Shown in pieces: positions 1 to 64,000 of a stretch of DNA of 64,000 bases (positions within the stretch are counted from its first letter, which is position 1; the number at the start of each line of letters is the position of its first letter). A model generated the notes under the pieces. That model saw nothing but the letters and a program-made list of their open reading frames with translations. It did no database searches and was not told the DNA's origin. The position numbers were made by a program, and so were the translations under genes. Source of the DNA: Candidatus Kinetoplastibacterium crithidii (ex Angomonas deanei ATCC 30255) (GTDB lineage Bacteria; Pseudomonadota; Gammaproteobacteria; Burkholderiales; Burkholderiaceae_B); assembly GCF_000319225.1 (NCBI RefSeq), contig NC_019815.1:620001-684000 (forward strand), read 5' to 3'.

Positions 1-630
1 CAGGCATCTTACGACGACGGTCTATACGGAAAAATAAAATATCTTTAGGATCAAACTCAAAATCAAGCCAAGATCCTCTATAAGGAATAATTCTTGCTGA
101 AAAAAGCAATTTACCAGAACTATGGGTTTTCCCCTTATCATGCTCGAAAAAGACACCTGGAGAGCGATGTAATTGCGAAACAACAACACGCTCCGTACCA
201 TTGATGATGAAAGAGCCAGAAGAAGTCATTAACGGAATTTCTCCCATATAGACCTCCTGCTCTTTAACTTCTTTCATAACATGTTTACTAGATTCCCTAT
301 CCATTAGCACTAAACGTAATTTAGCACGCAAAGGAGAAGCAAATGATAAACCGCGCTGTTGACATTCTCTTACATCAAAAACAGGCTTACCAAGCTCATA
401 ACTAACAAACTCCAATCTAGCAAGTTCATTATGACTAACTATTGGAAAGATCGACAAAAAAGCGGCCTGCAAACCATGAACTGAACGCTTTAAAGAGTCA
501 ACCTCAAACTGTAAAAAAGTTTGATAAGATTGCAGTTGAGTTTCCAATAAACATGGAATTTTCTGTACATCTGCACGCTTAGCAAAGCTTTTACGAATGC
601 GCTTTTTTTCGGTATACGAATAAGGCATGG
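1..630 (-). CDS. rpoB: RNA polymerase beta subunit, N-terminal part (runs off window)
   Basis: The first 210 codons of RpoB, the beta subunit of DNA-dependent RNA polymerase; the rest lies beyond the left edge. The protein begins [15 protein letters not shown] and contains the beta protrusion/lobe signatures, including the [19 protein letters not shown] segment (rifampicin-region N-terminal cluster) and [10 protein letters not shown] at the edge. It starts with ATG at 630 and the frame stays open to base 1. It is the last visible gene of the rplKAJL-rpoB cluster and follows rplL after a 141-bp gap that holds two strong hairpins. Confidence 0.97.
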
Positions 631-680
631 ACACTCCGACTCGAGATTACAAAAGCCGTCACTACGGCTCCAGGTTGATA

Positions 681-722
681 CGTTTCCAGGAAACTCTTGT
701 TTCTAAAAGCTTCCTGGAAACG
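681..722 (-). promoter_or_regulatory. Long hairpin in the rplL-rpoB gap
   Basis: A perfect 12-bp inverted repeat (CGTTTCCAGGAA at 681-692, TTCCTGGAAACG at 711-722) with a loop that can itself pair (GAAAC 690-694 with GTTTC 699-703). It sits about 50 bases upstream of rpoB. In E. coli this gap carries an RNase III cleavage hairpin, so a processing site is a reasonable inference. There is no T run after it, which argues against a terminator. Confidence 0.6.
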
Positions 723-727
723 CAAAA

Positions 728-758
728 GCCCGGAAACAACAAAACAGTTATTCCGGGC
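728..758 (-). terminator. Attenuator/terminator-like hairpin after rplL
   Basis: Inverted repeat GCCCGGAA (728-735) and TTCCGGGC (751-758), a GC-rich 8-bp stem with a 15-base loop, 13 bases after the rplL stop. In the direction of transcription it is followed by only four T's. It is therefore probably a partial terminator that lowers rpoBC expression relative to the ribosomal protein genes, as the known rplL-rpoB attenuator does in E. coli. Confidence 0.6.
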
Positions 759-771
759 GAAATTAAAAACA

Positions 772-1146
772 TTATTTAATTTCTGCTTTTGCTCCAGCTT
801 CTTCTAATTTCTTCTTGATTGTATCAGCTTCAGCTTTAGCTACTCCCTCTTTAACTGCTTTAGGGGCACTGTCAACTAGATCTTTTGCTTCTTTCAATCC
901 TAAGCTAGTAATTTCACGAACAGCCTTGATAACACTTACTTTATTAGCACCAACCTCTAACAACATTACATTAAATTCGGTCTGTTCTTCTACGGCAGCA
1001 GATGCTGCTGCTGTAGGGGCAGCCACAGCGACAGCTGCTGCTGCTGAAACACCAAATTTTTCTTCCATATCTTTAATCAGCTCCGATAATTCGAGAACTG
1101 TCATATTAGATACTGCTTCAAGAATTTCACTTTTACTTAACGACAT
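772..1146 (-). CDS. rplL: Ribosomal protein L7/L12
   Basis: L7/L12, the multi-copy stalk protein of the 50S subunit that recruits translation factors; 124 aa, the family's usual length. It has an N-terminal dimerisation helix ([15 protein letters not shown]), an Ala/Val-rich hinge at about residues 35-53, and the globular C-terminal domain with the [20 protein letters not shown] factor-binding face. An upstream TTG at 1161 would add five residues, but the Shine-Dalgarno GGAG overlaps that codon, so ATG at 1146 is the start. It follows rplJ in the L10 operon and binds L10. Confidence 0.97.
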
Positions 1147-1228
1147 TTTAAAGAACTCCAAAATTACATTATGCCAGACAAAAATTGCCTAAATATTTAA
1201 CAAACTAATAAAAATCTTCAAAAAAGAA

Positions 1229-1747
1229 TTACTTTTTTAAATCACATACGGCTGAAAGACCTCTTACAAATTTTGTAGGAATCTCATTAAGAGTACGAAC
1301 AAATTGTGCAATAGGAGCCTGTAATGTTGCAACCAATTTAGCCAACAATTCTTCCCTTGAAGGCATATTAGCTAAAGCAACAACAGCAGTATAATCTAAC
1401 AAGTAATTAGGCAAAGCACCTGCCTTAATTATTAACCTGTCATTATTTTTAGCAAAATCAGCTAAAACCTTAGCTGCCGATACAGGATCTGAACTAACAC
1501 CATAAATCAATGGCCCATTCAATTTATCAACCAACAATGCAAAATCTGTATCTGCAATAACACGGCGTGCTAACGAGTTTTTTAAAACTCTTATATACAC
1601 ACCAGAATCACGCGCAATTTTACGCAATGAAGAAATAGAAGCGACATCAAGACCTCGATATTCAGCAATAACAACAGACTGAGCATCTGATATTTTTAAC
1701 TGCATCTCTTGAATAACTGTCGCTTTCTCTTGACGATTAAGACTCAC
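1229..1747 (-). CDS. rplJ: Ribosomal protein L10
   Basis: L10, the base of the ribosomal stalk; it anchors L7/L12 dimers to 23S rRNA. 172 aa, normal for betaproteobacteria. The N-terminal domain ([36 protein letters not shown]) binds rRNA and the C-terminal helix holds L12. It starts with GTG at 1747, supported by a GGAG about 11 bases upstream. It is preceded by a 225-bp structured leader, the usual place for autogenous control by L10(L12)4, and is cotranscribed with rplL downstream. Confidence 0.97.
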
Positions 1748-1972
1748 AGGCGAAATACTCCACTAAAAAAACGTTAAAAACAATCAACGTTACCCGGAAT
1801 CGGCGTCTAGCTGAGTTCTTACATAAAAGAAATCACTTCACAAATACGCCGTCTACGTTGGAATTGATACAAAACACAATATTAAGCAAAACTACATAAA
1901 GCTCCAACGATCTTTGACTGAAATGTCTATACAACTAAACATAGCGTTCAAAGCACAAAAACAAAACAACTA
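1748..1972 (-). promoter_or_regulatory. Probable L10 leader (autoregulatory mRNA leader)
   Basis: The 225-bp gap between rplA and rplJ has no ORF but has paired segments: CGGCGT (1801-1806) with ACGCCG (1846-1851), and CGTTGGA (1856-1862) with TCCAACG (1903-1909). Large structured leaders at this position bind L10-L12 and repress translation of rplJL in many bacteria. I assign this by position and base pairing only, without a covariance-model match. Confidence 0.5.
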
Positions 1973-2665
1973 TTAACCTATAGAAGATAGGTCAACCTTT
2001 ACACCTATTCCCATTGTCGAAGACAAAGAGATTTTTCTCAAATAAACACCTTTAGAAGATGCTGGCTTATTTTTCTTTAAAGCATCAACTAAAGCTACCG
2101 CATTAGAAACTAAACTATCTATTCCAAATGAAGCCCTACCTATAGTAGAATGTATTATACCATTTTTATCTGTTCTATATTGAATTTGACCTAATTTAAC
2201 ATTTTTAACAGCTTCGGCTACATCCATGGTAACAGTACCAACTTTAGGATTAGGCATCAAACCACGAGGACCCAAAATTTGACCCAAAGAGCCAACAATC
2301 TTCATTGCGTCAGGAGATGCAATGACCACATCAAAATTAATTTGACCTGATTTTATAGAATTAGCTAAATCTTCAAAACCAACTATATCAGCACCTGCTA
2401 ACTTAGCTGCTTCAGCTTTGTCTCCTTGAGCAAAAACAGCTACTCTCACCTGTTTTCCAGTTCCAGATGGTAAAATAACAGAACCACGAACCAATTGATC
2501 AGATTTTTTTGCATCGATACCAAGTTGCACAGCTATATCTATAGACTCATCAAATTTAGCATTAGCAGTATCTTTTAATAATTGCAAAGCGTCAGAGATA
2601 GTATAGTTCTTAGAAGAATTTACTTTACTTGAAATATTAATAATTCTTTTACTTAATTTCTTCAC
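1973..2665 (-). CDS. rplA: Ribosomal protein L1
   Basis: L1 of the 50S stalk next to the E site; it helps release deacylated tRNA and can repress its own operon. 230 aa, normal length. Family motifs are clear: [17 protein letters not shown] and the domain II signature [19 protein letters not shown]. It starts with GTG at 2665, two bases from the rplK stop, so the two are translationally coupled. The C-terminal region ([12 protein letters not shown]) is complete. Confidence 0.97.
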
Positions 2666-2667
2666 GA

Positions 2668-3099
2668 TTAAACACCCTCCACTTTGACGCCCATACTACG
2701 GGCACTGCCAGCTATAGTGCGAACAGCAGCATCTAAGTCAGAAGCCGTTAAATCAACAGCCTTAGCTTTGGCTATGTCTTCAGCCTGTTCTCTAGTTAAA
2801 ACCCCAACCTTATCAACATGAGGCTTAGCAGAACCCTTTTGCAAAGAAATTGCTTTTTTTATCAGCACAGTTGCCGGAGGAGTTTTTAATATAAAAGTAA
2901 AACTCTTATCAGCAAATGCTGTAATAACAACAGGAATTGGAAGGCCAACTTCCATACCTTGTGTTTTAGCATTAAAAGCCTTACAAAACTCCATAATATT
3001 CAGACCTCTTTGACCCAAAGCTGGGCCAATAGGAGGAGACGGGGTTGCCTTACCAGCAGGCACTTGCAACTTAATAAAACCTACTATTTTTTTTGCCAT
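2668..3099 (-). CDS. rplK: Ribosomal protein L11
   Basis: L11 binds the GTPase-associated centre of 23S rRNA and is needed for RelA-type sensing of stalled ribosomes. 143 aa, full length. It has the N-terminal proline-rich loop ([23 protein letters not shown]) and the C-terminal rRNA-binding domain ending [13 protein letters not shown]. It starts with ATG at 3099 and lies 56 bp after nusG, giving the standard nusG-rplK-rplA order. Confidence 0.97.
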
Positions 3100-3155
3100 T
3101 AACTTATCTCCTAATGGGTAATATCGCTATAAAAGCTCCCCATACCACAAAACAA

Positions 3156-3689
3156 TCAAGTCTTCTCTACTTGACTAAAATCAAGTTCTACAGGAGTAGA
3201 TCTACCAAAAATTGTTACAGAAACTCTGATCTTATTTTTCTCATAGTTTACTTCTTCAACGTTACCATTAAAGTCAGCAAAAGGACCATCCTTCACTCTT
3301 ATTATTTCACCTATTTCAAATAGGACTTTCGGCCTAGGTTTCTCAAAACCTTCTTCCATCTTAGAAAGAATTTTTTCAATTTCAGAACTTGCAATAGGCG
3401 TAGGTTTATTACCATGACCACCTAAAAAACCTGTAATGCGATTTGTATTTCTAACTAAATGCCATGTTTCATCTGTTAAATCCATTTCAAGCAACATATA
3501 TCCAGGGAATATAGATCTCTCAGTAATAGATTTATGACCATTTTTGACATCTATTACCTCTTCAGAAGGAATTAGTATCCTCCCAAATGAAGAACGCAAA
3601 CCAGCAGCATCAATACGATCATTTAGTACTTTTAAAACATTCTTCTCCATGCCTGAAAAAACATGAATAATGTACCAACGTTTATTCAT
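3156..3689 (-). CDS. nusG: Transcription elongation/antitermination factor NusG
   Basis: NusG binds RNA polymerase, suppresses pausing, cooperates with Rho, and links transcription to ribosomal S10. 177 aa, full length. The N-terminal NGN domain (KRWYIIHVFSGMEKNV, FPGYMLLEMDLTDETWHLVRNT, GFLGG) is followed by the KOW domain (IIRVKDGPFADFNGNVEEVNYEKNKIRVSVTIFGR). It starts with ATG at 3689, 9 bp after the secE stop, in the usual secE-nusG pair. Confidence 0.97.
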   Translation of the reverse strand: MNKRWYIIHVFSGMEKNVLKVLNDRIDAAGLRSSFGRILIPSEEVIDVKNGHKSITERSIFPGYMLLEMDLTDETWHLVRNTNRITGFLGGHGNKPTPIASSEIEKILSKMEEGFEKPRPKVLFEIGEIIRVKDGPFADFNGNVEEVNYEKNKIRVSVTIFGRSTPVELDFSQVEKT

Positions 3690-3698
3690 CTAAGCTAC

Positions 3699-4078
3699 CT
3701 ATTTCCATCCCAAAAAAAGAACATAAAGCAAATATTCTATACATTTATCGATAATCAAAATAAACAAACTAACAGCAAAAGCGAAAACAAATACAACAAG
3801 GGTCATTCTTAAAGATTCTTTACGCTGAGGCCAAGACATCAACTTTACCTCAAAAAAAGAATCTTTTACAAAACAAATAAGAGACCGACCCTGTTTGCTA
3901 AAAGCAAACAATGTAACTGACAAAACAACAAAAAAGACAAAAACCAACAGTCTTTCATAAAAGCTTCTATTATTTAGAAAACTAAAACTAATAAAAGAGC
4001 TCAAAAACAACAATACAGATAAAAAAATTTTAATTTATCAGTAAAACCAACAGAATTTTCTAAATTAGAATTAGACAT
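3699..4078 (-). CDS. secE: SecE translocase subunit, with a frame break near the N-terminus
   Basis: SecE, the essential clamp subunit of the SecYEG protein channel. The downstream frame (to stop at 3699) carries two N-terminal membrane segments, the conserved cytoplasmic motif (FFEVKLMSWPQRKESLRMT) and the last membrane helix ending LFLGWK. The expected N-terminus starts at ATG 4078, with AGG just upstream (MSNSNLENSVGFTDKLKFF), but reads out of frame into a stop at 4001. The break lies at an A7 run on the plus strand (4021-4027). One more base there would join both parts into a protein of about 126 aa, the Bordetella-type length. Without it the only start is a weak TTG at 4013. It is either a genuine single-base deletion rescued by slippage, or a sequencing error. 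Confidence 0.85.
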
Positions 4079-4105
4079 TTTCAACCTATGCCAAAACACT
4101 ATTGA

Positions 4106-4181
4106 TGGCAGGGGCAGTAGGAATCGAACCTACAGCCTTCGGTTTTGGAGACCGACGCTCTGCCAATTGAGCTATACCCCT
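4106..4181 (-). tRNA. trnW: tRNA-Trp (CCA anticodon)
   Basis: Cloverleaf with acceptor AGGGGTA/TGCCCCT (one G-U pair), D arm AGCTCAATTGGCAGAGC, anticodon loop CTCCAAA reading CCA, and T loop TTCGATT. Discriminator G and an encoded CCA end (4108-4106). It sits between tuf and secE, its normal place in betaproteobacteria. Confidence 0.97.
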
Positions 4182-4240
4182 ATAACATAGAATGGTAAAT
4201 ATTCTAACAACAGGGATATATATTACTACTAAAAAATAAA

Positions 4241-5431
4241 CTAAGCAATAATTTTAGATACCACACCGGCACCAACTGTTCTACCACCTTCACGTATCGC
4301 AAATCTTAGTCCTTCTTCCATCGCGATTGGAGATAAAAGTTTCACAGTAATGCTTACATTATCACCGGGAAGAACCATCTCTTTGTCTTTAGGCAAATCG
4401 ATAGTACCTGTGACATCAGTGGTACGAAAATAAAACTGAGGACGATAGCCATTAAAGAAAGGAGTATGACGGCCACCCTCTTCCTTAGATAGGACATAAA
4501 CTTCAGCTGTAAATTCAGTATGAGGAGTAATAGTACCTGGCTTTGCTAAAACTTGACCACGTTCAACATCCTCTCTCTTTGTTCCTCTCAATAAGATACC
4601 AACATTATCACCAGCTTGACCTTGATCCAACAATTTGCGGAACATTTCAACGCCGGTACAAGTTGTCTTAATTGTATCTTTAATACCTACTATCTCAATT
4701 TCCTCGCCAACTTTAACAACACCTCTTTCTATACGGCCAGTAACAACAGTTCCTCGGCCAGATATTGAGAAAACGTCTTCAACTGGCATCAAAAATGTGC
4801 CATCTATAGCACGTTCTGGTGTTGGTATATAACTATCTAATGCATCAGCTAGAGCTAGAATAGCTTTTTCCCCTAGTTCCCCTTTATCACCTTCTAAGGC
4901 TAGTTTGGCTGAGCCTTTAATGATTGGAGTATCATCTCCTGGAAAATCATATTTGGACAATAATTCGCGAACTTCCATTTCTACAAGCTCGAGCAATTCT
5001 TCATCGTCAACCATATCTGATTTGTTTAAAAACACAACAATGTATGGAACACCAACCTGACGAGACAACAATATATGTTCTCTTGTCTGAGGCATAGGAC
5101 CATCAGCAGCAGAAACAACAAGAATAGCTCCATCCATCTGAGCTGCTCCAGTTATCATGTTTTTTACATAATCAGCATGTCCAGGACAATCCACATGCGC
5201 ATAATGACGATTAGATGTCTCGTACTCTACATGAGCAGTGTTTATTGTAATACCTCTAGCTTTTTCCTCTGGAGCAGCATCAATCTGTGCATAACCACAA
5301 GCTTCTCCTCCAAACTTAGCTGCCAAAACAGTAGTAATAGCAGCAGTTAAAGTTGTTTTACCGTGATCAACGTGACCAATAGTACCTACATTTACATGAG
5401 GTTTACTACGTTCAAACTTGCCTTTAGCCAT
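4241..5431 (-). CDS. tuf: Translation elongation factor Tu
   Basis: EF-Tu delivers aminoacyl-tRNA to the ribosome at the cost of GTP. 396 aa. GTPase motifs: GHVDHGKT (19-26), DCPGHAD (about 80-86), and NKSD in place of the common NKCD. Domains 2 and 3 are complete, to [15 protein letters not shown]. There are ATGs at 5437 and 5431; the GGAG (5443-5440) is only 2 bases from the first and 8 from the second, so 5431 is the start. It stands alone between tRNA genes rather than with fusA. Confidence 0.98.
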
Positions 5432-5487
5432 AAACATAACTCCAAGTGAGGATTAAATCTATAACATTGCGAGGAAAATAAAATCTA

Positions 5488-5562
<75 letters not shown>

Positions 5563-5566
5563 ATTA

Positions 5567-5640
5567 TGGAGCGAGTGAAGGGAATCGAACCCTCGTCATA
5601 AGCTTGGAAGGCTTCAGCTCTGCCATTGAGCTACACTCGC
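5567..5640 (-). tRNA. trnG: tRNA-Gly (TCC anticodon)
   Basis: Acceptor GCGAGTG/CACTCGC, D arm AGCTCAATGGCAGAGC, anticodon loop CTTCCAA (anticodon TCC), T loop TTCGATT, encoded CCA. The outermost anticodon-stem pair is a G-A mismatch (positions 27-43); otherwise it is normal. Confidence 0.96.
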
Positions 5641-5659
5641 AAGTTACACATTCGGCATA

Positions 5660-5746
5660 TGGTGGAGGAGGTTGGATTCGAACCAACGTAGGCGCACGGC
5701 CAACAGATTTACAGTCTGCCCCCTTTAGCCACTCGGGCACCCCTCC
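5660..5746 (-). tRNA. trnY: tRNA-Tyr (GTA anticodon)
   Basis: An 87-base class II tRNA with a long variable arm. Acceptor GGAGGGG/CTCCTCC, anticodon stem CAGAC..TCTG around TGTAAA (anticodon GTA), T loop TTCGAAT, discriminator A and encoded CCA. It is the most upstream of the tRNA-Tyr/Gly/Thr-tuf-tRNA-Trp group. Confidence 0.97.
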
Positions 5747-5877
5747 ACGATAATCTATTATATTCTACACACTTATTATGTATTTTGCAAAAAAATAACT
5801 ACTAATATATCAATAGATGACAAGTCAAGATTTTTTTTTCAAAAAAAACAACATTAACTATTAATCAAAAACATTTA

Positions 5878-6549
5878 CTATAAATTCATTTTGGCATTTC
5901 TCACAAAAACTAAACACCTATTCGTCACTAAATCAACATTATTTAAAATTTCGACTTTATCTATAAAAAATTCTTTTGTTGACAATAAATCAAAAATTTC
6001 ATCCTTCGGCATTTTCCCTTTCATGGCACAAAAAATACCATTAGCTTTTAAAAGATGTTTTGTGTTTTTTGTAAAATTTTTAAGAGAAGAAAAAGCTCTT
6101 GAAATAATTAGATCAAAACTGAGATTGTTTAAAAGCTCAATTCTAGATTTTATAACACTTAAATTTGATAAGTCTAACATATGACCAACTTGATTCATAA
6201 AAACAGTCTTTTTACCTATAGAATCAACACAAACCACATTCCATTTTGGTCTCATTATAGATATAATTACTCCAGGTAAACCAGCTCCAGAACCAACATC
6301 GCAAATATCTACATCTTCAAATTTTAAAAAAGCATCTAAAAAAGGCAAAGTAGATATACTATCAATAAGATGATATGTAATAATGCCTTTAATATCACTA
6401 ATAGCTGTTAAATTGTAATGTTTATTCCATTTCTGAAGAAATAACACATATTCTTTTAACATATATTGTTGAGTTGAAGATAAATCAATATTGTTTTTCG
6501 AACAATATTCTAATAAAAGATTTTCATTATCATCATAACAGTTCATCAT
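5878..6549 (-). CDS. rsmG: 16S rRNA (guanine-527-N7) methyltransferase
   Basis: RsmG (GidB) methylates G527 of 16S rRNA using S-adenosylmethionine. 223 aa. The SAM-binding motif is [20 protein letters not shown], followed by [10 protein letters not shown] and the catalytic-region [11 protein letters not shown]. The start ATG at 6549 overlaps the mnmG stop (ATGATGA), so it is translationally coupled to mnmG; the second ATG at 6546 is equally possible. The C-terminus is rich in Asn/Lys, reflecting AT drift. Confidence 0.95.
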
Positions 6550-8450
6550 TTCTTATGTTTTAAACCTTTCATATAAATAAGAATTACAGAAATAGCAGCT
6601 GGAGTTACTCCAGATATTCTTGATGCCTGACCTATTGTTTCTGGTTTATAATCACTAAGCTTTTGTCTAACTTCTATAGAAAGATTCCCTATTTTATTAT
6701 AATCAATATCAAAAGGTATCGGTAAACTTTCATGTTCAAACGTTTTTTTGACTTCTTCTTGTTGTCTAGATATATATCCATCATACTTAATAAGTATGTT
6801 AATTTGATCAGAAATCAAAACATCACCCATCAATCCAGGCCCTATTAAAAAATCACCATCCTTGCCTTTAACATCCATTAAATATTTATAATCAATCCCT
6901 GGTCTTTTTAAAATATCAAAAACAGAATAATCTCGATCAGTTTTTTTACCAATAGAAGAATCAGAAAAATAATTTGATAAAACACTAGGATTTAAATATA
7001 AACTTTTTAGTCTTGTAACTTCTCTTTCAATTGAATCACGTTTTTTATTAAAATAATCCCAATGGCAGTCGTTTATTAAACCAAATTTTCTTCCTAATTC
7101 TGTCAGTCTAGAATCAGCATTATCTTCTCTTAAAAACAAGCGATACTCGGCACGAGATGTAAACATTCTATAAGGCTCATCAATGCCTTTTGTTATTAAG
7201 TCATCTATCATCACCCCAATATAAGAATCACTTCTTTGTGGAGACCATGGAGAAAGATCTTTAGAAAACCTACCAGCATTTAAACCAGCGACTAATCCTT
7301 GAGCCGCAGCTTCTTCATAACCGGTAGTACCATTTATCTGTCCAGCAAAAAACAAACCAGAAATTATCTTTGTTTCAAGAGTTGATTTTAAATGCCTAGG
7401 ATCAAAATAATCATATTCTATAGCATACCCTGGTCTCAATACATGTGATTTTTCTAGACCTAATATTGAATGAATTAAATCAATTTGTACATCAAACGGC
7501 AAACTTGTAGATATGCCATTTGGGTAAATTTCATTAGTATTTAAACCTTCTGGCTCTAAAAAAATCTGATGAGATTCTTTATCTGCAAAACGAAAAACTT
7601 TGTCTTCTATAGAAGGACAATATCTAGGTCCTATTCCATTTATTTCTCCATTGTAAAGAGGTGACCTGTCAATAGAATTCTTCACTATTTCATGAGACAG
7701 TGGGTTTGTTCTAGTAATCCAACAAGGTATTTGTTTAGGACGAATAAGGTTCCTTCCTTTAAAAGAAAAAAATGGAATAGGATCGGAATCACCATGCTGC
7801 ACCTGCAAAACCTCATAATTAATTGTACGCCCATCTATTCTAGGTGGAGTTCCAGTTTTTAATCTACCTACAGCAAAACCCATATCTTTTAATTTATCAG
7901 TTAAAAAAGGAACTGATGGGTCCCCAGATCTTCCGCCAAGCGTTTTACTTGCACCAACATGCATTAAACCGTTAAGAAAAGTACCAGCAGTAAGGACAAC
8001 TGATTTGGACTTAAAAAATATTCCCAATTGAGTATGTACCCCGTTAACGGTATTGTTTTCTACAAAAATATCATCTACTACTTGTTGAAATATAAAAAGA
8101 TTTTTTTGATTTTCTAAAATATTTCTTATTGATAAACGATATAAATTCCTATCTGTTTGTGCTCTTGTGGATCTTACGGCATAACCCTTAGAAGAGTTTA
8201 AAATTCTAAAATGTATCCCAGAATAGTCAGCAGCTATTGGCATAGCACCACCTAATGCATCTATTTCTTTTACTAGATGTCCTTTGCCTATACCACCAAT
8301 AGAAGGATTACAAGACATTTGTCCTAAAGTTTCAATATTACTTGTTAATAGTAATGTTTTCGAACCTTGTCTCGCAGATGCTAAAGCAGCCTCTGTTCCA
8401 GCATGACCTCCACCTATAACTATTACATCGAATTCTTCATGATAATTCAT
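6546..8450 (-). CDS. mnmG: tRNA uridine-34 5-carboxymethylaminomethyl modification enzyme MnmG
   Basis: MnmG (GidA) works with MnmE to build cmnm5U at the wobble base of several tRNAs. 634 aa, full length. FAD-binding motif GGGHAG (13-18), the [20 protein letters not shown] segment, LKTGTPPRI, a paired-cysteine region (RYCPSIEDK), and the C-terminal helical domain that docks MnmE ([21 protein letters not shown]). The start is ATG at 8450, next to the candidate replication origin. It is first in the mnmG-rsmG operon; mnmE lies on the other side of the putative origin. Confidence 0.97.
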
Positions 8451-8729
8451 TTTTTTCCTTTTTTGCTAAATTGGAATTTTATGTTTTTAAATTAAATATT
8501 TCTTTTATTACTCTTTATTTAAATAATAATAATAATAATATATAACCACTAAAAATGTGGATAACTTATTTTTTTATTAAAAATCAAGTATTTAGTTTAA
8601 AAAAAACGTATGTAAAAACGATGTTTTTATTTGTAATAAAAACTGAATAAGTTTTTTGAAAACAAAAAAAAGTATGTTTATTAAGAAGTAATTAAGCTGA
8701 TATACACAACTATATATGAATATAAATTG
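8451..8729. other. oriC: Candidate replication origin between mnmG and mnmE
   Basis: A 279-bp non-coding gap, over 80% A/T by eye. It holds one exact DnaA box (TGTGGATAA, 8556-8564, the reverse complement of TTATCCACA), preceded by six AAT repeats (8522-8539) and an all-A/T stretch suited to unwinding. Plus-strand composition changes across it: C clearly exceeds G inside mnmG, but G and C are about equal in mnmE although both are minus-strand genes. E. coli oriC also lies next to mnmG. With only one perfect box this remains a candidate. Confidence 0.55.
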
Positions 8730-10070
8730 TTATTTTCCTATGCAGAATTTGGAGAAAATATTATCTAATATATCTTCTGTGGTAAATTGCCCTGTTATTT
8801 TAGATAAGTTTTTATGAGATAATCTTAGTTCTTCTGCTATTAAATCAATTTGTGGGTTCTTGTCTAATGTATATGTAATTGCTGTTTGAATATGTTCTAA
8901 TGAATCTATTAGACAAAATAGATGTCTTTCTCTAGAAATCCACCTAGATTCCTCTGTTTTATTTAATCCTATGGTCTCTAGTATTTTTTCACGCAATAGA
9001 TCTAAACCAATTTTTTTAGTTGCCGAGATCAGTAAATCATCATTTTTTGCTATGCAAAAATTTTTTTCTATAATATCAGATTTATTTAGTACTGTTATTA
9101 TTGGTATTCCATTGGGGAAAATAATATTTGGTTTTTGGGGTTTTGTTATATCTTGTATGAGCAAGATTAGATCTGCTTTTTCTATTTCTTCTAAACTTTT
9201 TTTTATTCCTATATTTTCTATGTAATCATTACTTTCTCTAATTCCGGCGGTATCAATTATGTTTATAAGGATCCCGTTTATGCTTATTTCATTTATTATT
9301 TTATCTCTAGTAGTTCCAGGTATGTCTGTTACGATTGCTACTTCCTCTTCAGATAAGGCATTTAGTAGACTAGATTTGCCGACATTTGGTTCTCCTGCTA
9401 TAACTACATTAATACCATTTTTTAAAGTAATGCCTTGTTTTGTTTTTTTTATAAAAGTGAGTAAGTTTTGACTTGTTTTTTCTAAAGAAGCTAATATCTT
9501 ATTTTTTTCTATTAGAATAATATCTTCTTCTGAAAAATCTATATTTGCTTCGACAATAACTCTTAATTTCATTATGTCATCAGATAGTGCATTAATAGCT
9601 CTGGATGGCTCACCAGACAGAGCTATTAATGCACTTCTAGATGCTTCTATAGACACGGCGTCTATAATGTCTGCAATAGCCTCTGCTTGAGCTAAATCTA
9701 TTCGGCCGTTTAAAAATGCCCTTTTTGTAAATTCTCCAGGTTCAGATATGCGTACTCCAATATCTCTTCCATGATCAATACAAAGATTTAAGATTTCATG
9801 TATTACTACTATTCCACCATGACACTGGAGTTCCAGTATATCTTCTCCAGTAAATGACTTTGGTGATTTAAAGAATATGGCAATACCTTTGTCAATAATT
9901 AGGTTTTCTGTGTTTTTGAATGGTAGATAATATACTCGTCTATTATCTAGTTTTTTTCCAAAAAGATTCATCATCAAAGTTGAGAGATCTTTTCCTGAAA
10001 CACGTACTATTCCAATAGCTCCTTTTCCAGTAGCAGTAGATATAGCAACAATAGGAGAATTATCATACAT
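8730..10070 (-). CDS. mnmE: tRNA modification GTPase MnmE
   Basis: MnmE (TrmE), the GTPase partner of MnmG in wobble-uridine modification. 446 aa. The N-terminal tetrahydrofolate-binding domain (SPIVAISTATGKGAIGIVRVSG, LELQCHGG, RISEPGEFTKRAFLNGRIDL) is followed by a G domain with P-loop GEPNVGKSS (226-234), DIPGTTRD, NKSD, and the C-terminal FCIGK whose Cys is conserved. It starts at ATG 10070. It is the last gene of the run rpmH-rnpA-yidD-yidC-mnmE. Confidence 0.97.
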   Translation of the reverse strand: MYDNSPIVAISTATGKGAIGIVRVSGKDLSTLMMNLFGKKLDNRRVYYLPFKNTENLIIDKGIAIFFKSPKSFTGEDILELQCHGGIVVIHEILNLCIDHGRDIGVRISEPGEFTKRAFLNGRIDLAQAEAIADIIDAVSIEASRSALIALSGEPSRAINALSDDIMKLRVIVEANIDFSEEDIILIEKNKILASLEKTSQNLLTFIKKTKQGITLKNGINVVIAGEPNVGKSSLLNALSEEEVAIVTDIPGTTRDKIINEISINGILINIIDTAGIRESNDYIENIGIKKSLEEIEKADLILLIQDITKPQKPNIIFPNGIPIITVLNKSDIIEKNFCIAKNDDLLISATKKIGLDLLREKILETIGLNKTEESRWISRERHLFCLIDSLEHIQTAITYTLDKNPQIDLIAEELRLSHKNLSKITGQFTTEDILDNIFSKFCIGK

Positions 10071-10091
10071 ATCTAGACCAAATATTTTGTT

Positions 10092-11684
10092 TTATTTTCG
10101 TATGATGAACCATTGTTGTGCGATTGATAATATATTATTGACACACCAGTATAAAACTAATCCTGATGGAAAGAAGAACATCATTCCTCCAAATATTAAA
10201 GGCATAATCATCATAATTTTTGCTTGTATTGGATCTGGTGGTGCTGGATTTAGTTTCATTTGAATAAACATTGTTAGCATCATTAAGATGGGTAATATGA
10301 AATATGGATCTTTTGCTGACAAATCTTGAATCCATAATATCCAAGGAGCACCTCTCATTTCTACACTTGATAATAGCACCCAATAAAGAGAAAGGAAGAC
10401 AGGGATCTGTACTATTATTGGTAAACATCCGCCCAAAGGGTTTATTTTTTCATTTCTATATATTTCCATTACAGCGGCATTAAACTTAATATTATCATTT
10501 GAAAATTGTTTTCTTAAAGCTTGTATTCTTGGTGCTACATTCTTTAACTTTGCCATTGATCTGTAGCTTTTTGAGGCTAATGGGAAAAATAATAATTTTA
10601 TAATAAATGTTAATATGACTATAGACCAACCCCAATTTTTTACAAAATCAAATATATAATTCATAAGTAAAAATATAGGCTTAGCAATTATAGTAAATAT
10701 TCCATAATCGACAACTAAATCTAGTCCTTTAGCTACTGAAGCCATCTTTTTTTGGTCTTGAGGACCGATCCACAAATAGGAGTTGCTTGCATAAGATTCA
10801 TTAGGTTTTACTTTATTTATGGATTCTATGGTTCTTATTGCGAATATTTTTTTATTTTTATTTAGTTCTACTACTTCATTTTTGCGAATACAATTTTCTT
10901 GAGGAATCCAGGCTGTTGCAAAATAATGCTGAACCATAGCAATCCAGCCATTATCAGTGGTTTTTGTATATTTCGCTTTATTTTTAGAAACGTCTTGGAA
11001 TGATATTTTTTCAAATTTGTTTTTTTCAGAAAAAACAGCCATTCCAGTAAATGTTTTGTAAAAACTTGAACTATCTGATGGGTCACTACTATCTCTTATT
11101 ATTTGTAGATATAGTCCGGTATTTAATATTTCATTGCTTTTATTTGTAATTTTATGCTGTACCTTTATATTATATTTCCCATTTTCCAATATAAATTTTT
11201 TAAATAGCATTATGCCATTTTTTTCTGACAGAAATTCAACTTCAGACTTGTCGTTATCTTGCTTTATTTCTACCAACTTAAAATCAGATTGATGATTTGG
11301 TAAAACAGACTCACCTATTAAACCTGATTGAATAATATAAGAAAACTTATCGTCCGAATTTATTAAAACAGTAGGTTTTTTATTCTTATCTGGATAATCT
11401 AGTAATTCAGCTTTTACTATTTTAGCTCCTAGGCTGCTAAATGTAAGTTTTAAAACATTATTTTCTATAACTGTCAATTCTTCTTTGTGACCATTGATAT
11501 GGTCTTTGGCATAATCTTTTTTATCAATTGACGAAAATGCGGGTACCTGATTGTTTGTCTCATTTATTTTATTTTCAACAGAAAATATTTTGTGATTCTT
11601 TTCATTTTCTAATTGCCAATTGTTCCAAATAACCAATATAGAGAAAGAGAAAATTATCCAAAGAATTGTTCTTTTAATATCCAT
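10092..11684 (-). CDS. yidC: Membrane protein insertase YidC
   Basis: YidC inserts and folds inner-membrane proteins, alone or with SecYEG. 530 aa. One N-terminal membrane segment (residues about 6-21), a large periplasmic domain with Lys/Asn-rich drift (about 25-330), then the conserved five-helix core: GWSIVILTFIIKLLFFPLASKSYRSMAKLKNVAPRI, the NPLGGCLPIIVQIPVFLSLYWVL segment and the final PSGLVLYWCVNNILSIAQQ. The functional core is intact. It ends 21 bp before mnmE. Confidence 0.96.
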   Translation of the reverse strand: MDIKRTILWIIFSFSILVIWNNWQLENEKNHKIFSVENKINETNNQVPAFSSIDKKDYAKDHINGHKEELTVIENNVLKLTFSSLGAKIVKAELLDYPDKNKKPTVLINSDDKFSYIIQSGLIGESVLPNHQSDFKLVEIKQDNDKSEVEFLSEKNGIMLFKKFILENGKYNIKVQHKITNKSNEILNTGLYLQIIRDSSDPSDSSSFYKTFTGMAVFSEKNKFEKISFQDVSKNKAKYTKTTDNGWIAMVQHYFATAWIPQENCIRKNEVVELNKNKKIFAIRTIESINKVKPNESYASNSYLWIGPQDQKKMASVAKGLDLVVDYGIFTIIAKPIFLLMNYIFDFVKNWGWSIVILTFIIKLLFFPLASKSYRSMAKLKNVAPRIQALRKQFSNDNIKFNAAVMEIYRNEKINPLGGCLPIIVQIPVFLSLYWVLLSSVEMRGAPWILWIQDLSAKDPYFILPILMMLTMFIQMKLNPAPPDPIQAKIMMIMPLIFGGMMFFFPSGLVLYWCVNNILSIAQQWFIIRK

Positions 11685-11733
11685 TTTTGAATTTTACCTG
11701 GTAGTTTGTGATATCTACTAATATCTTATAATA

Positions 11734-11982
11734 CTATTTTTTGTTTACATCGTTTTTCTTATTTAATTTATGCGGCACAGGATCGCAGCCTCCTTCACAC
11801 CAAGGATTACAACGTAATATTCGATAAAAAATTAACCAGAAAGCATAAAAAATATTATATCTTTTAATGGATTCAATAGCATACTTAGAACAAGAAGGAT
11901 TGAATCTACATTGTGTACCTATCCAAGGGCTTAGAATGTATCGATAAGCTTCAATGAGTGTAATTACTATTTTTTTGTGCAT
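11734..11982 (-). CDS. yidD: Membrane protein insertion efficiency factor YidD
   Basis: YidD, a small membrane-associated protein that aids YidC-dependent insertion. 82 aa. The diagnostic motif YRYILSPWIG..CRFNPSCSKYA is followed by the Cys-containing RCNPWCEGGCDPVP. Its ATG (11982) lies inside the end of rnpA (16-bp overlap), the usual coupling in this operon. Confidence 0.95.
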   Translation of the reverse strand: MHKKIVITLIEAYRYILSPWIGTQCRFNPSCSKYAIESIKRYNIFYAFWLIFYRILRCNPWCEGGCDPVPHKLNKKNDVNKK

Positions 11983-12371
11983 TTTGATATTTTGCTAAAA
12001 TGGTAATTAATTTCAGATCTAGCATTTTTCTTTAGAACTCTTAATGAGCAAATAGGTGCTTTAGAGCGCAAACGCACAACATAATCCCCTTTAGGAATTA
12101 TATTTGCATTCGCTCTAAATGATTCACGCACTACTCTTTTGAGAGAGTTGCGTACAACTGCTCTATGGGCCATTTTTTTGGAAAAAATTAGGCCAATCCT
12201 ACTGGTTTTGAGCGACGTTATATCTGTGACATTGTTATGCAAGAATGAATTAACATAAAATAAATTACCCTTAGCTACTGGGTAACTGTTAATAACAGTC
12301 TTGTATTCATGAGATTTATGTAAACGAGCACCAGCAGGAAATCTAGCTCTTTTTTTGTCGTTAGTATTCAA
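11967..12371 (-). CDS. rnpA: Ribonuclease P protein component
   Basis: The protein cofactor of RNase P, which trims tRNA 5' ends. The RNR signature is clear: VVRNSLKRVVRESFRA (about 72-87), with KKMAHRAV before it and DYVVRLRSKA after it. There is no ATG upstream of the conserved region. TTG at 12371 is the only candidate start, but GGAG directly abuts it with no spacing, so the true start is uncertain. The C-terminus is longer and Lys-rich. It lies 36 bp after rpmH. Confidence 0.93.
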   Translation of the reverse strand: MNTNDKKRARFPAGARLHKSHEYKTVINSYPVAKGNLFYVNSFLHNNVTDITSLKTSRIGLIFSKKMAHRAVVRNSLKRVVRESFRANANIIPKGDYVVRLRSKAPICSLRVLKKNARSEINYHFSKISKCTKK

Positions 12372-12407
12372 CTCCGTTATAACTAATAAATTAAATCGAT
12401 ATTTGAA

Positions 12408-12542
12408 TTAAACAGATAGGCGTTTTCTTCCCTTTGCTCTACGTGCATTAATGATAGCACGCCCGGATCTTGTTTTCATTCTTATGCGAAAGCCATGTGT
12501 GCGCTTACGGCGCAAGACAGAAGGTTGATAAGTTCGTTTCAT
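12408..12542 (-). CDS. rpmH: Ribosomal protein L34
   Basis: L34 of the 50S subunit, a 44-aa highly basic protein. It reads [20 protein letters not shown] at the N-terminus and [18 protein letters not shown] at the C-terminus, an almost unaltered family sequence. It starts at ATG 12542 and is the first gene of the leftward rpmH-rnpA-yidD-yidC-mnmE operon, divergent from dnaA. Confidence 0.98.
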
Positions 12543-12833
12543 TGGTAATCTAAAGTTAAAAGAACAATAGTAAAGTTAAACGATATTAATTCGAATAACT
12601 CAATATCATTCTACGTTAATATACGATTAAAGGAAAGTGTAATATTATATCTAATATATCGTAATTTTTACAATGCTAATTAAGATAGCGTTTTTAGGAT
12701 GTTAGATTAATAGATATATTTATTCAAGCTATTTATTATAAAATCATAATTTTGATCTATAATGTTATTTTTGTGGTGGTTTTTTTGATTGGTTTATAAT
12801 TTGTAGTAGAATCAAGGTTTGCAAAATATATTT
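12543..12833. promoter_or_regulatory. Divergent rpmH/dnaA intergenic region with putative dnaA promoter
   Basis: A 291-bp AT-rich gap between divergent rpmH and dnaA. A possible dnaA promoter is TTGTGG (12771-12776), 18 bases, TATAAT (12795-12800), with AAGG at 12814-12817 as a distant ribosome-binding site. I found no consensus DnaA box here, so it is less likely than the mnmG-mnmE gap to be the origin. Confidence 0.4.
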
Positions 12834-14294
12834 ATGAATAATTTTTGGTTGACATTTATTGCTCAAATGGAGAAGGATTTACCTCCCCAGCAAATAAATG
12901 CATGGATTAAACCATTAGCGCCAGTTTCTTTTAATGAAGCAGAAGGCATATTGACTATTTTGGCGCCTAATAGGTTTAAATTAGATTTAGTGAGGAAGAA
13001 ATTTGGTCATCAAATAGAGAAAATTGCTTATGAATGGTTTAAGAAACCTATCAAAATTATATTTGAATTACCATCCAGTACTAAATCAAAATCTTTTCAT
13101 GAAAGCAATTTTCTTTCTAATGAAAAGGATAATAACACTACAAATCTTGTTAAGAGTAATGATGTAAATAATATTTATATAACTGGTGAAACTATAAGTG
13201 CTCCACAAGTTGACAATAATACATTGCAGACAAAGAATGTTCCAGTGGAAAATGTTGGAATCTATTATGAAAGATCTAAGTTAAATTCTATCCTTACATT
13301 TGATAATTTTGTTACAGGTAAGGCAAATCAATTAGCTAGAGCTGCTGCATTGCAGGTTTCTGAAAATCCTGGTGTGTCTTATAATCCTTTGTTTTTATAT
13401 GGAGGGGTTGGATTAGGTAAGACCCATTTAATTCATGCTGTTGGTAATTCAATGATATCCGACAAATATAGCGTGAAAGTTAGATATGTCCATGCTGATC
13501 AATATGTTTCTGATGTTGTGAAGGCTTATCAAAGGAAGGCATTTGATGAATTTAAGAGATATTATCATTCTCTTGATTTGTTATTAATAGATGACATACA
13601 ATTTTTTTCTGGAAAAAACAGGACTCAGGAAGAATTTTTCTACGCATTTGAGGCTATGGTAGCTCAACATAAGCAGATTATTATTACTAGTGATACTTAT
13701 CCAAAAGAACTATCAGGCATAGATAGTAGATTAATTTCTAGATTTGATTCTGGGTTAACTGTAGCAATAGAACCACCTGAATTAGAAATGAGGGTAGCTA
13801 TCCTTTTACGTAAAGCATCTACAGAAGGTATACCGATGCCAGAAGAAGTAGCTTTTTTTATTGCGAAACATCTTCGGAGTAATGTGCGTGAACTTGAAGG
13901 AGCATTAAGAAAAGTATTAGCATATGCACGTTTTCATGGTCGTGATGTATTAACTGTTGATGTTTGTAAAGAGGCTCTTAAGGATTTATTGTCTGTTTCT
14001 AATGGTCAAATTACAGTTGAAAATATTCAGAAGACAGTGGCAGATTTTTATAAAATTAAAGTTGCTGATATGTATTCTAAAAGAAGACCAGCTAATATTG
14101 CTATGCCTCGTCAAATTGCTATGTATCTTGCTAAAGAATTGACTCAAAAGAGTTTGCCTGAAATAGGTGATTTGTTTGGAGGAAGAGACCATACTACAGT
14201 GTTGCATGCTGTAAGAAAAATCTCTGAGGCTCGTATAAAACAATCTGACCTCAATCATACCTTACATGTTTTAGAACAAACCCTAAAGGGCTAG
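12834..14294 (+). CDS. dnaA: Chromosomal replication initiator DnaA
   Basis: DnaA binds DnaA boxes and opens the origin. 486 aa from ATG 12834; an in-frame TTG at 12819 is unlikely because homologues begin at the [21 protein letters not shown] segment. Domain I, then a linker drifted to Asn/Ser/Lys (about 85-150), then AAA+ domain III with Walker [10 protein letters not shown] (190-198), Walker [10 protein letters not shown], and domain IV with the DNA-binding signature [15 protein letters not shown]. It heads the dnaA-dnaN-gyrB operon. Confidence 0.98.
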
Positions 14295-14296
14295 AA

Positions 14297-15406
14297 ATGA
14301 AATTTTTACAAACAAATCGAGAGAATTTAATAAAGACTTTATCGAACATAGTTGGTGTTGTTGAAAGACGAAATACTATGCCTATATTATCTAATGTTCT
14401 TATAAAGAAAAGTAGTAATAAATTATCATTCATTACTACAGATATAGATGTGCAAATGACAACTTATGCTGATTTTGGAGTTCCTAGTGATGATATATCA
14501 ACTACTGTTGGAGCTCGTAAGTTGCTAGAAATTTTAAAAGCTTTGCCTGAAATGAGCCAAGTCATTATTGAAATATTTCCTGGAAAAATTAATGTTTTAT
14601 CAGAGAAGAGTAGATTTACATTGCAATCTCTGGATGCTAATGATTTTCCTGTTATGTATAGTGATGATAGCTGGGATGTTTTTGTAAAGATGTCTCAGAT
14701 AGAATTAAAAAGTTTGTTTAATATGGTTTACTTTTCTATGGCTCAACAAGATATAAGATATTATCTTAATGGTATGTTGCTAGTTTTTGATAATGGTAAA
14801 ATTAGTGCGGTGGCAACTGACGGGCATAGACTTTCTTACAATTCTGTATTAACAAATTCTTTTAAAGGTTATAAAGAGGTTATCATTCCTAGGAAAACAG
14901 TTTTGGAAATACAAAGATTATTACAGGAAAATGATGATGAGATTTCAGTTGCAGTATCAGGCATGCAGATTAAATTTTGTTTCCGTGATATAGAATTCAT
15001 TTCTAAATTGGTAGAAGGCAAATTCCCAGATTTTGTAAAGGTAATACCTCAAGATTACACTAGACATTTCACCATAGACAGAGATCTTTTTCATGGATCT
15101 TTACAGAGAGCTGCTATATTGACGAATGATAAATTTAAAGGAATTAGGTTTCAATTTGCATTAAATTCTTTCAAAATATCATCATCAAACTCTGAACATG
15201 AAGAAGCGCACGAAGAGTTGGATATAGATTATAAACATGAACCTTTTGATGTTGGTTTTAACGTTAGTTATTTGTTAGACGTCATTTCTAATATTAAGTC
15301 AGATAGTTTGATTTTATCAGTTAATCCTGATAGCAACTCTTCCATTTTAATTACTCTTCCTGGAAATGATAGTTTTAAATATGTAGTTATGCCAATGCGT
15401 ATTTGA
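14297..15406 (+). CDS. dnaN: DNA polymerase III sliding clamp (beta subunit)
   Basis: The ring-shaped clamp that tethers replicative polymerase. 369 aa, full length, three repeated clamp folds. Family segments include NIVGVVERRNTMPILSNVLI, LKALPEMSQVIIE, the domain II ATDGHRLSYNSV, and the terminus YVVMPMRI. The ATG lies two bases after the dnaA stop. Confidence 0.98.
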   Translation: MKFLQTNRENLIKTLSNIVGVVERRNTMPILSNVLIKKSSNKLSFITTDIDVQMTTYADFGVPSDDISTTVGARKLLEILKALPEMSQVIIEIFPGKINVLSEKSRFTLQSLDANDFPVMYSDDSWDVFVKMSQIELKSLFNMVYFSMAQQDIRYYLNGMLLVFDNGKISAVATDGHRLSYNSVLTNSFKGYKEVIIPRKTVLEIQRLLQENDDEISVAVSGMQIKFCFRDIEFISKLVEGKFPDFVKVIPQDYTRHFTIDRDLFHGSLQRAAILTNDKFKGIRFQFALNSFKISSSNSEHEEAHEELDIDYKHEPFDVGFNVSYLLDVISNIKSDSLILSVNPDSNSSILITLPGNDSFKYVVMPMRI

Positions 15407-15438
15407 TTGTGTAATTGTCTATTATTGGATTATTTTAA

Positions 15439-17919
<2,481 letters not shown>

Positions 17920-17920
17920 A

Positions 17921-18766
17921 TTATATATTTTTTAGTTCATGAGTTAATTCAATGCTTTTAGAGATAGTTGCCCCTTGTGCTTTTATCTCTAAAAGAAACT
18001 CTTTTGTTTGTTTTTCGAAACCACTGACTGGGCTCATACAATCATATAAGATTACAATTTTTTTTATTTCTCTAGGAGTAAGATATTTAAAAAAATGTTC
18101 TAATGTTTTTTTTATGCAATGACTGCTTGCTTCACCTGCTATTATTAGCATATCGGAATCTTTTACAAATGATAAAACTTGGTTATTATCTATTTCTTCA
18201 TTTGATATAGTACTAGGAATAGATATTCCTGATACTGCGCTATATTGTTCTATTAATGGATTTAATCCTTTCATTATGATATTTATATTTCTCAAATGAG
18301 AGTTTTCCCATTTTGTATAGGCTTTATTTATATTATGATGAATGTTATGACCCCAAGTACCTATTTGGCAATGGACTGGCCAGGCGATTAGTTCTTCTAA
18401 ATAATGTTTTTCTAGATGTTCTAAATATTTATAAGAATATTGTTTTAAATTATGTTTTTTTGGTATAACCAGTTCATTTCTTACATCTTCTGAATTTATT
18501 ACTTTAAATGGTTGGACCTCACTTCCATCAGAATTTTCCCAAAAGCTTGTAAGTGATATATCTATTCTGTAATGACTGTCCATAGTAATCATGATATTGG
18601 ATATTTTTTGAATGTTATTATCTATAAATATAGATAATCTTTCCATATCATAGTGTGCTCCTGGAACATATAATGCTGGTTTTTCTGTATTGCCATAACC
18701 ACCAGTAGGCGGCAAAGCACAAAAATCATTTTGTGGGTCTATTATTAGCAAATGTATTTTTTTCAT
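17921..18766 (-). CDS. Nicotinamidase/isochorismatase-like cysteine hydrolase
   Basis: 281 aa of the isochorismatase-like hydrolase superfamily. Likely triad: Asp10 (IIDPQNDF), Lys166 (IIMKG) and Cys217 (GEASSHC). TMDSH (61-65) and WPVHC (129-133) match the PncA-type metal site. Nicotinamidase (nicotinamide to nicotinate, NAD salvage) is the most natural reading, but at 281 aa it is longer than E. coli PncA (about 213 aa), so the substrate is not certain. It ends 2 bp from convergent gyrB and follows topB by 8 bp. Confidence 0.8.
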   Translation of the reverse strand: MKKIHLLIIDPQNDFCALPPTGGYGNTEKPALYVPGAHYDMERLSIFIDNNIQKISNIMITMDSHYRIDISLTSFWENSDGSEVQPFKVINSEDVRNELVIPKKHNLKQYSYKYLEHLEKHYLEELIAWPVHCQIGTWGHNIHHNINKAYTKWENSHLRNINIIMKGLNPLIEQYSAVSGISIPSTISNEEIDNNQVLSFVKDSDMLIIAGEASSHCIKKTLEHFFKYLTPREIKKIVILYDCMSPVSGFEKQTKEFLLEIKAQGATISKSIELTHELKNI

Positions 18767-18774
18767 AGGAGACT

Positions 18775-21243
18775 TTAGTTCTTATTTTTGTTTGGTTTTT
18801 CAAATTCAAAAGCTACTTTATCTTTTTTTATAATGAGAAAGGCTTTAAACTTTCTGCGTGTTTTTGCAGAAATAAAACCATCTAGTAAATCTGTGCGTTT
18901 ATCACTAAGTAATTTTATAACTTGATCTTTAGATATTTCTTGTTGAAGAATTTTTTTATTTAATTTGAAGCTACAATGATTTATTTCTGATAAATAACCT
19001 TCACATAAATAGCTGGATTCATTTTCAAAAACAGAAAGATTACATTTAGGACATTTTCCTAGGATTTTATCTTCAGATTTATCAATAATGGAACTTTCAA
19101 TTTTTTGTGATGTATTGTTAAATTCAAATTCTAATTTATAATCTTCATTGATTTTTAATATAGCACTAAATGGTTTAAAGTTTTTACTAATAAAATTATC
19201 TAAAGGTCCAATTTTTTTATTTCTAATCAGTTCTTCTACCTCTTCTAATTCAAAAGTTCTTCCACTAGGGTACTTGCTTATAGAAAAATCACATTTGGTG
19301 CATGTATATCTGCGATAATTTTCTTTTATTATCCCATTGCACTTAGGACAATTACTTTCTAATGTTACATAATCTCCAGGAATATTATTATTTTCATATT
19401 CCTTTGCTTTTTTTACAATATTTTTTGTCATATTAATGATATCTGACATAAATTGTGAACGTTCTAATTTATTTTGTTCTATTTGTTTTAATTTATGTTC
19501 CCATTCTCCTGTTAGTTCAGGGGATGTTAGTTCTTTAACTTCTAAGCCAGATAATAGAGTCATTAATTGAAATGTTTTTGATGTCGGGATAAGATCTTTA
19601 CCGTCTCTGCGTAGATAATTTTCTGTTAATAAACCTTCTATAATAGAGGCCCTAGTTGCTGGTGTTCCAAGACCTCTTTCATTTATTGCTTCTCGCAATT
19701 CCTCATCATTTATAAATTTTCCAGCACCCTCCATTGCCGATAATAATGTTGCCTCATTATATCTTGCAGGTGGTTTTGTATATAGTTTATTTAAGTCAAT
19801 AGACTGAGTGATGACATTTTCATTTTCTTGAATGGAAATTAATTTTTCTCCATTTTCATTTTTGTTTTTTTCATATACAGATAACCAACCTGGTTTTGTT
19901 AGAATTTTTTCCTCAGTTTTAAAAGTATGTTTGTTTACCTTTGTTAATCTTATAATATTCATATATTCAGCTGGAGGAAAGAATATTGCTATAAATCTTT
20001 TTAAAAGTAAGAAATATAATTTATGCTCAAGGTCATTCAACTTATTTGGTATTTGTAAGGTTGGTATTATGGCAAAGTGATCTGATATCTTTTTATTATC
20101 AAAAATCTTTTTATGTGGTTGAATCCATTTGTTATTAGTAATTTGTAGAGCACAATTAGTTAAATGATTTTCTATGAGTTTAGATTTGTTTTCGGCTATG
20201 GACTGCATAACATCATTTACAGTTTGTATATAGTCTTCTGGTAAGTATCTAGAATCTGTACGTGGATATGTTATTGCTTTATGTTTTTCGTATAAGGCTT
20301 GAGCTAAGCTTAGAGTGGTTTTTGCTGAAAATCCAAAATTATGGTTAGCTTCTCTTTGCAGGGAAGTTAAATCATATAAAGAAGGTGGTAATTGTGATAT
20401 AGACTTAGTTTTTTCATTTGCTATGCCTGATTGATTATTGCATTCTTGTTTAATTTTTTCTGCTTCTAGTTCATTCCATATTCTAGATTCTCTATTATCA
20501 GTATTAAGCCCATCTTTTTTAAACTTTGTATCTATCCATTTGGCATCATAAACACCATTTTTTGCTTTAAAAGTAGCTAATATTTCCCAATAATCTTTTG
20601 GTATAAAGTTCTTAATTATATTCTCACGATTATTAACTATAGCTAATGTAGGGGTTTGCACTCTGCCAACTGTTGTTTTAAAGAAACCACCTTCTTTACT
20701 ATTGAATGCAGTCATTGCTCTAGTACCATTTATTCCAACTAGCCAATCAGCTTCTGCTCTTGATCTAGCAGCATATTCAAGTGGTTTAAGCAGCTCATCA
20801 TTTTTCAGATTATTAAATGCTGTGCAAATAGCATTCTTCGTCATTGATTGTAACCATAATCGAAAGATAGGTTTTTTTGTTTTAGAAAATTGAATTATGT
20901 ATCTGAATATTAATTCACCTTCTCTTCCTGCATCGCAGGCATTTATGATGGATTCAATATCTTTGCGTTTTATGAGTTTGATAAGAGCTTTTAGACGTTC
21001 TGATGATTTCTTATCAGTCGGTATTAATTCAAAACTAGTAGGTATGACAGGCAGATTTGTAAAATTCCATTTCCCCTTAATCGGGTCATTAGATGCTGTT
21101 AAACTTAATAAATGCCCTATACTAGATGATATTACATAATTTTCATTTTCATATATATCAACATCACGTTTAAAATTTCCAAGCGATTTCGAAATATCAA
21201 GTGCAACTGATGGTTTTTCAGCAATGATTAACTGTTTTTTCAT
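18775..21243 (-). CDS. topB: DNA topoisomerase III
   Basis: A type IA topoisomerase that decatenates and relaxes DNA through a 5'-phosphotyrosine. 822 aa. Toprim start IIAEKPSVALDI, NACDAGREGE (101-110), catalytic Tyr326 in AITYPRTDSRYL, and RGLGTPATRASIIEGL. Two C-terminal Cys clusters (CPKCNG..CTKCDF and CPKCNLSV) are zinc-ribbon remnants. The long form with zinc ribbons is typical of betaproteobacteria. Start ATG 21243; divergent from argD. Confidence 0.94.
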   Translation of the reverse strand: MKKQLIIAEKPSVALDISKSLGNFKRDVDIYENENYVISSSIGHLLSLTASNDPIKGKWNFTNLPVIPTSFELIPTDKKSSERLKALIKLIKRKDIESIINACDAGREGELIFRYIIQFSKTKKPIFRLWLQSMTKNAICTAFNNLKNDELLKPLEYAARSRAEADWLVGINGTRAMTAFNSKEGGFFKTTVGRVQTPTLAIVNNRENIIKNFIPKDYWEILATFKAKNGVYDAKWIDTKFKKDGLNTDNRESRIWNELEAEKIKQECNNQSGIANEKTKSISQLPPSLYDLTSLQREANHNFGFSAKTTLSLAQALYEKHKAITYPRTDSRYLPEDYIQTVNDVMQSIAENKSKLIENHLTNCALQITNNKWIQPHKKIFDNKKISDHFAIIPTLQIPNKLNDLEHKLYFLLLKRFIAIFFPPAEYMNIIRLTKVNKHTFKTEEKILTKPGWLSVYEKNKNENGEKLISIQENENVITQSIDLNKLYTKPPARYNEATLLSAMEGAGKFINDEELREAINERGLGTPATRASIIEGLLTENYLRRDGKDLIPTSKTFQLMTLLSGLEVKELTSPELTGEWEHKLKQIEQNKLERSQFMSDIINMTKNIVKKAKEYENNNIPGDYVTLESNCPKCNGIIKENYRRYTCTKCDFSISKYPSGRTFELEEVEELIRNKKIGPLDNFISKNFKPFSAILKINEDYKLEFEFNNTSQKIESSIIDKSEDKILGKCPKCNLSVFENESSYLCEGYLSEINHCSFKLNKKILQQEISKDQVIKLLSDKRTDLLDGFISAKTRRKFKAFLIIKKDKVAFEFEKPNKNKN

Positions 21244-21575
21244 ATAAATCCAAATTAGTAAACATAAATAATGAGCTATTTAACTATTTTAGTAAACAAA
21301 TTATCGCTTGTTTTTGAGAAATGTCAGTTTACTATAATTTTTTGGAGTGTATAGTTAACTATATTAATCTTTATTAACAAAATACATTATCTATGTTAAC
21401 GTAATCTTCTTTTTAGTAAAATTAAGATTCTTATTATTTATTTTTGTGTTTCTGTAGGTCTAACATTATTATAGATAATTTCAATTAACTATATAGTTAC
21501 ATTTTATAATTTTCAATGAAAATAAATTTATTAAATTGTAACTTATTATATTATTAACTTTGTGGTAGAAATATT
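21244..21575. other. AT-rich divergent intergenic region with two palindromes
   Basis: 332 bp between topB and argD, with no ORF or homology I can recognise. It contains two 14-bp perfect palindromes that share a half-site: TATAGTTAACTATA (21350-21363) and TAACTATATAGTTA (21486-21499). They could be operator-like but could also be chance in such AT-rich DNA. Promoters for both genes must lie here. Confidence 0.4.
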
Positions 21576-22769
21576 ATGGAATTTAGTAAATTTGATGTTA
21601 GTTCTTTGATGGAAATAACTAAACGTCCCGATTTGTTATTTGTCAGAGGTTCTGGATCATGGTTAGAAGATCAAAATGGCAAACGCTACTTAGATTTTAT
21701 ACAGGGATGGGCTGTTAACTCTTTAGGTCATTCTTCTCCAGAAATGGTACTGGCATTAAGAGAACAATCGCAATTATTAATTAATCCTTCACCTGCTTTT
21801 TATAATATACCTTCTATAAATTTAGCTTCTCGTTTAACTAGCAACTCTTGCTTTGATAGAGTTTTCTTTGCTAATAGCGGAGCAGAAGCAAACGAAGGAG
21901 CCATCAAGTTAGCAAGAAAATGGGGGCAAATTAATAAGAAAGGAGCCTATAAAATCATTACTATGAAAGATAGCTTTCATGGTCGTACTATAGCTACTAT
22001 GTCTGCATCAGGAAAGCCAGGATGGGATTCAATTTTTAAACCTCAAGTAGATGGTTTTTTAAAGGCAGAGATAAATAATATATCGTCTGTAGAATCTTTA
22101 ATAGACAATAATGTTGTAGCTATTATGTTAGAACCAATACAGGGTGAGTCTGGTGTTATTCCTGCGAACATTGAGTTTTTAAAAGACCTGAGAATTCTTG
22201 CTAAGAAACATGATTTATTATTAATAGTAGATGAGGTGCAGACTGGCATGGGTAGGACTGGTAAACTTTTTGCATACCAATATTCTGATATCGAACCAGA
22301 TATTATGACACTAGGTAAGGGTATAGGAGGAGGATTGCCTTTGTCAGCTTTACTGGCTCGTGAAGAGGTTTGTGTATTTGCTTACGGTGATCAAGGAGGA
22401 ACCTATAATGGTAATCCTCTATGTACAGCAGTTGGATTAGCAGTATTTGATATTATAAGTAAAAAAGAATTTTTGGATTCTGTTTTAAGAAAAGCTGATA
22501 GGTTATCTAAAGGTTTAATGCATTTATCTAATAAATATTCATTATTAGGAGAAAGAGGTTTTGGTTTATTAAGAGCCTTAGTTCTATCTAGTAATGATGC
22601 TAATCATATTGTTGAAGAAGCTAGGAATTTAACACCAGAAGGATTATTATTAAATGCTCCACGTCCAAATTTATTACGTTTTATGCCCTCGTTAAATGTA
22701 ACAGATGCAGAAATAGATCTTCTTCTAGAAAAACTAGACTATATTTTTGAAAGAATAAGTAAAGACTAA
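21576..22769 (+). CDS. argD: Acetylornithine (or succinyl-DAP) aminotransferase
   Basis: A fold-type I PLP enzyme of the class III aminotransferases. 397 aa. It has SGAEANEGAIKLARK (101-115), FHGRT (134-138), the PLP-contact DEVQTGMGRTG (219-229), the Schiff-base Lys248 in LGKGIGG, and the QGGTYNGNPL segment. ArgD makes acetylornithine in arginine synthesis and also acts as DapC in lysine synthesis in many bacteria. No other arg or dap gene is in the window, so which role matters here cannot be decided from position. Confidence 0.9.
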   Translation: MEFSKFDVSSLMEITKRPDLLFVRGSGSWLEDQNGKRYLDFIQGWAVNSLGHSSPEMVLALREQSQLLINPSPAFYNIPSINLASRLTSNSCFDRVFFANSGAEANEGAIKLARKWGQINKKGAYKIITMKDSFHGRTIATMSASGKPGWDSIFKPQVDGFLKAEINNISSVESLIDNNVVAIMLEPIQGESGVIPANIEFLKDLRILAKKHDLLLIVDEVQTGMGRTGKLFAYQYSDIEPDIMTLGKGIGGGLPLSALLAREEVCVFAYGDQGGTYNGNPLCTAVGLAVFDIISKKEFLDSVLRKADRLSKGLMHLSNKYSLLGERGFGLLRALVLSSNDANHIVEEARNLTPEGLLLNAPRPNLLRFMPSLNVTDAEIDLLLEKLDYIFERISKD

Positions 22770-22790
22770 AAACATTTATTAATTATTCAT

Positions 22791-22828
22791 GAATCTAATA
22801 CTTTTGTTTAAGAAATAGTATTAGATTC
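22791..22828. terminator. Shared hairpin between convergent argD and dsbA
   Basis: Perfect 12-bp inverted repeat GAATCTAATACT (22791-22802) and AGTATTAGATTC (22817-22828) with a 14-base loop. It begins 21 bases after the argD stop and its far arm overlaps the last dsbA codons. There is a modest T-rich loop but no clear T run, so it is probably a weak bidirectional terminator or 3'-end stabiliser. Confidence 0.5.
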
Positions 22829-23455
22829 TGAGCGATATTTATTAATCAATTTGTCTATTTCTTCTATGGTATCGATATAACTATTACCAGCTAGTGTTGG
22901 TGATGTTAGATATTCACCACCTACTATGAAAATAGGTATTTCTTTTATATTGCAAAAATGAAAAAGATTATTTGCTTGTTTCATTTTTATTTCAATTCCG
23001 AAAGAATTGAATACTTTATTAAATTTATTAATAGAAATTTGATGTTTTAATAACCAATTTTCTAGATTTTTGTGTTTTTTAAAAAAAAACCTATCTTTTT
23101 TAATAGTATTAAATATTTCTATATTAAGTTCTTCTTTATTAATAGACTCAATAGTAAAGTAAATTTTTTGTAATTGTTGAGTATAGTCATTAGTAGCAAT
23201 TGGTATTTTTATTATTTTTACATCATTTGGAATGTTTTTAGACCATCTATTTAAATAAATTTCTATTTCATTACAGTGTTTGCACATATAAGAAAAAAAT
23301 TCAATAATCTCTATTGAATCTTCTTGTGCTATAGGTATTTTAAAATCTAATATTTCATATTTGTTTTTAGTCGCATATGAAACATTAGAAAAAATAAAAA
23401 AATATACTGTTATTGTTGTTATAGCTAATTTTCTAAAACTAGAAACTCTATTCAT
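22808..23455 (-). CDS. dsbA: DsbA-like periplasmic thiol:disulfide oxidoreductase
   Basis: Oxidises cysteine pairs in exported proteins. 215 aa. Signal peptide at about 1-28 (hydrophobic ITTITVYFFIFSNVSYA); active site Cys58-Lys-His-Cys61 (FFSYMCKHC) and the cis-Pro at 174 (KEIPIF). The sequence between is strongly drifted (Lys/Asn/Ile). It lies 68 bp after argS. In Bordetella, as I recall, a SPOR-domain gene separates argS and dsbA; it is absent here. Confidence 0.88.
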   Translation of the reverse strand: MNRVSSFRKLAITTITVYFFIFSNVSYATKNKYEILDFKIPIAQEDSIEIIEFFSYMCKHCNEIEIYLNRWSKNIPNDVKIIKIPIATNDYTQQLQKIYFTIESINKEELNIEIFNTIKKDRFFFKKHKNLENWLLKHQISINKFNKVFNSFGIEIKMKQANNLFHFCNIKEIPIFIVGGEYLTSPTLAGNSYIDTIEEIDKLINKYRSESNTIS

Positions 23456-23523
23456 ACTATTGAAGTATTTGTTTTGAAAGTCATAATAAGTGGAGTCTAT
23501 TTATAAACTTAAAATAGTATCCA

Positions 23524-25218
23524 TTACATTTCTTCAGGTATAGATACACCTAATAAAGTCAAACCATTTCTTAATACTTGTAATGTAGCATTTATCAAAC
23601 GTAACCTAGCTAACTTCAAGTTTTCTTGTTCTACTATAACATGTTCTGAATTATACCAAGAATGACAATCTGCTGCACATTCTTGTAGCCAGAATGCTAT
23701 GAGATGTGGTGACAATTCATCAGCTGATTGTTTTATTACAGAAGGGAATTCAGATAGACGTTTTATCAAATTTATCTCAGAATGGCTTGTCAAAAGATTA
23801 ATATCAGATTTTTGAATGAGAGAATGGTCCATATTTGCTTTTTTTAATATTGAATTTAATCTTGCATACGCATATTGTATGTAGTAAACAGGGTTTTCTT
23901 CCTTTTGAGAAATTGCTAAATCTATATCAAAAATAAACTCTGTATCTGCACGACGTTGTATAAGAAAGTAACGTGCTGCATCACGACCTACCCAGCTTAT
24001 TAAATCTCGCATAGTAACGTATGTACCTGACCTTTTAGAGATTTTTATTTCCTCACCATTACTAATAATCTTTACCATTTTATGTAGCACGTATTGAGGA
24101 TAGTTCTTTGGTATATCGTTTGATAATGCTTGCAATCCAGCACGTACACGAGATACTGTTCCGTGATGGTCACTACCTTGTATATTTATTGCTGTATGAA
24201 ACCCTCTGTCCCATTTTGTTTTATGATAAGCTACATCTGGCACAAAATATGTATAGCCACCATCATTACTTTTACGCATTACCCTATCTTTATCATCACC
24301 AGTAAGAACAGTTGTTTTTAGCCATAGAGCACCTTCGTGTTCATAAGTATATCCGCTGTTTATCAAGGCTTGTACAGTTTTTTCCACTTTGCCAGAAGTA
24401 TATAAAGAACTTTCTAGGTAATAATTGTCGAATATTAAACCAAAAGATTTTAGATCTATATCTTGTTCTTTACGTAAATAAGCAATGGCAAATGTTTGGA
24501 TATCATTTAAACAATCTATGTTGCCAGATGCAATAGTTTTTGAACCATCAGTATTATCTATGCATTCTTTATTGATAAAAGATTTGGCAATATCTATAAT
24601 ATATTCGCCATGATATAAATCTTTATTTTTAGGCTCTAATGTCTCAAAATCTATATTTTTAGCTCTTGATTGTACACTTATAGCTAAATTATGTATTTGA
24701 TTACCTGAGTCATTGTAATAAAATTCACTGACTACATGCCATCCAACTGCTTTATAAATTTGACAAATGGCACTACCTAATGCTGCTTGTCTTGCATGGC
24801 CAACATGCAATGGTCCTGTAGGATTTGCTGATACAAACTCCACTAATATATTCTTGTTCTTTGAACTATTTTTGGCATGTCCGTATTTGTCTCTATATAG
24901 TTCTATCTCATCAAACACTTCCATCATAGCTTCTTTACTAATATAAAAATTAATAAACCCAGGCTTAACAATTTCTATATTAGAAATAATTTTTTTACTA
25001 TCTATATTCTCATTGAGCATATCTACAATATTTTGTGCTAGATCCATAGGGTTTTTGTTAATTTTTTTTGCTATGCGCATGGCTATATTAGTAGATATAT
25101 CGCCGTATAATTTTATTTTTGGTTTTTCTAAAATTATTTCTATTTCATTACTAGGTACCAAATCATTAACTGCAGATTCAATGAGGTTTATTAATATTTT
25201 TTTTTGATTTGGCAGCAT
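23524..25218 (-). CDS. argS: Arginyl-tRNA synthetase
   Basis: Charges tRNA-Arg. 564 aa, a class I synthetase. The HIGH box is HVGH (138-141) in ANPTGPLHVGHARQAALG. The KMSKS loop is replaced by KISKRSGTYVTMRDL, which is usual for ArgRS. The N-terminal Add1 domain and C-terminal anticodon-binding helices are complete, ending LLGVSIPEEM. Start ATG 25218. Confidence 0.97.
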   Translation of the reverse strand: MLPNQKKILINLIESAVNDLVPSNEIEIILEKPKIKLYGDISTNIAMRIAKKINKNPMDLAQNIVDMLNENIDSKKIISNIEIVKPGFINFYISKEAMMEVFDEIELYRDKYGHAKNSSKNKNILVEFVSANPTGPLHVGHARQAALGSAICQIYKAVGWHVVSEFYYNDSGNQIHNLAISVQSRAKNIDFETLEPKNKDLYHGEYIIDIAKSFINKECIDNTDGSKTIASGNIDCLNDIQTFAIAYLRKEQDIDLKSFGLIFDNYYLESSLYTSGKVEKTVQALINSGYTYEHEGALWLKTTVLTGDDKDRVMRKSNDGGYTYFVPDVAYHKTKWDRGFHTAINIQGSDHHGTVSRVRAGLQALSNDIPKNYPQYVLHKMVKIISNGEEIKISKRSGTYVTMRDLISWVGRDAARYFLIQRRADTEFIFDIDLAISQKEENPVYYIQYAYARLNSILKKANMDHSLIQKSDINLLTSHSEINLIKRLSEFPSVIKQSADELSPHLIAFWLQECAADCHSWYNSEHVIVEQENLKLARLRLINATLQVLRNGLTLLGVSIPEEM

Positions 25219-25271
25219 AATTTATATTTTTTAATGCAAAGTTATTATATTCAATATAGAGCTATATTATA

Positions 25272-25317
25272 CAATAATCATAAATATCAAACTATGTATG
25301 ATTATTTATGATTATTG
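25272..25317. terminator. Long all-AT hairpin between leuA and argS
   Basis: A perfect 14-bp inverted repeat (CAATAATCATAAAT at 25272-25285, ATTTATGATTATTG at 25304-25317) with an 18-base loop, starting 13 bases past the leuA stop. The stem has little G/C and no adjoining T run, so it is a weak terminator candidate or an RNA-stability element. Confidence 0.4.
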
Positions 25318-25329
25318 TTCATGTTTTAT

Positions 25330-27012
25330 TTATAAAGATGATTCTGTTGACTTTATATGTCTATTGATAGCACTTAATACAGCTCTGAAAGAAGCGGTTA
25401 CTATATCTCTATCTATACCGACACCAAATCCAGTATTAGAACTGTCTATTCTGAGTTCAACATAACAAGCAGCTTTAGTATTAGTATTAGCTCCTATAGA
25501 ATGTTCGTGATAACTCATTATTCTTGCAGGCAAGCCTAAAGAAGATATGAAGGCAGATATTGCACCATTGCCTTCTCCTTTTACTAGACGTTTTTCATTA
25601 TTATACTCTAGTTCAGCTTCAATTTTAAAATGCTTGGCTTCAATTTCACTGGGGTCGCCATCGATACGATGACGTATCAATTTCCATGGGTTATTTTGAT
25701 CTAGATATTCTTCTTTAAATGTTTTGTAAACTTCTTCTGCTGTTACTTCTCTTCCTGTCTTGTCAGTAATTCTTTGTATGTAGCGACTAAATTCAATTTG
25801 CAGTCTTCTTGGCAATGAAAGGCCATATTCACGTTCTAATAGATAAGAGACGCCACCTTTCCCAGATTGACTATTAACTCGTATAACAGCATCATAACTA
25901 CGTCCTAAATCTGCAGGGTCTATAGGAAGATATGGTACTTCCCACACATCATCAGACTGCTGTTTCGCCATTCCCTTTTTAATTGCATCTTGATGAGAAC
26001 CAGAAAATGCTGTGAATACCAAATCACCAACATAAGGATGTCTTGGATTTGTAGACATTTGTGTGCAGTATTCTACACAACGTCTAACTTCATCTATATC
26101 AGAAAAATCTAAATTAGGATTAATGCCTTGTGTATAAAGATTCAAAGCAAGAGTCAAAAGATCAACATTACCTGTACGTTCTCCGTGGCCGAATAAGCAT
26201 CCTTCCACACGGTCTGCACCAGCCATTAAAGCTAATTCAGCTGCAGCTACAGCTGTTCCTCTATCATTATGAGGATGTACGCTGATAATGACGTTTTCCC
26301 TATTATTTATATTTCTATGCATCCATTCTATTTGGTCTGCATACACATTAGGAGTAGAAGACTCAATAGTAGCAGGTAGGTTAAGAATCATCTTATTAGT
26401 ACTTGTTGGCTGATAAATGTCAATAACTGTATTTGCTACATCTAAAGCAAAATCTAACTCGGTGCTGCTAAAAACTTCTATAGAGTATTCGTAATGCCAA
26501 TTAGTCTGTGGATATTGGCTAAATAAATCTTTTACAAGTGTTGTCCCATCGATAGCAATTTTTTTAATCTCATCACGACTCATATTAAAAACGATTTTTC
26601 TAAAAGAAGGAGCACATGCATTGTATAAATGGATTATACCAGTTTTAGCTCCCGCTACAGCTTCTATTGTTCTTTTAATCAAATCTTCACGAGCTTGTGT
26701 AAGAACTGAGATCGTAACATCTTCAGGAATATATTCATCATCTATTAATTTTCTTACAAAATCAAAATCAGTTTGAGAAGCTGAAGGAAAACCAACTTCT
26801 ATTTCTTTAAATCCAATTTTGAGTAATTGTTCAAAAAAACTAATTTTTCTTTCAACATTCATAGGCTCTATTAGAGCTTGATTCCCATCACGTAAATCAG
26901 TGCTGAGCCAGATAGGTGCTTTAGCAATTTTTTTGCTAGGCCATGTGCGATCTGAATAGTCTTTAGTAAATGGGCGAAATGGTACATATTTATTAGCTGG
27001 GTTGGCAAGCAT
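25330..27012 (-). CDS. leuA: 2-isopropylmalate synthase
   Basis: Catalyses acetyl-CoA plus 2-ketoisovalerate to 2-isopropylmalate, the first committed step to leucine. 560 aa, the long LeuA form. Catalytic TIM barrel with [15 protein letters not shown] and metal ligands in the [26 protein letters not shown] region, a linker, then the regulatory (leucine-binding) domain with GKGGVSYLL and a C-terminal dimer domain. Start ATG 27012. It stands alone; the other leu genes are outside the window. Confidence 0.96.
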
Positions 27013-27113
27013 AATATTAAAATCCGTAAGTCTTTAAATTGTTTTTACAAAAAATTAAATAAAATTTATATAGAGATTACTTTTATGGTATTAAACTCTA
27101 TGTGAACAAAATG

Positions 27114-27127
27114 ATAATGATCATTAT
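27114..27127. promoter_or_regulatory. 14-bp palindrome upstream of leuA
   Basis: ATAATGATCATTAT is a perfect palindrome about 100 bases upstream of the leuA start, in a 261-bp AT-rich gap with no gene. It superficially resembles a Fur box but the half-site spacing is wrong. A role as an operator is only a possibility. Confidence 0.25.
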
Positions 27128-27273
27128 TACATTTTAATATCTATATGTAAAAATAATGTATTTTTAATTTTATCCAAAGTTCTAATGTTACAAATTAAGA
27201 TCATATTTTAACATGTATTAACATAAGAGAACTATTTAGAAGTTATATATTACTATATAACTGTTATATTTTA

Positions 27274-27675
27274 TTATTTTGTTAGATCAAGTAGGGGTAT
27301 TTCAGTAATATTATTGGGATTTATAATCAGTCTTTTTATCCCTATCTCGTCAGTATTGCTTGAGTTATTTGTGTTTTCTATATCACTTTCCACTAGAGAA
27401 ATGGTATTTATTTGTTTTGTATTATTGATTGATAGATCAGGATCGCCAAGAGTTCCATTGATGAGTGGTTGAGGAGGCTGCACTATAAATCTTTGACCGT
27501 TTGCGTTTAAAACTTCTTTTTGAGAATAATTATTATTAATTTTGTTAACATTGAAAGTCATATTTTGAAATAAAGTTTTTTCAACAATAATCCCAATGAT
27601 AATTGTTATGGATATGAAAATTAGTATTTTTTTGTAACCATGAATTGTAAGAAAAAATCTTTTATTATAAATCAT
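27274..27675 (-). CDS. Unknown small single-pass membrane protein
   Basis: 133 aa, not recognised. A basic N-terminus (MIYNKRFFLTIHGYKK) is followed by one hydrophobic segment (about 17-33, ILIFISITIIIGIIVEK) and a polar, Asn/Ser/Thr-rich tail with a proline patch (VQPPQPLINGTLGDPD). This predicts an inner-membrane anchor with a periplasmic tail. Its ATG overlaps the end of prfC (ATGATTTATAA), so it is translationally coupled. It may be a drifted relic of a longer protein, but its frame is intact. Confidence 0.6.
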   Translation of the reverse strand: MIYNKRFFLTIHGYKKILIFISITIIIGIIVEKTLFQNMTFNVNKINNNYSQKEVLNANGQRFIVQPPQPLINGTLGDPDLSINNTKQINTISLVESDIENTNNSSNTDEIGIKRLIINPNNITEIPLLDLTK

Positions 27676-29272
27676 TAATAACAGACAACAGCTTATTATA
27701 CTCTCTTATCTTGTGAAACTCTATTTCTGGATGTAATTCCTGTGATATCTTTAATTGTGATTGTGAAGTAGCTAGAAAAGTTATATTTCCTAATGAATCA
27801 AAAGCAATATTGGAAGTATTGGAATCTATAAATTTATTTAATATTTTATTATTTTTAGACGATATCCATCTTGCCAATATAAACTTAACTGGCAAAATAT
27901 TTACATCTGCGTTGTACTCGTGTTTTAAACGATGAGCTACTACTTCAAATTGAAGTTGTCCAACAGCTCCTAGCAGCAACGTATTACTTTTATATAATTG
28001 AAAAACTTGAATTGCCCCTTCTTCTCCTAGTTGTTTTAACCCTGTATTTAATTGCTTGTTTTTTAAAGGATCTTTGATTTCAACTGATCTAAATATTTCT
28101 GGAGCAAAAAAAGGAAGACCTGTGAATTGTAAATTTTCACCTTCTGTTAATACATCTCCAAGTTGTAATACTCCATGATTTGGTATTCCGATGATATCTC
28201 CAGCAAAGGCTTCATTTATTAAGTCTCTTTTTTGTGATAAAAACGAAACAACATTATTTGTTTTTATATCTTTTTTAGTTCTAGAAATTTTTAATTTCAT
28301 CCCTCTTTTGAAGATCCCAGAGCATACCTTAATAAACGCTATTCTATCTCTATGAGATGGATCCATATTAGCTTGTATTTTGAAGACAAAGCCAGTAAAT
28401 CTTTCTTCATCTGGGAATACATCTCTTTGTATTGCTGGCTGATAAGATGGTGGTGGGAAATAATCTATTAAGGTATCTAAAACTTCTTGTACACCAAAAT
28501 TATTAATAGCTGAACCAAAAAAAACAGGTGTTTGTTCTCCAGAAATAAACTTTTTTATATCAAATTCTGGAGTTGCTTCTTTTATTAAAGTTACATCTTG
28601 TTCTATTTTGCTAAATAATTTTTCAAATAGTAGATTATTTTTTTTATTTGATCCATTCTTACTAAGAATATCAGGTGATTGATAGCGATCTTGACCTGCT
28701 TTAAATGATAAGATTTTATCTGTTTTTATCTCAAGAACACCTTCGAAAGATTTTCCCATGCCTATTGGCCAAGTAAATGGTATGGCATCTATTTTTAGGT
28801 GATCTTCTATTTCATGTAATAAATCAAAGGGATCTTTAACTTCTCTATCTAATTTATTTATAAAAGTTATTATAGGAGTTCTTCTTTTTCTACAAACTTC
28901 TAACAATCGTATGGTTTGAGATTCTATTCCATTGGCAGCATCTATCACCATTAGGGCAGAATCTACAGCAGTTAATACTCTATACGTATCTTCAGAAAAG
29001 TCTTGGTGTCCTGGTGTATCTAATAAATTAATGATATGGTCATTATATTCGACTTGCATAACAGATGATGCTACAGATATACCTCTTTGTTTTTCTATCT
29101 CCATCCAGTCAGAAGATGCATATCTAGAAGCTTTTCTTGACTTTACTGTTCCTGCTATTTGTATTGCTCCAGCAAAAAGTAATAGTTTTTCAGTTAGTGT
29201 GGTTTTGCCAGCATCTGGGTGAGATATTATCGCAAAAGTCCGTCTTTTTTTTACTTCTTGATGTATATCCAT
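27665..29272 (-). CDS. prfC: Peptide chain release factor 3
   Basis: RF3, the GTPase that recycles RF1/RF2 after termination. 535 aa. G1 SHPDAGKTTL (17-26), the EKQRGISVASSVM switch segment, DTPGHQDFSEDTYR, NKLDRE, and the RF3 C-terminal domains (GAVGQLQFEVVAHRLKHEYN). It is retained here although RF3 is dispensable in many bacteria. Start ATG 29272. Confidence 0.97.
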   Translation of the reverse strand: MDIHQEVKKRRTFAIISHPDAGKTTLTEKLLLFAGAIQIAGTVKSRKASRYASSDWMEIEKQRGISVASSVMQVEYNDHIINLLDTPGHQDFSEDTYRVLTAVDSALMVIDAANGIESQTIRLLEVCRKRRTPIITFINKLDREVKDPFDLLHEIEDHLKIDAIPFTWPIGMGKSFEGVLEIKTDKILSFKAGQDRYQSPDILSKNGSNKKNNLLFEKLFSKIEQDVTLIKEATPEFDIKKFISGEQTPVFFGSAINNFGVQEVLDTLIDYFPPPSYQPAIQRDVFPDEERFTGFVFKIQANMDPSHRDRIAFIKVCSGIFKRGMKLKISRTKKDIKTNNVVSFLSQKRDLINEAFAGDIIGIPNHGVLQLGDVLTEGENLQFTGLPFFAPEIFRSVEIKDPLKNKQLNTGLKQLGEEGAIQVFQLYKSNTLLLGAVGQLQFEVVAHRLKHEYNADVNILPVKFILARWISSKNNKILNKFIDSNTSNIAFDSLGNITFLATSQSQLKISQELHPEIEFHKIREYNKLLSVINDL

Positions 29273-29392
29273 AATTTAGTTAATAAACGTTATTTGATAA
29301 AATAATATTTTTGTTGTTTTTATAATATAGAAATCAAATAGAACACAACCTACAGAATCAGAAGAGGAAGGACAGACTAATGAATATTAGCT

Positions 29393-29468
29393 TGGCTCCC
29401 CGAGCTGGACTCGAACCAGCGACCTGCGGATTAACAGTCCGTCGCTCTACCAACTGAGCTATCAGGGA
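29393..29468 (-). tRNA. trnN: tRNA-Asn (GTT anticodon)
   Basis: Acceptor TCCCTGA/TCGGGGA (one T-G pair), D arm AGCTCAGTTGGTAGAGC, anticodon loop CTGTTAA (GTT), T loop TTCGAGT, discriminator G and encoded CCA. Confidence 0.97.
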
Positions 29469-29545
29469 AAAGTATTATGATAAGCAACACTTACTAAATG
29501 ATATTTAGATTTAGCAAATATGTCAATACTTAATAATAATAAAAA

Positions 29546-29621
29546 TGGTGCCGGCTAGAGGAGTCGAACCCCCGACCTTCGCATTACAAATGCGCTGCTC
29601 TACCAACTGAGCTAAGCCGGC
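29546..29621 (-). tRNA. trnT: tRNA-Thr (TGT anticodon)
   Basis: Acceptor GCCGGCT/AGCCGGC, D arm AGCTCAGTTGGTAGAGC, anticodon loop TTTGTAA (TGT), T loop TTCGACT with two G-T pairs in the T stem, encoded CCA. The outer anticodon-stem pair is G-A. It complements the GGT tRNA-Thr near tuf. Confidence 0.95.
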
Positions 29622-29651
29622 TAAAAATTTATTATACCATGCCTTTATATA

Positions 29652-30011
29652 TTATTTAACAATAGAAAAAGATTTTTTTTCTGTTTTAACTGATTCTATA
29701 TCTTCTACATGGAATTCCATGCCATAACCAGTTTCTTTGGAAAAGATATACAATATTCTTTCCATAGGAATAAATATATTCTCTATAATTCCATTAAACC
29801 TTGTTTGGAATTTAATAAAATTATTATTTATTTCCATATTGTTACAAGCTTCTTGACTTATATTTAGTATTATTTTGTTTTCTTGTACATAGTCTGTAGG
29901 AACCAATGTATTTTTGTCGATACTTACTAATATGTGTGGAGAGTAGTTGTTATCTGTACACCATTCAAATATTGCTCTTATAAAATAAGGTTTTGTTGAT
30001 ATTTTATCCAT
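29652..30011 (-). CDS. sspB: ClpXP adaptor SspB
   Basis: SspB delivers ssrA-tagged peptides from stalled ribosomes to ClpXP. 119 aa, shorter than free-living homologues because the disordered tail is trimmed. The folded domain is recognisable: KPYFIRAIFEWCTDNNYSPHI, the ILNIS strand, and NIFIPMERILYIFSKETGYGMEF. It ends in a short basic tail (VKTEKKSFSIVK) that may still contact ClpX. It follows sspA by 11 bp. Confidence 0.93.
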   Translation of the reverse strand: MDKISTKPYFIRAIFEWCTDNNYSPHILVSIDKNTLVPTDYVQENKIILNISQEACNNMEINNNFIKFQTRFNGIIENIFIPMERILYIFSKETGYGMEFHVEDIESVKTEKKSFSIVK

Positions 30012-30022
30012 GTGTATTGTCT

Positions 30023-30637
30023 TTATTTGCGCATAAGTTTTTCAGCTGGGGACAAGGATTCTATATAAGCAGATCGTGAAAATATTCTTTCGGCATATTT
30101 TTGTAATGGAGCTGCACTTTTTGGTAAAGATATTCCATAATATTCTAGACGCCATAGTAAAGGTGCTATAGCTATATCTAACATAGAGAAGTCATCACCT
30201 AGAAGAAATTTATTTTTGGTTAATATTGGTGATAATTGTGTTAGACGTTCTTTAATATTGTTTCTAGCTTCTAGAATATTCTTTTCATTAGTACTTGTAG
30301 TATCTTGGGACTCAATAATCTTTACTTGTGAGAATAGCTCTTTTTCAAAGGTATATAAGAACAACCTAACTCTTGCTCTGGTTAATGGATCAGCTGGCAT
30401 TAATTGTGGATGAGGAAATCTTTCATCGATATATTCGTTTATGATGTTTGATTCGTAAAGTATTAGCTCTCTTTCAGATAAAATTGGCACTTGGCCATAA
30501 GAATTCATATCAAAAATTTCTTTTGGTTTATTTTTCAAGTCTACATTATGAATTTCAAAATCCATCCATTTTTCAAATAAAACAAAACGACATCTATGTG
30601 AAAAAGGACATGTTTCTCCAGAGTAAAGAACCATCAT
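30023..30637 (-). CDS. sspA: Stringent starvation protein A (GST-fold)
   Basis: An RNA-polymerase-associated GST-fold regulator. 204 aa. Thioredoxin-like N-terminal domain with CPFSHRCRF (10-18), GQVPIL, and YESNIINEYIDERFPHPQLMPADP, the classic SspA segment. The all-helical C-terminal domain is present. It pairs with sspB. As I recall, petABC normally precede sspA in Bordetella; here only 35 bp separate it from the Nif3 gene. Confidence 0.95.
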   Translation of the reverse strand: MMVLYSGETCPFSHRCRFVLFEKWMDFEIHNVDLKNKPKEIFDMNSYGQVPILSERELILYESNIINEYIDERFPHPQLMPADPLTRARVRLFLYTFEKELFSQVKIIESQDTTSTNEKNILEARNNIKERLTQLSPILTKNKFLLGDDFSMLDIAIAPLLWRLEYYGISLPKSAAPLQKYAERIFSRSAYIESLSPAEKLMRK

Positions 30638-30672
30638 ATTTAAAGTTACCTTTATAAAAATCTATATTTTAT

Positions 30673-31428
30673 TTAAATGGGATTATTTATGTCTATGAAA
30701 TCAACCTCAATATTGAATTCTTTTTTTATAGCCAATCCTAAGGCTTTTATTCCATATCTTTCTGTTGCATGGTGACCTGCACATATGAACCCAATATCTA
30801 ATTCTTTAGAAATGTGAAATACTGGTTCAGAAATCTCACCAGTTATATAAACATTTGCGCCTTCATTATAAGCTTCTATAAATTTATTTTGAGCTCCTCC
30901 AGTACACCAGGCTATTTTATTTACAGTTTCATTAGGGTTTCCTATCAATAAGCTAGTTCTTTCTAGTTTTTTGCTTATGTGACTATTTAATTCTTGCATT
31001 GTGATATTTTTTTTATATTTTCCAAACATTAGTAAAGAATCTTTGTTTAGTTGTTTTTCTATAATATCAAATTCTAATATTTTACCTAATTGTACATTAT
31101 TGCCAATATATGGATGAACATCTAATGGCAAATGGTATGCAAATAAATTTAAATCATTTTGCAAACATAATTTTATTCTATTTTTTAATATATCGCTTAT
31201 AACATTATTTCCTTTCCAAAAAACACCATGATGTACAATTACTGCATCGGCTTTTTGATGAACAGCAATATTTAAAAAATCTAGACTTGATGTAACTCCT
31301 ACTATTACTTTTCTTATATTTTTTTTCCCATTTATTTGTAAACCATTAGGGCAATAATCAACAAATTTTTCTGGTTTTAATAATTCATTCAACCATTGAT
31401 TCAGGATTTTTATATTGACAGAGTTCAT
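30673..31428 (-). CDS. Nif3-like dinuclear metal centre protein
   Basis: 251 aa of the Nif3/YbgI family, conserved hexameric proteins with a two-metal site whose reaction is not settled. It has DYCPNGLQINGKK, VIVGVTSSLDF, the metal ligands VIVHHGVFWKG, YHLPLDVHP, and a late GHHATERYGIKALG. An in-frame TTG at 31434 precedes the ATG at 31428, which I choose. The adjacent region upstream holds the decayed tat genes. Confidence 0.9.
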   Translation of the reverse strand: MNSVNIKILNQWLNELLKPEKFVDYCPNGLQINGKKNIRKVIVGVTSSLDFLNIAVHQKADAVIVHHGVFWKGNNVISDILKNRIKLCLQNDLNLFAYHLPLDVHPYIGNNVQLGKILEFDIIEKQLNKDSLLMFGKYKKNITMQELNSHISKKLERTSLLIGNPNETVNKIAWCTGGAQNKFIEAYNEGANVYITGEISEPVFHISKELDIGFICAGHHATERYGIKALGLAIKKEFNIEVDFIDINNPI

Positions 31429-31473
31429 ATTCAATTATTGATGTAATATTTTTAGTAAATTTTACATATAGAT

Positions 31474-31950
31474 TTATAATTCCATATAACAAGCGATTAG
31501 CATATCAATTATAAATAGAATGATTATATCAGGAGTGGTAATGTATTAGTTGTTACGCTTATCAATATATTTTCTCTGGCAATCTTTAATTTGTTACTAA
31601 CAAAAAATATCTATAATTATTGCAAAGCCAAATGCTAAACCTATATATGGTTATATAATCTCAGGGTATAAAATTATATTTTTGATAAGAAATTAAAGGT
31701 ATAGTGGTAATAGCAGTAGTTAAAAAATAACTTTAATTAAGTATATTAAAATCGGTCAAGTTTTAGTATTGTAAACTGGTATTGTAAACTGTAATCATTA
31801 GTTAATTAAATAGTATTCACAGTATTATGCACTTTATGGCAAAAAACACCGGAACAAGACTGATTATTTGTAGATATATATGATATACAATCATTTATTA
31901 ATCTAGTTAGTCAGTATATGAGATCTTATTTTGTTATTCAAGTGTTCTAC
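31474..31950 (-). pseudogene. tatC: tatC remnant (Sec-independent translocase subunit)
   Basis: Fragments of TatC in order but broken by stops and at least one frame shift. Near 31944 the reading TVEHLNNKIRSHIL matches the TatC start 'EHLxELRxRL'. Near 31700 PLISYQKYNFIP matches the 'LPxxxYQxWxFxxPGL' motif. From about 31641 the frame reads GLAFGFAIIIDIF, then stops, then YITTPDIIILFIID and YMEL, matching the 'LAFG..FE' and 'ITPPD..SQ..LAxPxxxLYE' motifs. About 480 bases remain of a gene that normally needs about 770. It cannot be functional. Confidence 0.75.
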
Positions 31951-31966
31951 TGTTTTTGTTTATTCT

Positions 31967-32122
31967 TTAATCTTTTGAGTTATCGAAATAGTTTTTTCTA
32001 TTTCTGAATTTTTTATAGCAAGACCTGGCCTTTTTTTTGATGCAACTCATTTTTTTTGAACCAAATAAGACTAATGCTAACAATATTATTACTAACCAAT
32101 GCCATATACTAAAATATGTCAT
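31967..32122 (-). pseudogene. tatA: tatA remnant
   Basis: ATG 32122 with a GGAG 7 bases upstream opens a 51-codon frame. It begins with a clear TatA membrane helix (FSIWHWLVIILLALVLFGSKK) and then turns into nonsense (MSCIKKKARSC). Two A8 tracts on the coding strand (plus-strand T8 runs at 32032-32039 and 32050-32057) mark where the frame was lost. With one extra base in each, the reading continues into RPGLAIKNSEIEK, like a TatA amphipathic helix. It lies 35 bp from hinT, as in Bordetella; tatB appears to be deleted. Confidence 0.75.
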
Positions 32123-32157
32123 TTTAATCTCCATGTTTGCCAGTTTTGGATTTTGTA

Positions 32158-32499
32158 TTAACTACCAACAAAACCACCTAATATGTGAAAATGTAAATGT
32201 AGGACTTCTTGTCCTACAGCAGCTCCACAATTATTTATTATACGGAATCCTCCATCAATACCAGGTTTGCAACCATTATCAAAAGCTATTTTTGGTATTA
32301 ATAATAACATTTTTCCTAGCCATATTTCATCATTTTTATCAGTATGGTTAATAGATTCAATATGTTTTTTTGGTATAAGTAATAAATGTACTGGTGCCGC
32401 TGGTTTAATATCATGAAAAGCCAGAAAATAATCATCTTCAAATATTATATTTGCTGGTAATTTTTTCTCTACAATTTTGCAAAAAATACAATTTTTCAT
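32158..32499 (-). CDS. hinT: HIT family purine nucleoside phosphoramidase
   Basis: HinT hydrolyses AMP-lysine and other phosphoramidates. 113 aa. Zinc-type Cys pair C4-I-F-C7, the PVHLLLIPKKHI segment, and the catalytic histidine triad HLHFHILGG (101-109). It lies 11 bp downstream of hisE at the tail of the his cluster. Confidence 0.95.
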   Translation of the reverse strand: MKNCIFCKIVEKKLPANIIFEDDYFLAFHDIKPAAPVHLLLIPKKHIESINHTDKNDEIWLGKMLLLIPKIAFDNGCKPGIDGGFRIINNCGAAVGQEVLHLHFHILGGFVGS

Positions 32500-32510
32500 T
32501 TTAAAAAATA

Positions 32511-32864
32511 TTATGTTTTGTTTGAGTTTCTCATAGCTTTTTCTTCAATTCCGGATATCCCTTCCCTTTTTTCTAATTCTAGCATAATATCCTCAGGTCT
32601 GAGATTGTAGTAAGATAATAGTACTAGACTATGGAACCATAAATCAGCTGTTTCACTTATTATTCTCTGTGGTATGCCATCTTTAGCTGCCATAACTAAT
32701 TCCGTTGCTTCTTCTCCAATTTTTTTTAAAAAAGAATCTGGTCCTTTATTAAATAATTCGCTAACATAAGATTTATTATTTGTGATACCTTCTTTAGGTT
32801 TACGAGTTTCTAATGTATTTGCTATTCTACTTAATATTTCAATATGATGATTGTGATTATTCAT
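32511..32864 (-). CDS. hisE: Phosphoribosyl-ATP pyrophosphatase
   Basis: Second step of histidine synthesis: PR-ATP to PR-AMP. 117 aa, a MazG-like all-helical fold with [15 protein letters not shown] and [20 protein letters not shown], the EExxE and ExxD metal ligands. Start ATG 32864 overlaps the hisI end by 8 bp. Confidence 0.95.
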
Positions 32865-33285
32865 TTTTATACATAAGTTTAGGGTTTTTTAAAATTTCAT
32901 CGACTGATGCCCAAGTTGCATTCTCTGAATTATCATTTTTCAAAACACGGAAAAAACAACTTTTCCTACCTGTATGGCAAGATATATTTCCTAACTGTTT
33001 AATTTTTAATAAGATAACATCTCCATCACAGTCTAGTCTGATTTCTTGAACTATTTGAGTATGACCTGATTCCTCACCTTTTTCCCATAATTTCTTGCGA
33101 GACCTTGACCAGTAAATAGCCTTGCCTAATGATATTGTCTTTTCGAGGGCTTCCTTATTCATCCATGCCATCATAAGAACATCACCATTTTCATGGTCCT
33201 GAGCTATTACAGGTATTAACCCATCATTACCAAATTTTAATTCATCTATCCATGAAATTGTAGATTTTTCGTTTTCGTAATTCAT
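32857..33285 (-). CDS. hisI: Phosphoribosyl-AMP cyclohydrolase
   Basis: Opens the adenine ring of PR-AMP. 142 aa, separate from hisE as in betaproteobacteria. [33 protein letters not shown], the metal site [10 protein letters not shown], and the Cys/His segment [11 protein letters not shown]. It follows hisF by 4 bp. Confidence 0.96.
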
Positions 33286-33289
33286 AAGT

Positions 33290-34072
33290 TTATCTTACTA
33301 AGATGCCTAGATTTGATAAAAAATTCTTACATTCTTTAATAGAATATTCACCAAAATGAAATATACTTGCTGCTAATACAGCACTGGCATGACCCTTTAA
33401 AATACCATCTGCTAAATGCTGTAAATTACCAACTCCTCCAGAAGCTATAACAGGTATAGGTACAGAATCAGATATGAGTCTTGTTAATTCAATATCAAAT
33501 CCAGTTTTTGTACCATCTCTATCCATACTAGTTAGTAATATTTCGCCTGCTCCATATGATGAAACTTGTTCTGCCCATTTTATGGCATCTAGTCCTGTTG
33601 AATTACGACCACCTTTAGTGAATACTTCCCATTTGTCTAATTCTCCTTTTTTAGATGTTTTGCGGGCATCTATGGCTACTACTATACATTGAGATCCGTA
33701 GTAAGATGAAGCTTCTTGAATTAATTCTGGATTACTGACAGCTGTACTATTAATGCTAATTTTATCTGCTCCAGCATTTAATAATCTTTGTATATCAGAT
33801 AATTTCCGAACTCCTCCTCCAACCGTTAAAGGAATGAATACTTGTGAGGCTACTTTTTCTATTACAGGTAATATAAGATCTCTTTCATCACTAGAAGCAG
33901 TTATATCTAAGAAGGTTATTTCATCAGCTCCTTGTTCATCATATTTTTTTGCTATTTCAACAGGATCTCCAGCATCAGATAAATTAACAAAATTTACTCC
34001 TTTAACTACACGGCCTCCAGTAACATCTAGGCAAGGTATTATTCTTTTTGTGAGAGAGTTTTTAATCTTCAT
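33290..34072 (-). CDS. hisF: Imidazole glycerol phosphate synthase, cyclase subunit
   Basis: With HisH it makes imidazole glycerol phosphate and AICAR. 260 aa (beta/alpha)8 barrel. Catalytic Asp in [14 protein letters not shown] and Asp in [15 protein letters not shown]; the PLTVGGGVR and [10 protein letters not shown] phosphate-binding turns are intact. Two bases from hisA. Confidence 0.97.
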
Positions 34073-34073
34073 A

Positions 34074-34814
34074 TTAATTTGTTAGTTTTTCAGCTAATTT
34101 CTGTGCTTGTTGAAAATCAAGAGTACCTTCATAAATACTGCGGCCAAGAATTGCGCCAGAAATTCCTTCTTCAGATACTTTGCATAATTCTTCTATATCT
34201 TTTATGGTTGCTATACCACCAGAAGCATATACTGGTATTTTGACATTTTGCGCTAAGCTAACAGTAGCTTCTATATTGACTCCAGAAAGCATGCCATCTC
34301 TTCCAATATCAGTATATATTATTCCATCGCATCCATAATCTTCAAATTTTTTTGCAATGTCTATAATATTATGGCGTGTAATTTTACTCCATCCATCAGT
34401 AGCTATTTTGCCATCTTTGGCATCCAATCCTACTATAATATGGCCAGGAAAAGCCACGCAAGCTTCATTTAAAAAACCAGGATTTTTAATAGCGGCAGTT
34501 CCAATGATCACATACGAAATGCCTGAGTCTAAATAATATTCAATTGTATTTAAATCACGAATACCTCCGCCAATTTGAACTTCTACATCTTGGCTGACTG
34601 ATTTTAATATACTTTTAATTTGGCTATCATTTTTTGGTTTTCCAACTACTGCTCCATTTAAGTCAACTAAATGTATGCGTTTGGCTCCATCATTTACCCA
34701 CTTTTTGGCTATTGTAGTTGGGTCTTCGGAAAAAACAGTAACATCTTCCAAGTTTCCTTGGCGTAATCTAACGCATTTTCCATCTTTAAGGTCGATTGCA
34801 GGAATTAGCAACAT
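34074..34814 (-). CDS. hisA: ProFAR isomerase
   Basis: Amadori isomerisation of ProFAR to PRFAR. 246 aa, (beta/alpha)8 barrel homologous to His[20 protein letters not shown] with the catalytic Asp, the VQIGGGIRD loop, [14 protein letters not shown] with the second Asp, and VYASGGIAT. It belongs to the hisH-A-F-I-E run. Confidence 0.97.
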
Positions 34815-34859
34815 GATATATTATCAATTAATAATTTTAAAAAAATCTAACACGATAGG

Positions 34860-35519
34860 TTAGGGTTTCCAATTTACAAAATTGCGATACAAAATTAAAC
34901 CGTTTTTAGAACTTTTTTCTGGATGAAATTGTACGGCAAATATATTGTTGGATACTATTGCACTAGCAAAAGATATCCCGTAATCAGTTTCTCCCAATAT
35001 AAGTTTAGAGTCAACAGGTTTTACGTAATAGCTATGCACAAAATAAAAATGAGTGTTGTTTGGTATGTCGGTCCATAGATAGTGTTTTTGACATTGTCTT
35101 ACTTTATTCCATCCAATGTGTGGAACTTTTAGAAGATCATTATTTGATTGTAAACAAACATCATTTTGCGCAAAAATTTCACCTTTGAACAAATGTACAT
35201 GACCTTTTAGCAAAGAAAGACATGTAGTATTATTGCCTTCCTCACTAGATTCAAATAACATTTGCTGGCCAACACATATACCCATTACTGGTTTATTGTT
35301 AATAGTTTCTTTAACTATATCTAGTAATCCAGATTTTTCAAGATTCATCATAGAATCAGACATAGCTCCCTGACCAGGGAGAATTATGCGATCCGCTTCA
35401 GAGATATCTTTAGATTTATTGCAAATTTTTATGCTAGCTTCTGGAGAAGCATATTGCAAAGCACGAGCTACGGAATGAAGATTACTCATCCCATAATCAA
35501 TAATAGCAATTTTTGTCAC
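34860..35519 (-). CDS. hisH: Imidazole glycerol phosphate synthase, glutaminase subunit
   Basis: Supplies ammonia to HisF by hydrolysing glutamine. 219 aa class I amidotransferase. Nucleophile Cys82 in MGICVGQQM; His and Glu in AVQFHPEKS; oxyanion loop region ILPGQGAMSD. Starts with GTG at 35519. The 45-bp gap to hisA is small. Confidence 0.96.
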   Translation of the reverse strand: MTKIAIIDYGMSNLHSVARALQYASPEASIKICNKSKDISEADRIILPGQGAMSDSMMNLEKSGLLDIVKETINNKPVMGICVGQQMLFESSEEGNNTTCLSLLKGHVHLFKGEIFAQNDVCLQSNNDLLKVPHIGWNKVRQCQKHYLWTDIPNNTHFYFVHSYYVKPVDSKLILGETDYGISFASAIVSNNIFAVQFHPEKSSKNGLILYRNFVNWKP

Positions 35520-35548
35520 GATATAACCTTTAGTGAGTTACATTTTGT

Positions 35549-36136
35549 TTATAAAATACCTTTTGTAGATGGTATTATGCCCTTCATTCTTTCGTCTAAA
35601 GAAGATGCTTGTCTTAGAGCTCTACCAAAACCTTTAAAAATTGATTCACATTGATGATGTGTATTTTTGCCTTTAAGATTATCTATATGTAAAGTCATAA
35701 ACGCATGATTTACTAGGCCTTGAAAAAATTCTCTTATTAGGTCTACATCAAAATTTCCAACACGAGCTCTTGTATAAGCTACATTGTATTCTAAATGAGG
35801 TCTTCCAGAAAAATCTATCACTACCCTTGATAGGGATTCATCTAATGGAACATATACATGGCTATAACGAGATATGCCAGCTTTATCTCCTAATGCTTCT
35901 TTAATAGCCATTCCTAACGTTATTCCTATATCTTCAGCAGAATGATGGTCATCTATATAGTTATCACCTTCAGATTCGATATCAATATCAATAAGACCAT
36001 GTCTAGCTATCTGTTCTATCATATGGTCGAGGAAAGGCATGTTTGTTTTTATAGATTGCTTACCTGTTCCATCAATATTTATATTTACATTTACTGTTGT
36101 TTCGTTTGTTTTACGATATACCTTAGATATTCTCAT
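35549..36136 (-). CDS. hisB: Imidazoleglycerol-phosphate dehydratase
   Basis: Dehydrates IGP; the monofunctional form without the phosphatase half found in E. coli. 195 aa from ATG 36136. The longer reading from GTG 36145 would overlap the hisC stop, and homologues start at the [13 protein letters not shown] segment. Two metal-binding repeats: [15 protein letters not shown] with [11 protein letters not shown], and [12 protein letters not shown] with HHQCESIFK. Confidence 0.96.
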
Positions 36137-36144
36137 AATAACCA

Positions 36145-37245
36145 CTAATTAATTAGGTTTTTTAGAATGTTTAAAAGAATTAGATTTTCTTCGAATGTTC
36201 CTATGGATATTCTCAAACAGTTTTTTAACAAATTATGAGAGTTGGATAGGTTTTTTATAAGCACACCTCCTTTTTTTAATTTTTCATATATATCAGTTGC
36301 ATCAAATTCATTACAAATTTTTATGAGTATAAAATTTGCATGTGATGGAAATAAAGTTAGGGCGCTGAATTTTCCTAATTCAGATGTTAAAAAATCTTTA
36401 TTTTTTAAAATCTGTTTGGTTTGCTTATCTAGAATGTTTTTATTTGATATGATTTCCAGAATAGCCTGTTCTGTAAGAATGTTTATGTTATAAGGAGGTC
36501 TTACTTTATTTATTTGATTTATCCAGTCATGATTTCCTGATAGATAACCAAATCTGAGTCCAGCTAAACCTATTTTTGATACAGTTCTTAGAACAAGAAT
36601 ATTTGGTAATTTAGTAACCATTTGCATCCATGTATAATCTGTAAATGCTTGATATGCCTCATCAATGACAACTAAACCTGGTGCATTATCTATGATTTTT
36701 TGTACTTCATCATTATTCCATAGACTACCAGTAGGATTGTTTGGCATGGCCAAAAAAATTACTTTTGGTTTATGTTTTTCTATTGCACTGAGCATCTCCA
36801 TCATATTTAGCTGAAAATTATTATTTAATGGTACATCTATAAATTTAGCATGGTTAAATTTAGATGCCATTTCAAAATATACGAATGAAGGAGAAGGAGA
36901 TAAAACAACATCTCCTGGTGAACAGCAACTTTGAATAATAAGCTGTATTAATTCATCTGAGCCATTACCAAATAAAACATCAGCTTCAAGAGGTATGTCA
37001 AAAGCATTTTTAATAGTTTGAATTAGCTCTTTTTTATTTGTTGAAGGATATCTATTAAATGATAATAAACTTATCCTTTTGCTTATTTTTTCTCGTAGTT
37101 CATTCGGTAGCTCATATGGTGATTCCATTGCATCTAATTTGATTAAACCAGAAGCATCGCTAATTGGATAAGATGTAGTCTTTTGTATATCTTGTCTTAT
37201 AGTATGGAAAATAAAGTCACAAGATTTTTTAATCTTTACTGTCAT
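36145..37245 (-). CDS. hisC: Histidinol-phosphate aminotransferase
   Basis: PLP enzyme of fold type I, IAP to histidinol phosphate. 366 aa. [11 protein letters not shown] near the start, [12 protein letters not shown], the [10 protein letters not shown] motif, VIDEAYQAF, and the Schiff-base lysine in [16 protein letters not shown]. Start ATG 37245, 3 bases after the hisD stop. Confidence 0.96.
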
Positions 37246-37247
37246 AA

Positions 37248-38552
37248 TTATTCTCCATTAATACGATATTGGGCACTTGCTGCATGTGCCTGCAAACCTT
37301 CTCCCAGTGCAAGATCAACAGCTATTTTCCCTAGTTTTATTGCCCCTGTTCTAGACACATTAATTAAGCTAGATCGTTTTTGGAAATCATATACTCCAAG
37401 AGGAGATGAAAATCTAGCAGTACGTGATGTTGGTAATACATGATTAGGTCCAGCACAGTAATCACCAAGTGACTCAGAAGTAAATTTTCCTAGAAATATG
37501 GCGCCAGCATGTTTAATAAGTTTTAAGATTTTATTAGGGTCTTCTATAGAAATTTCTAAGTGTTCAGGAGCTATTCTGTTGGAAATGTCACAAGCTTCTT
37601 CTAAATCTTTTACATGAATCATAATGCCTCTATTAGACAAACTTTTTTTTAATATTTCTTGTCTAGGCATTTCTGGTAGTAATTTATCTATAGCTATTTT
37701 TACTTGTTTTATAAAAGATGCATCAGGGCATAACAATATAGATTGAGCTAGTTCATCGTGTTCTGCTTGTGAAAATAAATCCATAGCTATCCATTCTGCT
37801 GGAGTCTTTCCATCGCATATAATAAGAATCTCACTTGGTCCAGCTATCATATCTATTCCAACAGTACCAAAAACTTTTTTCTTGGCAGATGCTACATAAG
37901 CATTTCCTGGCCCAACGATTTTATCAACTTGGGGTATAGTTTCTGTTCCATATGCTAGAGCAGCTATTGCTTGAGCTCCACCAATAGTTAGTATTCGATC
38001 TACTTCACATATAGCAGCTGCAGCTAAAACTAGAGGGTTCATATAACCGTCAGGAGTTGGAGAAGTTATAATTAATTCTGGGACTCCAGCTACTTTAGCT
38101 GGTATTGCATTCATAAGAACTGATGATGGGTAAGCTGCTTTTCCTCCCGGAACATATAGACCAACTTTATCTATTGCTGATATTTTTTGTCCTAGTGTTG
38201 TCCCGTCATCTTCTGTATATTGCCAAGTATCTATTTTTTGATATTCATGATATTTTCTAATTCTCGCCGCTGATAATTCTAAAGATTTCTTTTGATTTTC
38301 TGGAATGCTATTTAAGGCTTCTAGCCATTTGCTTTTAGGTATTTCTAATTCTGAGGATCGTTTTACATTTATCCTATCTAATTGATTAGTATATTTTATT
38401 AACGCTTCATCACCTTGAACTTTGATATCTGATAATATAGATTCTACAGTTTGTTCTATAGATTTATCTTCTGTGGAGTTAAAAGACAGCAGTTTAGAAA
38501 GTTTCACGTAAAAGTCTTCTTCACATGAATTCAGATGGTTAATTTTAATCAT
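37248..38552 (-). CDS. hisD: Histidinol dehydrogenase
   Basis: Two-step NAD-dependent oxidation of histidinol to histidine with a bound zinc. 434 aa. [53 protein letters not shown], the zinc ligands in [10 protein letters not shown] and [12 protein letters not shown]. The EHLEI active-site motif is present. Confidence 0.97.
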
Positions 38553-38594
38553 GTTTCATATATCCAGTTATACTAAAGAATTAATATTTTGTCG

Positions 38595-39260
38595 CTAATT
38601 ACTAGCTTTATAAAAAGCGTCCATCAATGGTTTTAGCTTATCTCCCCGATTTTTTAAAGAAGCTCTATTAACTACTAATCTTGAAGATATTTGCATTATA
38701 TCTTCGACAGGAACTAAGCCATTAACTCTTAATGTATCGCCTGTAGAGACAACATCAACAATTGCATCTGCTAATCCAACTAGAGGAGCTAGTTCCATGG
38801 AACCATAAAGTTTAATGATATCTACATATACTCCTTTTGTAGCAAAATACTCTCTAGTAAGTTTGACATATTTTGTTGCTACTCTTAGTCTAGCTCCTTG
38901 TTTTACAGCGTTTACATAGTTGAAATCTTTGCGAACAGCAACTGATAATTTACATTTAGCTATATTAAGATCGATTGGTTGATATAAGCTACCTGGATGT
39001 TGAGCAGAATGCTCAATTAATACATCTTTTCCAGCTATTCCTAGATCGGCAGCTCCATATTGAACGTATGTTGGAACATCAGATGCCCTTAGTATTAAAA
39101 GTCTCAAGTTTGGACTGCTAGTTGGTATAATAAGTTTTCTAGATTTTTCTGGATTCTCCATTACCTGGATACCTGCTTCAGCTAAAAGAGGCATTGTTTC
39201 TTCAAAAATTCTACCCTTAGAAAGAGCAAGAGTAATTTGTATATCTGAAGATTCTTTCAT
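38595..39260 (-). CDS. hisG: ATP phosphoribosyltransferase (short form)
   Basis: First step of histidine synthesis. 221 aa, the short HisG type that lacks the C-terminal regulatory domain and needs the HisZ partner. [51 protein letters not shown], and [22 protein letters not shown]. hisZ is not in the window; in betaproteobacteria it usually lies elsewhere. First gene of the his run, 3 bases after murA. Confidence 0.96.
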
Positions 39261-39263
39261 TCT

Positions 39264-40532
39264 TTATTCCTTTCTAGGTGCTCTTAGAATATTAGCTCCC
39301 AACATTCTAAGTTTTTCTTCCATTTTTTCATATCCACGATCTAAATGATATATGGACTCTATTATTGTTTTTCCTTTAGATGCTAAAGCTGCGATAACTA
39401 AACTAGCTGAAGCTCTTAAGTCAGTTGCTTTTACAGTTGTGCCGTAGAGTTTATTAACTCCACGAATTATAGCTTGATTACCATCTATTGTAATATCTGC
39501 ACCCATTCTTCTTAATTCAGGTACATGCATATATCTATTTTCGAAAATATTTTCTGTTATAGAAGAAGTTCCGTTAGCTACAGTATTCATTGCCATAAAC
39601 TGTGCTTGCATGTCTGTAGCTAGCCCTGGATATTCACTAGTATTAATGTTTACAGCATTAGGTTTTTTATTCATTTTACATTTTAACCAATTCTGTCCAA
39701 TTTCTATCTCCAATCCAGCTTCTTTTAATTTGTGGAGAGTTGATGTCATTTCATGCGGATTGACATTTATTAGGTTAATACAACCTCCAATAGTAGCTAG
39801 GGCGCATAAGAAGGTCCCAGCTTCAATTCTATCTGGTGATATTACATATTTAGCGCCATTCAAGTAGTTAACGCCTTCTATTTTTATGCGTCTTGTGCCA
39901 TGACCAGTAATCTTAGCGCCCATTTGTATCAGAAAATGGGCCAAGTCTGTGATCTCAGGTTCACAAGCTGCATTTTCTATTATAGTAGTACCTTTTGCTA
40001 AAGAGGCAGCCATCATAAAATTTTCTGTGCCTGTTACGGTGACTACGTCAGGTTTTATTACAGTACCTTGCAATTTTTTTGATTTTGCTATTATAAATCC
40101 TTGTTCCATCCTGATTTCAGCGCCTAAGGCTGATAAGAATTTAATATGTTGGTCAACAGGTCTTTGTCCTATTGAACATCCTCCTGGTAAACTTATTCTT
40201 GCCTCTCCATATCTTGCAAGTAAAGGTCCCAGAACTAATATGGAGGCTCTCATGGTTTTTACTAAATCGTAAGGAGCTTCAGTATTATGTATCGTATCTG
40301 CTTGAATTATTGTTTGATTATTTTTTTTTGAAGTTTTTGCACCAAGATGCTCTAAAAGTTTTAGAATAGTTTTTACATCATCTAATTCTGGAACATTGTT
40401 TAGAATGATAGGTTCTTCAGTTAATAATCCAGCGCATAATATTGGTAAGGCTGCATTTTTTGCTCCAGATATATACACTTCTCCCTTTAGGGGCGATTCT
40501 CCTACTATATGTAGCTCTTCATTGGAAATCAT
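39264..40532 (-). CDS. murA: UDP-N-acetylglucosamine 1-carboxyvinyltransferase
   Basis: First committed step of peptidoglycan synthesis: enolpyruvyl transfer to UDP-GlcNAc. 422 aa. The K25 region SGAKNAALPILCA, the catalytic Cys119 loop PGGCSIGQRPVDQH (Cys rather than the fosfomycin-resistant Asp), and YPGLATDMQAQFMA. It leads into the his genes. With GlmS/GlmU in this window it shows that the cell still makes wall precursor. Confidence 0.97.
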   Translation of the reverse strand: MISNEELHIVGESPLKGEVYISGAKNAALPILCAGLLTEEPIILNNVPELDDVKTILKLLEHLGAKTSKKNNQTIIQADTIHNTEAPYDLVKTMRASILVLGPLLARYGEARISLPGGCSIGQRPVDQHIKFLSALGAEIRMEQGFIIAKSKKLQGTVIKPDVVTVTGTENFMMAASLAKGTTIIENAACEPEITDLAHFLIQMGAKITGHGTRRIKIEGVNYLNGAKYVISPDRIEAGTFLCALATIGGCINLINVNPHEMTSTLHKLKEAGLEIEIGQNWLKCKMNKKPNAVNINTSEYPGLATDMQAQFMAMNTVANGTSSITENIFENRYMHVPELRRMGADITIDGNQAIIRGVNKLYGTTVKATDLRASASLVIAALASKGKTIIESIYHLDRGYEKMEEKLRMLGANILRAPRKE

Positions 40533-40596
40533 TTTTGAGTTGACTGCCTTTATAATTAATTAATTCATATTCATAAATAATTATTTGCAAAATAAT

Positions 40597-41397
40597 TTAG
40601 TTTCTGATTTTATAGCCAATTGATAGTAAATATAAGGCATAAGATGCAAGCATGAAAAGCACAGAAGTAGTAATAATAAGGCTTTGCCATGGTGAAACAT
40701 CAGATCTATCAAAGAAGCCGAAACGAAAACCATCTATAACATAAAATACAGGATTATATAAGGAGATTTGCTGCCAGAATTTAGGCAAATTATGTATAGA
40801 ATAAAAAACTCCTGATAGGAATGTAGATGGAACTATTAAAAAATTCTGAAATACTGATAATTGATCATATTTTTCAGAATATAGTCCAGCTATTATCCCT
40901 AAAGAACCCATAATTCCACATGCTATTATAGAAAATGTTATAACCCATAATATATTGCTTGGAAAAATGGGGAACATTATTAAAGAAACAATCCATACAC
41001 TTACACCAACAAGTAAACCTCTTGAGATAGCCGCTATTATATAGGCAAAGAAAGTCTCCATAGGTGAAATAGGGGACATTAGCATAAATATTATGCTGCC
41101 TGTCATTCTGCTTTGAACTAGAGATGAAGATGGATTGGAAAAAGCATTTTGCAGCATACTCATCATCATAAGACCAGGTATGATAAAATTAGTATAAGGA
41201 ATGGTGTCATATGCTATTTTTTCTCCTAAAACTTGAGAAAAAACTAGTAAATATAATATAGCTGTTGTTACTGGAGCGGCGACAGTTTGAAAGAACACTT
41301 TATAAAATCGTAGTAATTCTTTATACATAAGAGTTATAAATCCAGATTTTTTTGAATCTATTATTTCTCTTACAGCTTCAAATTGTGTATTTTTCAC
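40597..41397 (-). CDS. ABC-2 type transporter permease
   Basis: Integral membrane permease of the ABC-2 (YadH-like) family. 266 aa, six predicted membrane segments, with the conserved FIIPGLMMMSMLQNAFSNPSSSLVQSRMTGSI region and the family motif SGVFYSIHNLPKFWQQISLYNPVFYVIDGFR. It starts with GTG 41397 and pairs with the ATPase gene 11 bp upstream. The substrate is not known. In Bordetella the same pair stands between the mla genes and murA. Confidence 0.92.
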   Translation of the reverse strand: MKNTQFEAVREIIDSKKSGFITLMYKELLRFYKVFFQTVAAPVTTAILYLLVFSQVLGEKIAYDTIPYTNFIIPGLMMMSMLQNAFSNPSSSLVQSRMTGSIIFMLMSPISPMETFFAYIIAAISRGLLVGVSVWIVSLIMFPIFPSNILWVITFSIIACGIMGSLGIIAGLYSEKYDQLSVFQNFLIVPSTFLSGVFYSIHNLPKFWQQISLYNPVFYVIDGFRFGFFDRSDVSPWQSLIITTSVLFMLASYALYLLSIGYKIRN

Positions 41398-41408
41398 CCT
41401 ATATCCTC

Positions 41409-42197
41409 TTAAATATCGCTATCAATAGTTTTCTCATTCATTATTTTCACAAAAGCATCTTCTAGTCCTTGTCCTCCTGCTTTGGATAGAATTTCTCTCG
41501 TATAATCAAGAGCAACAAGTTTTCCTTCTTTTAGTATAGCCAATCTTTTACAAAGAGCTTCAGCTTCTTCTAAGTAGTGTGTGGTTAATAGAATAGTATG
41601 TCCATTATTATTTAGACGAGAGATGAATTCCCATAAAGTATGTCTTAATTCTACATCAACACCAGCTGTTGGCTCATCTAAAATTATAACAGGTGGTTTA
41701 TGAACTAATGCTTGTGCTACTAAAACTCTTCTTTTCATACCACCAGATAACGTGCGCATATTTGCATTTGATTTATCGCTTAGACCTAGATTATGTAATA
41801 CCTCATCTATCCAATCATCATTTTTTCTAAGACCAAAGTACCCTGATTGTATACGCAGTGTTTCTCTTACTGTGAAAAATGGATCATATAATAGTTCTTG
41901 AGGTACAACACCTAATATTCTTCTAGTTTTATCATAATCGCTAACTACATCAAAACCATAAATTTTCGCATTACCTGAACTAGGATAAGATAGCCCAGAC
42001 AGTATGGATATAAGAGTGGTTTTTCCTGCACCATTTGGGCCAAGGAGCCCAAAAAATTCACCTGGCTGTATTTGAAGATCTATGTTTTGTAGAGCTGGTT
42101 TGCTTTTTGTTAAATTTTCATTTTTATTGAAAAAAATACAATTTGTGGATTTTTTTTGATACGTTTTTGATATTTTTTCTAGGCTAATGGCTAACAT
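41409..42197 (-). CDS. ABC transporter ATP-binding protein
   Basis: Nucleotide-binding subunit for the adjacent permease (YadG-like). 262 aa. Walker A GPNGAGKT (53-60), Q loop VVPQELLYD, signature LSGGMKRR (150-157), Walker B VIILDEPTAGVD, and an H loop LTTHYLEEAE. An insertion of about ten residues with Lys/Asn near the N-terminus (15-35) looks like drift. It lies 37 bp after mlaC; no mlaB lies between. Confidence 0.95.
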   Translation of the reverse strand: MLAISLEKISKTYQKKSTNCIFFNKNENLTKSKPALQNIDLQIQPGEFFGLLGPNGAGKTTLISILSGLSYPSSGNAKIYGFDVVSDYDKTRRILGVVPQELLYDPFFTVRETLRIQSGYFGLRKNDDWIDEVLHNLGLSDKSNANMRTLSGGMKRRVLVAQALVHKPPVIILDEPTAGVDVELRHTLWEFISRLNNNGHTILLTTHYLEEAEALCKRLAILKEGKLVALDYTREILSKAGGQGLEDAFVKIMNEKTIDSDI

Positions 42198-42234
42198 ATA
42201 CGTTTTTTATTAAAAATATTTCGAAGTAATTTAA

Positions 42235-42849
42235 TCAATTATCATTTAATTTTTTGATTAAATTGTTTATGCCAGATTTGTTAATTTCTTTGTTAAACTG
42301 TGACCTATAGTTTTCTACCAACCAAAGCCCTTCTATGCTTACATCGTATATTTTCCATTTGTTTTCAGCTATGGAAAGTCTATAGCCTATTTGTATGCTT
42401 TGTCCATTCGGTTCTTTTATAATTGATTTTGCTATTGTATTACTGCAGTCAATTCCTGTTTTATTTACATAAGTAGACATTGTGGCATTTGGAGAAATTT
42501 GTAATAACGCCATTGAGTAGGTCTTAATTAATTTTTTACGAAATAGATTTATTAATTCTTCTTTTTGTTCGTTTGTAGCGGTTTGCCAATGACGTCCAGC
42601 AGTTAGCTTAGTCATTTTTTGAAAATCTACGTGTGGTAGCATGTAGATTTTGACTATTTCATTTAATTTCAACAAATCAATTTTGGCTGGATCCAGTTCT
42701 TTTTTCATAGCAGATACAGCTTCTTCGGAAACTCTTAACAAGAATTTATCAGGAGGCTCTAGATAGCTAGATTGTGCATAAGCGTTGCATAAAAAAACTA
42801 CACTTAATAAACTATATAATAAACCTTTCAAGCATTTATCTATAAACAT
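42235..42849 (-). CDS. mlaC: Periplasmic phospholipid-binding protein MlaC
   Basis: Shuttles phospholipid between the outer-membrane MlaA complex and the inner-membrane MlaFED complex. 204 aa. Signal peptide about 1-25 (LLYSLLSVVFLCNAYA). Tol-Tol-Ttg2 family body with VKIYMLPHVDFQKMTKLTAGRHWQTAT and KWKIYDVSIEGLWLVENYRSQF. It lies in the mlaF-E-D-A-C order. Confidence 0.95.
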   Translation of the reverse strand: MFIDKCLKGLLYSLLSVVFLCNAYAQSSYLEPPDKFLLRVSEEAVSAMKKELDPAKIDLLKLNEIVKIYMLPHVDFQKMTKLTAGRHWQTATNEQKEELINLFRKKLIKTYSMALLQISPNATMSTYVNKTGIDCSNTIAKSIIKEPNGQSIQIGYRLSIAENKWKIYDVSIEGLWLVENYRSQFNKEINKSGINNLIKKLNDN

Positions 42850-42882
42850 GTTTGTTATACTCTTTTATATTCAAGTGTTTTA

Positions 42883-43584
42883 TTATTCATCATCATACAT
42901 AGTATCTTCTAAGTTTTCGTGGACCATAATTTCTCTTTTTTTTGAATAAGCATTTTTTATAAAAGAGTAATGATCAATCGAAATTTCCTTAATAAGATCT
43001 GTCATATGCATGATTTTAGCACGATAATTAATTATTGATAAAATTGATAGGAAATTATAGTGTTCTGAGTTCCACTTTCTAAGTGGATTGAATATTTGAT
43101 TAATACCTATTCCTACAACATCGCGCGCGCTAGTTGGTCCTACAAAAGGAATAACAAGGTATGGGCCAGGAGGAATACCCCACTTGCCTAATGTTATACC
43201 GAAATCATTTTGTATTTTTTCTGCACCAGATATAGATGCTACATCAAAAAGTCCAAATACACCCATTGTTGAGTTAAATAAAAATCTTCCAACCGTATTT
43301 ATTCCATCTATCCCTCGTCCTTGAAGAAAGCAATTAGTAGCAGATTGCAAGTCGTCTATATTGCTAAAAAAATTATTGACAGATGATTGAACTGGTTTTG
43401 GTATTATATAATTGTAGGATTTAGCTGCAGGTAATAGGATTATTTCGTCTACAGAAAAGTTGATATTATGGGCTGTTCTATTAAGTTTTTCAATATTGTT
43501 AAGTACAATGTCTTTTTGAAAAGAGTTAGTAGTGTTACATCCAGATAACATCAATGATAGGATGACTAACAAAATTTTTGTCAT
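42883..43584 (-). CDS. mlaA: Outer-membrane lipoprotein MlaA (VacJ)
   Basis: Removes misplaced phospholipid from the outer leaflet of the outer membrane. 233 aa from ATG 43584 (GAG upstream). A longer frame up to 43626 overlaps mlaD and would put about 14 polar residues before the signal peptide. Lipoprotein signal MTKILLVILSLMLSGC with lipidation Cys at about 16. Family motifs GRFLFNSTMGVFGLFDVAS, FGITLGKWGIPPGPYLVIPFVGPTSARDVVG. It replaces the E. coli layout in which mlaA is unlinked. Confidence 0.95.
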   Translation of the reverse strand: MTKILLVILSLMLSGCNTTNSFQKDIVLNNIEKLNRTAHNINFSVDEIILLPAAKSYNYIIPKPVQSSVNNFFSNIDDLQSATNCFLQGRGIDGINTVGRFLFNSTMGVFGLFDVASISGAEKIQNDFGITLGKWGIPPGPYLVIPFVGPTSARDVVGIGINQIFNPLRKWNSEHYNFLSILSIINYRAKIMHMTDLIKEISIDHYSFIKNAYSKKREIMVHENLEDTMYDDE

Positions 43585-43609
43585 AAATAACTCACAGTAA
43601 TTTGAGTAA

Positions 43610-44113
43610 TTAATATTGGTTAGCAAAAATACTATTGGATTTGGTTAAATCATCTTTTTCTACAAGGAAGTAAAGTAATTTGCTAACCAAATGTTCTATT
43701 GATAAAGCACTTTGTGTATTTATAATTACACCTTTATCTTCTAGTATTGTTTCTTCAGCACCGGGAGTCAATCCTATAAATTGTTCACCTAGAATTCCAG
43801 AAGTTAAAATTGAAGCAGTAGTGTCAATAGGAAATGGTATTTTTTTATCAATTTCTATAACAACATCAGCGAGAAGAGTTTTGTTATTAAAATGCACCTT
43901 TTTTACTCTGCCCACCTTGACTCCAGCGCTCTTTACTGGAGCATTAGCCTTCAATCCTCCTATATCCTCAAAATGCGTAGTAATAGTATAAACAGAAGAA
44001 AATGAAGTGGATCTCATATTGCTAGCATATATTGCTAGAAAAACAAAAGATATAACTCCTATTATAACAAACAGGCCGACCCATGCTTCTATTTTATATT
44101 TTTTTGTATACAT
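43610..44113 (-). CDS. mlaD: Lipid transport protein MlaD (MCE domain)
   Basis: Hexameric MCE-ring protein of the inner-membrane Mla complex. 167 aa. One membrane anchor (about 11-29), then the MCE domain FEDIGGLKANAPVKSAGVKVGRVKKV and ASILTSGILGEQFIGLTPG. The C-terminal helix that forms the pore is shortened and drifted. It follows mlaE by 4 bp. Confidence 0.95.
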   Translation of the reverse strand: MYTKKYKIEAWVGLFVIIGVISFVFLAIYASNMRSTSFSSVYTITTHFEDIGGLKANAPVKSAGVKVGRVKKVHFNNKTLLADVVIEIDKKIPFPIDTTASILTSGILGEQFIGLTPGAEETILEDKGVIINTQSALSIEHLVSKLLYFLVEKDDLTKSNSIFANQY

Positions 44114-44117
44114 AAAA

Positions 44118-44894
44118 TTATTTCGTGAACATTATAATAGTTAATAGAAAATTTATTGCTAATATCGATAAATAACCGTTTACTACCGAATTAGTTATGG
44201 ATTCAGAAACACCTTCTGGCGTAGAGCGAGATTCCCATCCTTCATATAAGGATATTAATGAAGCAACAATTCCGAAGATAATACTCTTTATTAATCCATT
44301 TAGTATGTCATTTTTTAGGCTTATGCCGTATTGTATTTGAGACCAAAAAACTCCTTGATCAATTCCAGATAGAATCACTCCTATTGTCCATCCTCCTATA
44401 ATTCCTGATACAGAAAAAATTAATGATAATAATGGCACTGATATCGTTCCAGCCCAAAACCTAGGGGCTAATATTATTTTTGCAGGATTTATAGCCATAA
44501 TTTCCATAGCTATAATTTGTTCTTCTGCTTTCATAAATGCAGTTTCTGCTGTCATAGCTGTCCCAGCTCTACCTATGAATACCATTGCTGTCACAACTGG
44601 AGAAAGTTCACGTACTAGAGCTAGTGCTATTGTAAAACCAAGAACATCTTCTGCCTTATATTTATTGAGTACGTAATAACCTTGTAACCCTAGAATACAT
44701 CCTATAAATAATCCAGAAATAACTGTGATTAATATGGATTTATTTCCGAGAACAAAAATTTGTTTTATTAATAGTTTAGGCCTTTGAAAAATTACGCTAC
44801 TACAAGACAATATTTTAATAAAAAAACAAATGAATCTTCCTATGTTTGATGTTATTCGGTAGATCCAGTAAATCATGTCAGATATTATAGTCAT
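44118..44894 (-). CDS. mlaE: Phospholipid ABC transporter permease MlaE
   Basis: Membrane permease of the Mla system. 258 aa with the start at ATG 44894, which overlaps the mlaF stop (ATGA); an ATG at 44921 inside mlaF would add nine basic residues. It has SVVT-type helices and the conserved LVRELSPVVTAMVFIGRAGTAMTAETAFMKAEEQIIAMEIM segment plus SLYEGWESRSTPEGVSESITNSVV. The function is retrograde or anterograde lipid transport with MlaF and MlaD. Confidence 0.95.
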   Translation of the reverse strand: MTIISDMIYWIYRITSNIGRFICFFIKILSCSSVIFQRPKLLIKQIFVLGNKSILITVISGLFIGCILGLQGYYVLNKYKAEDVLGFTIALALVRELSPVVTAMVFIGRAGTAMTAETAFMKAEEQIIAMEIMAINPAKIILAPRFWAGTISVPLLSLIFSVSGIIGGWTIGVILSGIDQGVFWSQIQYGISLKNDILNGLIKSIIFGIVASLISLYEGWESRSTPEGVSESITNSVVNGYLSILAINFLLTIIMFTK

Positions 44895-45709
44895 ATTTTT
44901 TGTTCTTGCTCTTTTAGCCATTTTTTATATTCTTCTGTTTCTGGGTAATGAAAGGCTACTGGCCCGTCAATATTACCTTGTATGAATTGTTGAACATAAG
45001 GATTATTTGAGTTTACTAGTTCTAATGGTGTTCCTGAGGCAGCTATCATACCATTATCTATTATATAAACTATATCAGATATTTTGAAGGTTTCTCTTAC
45101 ATTATGAGTTATTAGCAATGATGTGCAGTCATTTTTTTTTGATAGTGTTTTTATGAGATCTGCTATTATCCCTGATGAAATTGGATCTAATCCTGAAAAA
45201 GGTTCATCATATAGTACAATTTTTGGATTTAATATTATAGCTCTTGCTAGGGCAACACGTTTTGCCATTCCTCCAGATATTTTTGTTATTGGTAGGTGTG
45301 CCGCAGCTTTTAATCCGACACTATCCAGTTTTTCCAAAACTATTGTTGTTAATTCTCGATCAGATATAACACTAAGCTCAGTTAAAGGAAGAGCGATATT
45401 TTCAAATATATTTAGATCTGAAAATAACGCTCCATGTTGAAATAAAACACCCAAATTTTTCCTCAAATTTTTGAGATCTTTGTTGGATATATTATTTATA
45501 TCTTTATCAAAGATATGGATGCTCCCATGTTTTATTGGCAGTTGACCTGTTATTGTTTTTAGTAAGGTTGTTTTTCCTGAGCCAGACCTACCCATAATTG
45601 CTATAATTTTGCCTTTTTCTGCGTTTAGGGAAATATTGTTTAATATTATTCTATTTCCATAACCTGCAAATAAATTACTTAAAGTTAGAGCATTGTTAGT
45701 TTTATTCAT
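44891..45709 (-). CDS. mlaF: Phospholipid ABC transporter ATPase MlaF
   Basis: ATPase of the Mla system. 272 aa. Walker A GRSGSGKTT (40-48), Q loop LFQHGALF, signature ISGGMAKRVALARAI (the Mla-type variant), Walker B IVLYDEPFSGLDPI, H-loop LITHNVRE. It has a C-terminal extension (FHYPETEEYKKWLKEQE) typical of MlaF. First gene of the mlaFEDAC run; the STAS partner mlaB is absent here. Confidence 0.96.
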   Translation of the reverse strand: MNKTNNALTLSNLFAGYGNRIILNNISLNAEKGKIIAIMGRSGSGKTTLLKTITGQLPIKHGSIHIFDKDINNISNKDLKNLRKNLGVLFQHGALFSDLNIFENIALPLTELSVISDRELTTIVLEKLDSVGLKAAAHLPITKISGGMAKRVALARAIILNPKIVLYDEPFSGLDPISSGIIADLIKTLSKKNDCTSLLITHNVRETFKISDIVYIIDNGMIAASGTPLELVNSNNPYVQQFIQGNIDGPVAFHYPETEEYKKWLKEQEQKI

Positions 45710-45998
45710 GATATTACATAGTTTTATTATGTTTTTTTATTTATAATTATATAATTGATTTATAGTTTACTTGCATTTTTGTTTATAATATTTCTAAATG
45801 ATTCTAAATTTAAAGCATTATTTCATAAATTATATTGAGATGATCGTTTATAATAAACTATGTTGTCAAAGCGTGCTTACAAGATAGTCTAGTTAATGCA
45901 ACATACAAGTAAGATAGTACGATAAGGTGAAAATGATGTGTATATTCATTTTGTTGCTCTGTTAATCAATATGGTATATAAAAACAGGGGGTGCGATT
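45710..45998. other. Divergent mlaF/rpoH intergenic region
   Basis: 289 bp, no ORF, strongly A/T-rich. I see no convincing consensus promoter. A GGGGG run 8-12 bases before the rpoH ATG is the likely ribosome-binding site. Heat-inducible rpoH leaders are often structured, but I could not identify such a structure. Confidence 0.3.
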
Positions 45999-46898
45999 AT
46001 GGATAAAACTAATAATTTTTTAGTTCCTTTTAATAAAGATATATCTATTCATGACGAATTTAACTTTGGTAATCTTGGTACTATAGAGGCTTATATATCA
46101 GCTGTAAATAAATTACCAATTTTATCTGCTGAATTAGAGTTGGAGTTAGCAAGAAATTTAAGAGATACTGGTAGTTTGGAAGCAGCAAGGAAGCTTGTTC
46201 TATCCCATTTACGCTTAGTTGTTTCTATTGCTAGACAATATCTTGGATATGGTTTGCCTCATGCTGATTTAATACAAGAAGGTAGTATAGGCCTTATGAA
46301 GGCTATAAGAAGATTTGATCCGGAACGTGGAGTTAGACTTATGTCATTTGCAGTTCATTGGATTAAAGCTGAAATACATGAATTTGTTATAAAAAACTGG
46401 CGTTTGGTAAAAGTTGCTACGACAAAAGCTCAGCGCAAAATATTTTTTAATCTTCGTAGCATGAGCTCTAATAATTCTTCGCTTGACTCTAAACAGGTTA
46501 ATAATGTAGCCAACACTCTAAGCGTTCGTGAAGAAGATGTACGTGAAATGGAAACAAGATTATATGGAAGTGATATCCCTCTTGATGGGCCAGTGCAGCA
46601 AGAAGATAGTGTTAAAACGTTTCCAATATATTATTTGTCAGATGAACGACATTGTCCTGATAATATATTGAATCAAAAATCTATAGACTTAATGCAAACC
46701 GAAGGTTTACAAGGGGCTTTGGATATTTTAGACGAGCGTTCTCGAAGAATTGTAGAGTCTAGATGGTTAAAAGATAAAGAAAATTTGACGCTAAGTGATC
46801 TGGCCAAAGAATTTGGTGTTTCTGCAGAAAGAATTAGACAAATAGAGTCTGCTGCTATGAAAAAAATGAGAAGTTTTTTGCTAGAGTATTCTGACTAG
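45999..46898 (+). CDS. rpoH: RNA polymerase sigma-32 (heat-shock) factor
   Basis: Sigma factor for heat-shock genes. 299 aa. Region 2 (LVLSHLRLVVSIARQYLGYGLPHADLIQEGSIGLMKAIRRFDPERGVRLMSFAVHWIKAEIHEFV), the RpoH box TTKAQRKIFFNLRS, and region 4 with the helix-turn-helix TLSDLAKEFGVSAERIRQIE. It starts at ATG 45999. Retention of RpoH means that a stress-regulated promoter class probably still exists. Confidence 0.97.
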   Translation: MDKTNNFLVPFNKDISIHDEFNFGNLGTIEAYISAVNKLPILSAELELELARNLRDTGSLEAARKLVLSHLRLVVSIARQYLGYGLPHADLIQEGSIGLMKAIRRFDPERGVRLMSFAVHWIKAEIHEFVIKNWRLVKVATTKAQRKIFFNLRSMSSNNSSLDSKQVNNVANTLSVREEDVREMETRLYGSDIPLDGPVQQEDSVKTFPIYYLSDERHCPDNILNQKSIDLMQTEGLQGALDILDERSRRIVESRWLKDKENLTLSDLAKEFGVSAERIRQIESAAMKKMRSFLLEYSD

Positions 46899-46951
46899 TT
46901 ATAAATAATGCATAAATTTAATTTATATTAATTTATTTTTAGGAAGTTTTT

Positions 46952-49474
46952 ATGAATGTTGGTTTTATTGTTTTTGGATTAGCTGGTTTGTTAACATTAG
47001 TATGTTTTCTATCGCCTATTGCTGTTCGTATAAAACTTCCTTATTCTGTATTGTTAGCTATAGTTGGTTTTTTTCTAGGAATAATAGTACATACCCACTC
47101 TTGGGCTCCTTTATTGGTTTCTGATTTTTTGGAATCTTTAGGATCATTAAAGATTTCATCAGAAACATTTCTAATGGTTTTTCTTCCAGTATTGTTATTT
47201 GAGACTGCTTTATCAATGAGTGTTCGTAGATTGTTAGATGATATCGGACCTATTTTAATGATGGCTATTGTAGCTGTAGTGGTTTGTACTATAGTTGTAG
47301 GTTTTACTTTGAATGAAATTTCTTCATATGGATTAGTTTCTTGTCTATTGTTGGGTTCTATTGTTGCAACTACGGATCCTGTCGCTGTAGTTGGCATATT
47401 TAGAGAGGTGGGAGCACCAAAACGTTTGACTACACTAGTTGAGGGAGAAAGCTTATTTAATGATGCGGCATCTATAGCATTATATACAGTATTACTAGTT
47501 GTATTAGTAGGTAAAGCTGAGTTATCTATGAAAACTGTTGTGAACGACTTTATTGTTTTATTCATAGGAGGAGGGATAGCTGGTTATGTAATGGGTCGTT
47601 TTGCTTGTTTTTTATTTTCTTGGCTAAGAGATTTTCCTGCTGCAGAAATCACTCTTACATTAACTTTAGCATACCTATCGTTTTTTATTTCTGAACACTA
47701 TCTTCATGTTTCTGGTGTTGTGGCTACAGTCATAGCTGGTTTGGTTGTTGGCTCTACTGGAAGAACAAGGATGTCATCTACTACATCTAAGTATTTATCA
47801 AAGTTTTGGGGGCAAATAGGTTTCTGGGCTAACTCGTTGATTTTTTTATTTTCAGCAATGTTGATACCTCGTTTTATGGGTACTCTAGATTTGCAAATGT
47901 TAAAATTGATTCTGATCGTTTTTGTTGTCACATTATTAGCTCGTGCAATAGTTATTTTTGGGTTTTTGCCTGTTTTAGGTATTACTAAGTTGGGAACAAC
48001 TGTTAATTTACCTTATAAATCTGTAATGCTATGGGGCGGTTTAAGAGGAGCTGTTTCACTTGCATTAGCTCTTGCTGTTACAGAGAATGTCCTAGTTCCT
48101 GAAGAATTAAGACATTTTATTGCTATAGTTACTACAGGTTTTGTTTTGATGACATTGTTTGTTAATGGTATAACTCTCAGACCTTTAATTAAGATTTTAA
48201 AATTAAATGAATTGTCACATATAGAAACTACAATAAGGAACCAAGTTTTAGGGGTAACTTTAGAAGAACTTCAAGAACGTACAGAAGAAATAGCGCAAAC
48301 AGAGCATATAGGGAAAGATTCTTTGGAGCGAGTCCAAGCTGTTTTTAGGTCTAGTCTTTCTAGGCTGCATGATGTTCAATTAGCTCAAATGAACAGAGAA
48401 GAGAGAATATCAGCAGGGTTGGCTATTTTATCTCAACGTGAACAAGAGATGTTTCTTGATATATTAAAAGCTAAGTTAGTTGATGAAAAAGTTGCTGATA
48501 CATTGTTATCTAGAGCTGAACATTTAGAAGATGTTGTCCGTATTAAAGGGTTATATGGTTTTGAGTCTGCTATTGAATATGATTTGCATTATTCTATTTC
48601 TTTTAGAGTTTCTTTATGGTTTCAAAGAGTCTTTGGTATTCAGTTTTGGCTTGCAAAGAACTTAGGATATAGATTTGTAACTTTAATGAGCAAAAGATCA
48701 GTAGCACAACGTCTAATTTGTTTTGCTAAGGAGCAGGTTTCTCCAATATTAGGAGAAGAAATAACTGAAATTATTATTAATGCTCATAAGAAACGTTTGA
48801 ATTGTATAGAAAATGCTTTGCAGGCAATGAATCTGCAATATCCAATCTATGCTATGTATTTGCAAGAAGTTTACCTTGGTCGCGCTGCTTTTGAATTGGA
48901 GCGTGTTAGGTATCTTGACATGCTGGAGAACTCATTAATAAGTGGAGAGGTTTATGATGATTTAATAACAAAATCTCAAAATAGATGGAAACATATAGAT
49001 AAAAATCCTAAATTAGATATAGAACTAAGTTCTTCCGAATTAATAAAAAAAGTACCATTTTTTCATGAACTAAGCCCCAAATCACTTAAAGCAATTAGCA
49101 AATTGCTAAAACCTATACTTGCATTGCCTGATCAGGTCGTTATAACTAAAGAAAAACATAGTGATAAGATGTATTTTGTTGCTTCAGGAGCCGTAGCTAT
49201 GCATTTGCCTGATGGGACTAAGATTGAGTTAGGAAGTGGGGAGTTTTTTGGTGAGTTAAGTTTATTTGGTCAAGCACATTTAATCTCAAAGGTAACTTCT
49301 TTAGGTTATAGCAAATTGTTATTGTTGAGCGCAAAAGATCTAAGAGCTTTATTATCTAAAGACTCTGCTTTGCTTGAGCTAATAGAAAATGTTGCTAGAC
49401 AAAGAATTTTGGCCATAGATGTTTGGAGAGAACATGGATCTATTATTCCTGATGAAGATTTAGACCCATCTTAA
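46952..49474 (+). CDS. Na+/H+ antiporter of the CPA1 family with C-terminal cNMP-type domain
   Basis: 840 aa. The first about 420 residues hold 12-13 membrane segments with the CPA1 exchanger signatures TDPVAVVGIFREVGAPKRL and VEGESLFNDAASIAL, and LWGGLRGAVSLALAL. A long helical cytoplasmic part (about 420-690) is followed by a cyclic-nucleotide-binding-like barrel (about 695-800; GEFFGELSLFGQ). The arginine that binds the cyclic phosphate (usual RSATV) is replaced by LISKV. SD AGGAAG precedes ATG 46952. It overlaps the convergent Nudix gene by 32 bp. Confidence 0.9.
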   Translation: MNVGFIVFGLAGLLTLVCFLSPIAVRIKLPYSVLLAIVGFFLGIIVHTHSWAPLLVSDFLESLGSLKISSETFLMVFLPVLLFETALSMSVRRLLDDIGPILMMAIVAVVVCTIVVGFTLNEISSYGLVSCLLLGSIVATTDPVAVVGIFREVGAPKRLTTLVEGESLFNDAASIALYTVLLVVLVGKAELSMKTVVNDFIVLFIGGGIAGYVMGRFACFLFSWLRDFPAAEITLTLTLAYLSFFISEHYLHVSGVVATVIAGLVVGSTGRTRMSSTTSKYLSKFWGQIGFWANSLIFLFSAMLIPRFMGTLDLQMLKLILIVFVVTLLARAIVIFGFLPVLGITKLGTTVNLPYKSVMLWGGLRGAVSLALALAVTENVLVPEELRHFIAIVTTGFVLMTLFVNGITLRPLIKILKLNELSHIETTIRNQVLGVTLEELQERTEEIAQTEHIGKDSLERVQAVFRSSLSRLHDVQLAQMNREERISAGLAILSQREQEMFLDILKAKLVDEKVADTLLSRAEHLEDVVRIKGLYGFESAIEYDLHYSISFRVSLWFQRVFGIQFWLAKNLGYRFVTLMSKRSVAQRLICFAKEQVSPILGEEITEIIINAHKKRLNCIENALQAMNLQYPIYAMYLQEVYLGRAAFELERVRYLDMLENSLISGEVYDDLITKSQNRWKHIDKNPKLDIELSSSELIKKVPFFHELSPKSLKAISKLLKPILALPDQVVITKEKHSDKMYFVASGAVAMHLPDGTKIELGSGEFFGELSLFGQAHLISKVTSLGYSKLLLLSAKDLRALLSKDSALLELIENVARQRILAIDVWREHGSIIPDEDLDPS

Positions 49475-50300
49475 TTTTTTGTATCAGGTCTTTTATGATT
49501 ATAAGTGATGATTCTTCAGTGAAGTCATTTCTCTCAATTAATCTAATTACTTCTTCGATAGAATGGATCTTAATTATGTCTATTTCGCCATCTTTATTTG
49601 ATGGAGTCATGTTATTTAGCAGACACGAACTTGAAAAAAGTTCCTCAGTTTGAAAACCATCACTTGTCAATTTATAGATATCAATTATTTTTTGTAACTT
49701 TGATCGTTGTCTTATTGCTGATATATCTAAGTTAGCCTCTTCTAGAGACTCTCTTTTTAGTGCTTGATTTATATTTTCTTTATAACTTACTAATCCTCCC
49801 ACTAAGGTATCCCATTTACCAGGGTTGATAGCTTTCTTATTAGATCTTTTGGAAATCCAGATTGAAGTATTGGAATTCCAAGCGTTTAAATGTACAACTC
49901 TAGTTTTAAGCCCAAGAGCTCTAGCGGTAGATCTTTCTATGTATCCAATTGTTTTTTGATTATTATCTGTAATATCTAATAATTCATTATTCCATTTTTT
50001 TGTTGAGTAGTTTTTTATTAAAATAGATATTTTATCTATATAAGAATTAATATTTTTTAATGAAGAATCACCAATATAAAGACAATTTCTTATTATTTTT
50101 CCAAGTTTTTGATTTTCAATTTTTTTAGCAAGTTCTATATTTATATAACCATTTGCTTTCATAGCAATTTTTAATGCAATATAATTATTTGGTATTTGTT
50201 GACTAAGGTAGTTTTTTGTTTTTTGAAATATATGTTCTAGCTTGCTAAGTGTTATAAAAATATTCTTATTGTTCATCATATTAATAATTATGCTACGCAT
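49443..50300 (-). CDS. Nudix hydrolase with N-terminal DUF4743-like domain
   Basis: 285 aa. The C-terminal Nudix box reads GLVSYKENINQALKRESLEEA, keeping the catalytic RExxEE core but with Ala-Asn where Gly is usual. The N-terminal about 120 residues resemble the domain that precedes thiamine-diphosphate-type Nudix enzymes (IGYIERSTARALGLKTRVVHLNAW). The substrate is unknown; it may be a nucleoside or thiamine diphosphate. The ATG at 50300 is uncontested. Confidence 0.75.
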   Translation of the reverse strand: MRSIIINMMNNKNIFITLSKLEHIFQKTKNYLSQQIPNNYIALKIAMKANGYINIELAKKIENQKLGKIIRNCLYIGDSSLKNINSYIDKISILIKNYSTKKWNNELLDITDNNQKTIGYIERSTARALGLKTRVVHLNAWNSNTSIWISKRSNKKAINPGKWDTLVGGLVSYKENINQALKRESLEEANLDISAIRQRSKLQKIIDIYKLTSDGFQTEELFSSSCLLNNMTPSNKDGEIDIIKIHSIEEVIRLIERNDFTEESSLIIIKDLIQKIKMGLNLHQE

Positions 50301-50407
50301 AAATTGTGTCAGTTAGATCATTTTATAACTAAAAGTGCTGTTTTTAGATATTTACAGTCTTATAATATTACACTTTAATTTAAATTTATAAATGGCTATA
50401 TTTTATT

Positions 50408-51778
50408 ATGCTTAATGTTGTTATTCTTGCTGCTGGATTAGGCACGCGTATGCAGTCTAATATCCCAAAAGTGTTACATAATCTAGCTGGTCGTCCTATA
50501 TTGGGATATGTATTAGATAGCGCTTTAGCGTTGAACCCTACTACAATAACTATTGTAGTAGGTAAGGAATCAGGACAAATAAAATCTTTTATTGGAAATT
50601 TTTCTAAAAATATTAATATAGTAATTCAGAGTGAACAGTTAGGTACTGGTCATGCATTTAAGCAATCTATTCCTAATTTATTGGATTGTCCTGATAATTA
50701 TAGCTCTACTTTAGTGTTATATGGTGATGTTCCACTAGTAAGAACTGCAACAATGGATCGACTTCTAAAATCTTGTAAAAATGGATTAAGTATTCTTACT
50801 AGTTTTTTAAATGATCCGAATGGTTATGGTCGCATAATTAGAGATCATAATGGCTGTATTAAAAAGATTGTTGAACATAAAGATGCTAATAATGTTGAAC
50901 TTAATATTAAAGAAATTAATACAGGCATAATTGCAGCTCCAACTAGTATGTTAATAAAATGGATCAGTAAATTAACTAATAACAATATGCAAGGTGAATA
51001 TTATCTTACAGATATAGTTGATATGGCTGTTTCAGAAGGTCTTTTTGTAGACTCAAGGTTTCCTGATGATTATTGGGAGATATTAGGTATAAACAATCAC
51101 ATTCAACAGGTAAAGTTGGAGCGTATTTGGCAAGAAGAGCAAGCTAGAGTTCTTATGGACGCTGGAGTTACATTATCAGATTATAAAAGAATAGATATTA
51201 GAGGATCATTGAAGTGTAGTAAAGATGTTTTTATAGATGTGGGTTGTATTTTTGAAGGTAATGTTCAATTAGGCAGTAATGTTAAAATTGGTCCATATTG
51301 TGTCCTTAAAGATGTAAATATAGCTGACAATGTGATTATAGAAGCTTATAGTCATTTATCTAGTGTTACTTTAGGCGCAGGTGTTCAGGTAGGCCCTTTT
51401 TCTAGATTATGTAAAGGTGTTAACATTGGAAGTAATTCTAAAATAGGTAATTTTGTTGAAATTAAAAATAGTGTTTTTGGTAAAAATAGTAAAGCCAATC
51501 ATCTTACTTATATAGGCGATTCACATATTGGTTCAAATGTTAATATAGGGGCAGGTACTATTACTTGTAACTATGATGGATTAAATAAACATCAAACGAT
51601 TATTGAAGATAATGCATTTATTGGTTCTAGCTCTCAGTTAGTTGCACCAGTGAAAGTAGGAGCAGGAGCAACATTAGGAGCTGGAACAACTTTAACTCAT
51701 GATGCTCCTGCTGATCAATTAACGTTATCCAGGACACGTCAGTTTTCTGTTGTAAATTGGAGAAGGCCTGGTAAATAA
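50408..51778 (+). CDS. glmU: Bifunctional N-acetylglucosamine-1-phosphate uridyltransferase / glucosamine-1-phosphate acetyltransferase
   Basis: Two-step production of UDP-GlcNAc. 456 aa. N-terminal uridyltransferase with LAAGLGTRMQSNIPKVLH (7-24) and LYGDVPLV; C-terminal left-handed beta-helix with hexapeptide repeats (INIGAGTITCNYDGLNKHQT, IGSSSQLVAPVKVGAGATLGAGTTL). Both domains are intact. It works with GlmS, 259 bp downstream on the same strand. Confidence 0.97.
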   Translation: MLNVVILAAGLGTRMQSNIPKVLHNLAGRPILGYVLDSALALNPTTITIVVGKESGQIKSFIGNFSKNINIVIQSEQLGTGHAFKQSIPNLLDCPDNYSSTLVLYGDVPLVRTATMDRLLKSCKNGLSILTSFLNDPNGYGRIIRDHNGCIKKIVEHKDANNVELNIKEINTGIIAAPTSMLIKWISKLTNNNMQGEYYLTDIVDMAVSEGLFVDSRFPDDYWEILGINNHIQQVKLERIWQEEQARVLMDAGVTLSDYKRIDIRGSLKCSKDVFIDVGCIFEGNVQLGSNVKIGPYCVLKDVNIADNVIIEAYSHLSSVTLGAGVQVGPFSRLCKGVNIGSNSKIGNFVEIKNSVFGKNSKANHLTYIGDSHIGSNVNIGAGTITCNYDGLNKHQTIIEDNAFIGSSSQLVAPVKVGAGATLGAGTTLTHDAPADQLTLSRTRQFSVVNWRRPGK

Positions 51779-52037
51779 GGACTTTGAGGATTAATTATTA
51801 GGTGATTTTTAATAACTAAAGATTATTATCTATGTTTGTTGGAAAGTTAATTATTTATATTATCTAATATAATGTTAGCGTGTTTTTTTGTTATTCATAT
51901 AATTATTAATTTTTTATAAATCTATGAGTTAGATAGTTTGATTGTTTATGCAAATTTAATTTTATAAAATGATTTCTATTAGTTATATAGAAAAATCTTA
52001 AGCATTAAATTAACAAGGTTGTTTTGAGGGAGTTTGT

Positions 52038-53870
52038 ATGTGTGGTATTGTTAGTGCTATTTCTTATCGTAATATAGCGTTCACGCTTACTGAAGGATTA
52101 TTGCGCTTGGAATATCGTGGTTATGATTCTTGTGGGATAGCTTTGTTTAAAGATGGAGAATTAACTAGAGTCAGGAGCATGAAAAGAGTTTCTGATTTAG
52201 AAAAACAATTATTAGATTGTCGATTTGATGGTTGTATAGGACTGGCTCATACTCGTTGGGCTACTCATGGAATACCTTCTAAGTATAATGCTCACCCCCA
52301 TTTTTCAAGAGACAAGTTTGGTAAACCTACTATAGCCTTAGTTCATAATGGTATTATAGAAAATTATGAAGAACTTCGTAATAGCTTAGACAAGGATAGT
52401 TATGATTTTGAGAGTCAAACGGATACAGAAGTTTTAGCTCACTTATTAAACGATTTTTATGATGGTGATATTTTTAGAACTGTACTTAATGTTACTAAGC
52501 TTTTAAAAGGATCATATGCTATTGCTGTTTTTTGTTCGAATGAGCCAGATAGGATTATAGGTGCTAGACAAGGATCACCTTTAATAATAGGTATCGGTGT
52601 TGATGAGAATTATCTTTCTTCAGATTCTTTAGCCATATCTGATAAAATAAAAGACCTAATATATTTAGAAGATGGGGATATAGTTGAGTTAAAAAGAAAG
52701 TCTATTAATATTATAGATTCTAATGGTAGTTATGTAGAAAGATATAAACATTCTGTGAATAATATTATAGCAACTCCAAATCTTGGTAAGTATCGACATT
52801 ATATGCAAAAAGAAATTTTTGAACAACCCAGAGCTGTTGCAGATACTTTACACAATGTTGATAATCTTTCTCACGATTTTTTTGGTCAAGATTATTATGA
52901 TTTGTTTAACAACATAGATTCTGTTTTAATAGTTGCTTGTGGAACAAGTTATTATGCAGGTATGACTGCTAAATACTGGATAGAGTCTTTAGCTAAAATA
53001 AGAGTTGATGTCGAGATCGCAAGTGAGTATATCTATCGTGATAGCGTGCCTAATCCAAACACGCTTGTTCTAGCAATTTCTCAATCAGGAGAAACAGCAG
53101 ATACTTTATCTGCATTAAAGCATGCTAAGAGTCTTGGTTTAAAAAATACTATGGCTATTTGTAATATGAATAATAGTGCAATTGTTAGAGAATGCTCTTT
53201 TAGCTATATTACACAGGCGGGTATTGAAATAGGCGTTGCATCTACAAAAGCATTTACTACACAATTAACTGCTCTGTTTTTGCTATCCATTACATTAGCA
53301 AGATATCGTTCTATTTTAGGAAAAGAACAAGAAGTTGCTTATTGTAGGGATTTGCGTCACTTACCTTCTGCCATTGGCTCTGTTCTTTCTTTGGAGCCGC
53401 TTATTATGGAGTGGGCTAAATATTTTGCTCACAAAGGTAACTCACTTTTTTTAGGTAGAGGTCGACATTATCCTATTGCTTTAGAAGGAGCTCTCAAAAT
53501 GAAAGAGGTTACTTATATTCATGCAGAAGCCTATCCTGCTGGAGAATTAAAACATGGTCCATTAGCATTAGTATCTGAACATATGCCTGTAGTAGTAGTA
53601 GCACCTAGTGATAGATTGCTAGAAAAGTTAAAATCTAATATGCAGGAAGTAAGGGCTAGGGGTGGTAATTTATATGTTCTTGCTGATAAGGGTAGTACCA
53701 TTTCAAATGATTCTGGTATTAACGTTATCCATATGCCAGAATATTATGGAATGATATCGCCAATTTTATATACTGTTCCATTACAGCTTTTGGCTTACCA
53801 TACAGCTCTAATATTAGGAACTGATATAGATAAGCCAAGAAACTTAGCAAAAAGTGTTACAGTTGAGTAG
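52038..53870 (+). CDS. glmS: Glutamine-fructose-6-phosphate aminotransferase (isomerising)
   Basis: Makes glucosamine-6-phosphate from fructose-6-P and glutamine. 610 aa. Nucleophile Cys2 (MCGIVSAI), [10 protein letters not shown], and two SIS domains ([25 protein letters not shown], and the second with [18 protein letters not shown]). The end [13 protein letters not shown] is the typical C-tail. A purine-rich SD (GAGGGAG) lies upstream of ATG 52038. I see no recognisable glmS ribozyme, as expected outside the Gram-positives. Confidence 0.98.
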
Positions 53871-53894
53871 ATACTCTTGCATTATTATATAGGA

Positions 53895-54707
53895 TTAAAT
53901 GTAATTTGTTTTTGCAATGTTATTTGATAATAGTGTTTTCAGCTGTTCTCCTGGGTTATCTGATTTCATGAAATATTCTCCTATTAAAAATGCGTTAACT
54001 TTATTTTCTCTCATAAATTTCAAATCTTCTGGTGAATTTATGCCACTTTCTGTGATTATAATTTTGTCTTCTGGTATAAAGTTAATGAGGTCTATCGTAA
54101 TTTTTATATCAGTTTTAAAATTTCTTAAATTTCTATTATTAATTCCAATCAAAGGAGTTTTTAGATTTAAGGCTATTTCAACTTCTTTTAAATTATGTGT
54201 TTCGACTAGAACATCCATTCCTAGTTCTAGTGCTATATTTTCTAATTCATAAAGTTTATTTTTTTCTAGTGCTGAGACTATAAGTAATATGCAATCTGCT
54301 CCCATTGCTCTTGATTCTAATATTTGATAGTCATCAATTATAAAGTCTTTCCTAAGTATTGGTAATGAACAAGCTGATTTGACCTGTTTTAAATATTCTG
54401 AAGAACCTTGGAAAAATTGTTGGTCTGTTAATACAGATATACAGGCAGCACCGTTTTCCTCATAACTGGTTGCAAATAATGAGGGGTTAAAATTTTTACT
54501 TAAAATACCTTTAGAAGGAGAAGCTTTTTTTATTTCTGCTATAATAGCAGGATACCCATTTTGGATTTTTTTATGAATTGCTTTTTCAAAAGAGCGTATA
54601 TCGTTATTATTAATTTTTAATAATAGTTCTTGTTCATTGCAATTTTTTTTAGATGCCAATATTTCATCTTTTTTTACATCTATTATCTTTTTAAGAAGAT
54701 CATTCAT
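53895..54707 (-). CDS. trpC: Indole-3-glycerol phosphate synthase
   Basis: Fourth enzyme of Trp synthesis (CdRP to indole-3-glycerol-phosphate). 270 aa from ATG 54707 (the in-frame TTG 54713 is unsupported). (beta/alpha)8 barrel with [47 protein letters not shown], and [11 protein letters not shown]. Its start overlaps the end of trpD. Last gene of trpEGDC. Confidence 0.96.
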
Positions 54708-55734
54708 TTTCAAATTTCCTTGTATAACTACAGAATTCTTCTAGTTTTTCTCTTGCTGAATTGTTTTTTATTGCTTCAAATGCCATAAGAATACCATGCT
54801 TTATGTCAGATGATTTATTGGCAGTATATATTGCTAGGCCAGCATTTAGAGCAACTATATCACGGGCAGCACCTTCTACATTATTTAGAGCTTCTAAGAT
54901 CAGTTCGCAAGATTCTATGCTATTGTTTACTTTAATATTTCTATTTGAAATCATTGTCATCCCAAAATCTTCTGGATGTATTTCATATTCGTGTATAGAT
55001 CCATTTTTTAATTCTCCAATCATAGTAGAACTTCCGAGAGCTGCTTCATCCATGCCTTCTTTTCCATACACAATTAAAACATGCTTTGATCCTAATTTTT
55101 GTAATACTCGTACCTGTATTCCTACTAGATCTGGATGGAATACTCCCATTAATTGATTGCTAGCTCTAGCTGGATTTGTAAGAGGACCAAGAATATTGAA
55201 AATAGTTTTAACTCCTAATTCTTTTCTTATGTTTGCTATGTTTTTCATAGCCTTTTGATGTAAAGGAGCAAACATAAATCCTATTCCTGTATTTTCTAGG
55301 CACTCTATGACTTGTTGAGGATTTAATGATATATTGGCACCTAATTGTTCTAGAACGTCTGCGCTACCGGATGAAGAAGAGGCGCTTCTGTTTCCATGTT
55401 TTGCAATTTTAACTCCAGCTGCAGCAGCAACAAACATTGCAGCAGTAGATATATTAAAAGTATTACTATTATCTCCTCCAGTTCCACACATATCTAATAT
55501 GTCATCTTTATTTGCAAAAGGCACCGATAGAGAAAAACTTCTTAGAGCTTGTGCAGCAGCAGTTATTTCATCTATAGTTTCTTTTTTAACACGTAATCCT
55601 ATGAGTAAAGCACTTGCAATTTGAGGGGAAATTTCTCCTTTTATCATAAGTTGCATAAGATATAACATTTCATCATGAAAAATTTCACGATGTTCTATGC
55701 AGCGAGTTAATGCTTCAGTAATTGAAATAGTCAC
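54700..55734 (-). CDS. trpD: Anthranilate phosphoribosyltransferase
   Basis: Joins anthranilate to PRPP. 344 aa. It starts at GTG 55734 with GGTG about 6 bases upstream, matching the homologous start ([22 protein letters not shown]); the TTG 55746 would be four codons longer. PRPP-binding [35 protein letters not shown], and [14 protein letters not shown]. It follows trpG by about 12 bp. Confidence 0.96.
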
Positions 55735-55746
55735 ATTTATCACCAA

Positions 55747-56313
55747 TTAATTAATTTTAAGAAAATTCTGTAATAGATCATATCCATATTCACTTAGAAT
55801 AGATTCTGGGTGATATTGAACTCCAAATACAGCTAGCTCCTTATGGCATACTCCCATAATGTCTCCATCTTCACTTCTAGCTGTTATTTCTAGACAATCA
55901 GGAAAAGTATCTGGGTCTATAGTTAAAGAGTTATATCTTATGGCAGTATATGGTGAAGGAATCTTTTCAAAGATATTTTTTCCATTATGATTAATTTGCA
56001 CAGTTTTACCATGCATGACTTTCGGAGCTCGGATAATGGTTCCTCCATATGCTTCTCCAATTGCTTGATGTCCTAAACATACACCAAGTATAGGTATTTT
56101 TCCAGCAAACTCTAATATAGATGGAATTGATATGCCCGCTTGAGAAGGAGCACATGGACCAGGAGAAATACAAATCTTGCTAGGATTCAAAGAATGTATT
56201 TCTTTTAGAGTAATTTGATCATTTCTAAAGACACAAACTTCTTCACCCAGTTCACCAAAATATTGAACCAAGTTATGAGTAAAAGAATCGTAATTATCAA
56301 TCATTAATAACAT
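55747..56313 (-). CDS. trpG: Anthranilate synthase glutaminase component
   Basis: Supplies ammonia to TrpE. 188 aa, class I amidotransferase. Cys79 in [15 protein letters not shown], plus the His-Glu pair in VQYHPESIL. In some bacteria the same subunit also serves para-aminobenzoate synthesis for folate; folB in this window shows that a folate pathway is still present, but this cannot be settled here. It lies 15 bp after trpE. Confidence 0.97.
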
Positions 56314-56328
56314 ATTTTTTCCATTTAA

Positions 56329-57852
56329 TTAGAAGGGTTCATCTAAACCATTTTGAACTTGTTCAGCCGCACGTAAAATGGCACGTGATTTTGCTTCTGT
56401 TTCTGCCAACTCAAGTTCTGGATCAGAGTCTGCAACTATACCTGCAGCAGATTGTACATATAATATTCCATTTTTTATTATCCCTGTTCTTATTGCTATG
56501 GCAAGATCCATTTCACCACCGTAGCTTAGATATCCAGCAGCTCCACCATATACTCCTCTACGTACAGGTTCCAATTCATCAATTATTTCCATTGCTCTTA
56601 TTCTTGGAGCCCCTGTTAGTGTTCCTGCTGGAAAAGAAGCTTTTAACACATCCATGCTAGTCATACCAGGTTTTAAATATCCAGATACATTAGATACTAA
56701 ATGCATAACATGAGAATATCTTTCTACAGACATTTTATCAGTAACTTTTACGGATCCGATTTCTGCTATCTTACCGATATCGCTTCTTGCAAGATCTATT
56801 AGCATTACATGTTCTGCTATTTCTTTAGTATCTAATTTTAGATTTTTTTCTAGTTCAATATCTTGTGCTGGATTTGATCCTCGTTTTCTGGTACCTGCTA
56901 GTGGCCTAATGGTGACTTGTGATTTGTTTTTTCCATTGCTGTCTGACACATTTTCTTGTCTTACCAATATTTCTGGTGATGAACCTACTACTTGAAAATC
57001 ATCAAAGTTCCAAAAATACATATAAGGAGATGGATTTAAAGATCTTAGTGCTCTGTATAAAGACAATGGAGCATCTCTATAAGGTTTTGCTATGACTTTT
57101 CCTAGAACTATTTGCATAATGTCACCTGCAGCAATATATTCTTTTGCTTTCTTTACCATTTCCAAATATTTTTCTGATCCGCAGTCTCTTTCTTCAGATG
57201 TTTGCATACTACAACGACTGTATGGTATTTCTATATTTTTCTTAAGTTGTTGTTTTAATTCTTGTAATCTTTTTTGAGCTTTAGAATAGCTTTCTGTTTT
57301 GTTAGTATCAGCATAAACTATCAGATATATTCGACCAGCAATATTGTCGACTACTGCTAATTCATCAACATGAAGCAGCATTATGTCTGGTGTACCTTCT
57401 TCCATTCCTGCCGGGAATGATTTTTTAGGCATACCTAAACAAGGTTCTATATGTCTAACTGTATCATATCCAAAATATCCTGCTAATCCTCCACAAAAAC
57501 GTAACATATCAGTTTGTAATGCTACTTTGAATCTAGATTGGTATTGTTCAATAAATTTGAGAGGGTCTCCTTCATATGTTTCAACTACTTTACCATTTGT
57601 CACAACCTCTGTAGTGGTTCCGCTAGATCTTATTATTGTTTCTGCAGGCAAGACTATAAAGGAGTATCTGCCAAATCTTTCCCCTCCTATCACCGATTCC
57701 ATAAGGCAACTCATTTTCCCTGCTTTAGGTCCAGAATGGGCTAACTTGAGGTAAAGAGATAGAGGTGTATCTAAATCTGCATATATTTCTGAAATAAGTG
57801 GTATTCTATTAAAGCCTTGGGCAACGAGGGACTTAAATTCTATTTCTGTCAT
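56329..57852 (-). CDS. trpE: Anthranilate synthase component I
   Basis: Converts chorismate to anthranilate with TrpG. 507 aa from ATG 57852 (AAGGA 7 bases upstream); a TTG at 57888 inside the terminator hairpin is not credible. N-terminal regulatory half carrying PLSLYLKLAHSGPKAGKMSCLMESVIGGERFGRYSF, which includes the Leu/Ser region of the Trp-feedback site, and a C-terminal chorismate-binding half (VVGSSPEILVR, TIRPLAGTRKRG, HVMLIDLARSDIG, and SFPAGTLTGAPRIRAMEIIDE). Expression is under the attenuator just upstream. Confidence 0.97.
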   Translation of the reverse strand: MTEIEFKSLVAQGFNRIPLISEIYADLDTPLSLYLKLAHSGPKAGKMSCLMESVIGGERFGRYSFIVLPAETIIRSSGTTTEVVTNGKVVETYEGDPLKFIEQYQSRFKVALQTDMLRFCGGLAGYFGYDTVRHIEPCLGMPKKSFPAGMEEGTPDIMLLHVDELAVVDNIAGRIYLIVYADTNKTESYSKAQKRLQELKQQLKKNIEIPYSRCSMQTSEERDCGSEKYLEMVKKAKEYIAAGDIMQIVLGKVIAKPYRDAPLSLYRALRSLNPSPYMYFWNFDDFQVVGSSPEILVRQENVSDSNGKNKSQVTIRPLAGTRKRGSNPAQDIELEKNLKLDTKEIAEHVMLIDLARSDIGKIAEIGSVKVTDKMSVERYSHVMHLVSNVSGYLKPGMTSMDVLKASFPAGTLTGAPRIRAMEIIDELEPVRRGVYGGAAGYLSYGGEMDLAIAIRTGIIKNGILYVQSAAGIVADSDPELELAETEAKSRAILRAAEQVQNGLDEPF

Positions 57853-57876
57853 AATTTTCCTTAGAATGAATAAAAA

Positions 57877-57906
57877 AAACCCGGACAATCATTTGGTTCC
57901 GGGTTT
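57877..57906 (-). terminator. trp attenuator terminator
   Basis: GC-rich hairpin AAACCCGGA (57906-57898 in transcript order) pairing with TCCGGGTTT (57885-57877), followed by eight T's. It ends about 20 bases before the trpE start. It would stop transcription unless the upstream CCGGGTT of the leader (about 57957-57963) pairs with the first arm, which is an exact antiterminator complement. Confidence 0.85.
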
Positions 57907-57941
57907 TATATATTTGATAACGCAAAAATATAATTCAATTT

Positions 57942-58022
57942 TCAAGCAAAGACTAACCCGGGGCAGTAGTGCCACCAAAGCCAACAATTAGTATTGATAT
58001 TTTGTCTATGTTTGCAATTCAT
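57942..58022 (-). CDS. trpL: trp operon leader peptide
   Basis: A 26-codon ORF from ATG 58022 to TGA 57942. It carries Trp codons 14, 16 and 17 (W-L-W-W; TGG at 57983, 57977 and 57974), a striking cluster in a genome this AT-rich. The end of the reading frame overlaps the CCCCGGGTT that can form the antiterminator. A ribosome stalled at the Trp codons under tryptophan shortage would leave that segment free, as in classic trp attenuation. The start lacks a strong Shine-Dalgarno sequence. Confidence 0.8.
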   Translation of the reverse strand: MNCKHRQNINTNCWLWWHYCPGLVFA

Positions 58023-58072
58023 AATTTTGCTATTGATTGTTCATAAATTGTAATAATGTAAATTATTATAAG

Positions 58073-58100
58073 AATGTATCCATTCTGATGCTTTTGTCAA
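58073..58100 (-). promoter_or_regulatory. Putative trp operon promoter
   Basis: TTGACA (58100-58095), 16-base spacer, TACATT (58078-58073). The -35 is consensus and the -10 matches four of six. Transcription would start near 58066, giving a leader of about 210 bases that contains trpL and the attenuator. It lies just past the gph stop, so trp is separate from rpe-gph. Confidence 0.5.
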
Positions 58101-58129
58101 GTCTTCTATTACATCATTTGCGTATAATT

Positions 58130-58750
58130 CTAAAATATTTTTTTATTATGATAGCCATAAGGCAATACTAAAACTGCTGCTACGTTAGCAGCTCTAGCTG
58201 CCATGACATCATTACTAGAGTCACCTATCATAATTGTTTTTTCAGGTGTAGTGTTAAGTTGTTTACATGCAAATAATAGTTGATCTGGTTCTGGTTTGCA
58301 ATGTTGGCATGTGTCACCACAAATTACGTAAGAGAATAAATGAGAGAGGTTTAGTTTTTGTAAAATTTGAAGAGTAGGTTTCGTGGGCTTATTTGTTACT
58401 ATAGATAATGACAGTTGTTCCTGTTTTAGCTTATTTAAGCCTTCTAAAACTCCTGGATATAAAACAGTTTTACTTCCATTGCAATTACAGTAGTATCTGG
58501 AAAATAAATCTTTTGCTTTGTTGAAGGTATATTTTTTGTCAAGTATGTTGTTTTTGCTATAGGGGTAATCATATAATGATTTGTTTATTAAATTATCAAT
58601 GCCTTTTCCTATGAAACCCTTTATTATATGTGCAGGTAAATTTGTTAATTTTAAATCTTTTCTCATATAATTAATAGAATCAGTTATGTCTAGTAATGAG
58701 TCTATTAGTGTTCCATCTAGATCTAGTAACACAGATGAAATTTTATTCAT
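58130..58750 (-). CDS. gph: Phosphoglycolate phosphatase
   Basis: HAD-superfamily phosphatase that clears 2-phosphoglycolate from DNA repair. 206 aa. Motif I LLDLDGTLIDS with the nucleophile Asp, motif II SIVTNKPTKPT, and motif IV MIGDSSNDVMAARAANV. The cap is helical. It overlaps the rpe end by 8 bp and in this clade usually stands in rpe-gph-trpE order. Confidence 0.93.
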   Translation of the reverse strand: MNKISSVLLDLDGTLIDSLLDITDSINYMRKDLKLTNLPAHIIKGFIGKGIDNLINKSLYDYPYSKNNILDKKYTFNKAKDLFSRYYCNCNGSKTVLYPGVLEGLNKLKQEQLSLSIVTNKPTKPTLQILQKLNLSHLFSYVICGDTCQHCKPEPDQLLFACKQLNTTPEKTIMIGDSSNDVMAARAANVAAVLVLPYGYHNKKIF

Positions 58751-59459
58751 AATTTAATTTTAAATCATCAGATTTTTGAATTTCCATTTTCATGGCATTA
58801 ATAGTTTCTTTGTAATTGCCAGATTCGAAGATTGCTGATCCTGATACAAAAGCATTTGCTCCTGCAGAACGAATTTTTGCTATATTATCAATATTAACTC
58901 CGCCATCAACTTGTAGCATAATGAAATTATGACCATCTTTTAAAGACCATTCATCTATTTTTGTGCGAACATCTTTAATTTTTTTGATAGACATTGGTAG
59001 AAATTTTTGCCCACCAAATCCAGGATTTACAGACATGACGAGTATTAAATCAATTTTATCCATTATATAATCCAAGACTTGCAAATTACTGGCAGGATTG
59101 AGAGCCAATCCTGCTTTGCAGTTACAGTCTTTAATTAGAGATAAGGTTCTGTCTAAGTGTTTCGATGTTTCTGGATGTATTGTAATAATATCAGCACCTG
59201 ATCTAGAAAATTCAGGGATAAGCAAATCAACATTTTCTACCATGAGATGAATATCAAGCGGTATTTTCGCGATTTTTTTTATTGCCTTACAAACCATTGG
59301 TCCAATTGTTAGATTAGGTACATAATGATTGTCCATAACATCTATATGTATCCAGTCTGCTCCAGCACCGGTTACTTGTCGTATTTCTTCACCTAGTTTT
59401 GAGAAATCAGCAGATAAGATGCTGGGAGTTATCAAAGCAGGTAGATTATTTGTATTCAT
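58743..59459 (-). CDS. rpe: Ribulose-phosphate 3-epimerase
   Basis: Interconverts ribulose-5-P and xylulose-5-P. 238 aa barrel. TPSILSADFSKLGEE, WIHIDVMDNHYVPNLTIGP, the HLMVEN metal segment, MSVNPGFGGQKFLP, and QVDGGVN. Start ATG 59459. It supplies the non-oxidative pentose phosphate route and ribose for PRPP, needed by the His and Trp pathways here. Confidence 0.97.
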   Translation of the reverse strand: MNTNNLPALITPSILSADFSKLGEEIRQVTGAGADWIHIDVMDNHYVPNLTIGPMVCKAIKKIAKIPLDIHLMVENVDLLIPEFSRSGADIITIHPETSKHLDRTLSLIKDCNCKAGLALNPASNLQVLDYIMDKIDLILVMSVNPGFGGQKFLPMSIKKIKDVRTKIDEWSLKDGHNFIMLQVDGGVNIDNIAKIRSAGANAFVSGSAIFESGNYKETINAMKMEIQKSDDLKLNYE

Positions 59460-59591
59460 TTAAGTCTCAAATTTATTATTTACGTTCACATATATGTTTT
59501 ATACAGCAATTAGACAATATTTATATACTTAGATATTATAAATTAATTGGCATGTAATTAGTGATGTATTTTTAATTGTTCGAGTTTTTAT

Positions 59592-60818
59592 ATGATATAT
59601 AACAAAAATTATCGAATCTTTATAATTGTAATATTTTTTGTAATTTTTGGAAGAAATGTATTTGCAAAAGATGAATTAATTTTAAGTGGCGAAAAATATA
59701 ATGAGTCATTAGCTAGTTTTACACCTGTATCCTGGAATCAACTACCAAGTTGGGTTGATGACGATTTTTTAACTGTTTGGAATGTTTTTTTAAAAAACTG
59801 TAGCTGTATTATTAAAAATAGAGATTGCAAAGGTATTCATAGAGTTGCGTCTGCGGAGGTATGGGCCCCAGTGTGTAAGGCAGCTTTTGAGTTTGAGAAT
59901 TCTTCTGAAAATAAAGACAACAAATCTATTAGGAAATTTTTTGAGAAATATCTAGATCCATGTGCTTTTACTTTTAATAATAAAATGGTTGATTGTAAAA
60001 TGACAGGTTATTGTGAACCTTCTTTTAAAGGATCTCGTCATAGGACTGGTAATTATCAATGGCCAATATTTGGTGTTCCTGATGACTTGATAACTATAGA
60101 TCTGGGGTTGTTTAACTCTGATTTAAAAGGTATGGTTATTAGAGGTAAATTATCAGGTGACAAGATTATCCCTTATGATTCTAGGGAGCAATTAGGGAAT
60201 AGAATTGAAGAATTACAAGTAATAGTTTGGCTGGATAATCCATTTGACAGTGTTTTCATTGGCATTCAAGGTTCTGGAAGAATTTTGTTGCAAGATGGCC
60301 CAGATAATGGAAAATATATCAAAGTTGGTTATGCTTCAAGTAATGGGTATCCATTTGTATCAATTGGCAATTGGTTGTCAAAGAATGAAGGAATTAATCC
60401 GTCATATAAGAATATTAAAAAATGGATGGCAGAAAATCCAATGAAAACAAAAGATGTGATTAACAAGAATCCAAGAGTTGTATTTTTTCATGAGAGTAAT
60501 GAATCAAATATTTGTGTTGGTCCTATTGGGTCCTATGGTATAGAACTTACTCCTAGGAGGTCAATTGCAGTAGATAGTAAGTTCATACCTTTAGGGACGC
60601 CGATATTTTTTTCAACTAAGCATTCATCAAACTCTAATAATTTTCTATATGGGACAGTTTTTGCTCAAGATACAGGATCTCTGATTAAAGGTATAGATAG
60701 GGCTGATTTTTTTTGGGGTTCAGGATACAAGGCTACCGAGAATGCAAATACTACGGACTATGCTTATAGAATGTGGATTTTATGGCCCAAGAAAAAATGG
60801 TCTTCATTTTTTAATTAG
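59592..60818 (+). CDS. mltA: Membrane-bound lytic murein transglycosylase A
   Basis: Cleaves peptidoglycan to anhydro-muropeptides. 408 aa. N-terminal signal (about 1-25, FIIVIFFVIFGRNVFA) without a lipobox Cys, so possibly not lipidated as in E. coli. MltA domain with VFIGIQGSGRILLQDG, then the 3D domain FAQDTGSLIKGIDRADFFWGSGYKA containing the catalytic Asp. The remodelling enzyme fits the retained wall genes murA, glmS and glmU. Confidence 0.93.
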   Translation: MIYNKNYRIFIIVIFFVIFGRNVFAKDELILSGEKYNESLASFTPVSWNQLPSWVDDDFLTVWNVFLKNCSCIIKNRDCKGIHRVASAEVWAPVCKAAFEFENSSENKDNKSIRKFFEKYLDPCAFTFNNKMVDCKMTGYCEPSFKGSRHRTGNYQWPIFGVPDDLITIDLGLFNSDLKGMVIRGKLSGDKIIPYDSREQLGNRIEELQVIVWLDNPFDSVFIGIQGSGRILLQDGPDNGKYIKVGYASSNGYPFVSIGNWLSKNEGINPSYKNIKKWMAENPMKTKDVINKNPRVVFFHESNESNICVGPIGSYGIELTPRRSIAVDSKFIPLGTPIFFSTKHSSNSNNFLYGTVFAQDTGSLIKGIDRADFFWGSGYKATENANTTDYAYRMWILWPKKKWSSFFN

Positions 60819-60845
60819 TAGATATTATTTGTAGTAACTTATTTT

Positions 60846-61199
60846 TTAAGGGTAGTGTATTTCTACACCTATCGAGCAATCTTGAAAAGCCATTGGTTTT
60901 TCAATTTTAATATTTAATGATTCTATTTCTGGAAATCTTTTGATTATTTGGTCTTTGATTTTATCTAAAAGAGTCTCTACCAATTTAATATGTTGTTTAG
61001 TTGTTTCTTCTATTATGATATTCCTTAGTTCTCTATAATCTAAGATAGATTTAATGTCGTTGTCATCTGATATATCTTTATGTTTTACATTAAAATTGGC
61101 ATTTATTACTATTGTTTGTTTTTTGTTAATCTCATGTTCCAATATTCCTATACTTGTTTCTACAGTTAAATTGGATATGCTAATATTTCTATATGTCAT
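60846..61199 (-). CDS. folB: Dihydroneopterin aldolase
   Basis: Folate synthesis: dihydroneopterin to hydroxymethyl-dihydropterin. 117 aa. NLTVETSIGILEHEINKKQTIVIN with the conserved Glu, and ETLLDKIKDQIIKRFPEIESLNIKIEKPMAF. Start ATG 61199, 11-bp overlap with the M61 peptidase end. Confidence 0.93.
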   Translation of the reverse strand: MTYRNISISNLTVETSIGILEHEINKKQTIVINANFNVKHKDISDDNDIKSILDYRELRNIIIEETTKQHIKLVETLLDKIKDQIIKRFPEIESLNIKIEKPMAFQDCSIGVEIHYP

Positions 61200-62997
61200 T
61201 TGTTGGTTTTCCTGTGTTTTTTATCTTATAGATTTTATCTGCAGTTTCTAATCTTACTGTCACAGATATTAATTCATTGAGGTGAAATAAATGAACTAAT
61301 ATTTCATCCCCTATTTTGTTTAATTTAACTATATCTATAAGATCTTGAGTGGAATCTAATCTTATATTGTTAATTGCTATCAAAATATCACCGGAAGATA
61401 TTCCAGCATTATATGATGGTCCATTATCTATAACATTCTTTACTATGACTTTGCCTTCTTGATCGAATGTATTTATTTGTAATACAGGTTGTAATTTATT
61501 TATGCATTCTAATCTTAATCCATAGTAATTTAACCATTGATCGATTGGTATGTCGTCAGTATCTTTGACATATTTATTAATAATATAACTAATATCTACT
61601 CCTGTTGATTCTTTTGTGTCTTTTACAATATCGTCGTTAGACATTCCTTTTTGTTTATCAATATAAAAATCCTTACCATATTTTTGCCATAAAAATCTCA
61701 TAAGATCGTCTAAAGAATATTTGTTTTCTGATTGTTTTCGAATTTCAGTATCTATTCCAAAGGCTATCAAAGAACCTTTTTCATAATAGTTTACAGTTGA
61801 GTTTATAGAGTTTTCATTTTGTTTATAGAATTTAATCCATGCATCAAAAGAGCTTTCTTCTAAAGTTTGTTTATATTTTCCTGGATAATTTATTGTTCTA
61901 TTAATTTTTTCTGCTAATGTATTTAAGTAATAATTTTTATTTATTAGTTTGCATCTTAATAGAAATATATCCTCGTAATAAGAAGTAAAACCTTCAAATA
62001 TCCATAATAAATTTGTTAGTGTTGGTTTTTTTAGGTCATATTTTATGAAAGAGGCTGGTTTGATTCTCTTAATAAGCCATGAGTGAAAATATTCATGGCT
62101 TATTAAGCTTAAGAACTCACTATATTCTTTTGGTTGTTTTGCAATATTTGTTGTAGGTAAGAATTTTCTTTTTGTGCTAATAACAGTTGATGATCTATGT
62201 TCAATTCCTCCAAAATAGTTATCATTTAAGTTTATTATAAAAATGAAAATATTTCCGTTATCTATGAAAGGAGGTGTTTTAGTAGTGGGGTCGAAGAAAG
62301 AAATCTGTTCTTCACAAATCTTCTTTATGTCTCTAGATATTTTTTTTGTATCTATCTTTGATAAAGGACCAGAGAAAACTATTTTATGAATTGTACCAAA
62401 TGAAAGAAATTCACAAGTGGTTGGAGTCCCAATTTCTACGGGAGAGTCAATTAAAGTGTCATAAGAATTTGCAATATAGGTATTATATTGATTTTCATTA
62501 GTTTGGTTTTTGATATCATTGATTTTTGGCAAGCTTGTGTATATTTGCCACTGTTTTTCTTTGCATTGGTTTGCTAAGTTAATATTTACTATGCAAGGTA
62601 GATGTTCTAAGTTATCTATGCATAAAAATACGCTAGTGCCGTTAAAAAAAGCTCTATTTGCGTCAAGATAAGCTCCTCTTGCGGAATCGTCATAAGCATA
62701 CACTATATATTCTATTTGAACATGGTCTTGGCATTCATCTATTATCCAAGTACTGTTGTCTAATTTAGTTATTGCAAGAGGTTTTTTCTGGGAAAAGGCT
62801 TTAATTTGTTCTATGTTGCTAGAAAAATCTCTTATAACATAACTTCCAGGTATCCATCTTGGGATATATACAATCTGTTTATTTTTTGTATCATTCAGGT
62901 TTATTGTAACTTTGTATCTATGCCCATATAAATCAAAAATTTCTATGTTGTATAATACAAAATTATCTGGTAATTTTCTATCTTTAGTCATTAACAT
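61189..62997 (-). CDS. M61-family peptidase with PDZ domain
   Basis: 602 aa. N-terminal beta-rich domain (about 1-180), a gluzincin zinc site HEYFHSW, plus the conserved WIFEGFTSYYED giving the third ligand Glu, then a helical region and a C-terminal PDZ domain (VIDNGPSYNAGISSGDILIAINNIRL). Resembles glycyl aminopeptidase/M61 enzymes; no signal peptide is visible, so it is probably cytoplasmic. ATGs at 62997 and 62991 are both possible starts. Its job in a reduced genome is unknown. Confidence 0.88.
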   Translation of the reverse strand: MLMTKDRKLPDNFVLYNIEIFDLYGHRYKVTINLNDTKNKQIVYIPRWIPGSYVIRDFSSNIEQIKAFSQKKPLAITKLDNSTWIIDECQDHVQIEYIVYAYDDSARGAYLDANRAFFNGTSVFLCIDNLEHLPCIVNINLANQCKEKQWQIYTSLPKINDIKNQTNENQYNTYIANSYDTLIDSPVEIGTPTTCEFLSFGTIHKIVFSGPLSKIDTKKISRDIKKICEEQISFFDPTTKTPPFIDNGNIFIFIINLNDNYFGGIEHRSSTVISTKRKFLPTTNIAKQPKEYSEFLSLISHEYFHSWLIKRIKPASFIKYDLKKPTLTNLLWIFEGFTSYYEDIFLLRCKLINKNYYLNTLAEKINRTINYPGKYKQTLEESSFDAWIKFYKQNENSINSTVNYYEKGSLIAFGIDTEIRKQSENKYSLDDLMRFLWQKYGKDFYIDKQKGMSNDDIVKDTKESTGVDISYIINKYVKDTDDIPIDQWLNYYGLRLECINKLQPVLQINTFDQEGKVIVKNVIDNGPSYNAGISSGDILIAINNIRLDSTQDLIDIVKLNKIGDEILVHLFHLNELISVTVRLETADKIYKIKNTGKPTNDI

Positions 62998-63104
62998 ATT
63001 TAATTTAGTTTTCTATTTGTTATATACTTTCATGAATAATTTATTTAAAACTTATTAAGTGGAATGTTGGTGTTTAAAAATATTACAAGTAGGTTGTTTG
63101 TGAA

Positions 63105-63482
63105 ATGAAATATATAGAAAAAGCTTCTATGGAAGAAGTAGTTTTATTTCAATTATTTTTTACATTTTTTGTCGCTGCAAGTTTTTTTATTAAAAGTGCT
63201 AATCTTGGTTTTTCATCTTTGCTTGGAGGATTGAGTTACTCTATACCAAGTTTATTTTTCATGCTTCATTGTAACATTACCAATAGTTTTTTTAATATTT
63301 ATTCTGATTATTTGTTTTTGCTTGGTCTTTTTGTAAAGATGTTTTTTTCTGTTTTTTTGGTATGTATGTTTTCATATCTATTTTGTGATTGTTTAGTATG
63401 GTATGCTTACATTTTTAGTTTAGGGTGTGTTTCTAAAAGTTTTTTAGTGCAGATGCTTTGTAAGTATTTGTATAGTTATTAG
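63105..63482 (+). CDS. atpI: ATP synthase subunit I-like membrane protein
   Basis: 125 aa, four predicted membrane segments, Cys/Phe-rich. It matches the AtpI position at the head of the atp operon and shares the N-terminal VVLFQLFFTFFVAASFF-type helix. AtpI helps assemble the c-ring and is poorly conserved. It precedes atpB by 53 bp. The call rests more on position than sequence. Confidence 0.75.
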   Translation: MKYIEKASMEEVVLFQLFFTFFVAASFFIKSANLGFSSLLGGLSYSIPSLFFMLHCNITNSFFNIYSDYLFLLGLFVKMFFSVFLVCMFSYLFCDCLVWYAYIFSLGCVSKSFLVQMLCKYLYSY

Positions 63483-63535
63483 TTTATTATCTTTTTAATA
63501 AGATTGATTATTTATAGAAATAATAAGGTTAGAAT

Positions 63536-64000
63536 ATGCTATCTGAAGGTGATATATCTCCACAATCTTTATATATTCAACATCATTTAGTTCATATGAA
63601 TAGTATTGGAGAACCACAAGGTTCTATAGTACAGTTTAATGTAATTAATTTTGATTCATTGTTCTGGTCTATTTTGATGGGATCGTTAGTAGTTGGTCTA
63701 TTGCTATTGGTTGCAAGAAGAGCAACTTCTGGTGTTCCAGGTAGATTTCAAGCTTTTGTTGAAATAATTTTAGATATGGTCGATCAACAAGCGGTTTCTA
63801 TTTTGCCAGATGAAAGAAGTAGAGTCTTCGTATCTCCGTTGGCTATGACTGTATTTCTTTGGGTTTTGATTATGAACTCTTTAGATTTCCTGCCTGTTGA
63901 TTTGATGTCAAAAATTTTTAACATTATGGGTCTTGGTTTAAGTCACAATGATTTATTCTATTATCATAGGATATTACCGACAGCAGATATAAATATTCCT
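63536..64000 (+). CDS. atpB: ATP synthase F0 subunit a, N-terminal part (runs off window)
   Basis: The first 155 codons of the a subunit, proton channel of F0F1 ATP synthase, continuing past the right edge. The reading from ATG 63536 (AAGG upstream) gives [18 protein letters not shown], a membrane helix, the [24 protein letters not shown] segment and [19 protein letters not shown], all typical betaproteobacterial AtpB. It shows that the atp operon follows. Confidence 0.95.

Follow-up and report, generated by a model that had tools for sequence, protein, structure and literature searches.

Does a bacterium with a much reduced genome still adjust tryptophan synthesis to demand at the level of transcription, and has selection kept the means of doing so? 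The question is raised by the region upstream of trpE in the window, a stretch of 64,000 nucleotides of Candidatus Kinetoplastibacterium crithidii that belongs to a genome of 821,813 bases. The bacterium is apparently a symbiont living inside single-celled insect parasites, its genome much reduced. Reduced symbionts are often thought to lack regulation of amino acid supply, and a retained attenuator contrasts with that picture.

Gene context and anatomy of the trpE leader

In E. coli, the trp attenuator consists of a leader ORF with Trp codons, a mutually exclusive antiterminator and terminator, and a U run, all upstream of trpE. The window site has the same parts as E. coli trpL (RF00513, Trp_leader) in the same place. 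On the reverse strand, the gene order is rpe, gph, leader, trpE, trpG, trpD, and trpC (Table 1); the short leader ORF preceding the tryptophan biosynthesis genes carries a cluster of Trp codons, and an intrinsic terminator lies between it and trpE. We consider it very probable that trpEGDC is preceded by a classical ribosome-mediated transcription attenuator.

Table 1. Positions of the genes and leader elements at the trp locus of the window
Feature	Position	Strand	Remarks
Candidate -35 (TTGACA) of the leader promoter, 3' end of gph	58095..58100	-	Putative promoter
gph-like HAD hydrolase, gene upstream of the leader	58130..58750	-	Pfam HAD_2, 1.4e-37
Leader ORF, 26 codons, MNCKHRQNINTNCWLWWHYCPGLVFA	57942..58022	-	Putatively translated
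Trp control codons TGG CTT TGG TGG (W-L-W-W)	57972..57983	-	Trp codons start at 57983, 57977, and 57974
Arm A (CCGGGTT), 5' arm of the antiterminator	57955..57961	-	Folding
Arm C (AAACCCGGA), common to antiterminator and terminator	57898..57906	-	
Arm D (TCCGGGTTT), 3' arm of the terminator	57877..57885	-	Terminator fold -13.7 kcal/mol
Terminator T8 run	57872..57879	-	First three T double as stem bases
trpE, anthranilate synthase component I	56329..57852	-	Pfam Chorismate_bind, 1e-86; Anth_synt_I_N, 2.2e-26
trpG, glutamine amidotransferase	55747..56313	-	Pfam GATase, 7.5e-58
trpD, anthranilate phosphoribosyltransferase	54700..55746	-	Pfam Glycos_transf_3, 1e-85
trpC, indole-3-glycerol phosphate synthase	53895..54713	-	Pfam IGPS, 1.3e-87

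The initial annotation had described an intact trp attenuator made of a 26-codon ORF with three Trp codons, an exact antiterminator complement, and a GC-rich terminator with a T8 run, and the anatomy bears this out in each part. Arm A, which in contrast to E. coli trpL lies inside the leader ORF and before its stop codon, begins 10 nt past the last Trp codon and is complementary over its whole length to AACCCGG (57905-57899) within arm C. Arms C and D form the 9-bp terminator stem, with the T run after it. The trpE gene starts with the ATG at 57852, preceded by AAGGA at 57862-57858. No Shine-Dalgarno-like motif (GGAG, AGGA, GAGG, AAGG, or GGGA) occurs in the 22 nt preceding the window leader ORF, and such a motif was found in the 22 nt before the start in 1 of the 28 leaders examined. 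A leaderless start, raised by the missing motif, was considered and set aside, no fixed promoter position having been found. A frameshift within a run of A shortens the window copy of gph relative to two sister strains, where the gene is intact; what remains of the window gene continues in a different frame.

We scanned both strands of the window for short ORFs in which a stretch of 4 codons includes 3 Trp. Five matches fell in four ORFs, and a terminator hairpin stood behind the trpE leader only; in 60 windows simulated under a first-order Markov model, there were 8 Trp-cluster matches, none with a terminator. The terminator pattern, searched with up to 3 mismatches, matched exactly at the leader site and, with 2 mismatches, on the site's own complement (0.07 matches expected; at least 2 matches in 1 of 100 shuffles). 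Global fold stability was dropped as evidence, since the leader as a whole folds with an unexceptional minimum free energy (z -1.54), and 16 of 200 shuffles fold at least equally well. A generic terminator scan (loop of up to 8) omits the leader hairpin, whose loop, counted in that way, exceeds the limit, and promoter-like sites were no commoner than in shuffles (75 vs 81.7).

Folding by ribosome position and the proposed switch

Folds were predicted for the RNA not covered by a ribosome, position by position, with arm D absent or present. A ribosome usually covers RNA up to a 3' edge 15 nt beyond the first base in the P site. With arm D still unmade, the predicted probability of A:C pairing was 0.97 for a ribosomal A site on any one of the three Trp codons and 0.00 for a ribosome at the leader stop; given the assumed 15-nt edge, a ribosome on the last Trp codon exposes RNA that starts precisely at the first base of arm A. 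With arm D present, the terminator was favored at equilibrium in all ribosome states (P(C:D) 0.92-0.97), so that any switch must be kinetic and decided before D is available. It is by folding only that an antiterminator excluding the terminator in dependence on ribosome position was found. For ribosome-free RNA with D not yet made, P(A:C) was 0.90, or 0.65 from a shorter 5' start, and the full fold shows a hairpin over the Trp codons. Because the ribosome-free RNA favors A:C before D, the window folds give no good support for a protective 1:2 hairpin, which sets them apart from E. coli trpL, and they show no clear drive toward termination in untranslated RNA.

The same ribosome-position folds were computed across the family for 31 loci, L030 being left out. 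P(A:C) at the stop was 0.00 in all 31 loci, and on the first Trp codon it reached at least 0.93 in 28, with weaker pairing at L020 (0.45), L026 (0.66), and L034 (0.78). The gap between the Trp codons and arm A was 10 nt in 27 of the 31, the exceptions being L002 and L003 (9), L004 (7), and L017 (13).

On the model suggested by these folds, transcription would begin upstream, probably within the 3' end of gph, and a ribosome would translate the leader as polymerase advances. When charged tRNA-Trp is scarce, the ribosome would stall on W-L-W-W with its leading edge just short of arm A, leaving arm A to pair with the emerging arm C, and polymerase would continue into trpE. When charged tRNA-Trp is ample, the ribosome would reach the stop codon and cover arm A, C would pair with D, and transcription would terminate at the T run. 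To judge from this architecture, the symbiont would tune tryptophan synthesis to the charging of tRNA-Trp.

Distribution of the leader in the genus and family

The genus sample comprised 8 genomes, namely, the window genome and seven further genomes, one of which encodes a TrpE 98% identical to that of the window. The W-x-W-W leader is kept in 6 of the 8, and the pattern search returned one site in each of these six switch-keeping genomes along with one extra, unrelated match in G006. In G005 (locus L004), the leader reads W-R-C-F, with one of three Trp codons left and the terminator intact, and is possibly a switch in decay. In G004, the Trp leader and the GC-rich terminator are both absent, gph is missing from this place, and trpE follows rpe. 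The initial annotation had named relatives lacking the Trp codons or the paired arms as evidence that would count against it; G005 and G004, 2 of the 8 genomes of the genus, are such relatives, so that some lineages retain the switch, whereas in others it is dispensable or decaying. At locus L003, the stop codon of the sister leader at L002 is a fourth Trp codon just past arm A, and the leader is longer.

Beyond the genus, trpE was present in 28 of 29 other genomes of the family, and a Trp-rich leader was identified at 27 of 28 same-family trpE loci, 25 of them with the full W-x-W-W; L021 and L032 have two Trp only, and L038 has no Trp-rich leader. The window attenuator is therefore inherited. 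Leaders of free-living family members (L008-L035) have in common with the window the arms, the 10-nt spacing, and the position between gph and trpE. They differ in reading W-R-W-W, whereas the window lineage reads W-L-W-W, and the free-living relatives mostly carry an extra CCCGG-like segment after arm A that was not seen in the genus.

Given that the Trp codons and the 10-nt ruler are conserved across the family, as is arm A, we think it very unlikely that the hairpin is a mere terminator of rpe-gph and the Trp-rich ORF incidental, even though the hairpin does sit between gph and trpE, and the terminator of G005 is intact despite the disappearance of two Trp codons. Taking the leader as an attenuator, the switch type is well known, and its partial or whole loss in sister symbionts is a useful natural comparison. 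The presence of intact, weakened, and lost forms within a single genus makes it possible to test directly whether a symbiont matches its tryptophan output to need.

Selection and covariation

Retention of the switch in a reduced genome had been taken in the initial annotation to imply selection. We defined functional sites as the Trp codons, the arms, and the T run, picked from the model and not from the alignment. Among the close strains at L001-L003, 0 of 39 functional sites were variable vs 28 of 151 other sites (P 0.0009), and in a second trio (L005-L007), 0 of 38 were variable vs 41 of 154 (P 3e-5); none of the 9 Trp-codon bases varies in either trio. With functional sites invariant and their surroundings variable, the attenuator looks selected. 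The two trios of related symbionts are independent of each other, and 2 of the 8 genomes of the genus show decay or loss of the switch.

The same data weigh on the idea of a decaying relic, that is, an inherited attenuator that is unused and has persisted through too little time. Such a relic would accord with the decay or loss in two genomes of the genus and with a 1-nt difference beside arm A that lengthens the leader of the window strain from 22 to 26 codons. That difference, however, spares the Trp codons and the arms, and in both trios the functional sites show no variation amid variable surroundings, so we regard a relic as improbable. The preferred reading is of an attenuator that is real, inherited, apparently selected, and of the classical kind, with a mechanism that appears ordinary; its interest is moderate and lies in where the attenuator is kept and where it is lost.

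Compensatory changes in relatives, a further point to be checked, support the terminator and give weak support to the antiterminator. Of 32 loci, 22 have G-C and 10 have A-T at the terminator pair adjoining the CCC core, with pairing kept in every one. This covariation set left out L027 and L032 although leaders are present there; no terminator was recognized at L027. The core of the antiterminator does not vary and served as the anchor, so that its covariation says little. Its flanking pairs (126 of 192 vs a shuffle mean of 120.7, a value reached or passed by the observed one's equal in 76 of 2000 shuffles) gave weak support, and antiterminator covariation was set aside as weak evidence.

A candidate promoter in the gph tail

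The TTGACA hexamer proposed as promoter-like is present, but it lies inside the gph coding frame of relatives, where it encodes the Leu-Thr of D/N-L-T-K, and its -10 is weak. The only -10 at normal spacing is TACATT (4 of 6) at 16 nt, and no good -10 was found 16-18 nt from TTGACA. The hexamer is identical in all 7 genus genomes with a gph tail, and in nine genes of the window, TTG is used for 36 of 319 Leu codons. We discarded a codon test of the hexamer within gph: with the short G001 fragment, 6 conserved codons were comparable, 5 of them identical, and the test was uninformative.

Outside the genus, a different motif was identified. Within 500 nt upstream of trpE, TGNTATAGT occurs at 21 of 22 free-living loci vs 0 of 8 in the genus; the free-living loci compared are L008-L030 except L013, and the motif lies in the gph tail. 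By its sequence, TGNTATAGT resembles an extended -10 promoter. It uses the rare Ile codon ATA of the gph tail; in trpE of the same loci, 52 of 599 Ile codons are ATA.

In G001 (locus L007), gph is in fragments from ~750 to 225 bases upstream of trpE, and the leader downstream is intact. When L007 was compared with L005, 334 of 469 aligned gph bases were identical and 172 of 641 positions were unaligned, vs 79 of 92 identical bases, ungapped, in the stretch that runs from TTGACA up to the leader (P 0.003). For the intact pair L005 and L006, the contrast was weaker, with identities of 489 of 639 in gph vs 78 of 92 in that stretch (P 0.08). That the stretch from TTGACA to the leader is better kept than the broken gph suggests a promoter now situated at TTGACA, and on these alignments, it is plausible that TTGACA serves as one.

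A bolder reading follows from the occurrence of TGNTATAGT outside the genus and of TTGACA within it, together with the stretch from TTGACA to the leader outlasting the decay of gph in one symbiont: an obligate endosymbiont of ~0.82 Mb would keep a functional trp attenuator that senses demand and provides feedback on the supply of amino acids to its host, its promoter re-founded inside gph. We offer this tentatively, as a possibility that we would lean somewhat against. If it is true, the sister symbionts with a one-Trp leader and with no leader would make up a natural gradation between sensing and constitutive expression.

Comparison with known systems

The window leader scored 17.4 bits against Rfam RF00513 (Trp_leader), below the gathering cut-off of 41 (E 0.51) and amid many chance-level matches, and seven related loci had no Rfam match at the cut-off; filing the leader under Trp_leader was therefore rejected. 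In Sinorhizobium meliloti, as described in the available part of its source, rnTrpL likewise combines a Trp leader ORF with attenuation upstream of trpE(G), and its RNA begins at the ATG (PMC7298713), whereas the window transcript would begin upstream, probably within gph. Action in trans is reported there for rnTrpL/peTrpL (PMC7298713, available part). By that precedent in another trp attenuator, the terminated window leader might also act in trans as a small RNA or peptide, and an attenuated transcript would be a short RNA with a stable end; the leader peptide varies freely outside the Trp motif, however, and we give such a role hardly any credence beside plain attenuation in cis.

Other symbionts with reduced genomes also make amino acids for their hosts, including Buchnera, Serratia symbiotica (with leader loss), and reed-beetle symbionts, according to the accessible parts of the sources (PMC3229713, PMC4122931, PMC12508126). 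There, leader peptides and attenuation are said to be lost in Buchnera (PMC3229713), and trp attenuation is proposed for the reed-beetle symbionts with no leader shown in the part available (PMC12508126). Trp leaders have been proposed in Chlamydia, another group with reduced genomes (PMC3937554, in part), so the principle would not be unique to the window symbiont. The window leader is not described in the available portions of PMC3846528, PMC12508126, PMC5343134, PMC4122931, PMC3229713, PMC3766115, PMC2965389, PMC5632650, PMC8229890, PMC1183508, PMC3937554, and PMC7298713. A literature search for trp attenuation in Bordetella found none, the matches, judged by titles, concerning E. coli. It is possible that the window leader was described earlier, and Vitreschak and others 2004 would be the likely place of an earlier prediction in this family.

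Tryptophan supply and other operons

In this symbiosis, the symbiont holds the route from chorismate to tryptophan, and the hosts have only the beta subunit of tryptophan synthase, as stated in the part of the source available (PMC3846528). We searched upstream of other amino acid genes for a leader ORF together with a terminator and found none upstream of ilvB, leuA, and trpB (5 of 8 symbiont genomes each) or hisG (3 of 8); for leuA, trpB, and hisG, the profile match from which the search was made begins inside the gene. Three symbiont ilvB loci have leader-like ORFs without a terminator, and one weak hairpin was seen at trpB. Eight free-living ilvB loci (best match per genome) likewise included none with both a leader ORF and a terminator, so that no loss of other attenuators can be claimed. 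A survey of tRNA genes, in which 30 of the 44 places found were typed, identified a tRNA-Trp gene (anticodon cca) in the same window at 4109-4181 (-), and trpS and trpB were each present in all 8 genomes of the genus.
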